From the NCBI GenBank assembly GCA_937863205.1, contig CALMGA010000538.1:7913-20393 (forward strand): a DNA stretch of 12,481 nucleotides, written 5' to 3'. Position numbers and translations under genes: made by a program. Every line of letters starts with the position of its first letter. Position 1 is the first letter of the stretch. Below the pieces are notes generated by a model, which worked only from the letters and a program-made list of their open reading frames with translations, was not told the origin of the DNA and made no database searches. This document shows positions 1-12,481 of this stretch, piece by piece. This stretch comes from an uncultured Beijerinckiaceae bacterium (lineage in GTDB: Bacteria; Pseudomonadota; Alphaproteobacteria; Rhizobiales; Beijerinckiaceae).

Positions 1-41
1 CCAGCCTGCTGGCCAACCCGATGTCGCGGCGGAACATTTCG

Positions 42-575
42 ATGCCCCGGCTTTTCACCGCCCTCGAACTTCCCGAACGGGTCGTCCGCGAACTGACGAT
101 GGTTCGCGGCGGCCTGCCCGGCGCGCGCTGGATCGAGCCCGACGACTACCACGTCACGCTGCGCTTCATCGGCGATGTCGGCTATGCCGACGCCAACGAG
201 GTGCATTCGGTTCTCGAACGCATCCGCCGGCCGTCGTTCAGCCTCACGATGGGCGCCATCGGCATCTTCGGTGACGACCGCCCCCGCGCCATCGTGGCCA
301 CGGTGAAGCCCGTGCCGGCCCTGATCGAGCTGCAGAACGAGCAGGAGCGCCTGCTGCGCCGCATCGGCCTGCCGGCGGAGAAGCGCAAATACGCGCCGCA
401 CGTCACGCTGGCACGGCTGCGGCAGTGCTCGCCGTCGGCCGTCGCCGCTTTCCTGTCGCTGCGCGGCTTCATCGCCGCGCGCGAGTTCACGGTCGACCAC
501 GTCACGTTGTTCTCCGCGCGCGATTCGGTCGGCGGCGGTCCCTACGTGGCGGAAGCCACCTACCCGCTGCTGTGA
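42..575 (+). CDS. thpR: RNA 2',3'-cyclic phosphodiesterase (2'-5' RNA ligase-like, ThpR)
   Basis: A 177-residue member of the 2H phosphoesterase superfamily. Family enzymes hydrolyse 2',3'-cyclic phosphate RNA ends and can catalyse reversible 2'-5' RNA ligation in the cytoplasm. The two signature tetrapeptides are both HVTL, at residues 37-40 and 120-123, each following a short strand (YHVTL, PHVTL). Their histidines form the catalytic pair. A third HVTL at 153-156 begins the usual C-terminal 'LFSAR' strand and is probably not catalytic. The length is normal for the family. I chose the ATG at 42 because MPRLFTALELP is the typical N-terminus; an in-frame ATG at 21 would add seven residues and has no convincing ribosome site. 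The GH3 gene follows after 16 nt on the same strand, so the two may be co-transcribed. The physiological role of the family is poorly defined. Confidence 0.9.
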   Translation: MPRLFTALELPERVVRELTMVRGGLPGARWIEPDDYHVTLRFIGDVGYADANEVHSVLERIRRPSFSLTMGAIGIFGDDRPRAIVATVKPVPALIELQNEQERLLRRIGLPAEKRKYAPHVTLARLRQCSPSAVAAFLSLRGFIAAREFTVDHVTLFSARDSVGGGPYVAEATYPLL

Positions 576-591
576 GCGGGCCTGCGGCTTG

Positions 592-2931
592 ATGCGCCCG
601 CGCGGGTGGATGATCGTCGCGCCGATGCTGGTCGCGACATTGCTGGTCGCGATCCTGCTGATCACGATGCGCGGCCTGACGTCTTCGACCCCGCGGCCGG
701 CTGCCGGTCCGGCGCGCTCCGGCGCGGCAACCCTGGGCGCGACCAAGCTGGGCCTGACCAAGCTGGGCGCGACAACGGAGCCGTGGCGCAACCCGGCCCG
801 GACGCCCGACGAGCGCGCGCGGGCGGCGACGGCGGCGATGACGCGGGACGAGAAGATCGCCCTCGTCCACACCCACGTCGGCATTCCCTGGGGCGGTCGC
901 CCGAAGCCGACGGGGGCGATCGGATCGGCGGCGATCTGGCCGGGCGTGCCGCGCTTGGGCATTCCCGCGCTGCAGGAAGCCGACGGCAGCCTCGGCCTCG
1001 CCAATCCCCTGCACGTCCCGCAGCTCTACGACGTCACCGCGCTGCCGGCGGCGTTGGCCACGGCCGCCACCTTCGACCCAGCCCTGGCCCGCGCCGGCGG
1101 CGCCGTCATCGGCGGGCAGGCGCGGGCGAAAGGCATCGGCATCCTGCTCGCCGGCGGCGCAAACCTCGTGCGCGACCCGCGCGGCGGCCGCACCTTCGAA
1201 TATTTCGGCGAAGACCCGCTGCTGACCGGACGGATGGCCGGCGCCGCCGTGGCCGGCATCGGGACGCGCGGCGTGATCTCCACGCTCAAGCACTTCGCCC
1301 TCAACGACGGCGAGAACGGCCGCACCGTCGCCAACGCCGTCCTGGCCGAGCCGGCGGCGCGCGAATCCGACCTGCTCGCCTTCGAACTGGCCCTGGAGGA
1401 CGGTCGGCCGGGCGCGGTGATGACCGGCTACAACCGTGTCAACGGCACCCATGCCTCGCAAAGCGCGCCGCTTCTGGCGACCCTGAAGAACGATTGGCAC
1501 TTCCCCGGCTTCGCGATGTCGGATTGGGGGGCGACGCATTCCACGGCCGCCGCGGCGCTGGCCGGGCTCGACCAGCAGTCGGGCGAGGAGTTCGACGGCG
1601 CACCCTGGTTCGGAGCCCTGCTCAGCCAGGCACTCGCGAGCGGCGCCGTACCGTTCGGCCGCCTTGACGACATGGTGCGGCGCATCCTGGCGTCGACCTT
1701 CGCGGCCGGCCTCGCCGACGACCCGCCGCGCGCCGGCACCACCTTCGACCGGGAGGCCGATGCCGCCATCGCCCGGCGCATCGCCGCCAGTTCCGTGGTG
1801 CTGCTCAAGAACAAGGCGGATGCGCTACCGCTTCGACCCGGCCTGCGCCGCATCGTGGTGATCGGCGCCCATTCCGACATCGGCGTGCTGTCGGGCGCCG
1901 GCTCCTCGCAGGTCACCCCGCGCGGCTCGCAACCGTTTTCGGCCGAGCAGCCGCGCCAGGCCACCATCGGGATCAAATATTATCACCCGTCCGCTCCGGT
2001 GGATGCGATCGCGCGGCGCGCGCCCGGCGCCAGCGTCGTCTTCGCCAGCGGGGAGGATCACGCCGCCGCAGCCGCCGCGGCACGCGGGGCCGATCAGGTC
2101 ATCGTGTTCGCCGAGCAATGGCTGGCGGAGGCGCGCGATGCGCCAAACCTTCGGCTGCCGGGCGGGCAGGACGATCTCATCGCCGCCGTGGCCGACGCCA
2201 ATCCGCGCACGGCCGTGGTTCTGGAAACCGGCGGCGCCGTCACCATGCCGTGGCTCCCTCGCGTGCCCGCCGTGCTGGAAGCCTGGTATCCCGGCTCGGA
2301 AGGGGCGGAAGCGATCGCCGACGTGCTCTTCGGTACCGTCGACCCGTCGGGGCGGCTGCCGATCACCTTCCCGCAAAGCGAATCCCAGCTTCCCCGCCCG
2401 ACGCTTCCCGCCGCCGACGACAAGACTTCCAGTCCGGGCGGTGCCGACACGGGCGGCTTCGACATCGATTACGACATCGAGGGAGCCGACGTCGGCTACA
2501 GGTGGTTCGCCGGGCGACGGCTGATGCCGCTGTTCCCCTTCGGCTACGGCCTGAGCTACACCCGCTTCCGCTACGCCCTGCCCGAGGTGCGGGTCGACGG
2601 CAGCCTCGTGCGAGCCTCCGTCGAGGTGCGCAACGAGGGCACGCGCGAGGGAACGGACACGCCGCTGTTCTTCGTCGAGCCCGAACCGGCCGAAGCCAAA
2701 GCGGGAAGCTTCGTCAGGCGGCTGGCCGGTTGGACGCGGGTGACCTTGCGTCCCGGCGAAACCCGGCGCGTGCGCGTGGTGATCGACCCGCGCCTCCTCG
2801 CCCGTTTCGATGGCGCCGGACACGGCTGGCGGATCACCGCCGGGCGATACCTGATGTCGGTGCGCCCGGATGCGGTCGCCTCCGGTCCGACCCGCACCTT
2901 CGATCTGGAGGACGCGCTGCTCCCGCCATAA
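592..2931 (+). CDS. Membrane-anchored glycoside hydrolase family 3 protein (beta-glucosidase-like)
   Basis: A 779-residue GH3 enzyme; the family removes terminal beta-linked sugars, usually glucose or xylose, from oligosaccharides or glycosides by a retaining mechanism. Residues 7-27 form one hydrophobic segment after MRPRGW, suggesting a signal anchor or signal peptide and a periplasmic catalytic part. A linker with three LGATK-type repeats (48-62) follows. The N-terminal barrel spans about 75-370 with KHF at 233-235, a Gly-Tyr-Asn stretch at 279-281 and the nucleophile motif MSDW at 309-312 (Asp311). The GH3 C-terminal alpha/beta sandwich covers about 400-650, including LPGGQ (522-526) and WYPGSEG (565-571). 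The acid/base is not certain; Glu513 or a nearby acid is a candidate. A fibronectin III-like domain (about 665-775) ends the protein. Substrate cannot be read from sequence. The ATG at 592 was chosen over TTG 589; ATG 610 is another option, and no strong ribosome site decides it. The gene is convergent with pqqA. Confidence 0.9.
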   Translation: MRPRGWMIVAPMLVATLLVAILLITMRGLTSSTPRPAAGPARSGAATLGATKLGLTKLGATTEPWRNPARTPDERARAATAAMTRDEKIALVHTHVGIPWGGRPKPTGAIGSAAIWPGVPRLGIPALQEADGSLGLANPLHVPQLYDVTALPAALATAATFDPALARAGGAVIGGQARAKGIGILLAGGANLVRDPRGGRTFEYFGEDPLLTGRMAGAAVAGIGTRGVISTLKHFALNDGENGRTVANAVLAEPAARESDLLAFELALEDGRPGAVMTGYNRVNGTHASQSAPLLATLKNDWHFPGFAMSDWGATHSTAAAALAGLDQQSGEEFDGAPWFGALLSQALASGAVPFGRLDDMVRRILASTFAAGLADDPPRAGTTFDREADAAIARRIAASSVVLLKNKADALPLRPGLRRIVVIGAHSDIGVLSGAGSSQVTPRGSQPFSAEQPRQATIGIKYYHPSAPVDAIARRAPGASVVFASGEDHAAAAAAARGADQVIVFAEQWLAEARDAPNLRLPGGQDDLIAAVADANPRTAVVLETGGAVTMPWLPRVPAVLEAWYPGSEGAEAIADVLFGTVDPSGRLPITFPQSESQLPRPTLPAADDKTSSPGGADTGGFDIDYDIEGADVGYRWFAGRRLMPLFPFGYGLSYTRFRYALPEVRVDGSLVRASVEVRNEGTREGTDTPLFFVEPEPAEAKAGSFVRRLAGWTRVTLRPGETRRVRVVIDPRLLARFDGAGHGWRITAGRYLMSVRPDAVASGPTRTFDLEDALLPP
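733..777 (+). repeat. Three 15-nt tandem repeats in the GH3 linker
   Basis: Three consecutive in-frame 15-nt units (733-747, 748-762, 763-777) encode LGATK, LGLTK and LGATT, residues 48-62 of the GH3 protein. Units one and two differ at two positions, and unit three differs at its end. They lie between the membrane segment and the catalytic domain, so they probably lengthen a flexible linker and arose by slippage or unequal crossover. Confidence 0.75.
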
Positions 2932-2987
2932 GGCGGCTTGAGGCGTGCCGGGCGGGCGAAGGGCTGATCCGGACCCCGCTGGCCGCC

Positions 2988-3029
2988 AGCGCAACAGAAG
3001 AAGCGCAACAGAAAAGGCGCAATAAAAAA
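2988..3029. repeat. 14-bp tandem repeat, three copies, running into the pqqA terminator
   Basis: Three abutting 14-bp units start at 2988, 3002 and 3016. They read AGCGCAACAGAAGA, AGCGCAACAGAAAA and GGCGCAATAAAAAA. The third unit supplies the T-tract of the minus-strand terminator at 3028-3052. The array lies between the stop of the GH3 gene and the terminator, is non-coding in both directions as far as I can tell, and is unlike the GC-rich surroundings. Confidence 0.8.
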
Positions 3030-3052
3030 GCGCCCTCGAAACGAGGGCGCTT
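3028..3052 (-). terminator. Intrinsic terminator downstream of pqqA
   Basis: Read on the minus strand, an 11-bp perfect stem (AAGCGCCCTCG, loop TTT, CGAGGGCGCTT) runs straight into TTTTTTATT. This is a textbook Rho-independent terminator, starting 31 nt after the pqqA stop codon. The plus-strand side has only two T residues after the stem, so it is at best a weak terminator for the convergent GH3 gene. Confidence 0.88.
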
Positions 3053-3059
3053 CGCGATC

Positions 3060-3075
3060 CAGACCCGAAGGTCTG
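3060..3075 (-). other. UUCG-tetraloop hairpin between pqqA and its terminator
   Basis: On the minus strand the sequence CAGACC-TTCG-GGTCTG forms a perfect 6-bp stem closed by C(UUCG)G, the exceptionally stable tetraloop. It begins 8 nt after the pqqA stop codon and precedes the terminator hairpin by 7 nt. There is no U-tract behind it, so it is more likely an mRNA-stabilising 3' structure than a terminator. That role is inferred. Confidence 0.7.
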
Positions 3076-3082
3076 TGAGCGA

Positions 3083-3172
3083 CTAGAAGTTCACGTCGAT
3101 GTCGGCCGAGTCGTAGCTCGTGACTTCCATGCCGACGCAGATCTCTTCAACGATCGGGGCAACCCAGTTCAT
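3083..3172 (-). CDS. pqqA: PqqA, precursor peptide of pyrroloquinoline quinone
   Basis: A 29-residue peptide beginning MNWVAPIVEEI. Its core GMEVTSY (14-20) carries the hallmark Glu-x3-Tyr pair, here Glu16 and Tyr20. In the known pathway these two side chains are cross-linked by the radical SAM enzyme PqqE with the chaperone PqqD, then trimmed and oxidised (PqqF/G, PqqB, PqqC) to the redox cofactor PQQ. Length, the N-terminal M-x-W and the acidic C-terminus all fit PqqA, and the peptide resembles those I recall from Methylobacterium. The ATG at 3172 has GGAGAG at 3177-3182, 4 nt upstream of it. No pqqB, C, D or E lies nearby: the gene is followed by a UUCG hairpin and a strong terminator, and preceded 125 nt away by msrA on the same strand. 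It could be an extra pqqA copy or the only one, with the enzymes encoded elsewhere. The only cysteine, Cys12, has no known role. Confidence 0.93.
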   Translation of the reverse strand: MNWVAPIVEEICVGMEVTSYDSADIDVNF

Positions 3173-3176
3173 GTTT

Positions 3177-3182
3177 CTCTCC
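3177..3182 (-). promoter_or_regulatory. Shine-Dalgarno of pqqA
   Basis: GGAGAG on the minus strand, 4 nt before the ATG at 3172. This strong site supports translation of the very short pqqA frame. The rest of the 125-nt gap up to msrA (3183-3297) is more A/T-rich than the flanking genes. It probably holds the pqqA leader and promoter, but I cannot identify a convincing -35/-10 pair. Confidence 0.75.
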
Positions 3183-3297
3183 GCGGCTTTTGTTTGAAGG
3201 TGACCCTTATCTATCTCGAACCGGGAAGAACGCCATTGAGGAACTTCTTAAATTTCCTACTCCCTTTGGGGGATGCCGTTCTCTGCTCCGGCCCGCC

Positions 3298-4050
3298 TCA
3301 GTGGCCGGCCGCCACCAAGGCCGGGCTGGCCTTGAAGTCGGCGGGGAACAGCGACTTCAGCCCCTTCACCTTGGGCATGTCGTTTTCCACGATGTAGGCA
3401 TCGTCGGGATGCTGGGTCAGGTAGTTCTGATGGTAGCCCTCGGCCGGGTAGAAGGCCTGGAAGCTGGACACCTTGGTCACGATCGGCGCGGCGAAGACGT
3501 GGGCCTTGCCGAGCTGCTCGATATAAGCCTTGGCGACCTTCGCCTGCTCGGGCGTCATCGCGAACAGGTCGGTGCGGTATTGCGTGCCCTCGTCGGGACC
3601 CTGGGCATTCAACTTCGTCGGATCGGCCACCACCGAGAAATAGATCTGCAGCAGCTTGCCGTAGCTGACCTGACGGGGATCAAACGTCACCTTCACCGAT
3701 TCGGCATGGCCGGTCATGCCCGAACTCACCACGGGATAGGAAGCGGACGTCCGCGAACCACCGGAATAACCGGACACGGCGCTGGACACGCCCTTGACGT
3801 GCTGGAAGACGCCCTGGACGCCCCAGAAGCAGCCGCCGGCGAACACCGCCGTCTCAGGCTTCGCCGCGTCGCTCACAGCCGCATCGGTCTTGGCCGCGGG
3901 ATTTCCGGACGGCAGGTCCAGGGCCGGCGGCGGCACGATCTTCATGTCGTCGGCCGACGCGCTGCGCGGGGGCAGCAGCAGGGCGGCGGCCCCCACGGCC
4001 GCCGACAGGCCGGCAACCAGGACCAAGGGAATGCGACTGGCGTTTCTCAT
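3298..4050 (-). CDS. msrA: Exported peptide-methionine (S)-S-oxide reductase MsrA
   Basis: A 250-residue MsrA that reduces the S-epimer of methionine sulfoxide in proteins. Residues 1-33 form a Sec signal peptide (hydrophobic 8-26, likely cleavage after Ala-Ser-Ala at 33), so it should act in the periplasm. The catalytic motif GCFW is at 73-76 (Cys74), followed by GYSGG (94-98) and the YHQNY signature (206-210). Cys74 is the only cysteine in the protein. The C-terminal resolving cysteines of E. coli MsrA (Cys198 and Cys206) have no counterpart, so regeneration must use an external thiol or partner. A larger in-frame extension upstream overlaps msrB and was rejected: the ATG at 4050 has GGAGA at 4061-4065 and gives the signal peptide. 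msrB lies 41 nt upstream on the same strand, so the two form an operon. Confidence 0.93.
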   Translation of the reverse strand: MRNASRIPLVLVAGLSAAVGAAALLLPPRSASADDMKIVPPPALDLPSGNPAAKTDAAVSDAAKPETAVFAGGCFWGVQGVFQHVKGVSSAVSGYSGGSRTSASYPVVSSGMTGHAESVKVTFDPRQVSYGKLLQIYFSVVADPTKLNAQGPDEGTQYRTDLFAMTPEQAKVAKAYIEQLGKAHVFAAPIVTKVSSFQAFYPAEGYHQNYLTQHPDDAYIVENDMPKVKGLKSLFPADFKASPALVAAGH

Positions 4051-4091
4051 CGTTCTCGCGTCTCCAATCAATTGCGGCGGCGGACGGTCGG

Positions 4092-4595
4092 CTATGCCGC
4101 CCGGAACGTCATGGCGACGCCGTTCATGCAGTATCGCAGGCCGGTCGGACGCGGCCCGTCGTCGAACACGTGGCCGAGGTGGCCGCCGCAGTTCGCGCAG
4201 TGGATCTCGGTGCGCTCGAAGCCGAGGGTCGAGTCCTGGCGTTCGCCCACGGCCTTGTCGATGGCCTTGTAAAAGGACGGCCAACCGGTGCCGCTGTCGA
4301 ACTTGGTTTCCGAAGCATAAACCTTTTGGCCGCACCCGGCGCAGGCGAAGACGCCCTTGCGGTGCTCGTCGTTGAGCGGGCTGGTGAAGGCGCGTTCCGT
4401 GCCCTCCTTGCGCAGGACGTCGTATTGCACCGCGGTCAGCCGCTTGCGCCAATCGGCGTCGCTGAACGACACCGGATATTTGCCGGCGGGTTGAGCCATC
4501 GCCCTGTTCTTGCTGCCGAACATCAGGCTGCCAAGCGCGGTGGCGCCAAGCCCGAGACCGGCGGCGGCGGCCATGAAACTACGCCTGTTATCCAT
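4092..4595 (-). CDS. msrB: Tat-exported peptide-methionine (R)-S-oxide reductase MsrB
   Basis: A 167-residue MsrB, which reduces the R-epimer of protein methionine sulfoxide and so complements MsrA. The N-terminus MDNRRSFM followed by a mild hydrophobic stretch (9-26) and Ala-Met-Ala at 32-34 is a twin-arginine signal, suggesting export in folded, metal-loaded form. Zinc ligands are the CxxC pairs Cys85/Cys88 and Cys133/Cys136. The GTGWPSF motif spans 102-108, and the catalytic cysteine is Cys156 in RYCMN. Thr103 occupies the place where many MsrBs have the resolving cysteine (SGCGWPSF), so this is a 1-Cys type. The ATG at 4595 was chosen over one at 4715 because it starts the Tat signal and has AAAGGG about 8 nt upstream. 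It is the first gene of msrB-msrA and diverges from the secreted hypothetical gene. Confidence 0.93.
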   Translation of the reverse strand: MDNRRSFMAAAAGLGLGATALGSLMFGSKNRAMAQPAGKYPVSFSDADWRKRLTAVQYDVLRKEGTERAFTSPLNDEHRKGVFACAGCGQKVYASETKFDSGTGWPSFYKAIDKAVGERQDSTLGFERTEIHCANCGGHLGHVFDDGPRPTGLRYCMNGVAMTFRAA

Positions 4596-4610
4596 CTGCA
4601 GCACCCTTTC

Positions 4611-4629
4611 GAGCCAATTGCGAGCCAAT
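4611..4629. repeat. Direct repeat in the msrB leader
   Basis: GAGCCAAT occurs at 4611-4618 and again at 4622-4629, exactly 11 nt apart, or about one helical turn, starting 16 nt upstream of the msrB start. A half-site pair for a regulator is possible. The copies are short, so chance cannot be excluded. Confidence 0.45.
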
Positions 4630-4670
4630 CGAAACCCCGCCGCGCCGACCCACGCGCCTGCGGGAAATCT

Positions 4671-4700
4671 TTGTCTGTGTCGGCTTGTCCTGTTTATACG
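4671..4700 (+). promoter_or_regulatory. Candidate sigma-70 type promoter for the secreted hypothetical gene
   Basis: TTGTCT (4671-4676) and TATACG (4695-4700) are separated by 18 nt in the 146-nt divergent gap. They would give a leader of about 35 nt before the ATG at 4742. Each box matches the consensus at four of six positions. This is a weak prediction; no equally good pair was found for msrB on the other strand. Confidence 0.3.
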
Positions 4701-4741
4701 TGGCAACCGGGGCAAAAGTTACACAACCGCGGGGCGTGAGA

Positions 4742-5305
4742 ATGGCCGGGACTGGGATCGGGTGGGGCTTCGGCCGATCGGTCGTCGTCGCGGGCTTCGC
4801 CGCAGGAGTCGCCCTGGGCACCTCGGAGGGGCGGGCCGAGCCCCCGCAGCCGGCCTCCGCGCAACCCTCGCTGCCCCAGCCGATCGCCGGCGGGGTGCCG
4901 CTGGCCTCGCCGATCATCGGCGGCGGGCAAGGCAAGCTCGACCAAGCCAAGCCGGACCAAGCTAAACTTGATCGAGCCAAGCCTGATCGAGTCAGGATCG
5001 GTCGAGCCAAAGCACGGCACTTCGCCCGCTACCACGGCCGCATCGCCTCCCATCGCCGCTTCGGCGGGGAGCCGCTGGAGCGTCCCGCACTCGCCGGCGT
5101 CGAGCTGGTCACCCCGATCCCGCATCCGATCCAGCCGCCGCACTTCACGGTTCCGGTGCCGGCCTACCCCTTCGAGAACTTCGTCACCTACTACACCACC
5201 CCGCCGCCGCCGGTGTTCTGCCACCGCGCGCCGCGCGATCCCGATGCGCCCGACCCGCACCTCATCGGCGAGCGTCCGGTGCTGTGCGAAGCCGACAATC
5301 CTTGA
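4742..5305 (+). CDS. Secreted proline-rich protein with KLDQA-type pentapeptide repeats, function unknown
   Basis: I do not recognise a family. The 187-residue product has a probable signal peptide (hydrophobic 13-26, cleavage after Gly-Arg-Ala at 32). A Pro/Gln/Ala-rich stretch follows, then five tandem 5-residue repeats at 65-89, then a basic segment rich in His and Arg (about 90-108). The C-terminal part (115-187) has many prolines, a YYTTPPPP run, and the only two cysteines of the mature chain, Cys160 and Cys182, which could form a disulfide. This composition suggests a largely disordered periplasmic or surface protein. The ATG at 4742 gives the signal peptide; GTG at 4736 would add two residues, and a more distant ATG at 4685 places the hydrophobic segment too far in. 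The gene diverges from msrB and converges on the phospholipid acyltransferase gene. Confidence 0.65.
   Translation: MAGTGIGWGFGRSVVVAGFAAGVALGTSEGRAEPPQPASAQPSLPQPIAGGVPLASPIIGGGQGKLDQAKPDQAKLDRAKPDRVRIGRAKARHFARYHGRIASHRRFGGEPLERPALAGVELVTPIPHPIQPPHFTVPVPAYPFENFVTYYTTPPPPVFCHRAPRDPDAPDPHLIGERPVLCEADNP
4934..5008 (+). repeat. Five 15-nt tandem repeats coding for K-[L/P]-D-[Q/R]-A
   Basis: Units at 4934, 4949, 4964, 4979 and 4994 encode KLDQA, KPDQA, KLDRA, KPDRV and RIGRA. Leu and Pro alternate and Gln changes to Arg half way, so the array looks like a 10-residue unit duplicated and then decayed. The last copy is the most diverged. Change is mostly by single bases and the frame is kept. Confidence 0.85.
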
Positions 5306-5306
5306 A

Positions 5307-5336
5307 GCGCTTTCCCTGACCGCCTCCTGAAAGCGC
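5307..5336. terminator. Possible shared terminator hairpin between convergent genes
   Basis: GCGCTTTC (5307-5314) and GAAAGCGC (5329-5336) form a perfect 8-bp stem with a 14-nt loop. It sits just after the stop of the secreted hypothetical gene and 6 nt beyond the end of the convergent acyltransferase gene. There is no T-tract on either side, so termination efficiency is doubtful. Confidence 0.4.
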
Positions 5337-5342
5337 CGGCGC

Positions 5343-8300
5343 TCAGGCGGCGGCCGTGGCCTCGTCGCGCTCCTCGTCGGGCTCCTCCGCGTGAGGCTCG
5401 GCTGAGCCGCGCTCCTCGATCAGGCGCTTCACCCCGGCGAAGTCCACCTTGCCGCTGCCGAGCAACGGGATGGTGGCGACCGTCGCGACTTCGGCGGGCA
5501 CGACGAGGTCGGACGCGCCGCGCTTCTTGGCGAAGCTCGCGAACTCGCCGCGGCTGGCCCCTTCGCGCTGGGTGATGAGCACGATGCGTTCGCCCTTGCG
5601 CGCGTCGGGCAGGGTCGCCGCCGCCGAGACCGCGTCCGGCCACAGGTCGGCGGCCAGCGCCTCGATCTGGGCGAGCGAGATCATTTCGCCGCCGATCTTG
5701 GCGAAGCGCTTGGCGCGTCCCTTGATCGAGATGAAGCCGCGGCCGTCGATCGCCACGATGTCGCCGGTGTCGTGCCAGCCCTCGGCGGGGGGAACGAGCA
5801 CGCCGGGGCGGTCGTCCTTGAGGTAGCCGAGCATGGTGTTGGGGCCGCGCACGACGAGGCGGCCGCCCTCGTCGATGCCGTCCACCGGCTCCAGCCGGAC
5901 CTCCCTGCCCGGCGCGAGGCGGCCGACGCTGCCGTTCTTGTTGAACATTTCCGTGTTCACCGACAGCAGCGGCCCCATCTCCGTGATGCCGTAGCCTTCC
6001 AGCACGCGCAGGCCGAACTTCTCCATGTACACGGCGCGGGTGGACTCCTTGACCGGCTCGGCGCCGGCCCACAGGCAGCGCAGCGAGCGGAAGTCGTAGG
6101 GGTTGGCCGCCCGGGCGTAGCCGGCGAGGAAGGTGTCGGTGCCGAGCAGGATGGTGGCGTTCGACCCGTAGATCAGCTCGGGGATGATGCGGTAGTGCAG
6201 CGGCGAGGGGTAGAGGTAGACCTTCACGCCGAACACCATCGGCACCACCGTGCCGATGGTCAGGCCGAAGGCGTGGAACATCGGCAGCGTGTTGAACATG
6301 GTGTCGTCGCGGCCGAAGTGCGCCACGGCGCGCGCCTGGGCGGCGTTGGAGAGCATGTTGCGGTGGCTGAGCACCACGCCCTTGGGCGTGCCTTCCGAGC
6401 CCGAGGTGAACAGCACCGCGGCGGGATTGTCGCCGCGGCGCGCAACCAGCGGCTTGCGCCAGCCGAGCAGCCCCTCGATCTTGTCGCGCCGGCCGACGGT
6501 GGCGCGGATGTCTTCGAGGTAGACGATCCTGAACGAGCGGGCGAGTTCGGCGACGAGCTTGTCCAGCTTGCCCTTCTCGATGAAGGCGCGCGAGGTGACG
6601 ATCGTGTCGAAGCCGGCGGCGGTGCCGGCCGAGCGGATGTTGGCCGCCCCGGCCGAGAAGTTGACCATCGCCGCGACCCGGCCGGCCGACATCAGCCCCA
6701 TCAGCGACACCAGGCAGCCGACCGAGGTGGGCAGCATCAGGCCGACGGTGCCGCCGATCGGCGCGAGGTCGGCCAACTTGGCGCCGAGCACCCGCGCGCC
6801 GATCAGGGCGCGCTTGTAGGTCATCGGGCCCGACACCGGATCCTCGAAGGCGTGGTGGTTGGGGCCGTAGGCTTCCGCCGCGTCGATCAGCGCCTGATGC
6901 ACGGTGCGGTCGGTCGGGGTGGTGGCGAAGATCATCCTCGACATGATGGAATAGAGCGCGGCGCCGGCCGCCTGCCGGCGGGCGCGGCCGGTCAGCTCGT
7001 CGGGCAGGATGATGCGCTGCGGCGGCATCACCGTGACGGTGATCTTCTTGAACCAGGGGCGACGGACCTGGGCGTTCGTCAGGTAGGAGAAGCGGGTCGC
7101 GTCCGCGCCCTCGATGCGGACGGGCACCACCGGCACGCCGGTCTTGGCCGCGATCAGGCCGGAGCCGTCGTAGACCTTCATCAGGCTGCCGGTGCGGGTG
7201 ATGCGGCCCTCGGGGAAGATCACCAGGGTGGCGCCGTTGCGCACGGCCTGGATGAGGAGGCGGGTTGCGAGCGGGCGGGTCGGATCGAGCGGCAGGGCGT
7301 TGAGGTAGCCGACGAGCGGCTTCATCCACCATTTCTTCGCCCAGCCGCTGTCGATGGCGAAGACGGGATCCTGATCGAGCACGGTGAAGGCGAGGGGCGC
7401 GTCGAGCAGGCTGACGTGGTTGAGGGCGATGATCGCTTTGGGACCGGCGGCGGCGAGGTTTTCGAGGCCGCGCACTTCCAGCCGGTAGACGATGCGAAAC
7501 AGCATCGCGCTGAGGTCGCGCAGGGGGTTGGTCGGCAGGGTGCGGAAGATCCACACGGCGGCGGCGAAGGCGCCGACGCCGAGAAGGGCGAAAATGGCCG
7601 AGATCGACAGGTGCAGCACCTGGATCACCAGCGCCACCGCCACCGTGCCGCCGGCGATGAACAGGGCGGAGAGCACGTTCACGGCGGCGATCACGCGGGC
7701 CCGGCGATCGGCCGGCGCCCACGCCTGGACGGCGGCGAAGGAGGGCACGATGAACAGCCCGCCGGCCATCGTCAGCACCAGCATGTCGACGGCAAGGCGC
7801 CAGGCATGCGGCTGGGCGAGGAAGGCGGCGACGCCGAAGCCGGCACCGGCACTAACCTGGGATCCCGCCCCATGCAACGTCCAGGCGAGATCGAGGCAGG
7901 ACAGTCCGATGACCACGGCGGCGATGGGCGCCGGCAGGGTCAGGATGCGCCCGCCAACCAGCCAGGAAGCGAGGCCGGAGCCGAGCGCGATGCCGACCGC
8001 GAAGACGGCGGAATACAGCGAAACCACGATCTCCGTGCCGCCGAGCAGCGTTTTCACGATGGGCGCGAGCAGGCCGAAGGAGATGGCACCCACGAGCCAG
8101 AACAGCGACACCACGATGCCGCCGCGCCAAAGGCGGGCGTCGCGCCACAGCTCGCGCATCAGTTCGCCGGTCGAGCGCAGCACGTTGCGGTCGACGGTGA
8201 GGTGGGGTGCCCCCTCGCCGACCCGTGGGATGAAGCGGCTCGCGCCGTAGCTGATCGCGGCGAACACCAGCGTCAGCACCACGAACCAGATGGGATTGTT

Positions 8301-8837
8301 GCGGCCCTCGCCCGACGACAAAGCGGCGACGAAGGTGCCGGCGATGATGGCGATAAACGTCGCGCCCTCCACCAGCGCGTTGCCGGCGGCGAGCCTTTCG
8401 CGCGGCAGCAGGTCGGGCAGGATGCCGTACTTCACCGGCCCGAACAGCGCCGACAGGACGCCGAACAGGGCGAGCGCGACGAAGAGCAGGGGCAGCGAGG
8501 GCAGAAGAAAGCCGGCGGCGGCGATTGCCACGCCGACGAACTCCACGAGCTTGAGGCGCTGCGCCACCACCGCCTTGTCGTGGCGGTCGGCCCATTGGCC
8601 GCCCAGCGCCGACAGCACGAAGGAAGGGGCAATAAAGATCGCGGTGGCGATCTGGATCAGCATCTGCGACTGGCCGGCAGCAAGGCGATACAGCAGGATG
8701 AAGCCGAGCGCGGCCTTGATGTAGGAATCGTTGAAGGCGGAAAAGAACTGGCACCAGAACAGCGGCGCGAAGCGGCGGCTCCGCAGCAGGTGTTCGCTGG
8801 CCGGCTTGGCTATGGCGTCGCGCGTCGGATCACCCAT
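5343..8837 (-). CDS. aas: LplT-PlsC-AMP-ligase fusion: acyl-[ACP]-phospholipid O-acyltransferase
   Basis: A 1164-residue inner-membrane fusion of three activities. Residues 15-435 are an MFS transporter with about 11-12 helices, like LplT, which flips lysophospholipids inward. Residues 445-605 are a PlsC-type acyltransferase with NHVSLLD (473-479) and FPEGR (541-545). Residues 640-1140 are an AMP-forming acyl-ACP synthetase with TSGSEGTPKG (811-820), YGITEMG (949-955), DTGD (1023-1026) and the likely catalytic Lys1130 in SGK. In E. coli these functions are split between LplT and Aas. Together they retrieve and re-acylate lysophospholipids, for example after lipoprotein acylation or membrane damage. 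All key motifs are intact. An acidic tail (1147-1164) is added. ATG 8837 has AAAGGG about 8 nt upstream and begins just before the first helix. The divergent TetR gene and two palindromes upstream suggest repression by that regulator. The exact acyl donor and substrate are inferred. Confidence 0.93.
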   Translation of the reverse strand: MGDPTRDAIAKPASEHLLRSRRFAPLFWCQFFSAFNDSYIKAALGFILLYRLAAGQSQMLIQIATAIFIAPSFVLSALGGQWADRHDKAVVAQRLKLVEFVGVAIAAAGFLLPSLPLLFVALALFGVLSALFGPVKYGILPDLLPRERLAAGNALVEGATFIAIIAGTFVAALSSGEGRNNPIWFVVLTLVFAAISYGASRFIPRVGEGAPHLTVDRNVLRSTGELMRELWRDARLWRGGIVVSLFWLVGAISFGLLAPIVKTLLGGTEIVVSLYSAVFAVGIALGSGLASWLVGGRILTLPAPIAAVVIGLSCLDLAWTLHGAGSQVSAGAGFGVAAFLAQPHAWRLAVDMLVLTMAGGLFIVPSFAAVQAWAPADRRARVIAAVNVLSALFIAGGTVAVALVIQVLHLSISAIFALLGVGAFAAAVWIFRTLPTNPLRDLSAMLFRIVYRLEVRGLENLAAAGPKAIIALNHVSLLDAPLAFTVLDQDPVFAIDSGWAKKWWMKPLVGYLNALPLDPTRPLATRLLIQAVRNGATLVIFPEGRITRTGSLMKVYDGSGLIAAKTGVPVVPVRIEGADATRFSYLTNAQVRRPWFKKITVTVMPPQRIILPDELTGRARRQAAGAALYSIMSRMIFATTPTDRTVHQALIDAAEAYGPNHHAFEDPVSGPMTYKRALIGARVLGAKLADLAPIGGTVGLMLPTSVGCLVSLMGLMSAGRVAAMVNFSAGAANIRSAGTAAGFDTIVTSRAFIEKGKLDKLVAELARSFRIVYLEDIRATVGRRDKIEGLLGWRKPLVARRGDNPAAVLFTSGSEGTPKGVVLSHRNMLSNAAQARAVAHFGRDDTMFNTLPMFHAFGLTIGTVVPMVFGVKVYLYPSPLHYRIIPELIYGSNATILLGTDTFLAGYARAANPYDFRSLRCLWAGAEPVKESTRAVYMEKFGLRVLEGYGITEMGPLLSVNTEMFNKNGSVGRLAPGREVRLEPVDGIDEGGRLVVRGPNTMLGYLKDDRPGVLVPPAEGWHDTGDIVAIDGRGFISIKGRAKRFAKIGGEMISLAQIEALAADLWPDAVSAAATLPDARKGERIVLITQREGASRGEFASFAKKRGASDLVVPAEVATVATIPLLGSGKVDFAGVKRLIEERGSAEPHAEEPDEERDEATAAA

Positions 8838-8902
8838 GGAGTCGCCCTTTCGTCGCTCGGACCTTACCCTCCCGGCGAAGGGACGCGAAGGCGCGAGATG
8901 CT

Positions 8903-8917
8903 TTGAACGCTGTTCAC
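8903..8917. promoter_or_regulatory. Palindromic operator candidate 1 (aas-tetR intergenic)
   Basis: TTGAAC-GCT-GTTCAC has inverted arms matching at five of six positions around a 3-nt spacer. Its centre is 31 bp, about three helical turns, from the perfect copy at 8934-8948. It lies 66 nt upstream of the aas start, where a promoter would be expected. Confidence 0.7.
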
Positions 8918-8933
8918 ATCAACTAGCATAGGA

Positions 8934-8948
8934 TTGAACGTGGTTCAA
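8934..8948. promoter_or_regulatory. Palindromic operator candidate 2, overlapping the tetR start
   Basis: TTGAAC-GTG-GTTCAA is a perfect 6-bp inverted repeat with a 3-nt spacer, the same motif as at 8903-8917. It spans the spacer between the ribosome site and the GTG start codon of tetR, so binding would readily give autorepression. The design resembles TetR-family operators in general. That the neighbouring regulator binds it is an inference. Confidence 0.75.
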
Positions 8949-9587
8949 GATGCCGGGCACGGTTCCAGCCCGATCAACGGCCGGCGCGACGAGCAGCGTG
9001 CAGCCCTCGTGACGTGCGCCGAGAAAGCCATCGCCGGCGGCGGCCTGTCGGCACTGAAGGCGCGCGACCTCGCCGCCTGCGTCGGCTGCTCGCTGGGCGC
9101 GATCTACAACCTCGTGCGCGATCTCGACGAGGTCGTCCTGCGGGTCGGCCAGCGCACGATGGCAGGGCTCGACGCCCACCTCGATGCCGCTTCGGCCGGC
9201 TGGCCCGACCTGGACCTCCACGACCAGCTGATCGCCTGGGCCCGCGCTTATTGCGCCTTTGCCGCGGCCAACGCCCATCGCTGGCGGGCCCTGTTCGAGT
9301 TCAAGATCGCGGCCGGAGCTGAGCTGCCGCCCTGGTTCGCCGACGACCGGGCCCGCGTCTTCGCCCGGCTGGAACGGCGCCTCGCCCAGGCGATGCCGGC
9401 CGCCGACCCGGCCGCCGTCGCCCGCCACGCACGCATCCTGTTCAGCGCCGTCCACGGCCTCGTGCTGCTCGGCCTCGACCAGAAGCTCATGGATCGGCAC
9501 GACAAAGGGCTCGATGCCGAGATCGTCGACTTCGTGCACACCTATGCGGCCGGGCTGGCGTCCCTGGGAGCCACTTCTCGGTCCTGA
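8940..9587 (+). CDS. TetR/AcrR-family transcriptional regulator
   Basis: A 215-residue one-domain-plus-ligand-pocket regulator. An N-terminal three-helix DNA-binding domain covers about 17-62; the helix-turn-helix is LKARDLAACVGCSLGAIYNL (39-58), with the conserved Gly-x-Ile-Tyr-x-x-Val pattern of TetR proteins. The C-terminal part (about 75-210) is helical and resembles the WHG/TetR_C ligand-binding type. The ligand is unknown; an acyl-CoA or fatty acid would fit the neighbour but this is speculation. I prefer GTG at 8940 because AGGA at 8930-8933 is 6 nt upstream. TTG at 8934 would abut that ribosome site directly. The gene is divergent from the phospholipid acyltransferase gene, and the two palindromes lie between them. 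Confidence 0.87.
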   Translation: MVQDAGHGSSPINGRRDEQRAALVTCAEKAIAGGGLSALKARDLAACVGCSLGAIYNLVRDLDEVVLRVGQRTMAGLDAHLDAASAGWPDLDLHDQLIAWARAYCAFAAANAHRWRALFEFKIAAGAELPPWFADDRARVFARLERRLAQAMPAADPAAVARHARILFSAVHGLVLLGLDQKLMDRHDKGLDAEIVDFVHTYAAGLASLGATSRS

Positions 9588-9624
9588 AGGATCGGACCGG
9601 CTTCGCTTGGGGATCCGGCGCAAA

Positions 9625-9642
9625 CAGGCTGTCGCAAGCCTG
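9625..9642. terminator. Small hairpin between convergent tetR and hypothetical gene
   Basis: CAGGCT-gtcgca-AGCCTG is a perfect 6-bp stem in the 87-nt gap between the two convergent stop codons. No T-tract follows on either strand. It is listed as a weak candidate; the rest of the gap shows nothing recognisable. Confidence 0.25.
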
Positions 9643-9674
9643 CTGGAACCGCGGCTCGCGCCACGCAAGGCCGC

Positions 9675-10508
9675 TCAGGACTTCGCCATCAGGTCGACCG
9701 CAAGGGCATACAGGCGCGCGCGCGCGTCGGCGGGCATGCCGGCCAGCGTGCCGAGGTAGGTCTGCCCGGCCTGGCACATGTCGGCGTCGGCGATCGGCGG
9801 GTCGGCACTTTTGCCGTCGAGCAAAGCGTCGATCTGCGGGCGGGTCAGCCCCTTGGCCACCAGCGCCCCGTCAAGGGCCTGGAAGTCGGCGTCGGAGGGG
9901 GCTGGGCGGATGACGGGGTTGGCGCGGCCGCTGTTCATCGCGTCGAGCCCGGCGGTGGCGGCATCGGCGACGAGCGAGCGGTGGTCGGCGGCGAAGGGCA
10001 GGAAGCCGTTGCCGTTGGCGCCGTACAGGAAGGCCACGCACAGGTGCGGGTCGCGCTCGGCCAGAAGCTGCATTTCGCGCAGCTGCATCGCGAAGATCTG
10101 CGCCAGGGCGGCATCCGACGCCTTGGTCGCCAGGGTGCCGTGGGCGCGGCGCAGCGCCGTCACCGCATCGGCCATCACCAGGTCGACGTTGACCTCGCCG
10201 GGCTTGGTGGCCGCCGCCACGTTGGTCATGATGGTCGCGTAGTCGCCGGGGAACAGGGCCCGAAGCCTGTCGAAGAACCTGCTGTAGTCCGGCGCCTCGG
10301 CGATGCCGCGCTCGATCTCGGCGCGCACGGGCGTCGCCGCCTCGTTGGCGCCGGCCGGCGGCTGGCCGGACGCGTCGCCCGTTCCCGGCTCCGATGCGGC
10401 GTTGAGCGAGGGCGCGGCATGGGTGAAGGCACGCTTGAGGAAACTGGCGCCGAGGGTGACGGCGACGATGGCGGCGAGCCCGAGCAGCACCAGCCGCAGT
10501 TCTCTCAT
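9675..10508 (-). CDS. Membrane-anchored or exported alpha-helical protein, function unknown
   Basis: I do not recognise a named family. The 277-residue product starts with MRELR and one hydrophobic segment (6-24), either an uncleaved anchor or a signal peptide. A Gly/Pro/Ala/Ser-rich linker follows (about 31-62). The remaining 210 residues are helix-forming and probably periplasmic, with only two cysteines, Cys157 in HLCVAFLYG and Cys245 in DMCQAG, which could pair. No catalytic motif is evident. The start is uncertain: ATG 10508 has only a weak GAGA upstream, whereas GTG at about 10541 has AGGA 4 nt upstream and would add 11 residues before the segment. The frame stays open far upstream but that stretch lies over metC and is not coding. 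Codon use matches its neighbours. metC lies 158 nt upstream on the same strand, and co-transcription is possible. Confidence 0.7.
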   Translation of the reverse strand: MRELRLVLLGLAAIVAVTLGASFLKRAFTHAAPSLNAASEPGTGDASGQPPAGANEAATPVRAEIERGIAEAPDYSRFFDRLRALFPGDYATIMTNVAAATKPGEVNVDLVMADAVTALRRAHGTLATKASDAALAQIFAMQLREMQLLAERDPHLCVAFLYGANGNGFLPFAADHRSLVADAATAGLDAMNSGRANPVIRPAPSDADFQALDGALVAKGLTRPQIDALLDGKSADPPIADADMCQAGQTYLGTLAGMPADARARLYALAVDLMAKS

Positions 10509-10646
10509 GATCTGGTATCTCAACGCCGAACTCTCATGCACCCGATCCTGCGCTTCCCCTGAGGCTGCGGCAAGCCGTGCGCGCTGCGGGCCGTTGGCAG
10601 GTCCACAGGTCCTCGCGAAGCACCATAAGCCGCCGCGGACGCTGGG

Positions 10647-10668
10647 GAAACCGCCGGATGCCGGTTTC
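10647..10668 (-). terminator. Possible hairpin at the metC stop codon
   Basis: GAAACCG and CGGTTTC form a 7-bp stem around an 8-nt loop; the stem overlaps the metC stop codon (10667-10669). No T-tract follows on the minus strand, so it may only attenuate transcription into the downstream hypothetical gene. The rest of 10509-10646 shows no clear promoter. Confidence 0.25.
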
Positions 10669-11869
10669 AGCCGGCCGCGCGCAGCCGCGCGAAGCCGGCG
10701 TCGAGGTCGGCCTGGAGGTCGCCCACGTCTTCCAGCCCGATCGAGAAGCGCAGCGCCGGCCCGGCCGGCTGCCAGCGCGTCGCCGTGCGGTACGGGGCGC
10801 AGTCGAAGGGCACCACCAGGCTCTCGTAGCCGCCCCAGGAATAGCCCATGCCAAACAGCCTGAGCCCGTCGAGCATGGCGGCAATGGCGGCGACCGGCGC
10901 GGGGTGCAGCACCACCGAGAACAGGCCGGACGAGCCGCGGAAGTCGCGGGCCCAGTTGGCATGGCCGGGACAGTCGGGAAAAGCGGGATGGAGCACGCGG
11001 GCGACCTCGGGCCGCGCCTTCAGCCAGCGCGCCATCGCGAGGCCCTGGCGCTCGGCTTCGCGCAGGCGCAGGTCGAGCGTGCGGAAGCCGCGCAGCGCCA
11101 AGAACACGTCCTCGGGGCCGGGCAGCAGGGCGAAGGCGTCGAAGGTGGCGCGCAGGGCCTTCGCCCATTTGGCGTTGGCCGAGGTGAGGCCGAGCAGCAG
11201 GTCGGAATGGCCGGACAGGTACTTGGTGCCGGCCTCGATCGCGAGGTCGATGCCGAGGGCGTGCGGCGGCAGCAGGATCGGCGTCGCCCAGGTGTTGTCG
11301 AGCAGCGTGCACAGGTCGTGCTCGCGCGCCAGCGCGACCAGAGCCGGCAGGTCCGCCACCTCGAAGCTTTGCGACCCCGGCGCTTCCATCACCAGGGCGC
11401 GGGTGTTGGGGCGCACGAGCGCGCGCACCTGCGCCACCGGCAGCAGGGGATCGAAATAGGTGACGGCGACGCCGAAGCGGGCCAGCATCACGTCGCAGAA
11501 CTGCCGCGTCGGGCGGTACACGCTGTCCATCACCAGCGCGTGGTCGCCGCTCTTCAGGGCGGTGAGCAGGGCGACGCCGACCGCGGCAAGGCCCGAGGGC
11601 GTGAGCACGGTGGTGTCCGCCCCGGCGAGTTCGCTCCAGGCCTCCTCCAGGGCCTGCGTCGTCGGGGTACCGGCGGTGCCGTAGGAGAAGCGGCCGGTGC
11701 GGGCGGCGAGGTCGGCGTAGGTGGGGAACAGCACGGTGGAGCCGCGATAGATCGGCGTGTTGACGTAGCCGAACTGCTCGCGCGGGCGGCGCCCGGCCGC
11801 CAGCATGCGCGTGCGCATCGTCCAACCATCCCGCCCGTGATCCTGCTCGCCCATCGCTGCCCGATTCAT
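10667..11869 (-). CDS. metC: Cystathionine beta-lyase-type PLP enzyme (MetC)
   Basis: A 400-residue member of the Cys/Met metabolism PLP-enzyme family (fold type I). The best guess is cystathionine beta-lyase, which converts cystathionine to homocysteine, pyruvate and ammonia in methionine synthesis. Key features are the PLP lysine Lys216 in EAGTKYLSGHSD, Asp191 in DNTWATP (pairs with the pyridine nitrogen), the aromatic Tyr63 in FSYGTAGTPT, and SWGGYES (344-350), a beta-lyase-like C-terminal motif. Where E. coli MetC has Tyr-Ala-Arg-Arg, contributing an Arg to the neighbouring subunit's PLP phosphate, this protein has Tyr-Gly-Thr-Ala. A related gamma-lyase or sulfhydrylase activity cannot be excluded. 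The start is uncertain: ATG 11869 is used, ATG 11854 and ATG 11818 are alternatives, and the family core begins near residue 18. The MFS gene ends 53 nt upstream on the same strand, so they may share a transcript. Confidence 0.85.
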   Translation of the reverse strand: MNRAAMGEQDHGRDGWTMRTRMLAAGRRPREQFGYVNTPIYRGSTVLFPTYADLAARTGRFSYGTAGTPTTQALEEAWSELAGADTTVLTPSGLAAVGVALLTALKSGDHALVMDSVYRPTRQFCDVMLARFGVAVTYFDPLLPVAQVRALVRPNTRALVMEAPGSQSFEVADLPALVALAREHDLCTLLDNTWATPILLPPHALGIDLAIEAGTKYLSGHSDLLLGLTSANAKWAKALRATFDAFALLPGPEDVFLALRGFRTLDLRLREAERQGLAMARWLKARPEVARVLHPAFPDCPGHANWARDFRGSSGLFSVVLHPAPVAAIAAMLDGLRLFGMGYSWGGYESLVVPFDCAPYRTATRWQPAGPALRFSIGLEDVGDLQADLDAGFARLRAAG

Positions 11870-11922
11870 TCCCGTTCGCCGGCCGCGCCGGAGACCACGA
11901 GGCCCCAGCCGGGGGGCTCCGG

Positions 11923-12481
11923 TCAAGCCGGCCGCGTCGGGTCGCGGCCGCCGGACCCTGGTTCGGTGGCGAAGTAGGCGAGGCCGGCCAGGGGAAAGGC
12001 GAGGCCGACGCAGCATACGGCCGTCCAGCCGCCGCGGGCGAAGGCGAGGCCGGCGAAGAGCGAGCCGGCGGCGCCGCCGGCGAAGAACAGGGCGAGGTAA
12101 AGGCCGTTGAGGCGCCCGCGCGCGTCCGGCCCGAGGGCGAATATGTCGCGCTGGCCGGTGACCAGATGGGCGGCGGCGGCCATGTCGAGCACCAGGGCCG
12201 CGGCGACGAGCAGCGGCCACGAGGTCCAGGCGCCGCCGGCCAGCGCCAGCAGAAAGGCGCCGCCGCCGCCGAGCAGCGCGAGAAGAGTGAGGATGCGGCC
12301 GTGCCCGGCATCGGCGGCGCGCCCGGCCCACGGCGACACCAGCGCCCCGCCGGCGCCGACCAGGGCGAACACGCCGATGCCGATCTGCGAAAAGCCGAAG
12401 CGCGGCCCTTCGAGCAGCAGGGGGACGGCCGTCCAGAACAGGGAAAAGGCGCCAAACAGCGCCGCCTGATAGGCGCCGCGG
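11923..12481 (-). CDS. MFS transporter, C-terminal part (truncated by the window edge)
   Basis: The frame is open from the window edge to a stop at 11923 and gives about 186 residues, so the real start lies outside. The sequence holds five to six hydrophobic helices rich in Gly and Ala. A loop WAGRAADAGHGR, resembling the MFS motif A region between helices 8 and 9, marks this as the second half of a 12-helix major facilitator. It looks like a drug or metabolite efflux protein of the arabinose-efflux/YnfM-like type, but the substrate cannot be told. The internal GTG at 12372 is not a real start, because recognisable membrane sequence continues upstream. It ends 53 nt before metC on the same strand. 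Confidence 0.8.
   Translation of the reverse strand, partial: RGAYQAALFGAFSLFWTAVPLLLEGPRFGFSQIGIGVFALVGAGGALVSPWAGRAADAGHGRILTLLALLGGGGAFLLALAGGAWTSWPLLVAAALVLDMAAAAHLVTGQRDIFALGPDARGRLNGLYLALFFAGGAAGSLFAGLAFARGGWTAVCCVGLAFPLAGLAYFATEPGSGGRDPTRPA

Follow-up and report, generated by a model that had tools for sequence, protein, structure and literature searches.

Multiple pqqA genes have reportedly been described by Ge et al. (2015). The pathway from PqqA to PQQ is well known and established in general (PMC12997753), and stand-alone, multiple and caller-missed pqqA genes are already on record in the portions of four papers drawn on here (PMC3615186, PMC9851590, PMC11317620, PMC10848612). Methylosinus trichosporium OB3b carries a single distant pqqA that was missed by annotation and lies apart from pqqBCDE and pqqFG; its expression was given as 11857 and 13927 units, versus 166 and 161 for pqqE (PMC3615186). 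Methylorubrum extorquens AM1 has two orphan genes, pqqA2 and pqqA3, outside the pqq operon. They showed a fourfold response to the neodymium source where most PQQ genes showed none, and a role in lanthanide uptake was proposed (PMC11317620). An AM1 pqqA mutant still made PQQ, and the presence of two pqqA homologues was offered as the reason (PMC6520949). Hyphomicrobium has five pqqA genes, three of them separately located, and the separate pqqA3 was among the two most highly expressed (PMC9851590). The Methylophilaceae listed in PMC4109929, with Methylovorus MP688 as one such member of the group, carry 3 to 12 copies, and in M. aquaticum 22A pqqA is duplicated at the operon and expressed unlike pqqBCDE (PMC4392154, PMC5784242). 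In Beijerinckiaceae bacterium RH AL1, expression of three pqqA genes fell, to a different extent for each, when neodymium or a mix of lanthanides was supplied, with log2 fold changes of -0.68 for RHAL1_02672 (neodymium only), -2.68 and -2.60 for RHAL1_02989, and -1.43 and -1.91 for RHAL1_01618 (PMC10848612).

The window analyzed here is a 12,481-nucleotide stretch from an uncultured Beijerinckiaceae bacterium (GCA_937863205.1, contig CALMGA010000538.1, positions 7,913 to 20,393). An initial annotation had placed in it a 29-codon pqqA with a Glu16-x3-Tyr20 pair, between a GH3 gene and msrBA, and had given no strand. The open reading frame is on the minus strand at 3172-3083, with an ATG at 3172 and a TAG that ends at 3083, and has 29 codons. 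Its 29-residue peptide scored above the cut-offs of the Pfam profile PF08042 PqqA (37.3 bits, E 2.6e-9, cut-off 21.1) and the NCBIfam equivalog TIGR02107 (35.2 bits, E 7.6e-9, cut-off 20). The Glu16-x3-Tyr20 pair, whose residues become PQQ, is present in the translation, and Pfam and NCBIfam profiles confirmed the neighbors on both sides. Relatives were chosen with a protein of the window that fuses MFS, acyltransferase and AMP-ligase parts, which was searched in 149 genomes taken from a larger group, all of the G478 family. The nearest proteins were those of G692 (83% and 78% over two segments), followed by that of G629 (69%). The nearest genus is represented by four genomes (G692, G664, G714, and G629), and the host itself by the window only. 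The features around the gene are as follows.

21..575, plus strand: ligT-type RNA 2',3'-cyclic phosphodiesterase (TIGR02258); in G629, too, the pqqA counterpart has ligT as its second downstream gene
589..2931, plus strand: GH3 glycosidase, convergent, downstream neighbor of pqqA (PF00933, PF01915)
3027..3053, minus strand: putative terminator, a hairpin with a T run behind it (terminator scan and folding)
3083..3172, minus strand: pqqA, 29 codons, MNWVAPIVEEICVGMEVTSYDSADIDVNF (Pfam and NCBIfam profiles; conserved in G692, G664, G714, and G629)
3177..3182, minus strand: ribosome site GGAGAG (read directly; same sequence in G692)
3221..3275, minus strand: conserved 55-nt block, putative promoter or regulatory site of pqqA, ending 48 nt before the ATG
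3298..4050, minus strand: msrA, upstream neighbor (PF01625, TIGR00401; G692 has it at the matching position, the G629 stretch compared does not)
4092..4592, minus strand: msrB (PF01641, TIGR00357)

By its sequence, the window gene is a true, intact PqqA gene. Conservation of the frame and of the Glu/Tyr pair in relatives, which had been named as a test of the assignment, was found: Glu16 and Tyr20 are retained in PqqA copies of all four nearest-genus genomes. The window peptide differs from that of G692 at 2 of 29 residues, and six further codons are changed synonymously. Dispersed copies can decay. Two of the three in G522 look decayed, one without Glu16 and one with an internal stop (L114 5610-5687, L115 5668-5742), so not every dispersed copy is active. 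It is nonetheless very improbable that the window gene is such a relic, no longer used. It is intact, retains Glu16 and Tyr20, and is flanked by a ribosome site and the conserved block on one side and by a terminator on the other; 6 of its 8 codon changes relative to G692 are synonymous. We give similarly little credence to the idea that the peptide or its product serves an end other than an enzyme cofactor, such as the lanthanide uptake suggested for orphan PqqA. The neodymium response of pqqA2 and pqqA3 in AM1 speaks in its favor; however, uptake is purely a proposal in the portion of that paper used here (PMC11317620), nothing in the window suggests metal uptake, and both Glu16 and Tyr20 are kept, as PQQ requires.

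The ribosome site and terminator that the initial annotation had attributed to the gene were both recovered. GGAGAG ends 4 nt ahead of the ATG. On the other side, a terminator-like hairpin of 12 pairs plus a T run lies at 3053-3027 on the minus strand. Folding of the stretch 3' of the stop gave a z of -4.2, with none of 200 shuffles equally good; the loose terminator scan was by itself not significant (1 found versus 0.8 expected). A hairpin plus T run was also seen by eye 3' of the pqqA counterparts in G692 and G629. Rfam matches at 3019-3075 (ncS54, 26 bits vs 43; ctRNA_p42d, 18 bits vs 50) were rejected, terminator hairpins being present there. A promoter scan upstream of the window pqqA gave no consensus match.

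Gene order in G692 is that of the window, with a cystathionine-type enzyme, TetR, acyltransferase, msrB, msrA, and pqqA, and the contig stops 144 bases past pqqA. G629 has three pqqA genes, one operonic copy and two orphans, and its orphan 2 is likely the counterpart of the window pqqA. Upstream of orphan 2, a gene for a putative zinc metallopeptidase stands in place of msrA. Downstream, a DUF1176 gene followed by ligT takes the place of the GH3 gene followed by ligT. For the GH3 protein (589-2931, plus strand), 38 relatives were found in genome_contigs, at most 53% identical and spread over many phyla, mostly in Sphingomonas; this protein was therefore set aside for choosing relatives in favor of the fusion protein. 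The GH3 gene may have come to lie beside pqqA only late. The names RH AL1 (a Beijerinckiaceae bacterium) and Beijerinckia sp. L45 occur among relatives of the window MsrA, and the host is called Beijerinckiaceae-type on this basis. Farther upstream, positions 5343-8837 (minus strand) encode the 1164-aa fusion protein used above, in which an MFS transporter is joined to a glycerophosphate-type acyltransferase and to an AMP-binding ligase. Full-length relatives of this fusion are common in the family surveyed. Positions 4685-5305 (plus strand) hold a 206-aa open reading frame without a Pfam family, 54% identical to an equally placed stretch of G692.

A 55-nt block begins about 105 nt before the ATG in the window, in G692, and at orphan 2 of G629. 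The window block is identical to that of G692 at 51 of 55 positions and to that of orphan 2 at 42 of 55, and 41 of 55 are invariant in all three. The block lies 48-50 nt from the ATG in each case, across a spacer that aligns poorly (33 of 51 columns at best). It stays with pqqA though the upstream gene is msrA in two of the loci and the putative metallopeptidase in the third. Because the distance to pqqA is fixed while the upstream gene changes, we infer that the block is a control region of pqqA. The same comparison bears on whether pqqA is the tail of an msrB-msrA-pqqA transcript, which would tie the PQQ precursor to methionine-sulfoxide repair. These genes share a strand and, in the window and G692, an order; the gap between msrA and pqqA is 125 nt, and no terminator was found in it. 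Such a transcript is nevertheless unlikely to be the source of PqqA, as the G629 counterpart has the putative metallopeptidase and not msrA upstream, yet keeps the block. Read-through from msrA may occur in addition to transcription from a promoter of its own.

The block was not found before the other pqqA copies compared by motif, by BLAST or by eye among 20 copies. These searches are insensitive: a 16-base motif with two mismatches and BLAST both miss the G629 block, which was seen by eye, so diverged blocks before other pqqA copies may be missed. In a search for a wider set of genes under the block, a first block pattern gave matches in 4 of 8 genomes and none for a reversed-pattern control. 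The matches in G692 and G629 lie before orphan pqqA genes, and that in G714, with one mismatch, lies before a peroxiredoxin gene. The sole exact match in G301 (L102 8831-8848, minus strand) precedes a 372-aa open reading frame by 142 nt, at a distance of 2.6 kb from an orphan pqqA, and may be a related site or a coincidence. Assignment of this frame by eye to a LuxR-type regulator was withdrawn, as it has no Pfam family. A second pattern matched in 4 of 16 genomes (G692 and G629 exactly, G301 and G736 with one mismatch). Its reversed control gave 3 matches, so the one-mismatch matches are no better than chance. The portion of PMC12997753 used here gives no binding motif.

In the family survey, pqqE was above cut-off in 77 of 149 genomes. 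At E values up to 0.1, 74 of these 77 had a pqqA, against 0 of 72 among the genomes that lack pqqE; pqqA copies therefore go with the enzymes. The peptide served as the working query, since PF08042 used against genomes matched none of 18 genomes and none of 14 controls and is uninformative on absence. Dispersed pqqA is common in the family. Unlinked copies are overcounted through contig breaks in the numbers that follow. The 116 pqqA copies comprised 64 within 10 kb of pqqE, 20 farther away on the same contig, and 32 on another contig. Per genome (n=77), 40 had linked copies only, 21 had linked and unlinked copies, 13 had unlinked copies only, and in 3 none was found. Some pqqA copy was not seen within 10 kb of pqqE in 34 of 77 pqqE-bearing genomes, partly through such breaks. 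Likely cases are G641, whose pqqE runs off its contig, and G714, whose three copies at contig ends count as unlinked here and as operonic in the repeat count below. Six genomes (G724, G669, G703, G735, G679, and G522) carry pqqA on the pqqE contig but more than 10 kb from pqqE, and the 11-kb stretches around their pqqE showed nothing that reads like PqqA. For the window, the description of pqqA as far from any other pqq gene holds within the window itself: no second pqq protein was found among the proteins scanned over 9.3 kb upstream and 3.1 kb downstream. All four nearest-genus genomes have pqqE and pqqC above cut-off, the pqqC of G714 being partial at a contig end, and all four have PQQ alcohol dehydrogenases above cut-off. 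The host presumably carries pqqBCDE as well.

Upstream regions of operonic copies were compared with those of dispersed ones. A TCTTA-N6-TCTTA repeat or close form lies within 150 nt upstream of 11 of 16 operonic copies and 0 of 28 dispersed copies (25 plus 3 of G522), in a count of mutually related copies made after the repeat had been noticed. The operonic set holds 13 of the 64 linked copies plus the three G714 copies taken as operonic, and the dispersed set, from 15 genomes and the window, holds the window gene and 27 of the 52 copies not so linked. Five of the 16 operonic copies are without the repeat, which shuffled sequences yield by chance at a rate of about 0.001 per copy. Repeats of 11 nt are a usual feature of OmpR/PhoB-type sites. 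A response-regulator-like C-terminus, recognized by a short expression, ends 154-183 nt before the first operonic pqqA in G664, G714, G478, G559, G301, G451, and G736; none was detected before the operonic pqqA of G629, G500, G702, G715, or G608. Operonic pqqA is in tandem in G664 (two copies, L094 5821-6375) and G714 (three copies, L095 5821-6800), with copies spaced about 445-465 bp apart and separate TCTTA repeats for each. The pattern in the family is thus of operonic copies that often bear TCTTA and, in seven genomes, lie near a response-regulator gene, and of examined dispersed copies that do not. The upstream region of the window pqqA differs from those of the operonic copies, and this fits independent dosage control. 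The initial suggestion of dosage control apart from the enzymes gains from this difference; the promoter scan, which gave no match, speaks against it.

In G692, the pqqBCDE cluster is without pqqA and lies on a contig other than that of the orphan, which is the sole pqqA found in that fragmented 3.4-Mb draft. A regulator gene with PF00072 and PF00486 sits immediately ahead of pqqB with no pqqA in between, and the TCTTA-type repeat is absent from this contig. The simplest reading of these sequences is that pqqA was lost from the G692 operon. The window pqqA could likewise be the sole pqqA of its genome, an unlinked copy that supplies all PqqA. This stronger form of the preferred explanation is possible, if somewhat short of probable. 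Precedents are the distant single pqqA of OB3b, which has pqqBCDE (PMC3615186), and the 13 of 77 family genomes without pqqA within 10 kb of pqqE, six of which show this on one contig. Against it, more copies may be missing from the G692 draft, G629 has an operonic copy besides its two orphans, and G664 and G714 have their tandem copies at the operon. It is put forward tentatively, as a rather doubtful extension, that the branch formed by the window and G692 has a single pqqA, which moved out of the pqq operon to a place where it has a conserved control block to itself; the operon lies behind a response-regulator gene of the OmpR type. PqqA would then respond to another signal than PqqB-E do, with the orphan as the main PQQ source.

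The preferred reading, which we hold with good confidence, is that the window gene belongs to an alphaproteobacterium of Beijerinckiaceae type and is a working pqqA of the dispersed (orphan) kind, presumably with its own short transcript and a precursor supply independent of the enzymes. It is probably separately controlled. The short, separately terminated transcript would yield the 29-residue PqqA peptide, in which PqqE with PqqD would cross-link Glu16 and Tyr20. PQQ for PQQ-dependent alcohol dehydrogenases would then be completed by proteases and by PqqB/PqqC, whose genes lie elsewhere. Because each PQQ costs one peptide, a promoter separate from that of the operon would let PqqA supply be set independently of the enzymes, which is the presumed benefit. 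For the same reason, PQQ for methanol- and lanthanide-dependent dehydrogenases can be limited by how many pqqA genes there are and how they are controlled. A strain should not be called PQQ-incapable until a search has been made for 29-codon genes outside the operon.

Among known systems, the window block is unlike the upstream regions of four genomes (G478, G559, G301, and G451) that we take, from PqqA sequence, to be Methylobacterium-like. The window pqqA resembles that of OB3b in being small and without pqqBCDE beside it, and differs in that OB3b belongs to another genus (PMC3615186). It resembles the AM1 orphans in lying outside the pqq operon, and those copies respond differently from the enzymes (PMC11317620, PMC6520949). 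Hyphomicrobium and Methylophilaceae have several pqqA genes, some separate, with expression that differs between copies, but their families differ from that of the host (PMC9851590, PMC4109929). RH AL1 is of the host's family, and would be of the nearest genus too if it is G629. The main reading does not depend on this identity, which gene order makes somewhat more likely than not: three pqqA genes, an M16 peptidase pair at the expected place of pqqFG, and two PQQ alcohol dehydrogenases above cut-off in G629 match the RH AL1 locus tags in order and rough spacing, as far as the portions of the RH AL1 papers used here list them (PMC10848612, PMC8316094). If G629 is RH AL1, the counterpart of the window gene would be RHAL1_02672, the least responsive of the three, and the operonic copy would be RHAL1_02989, the most responsive. 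Their differing responses to neodymium would then fit separate control of orphan and operonic pqqA.
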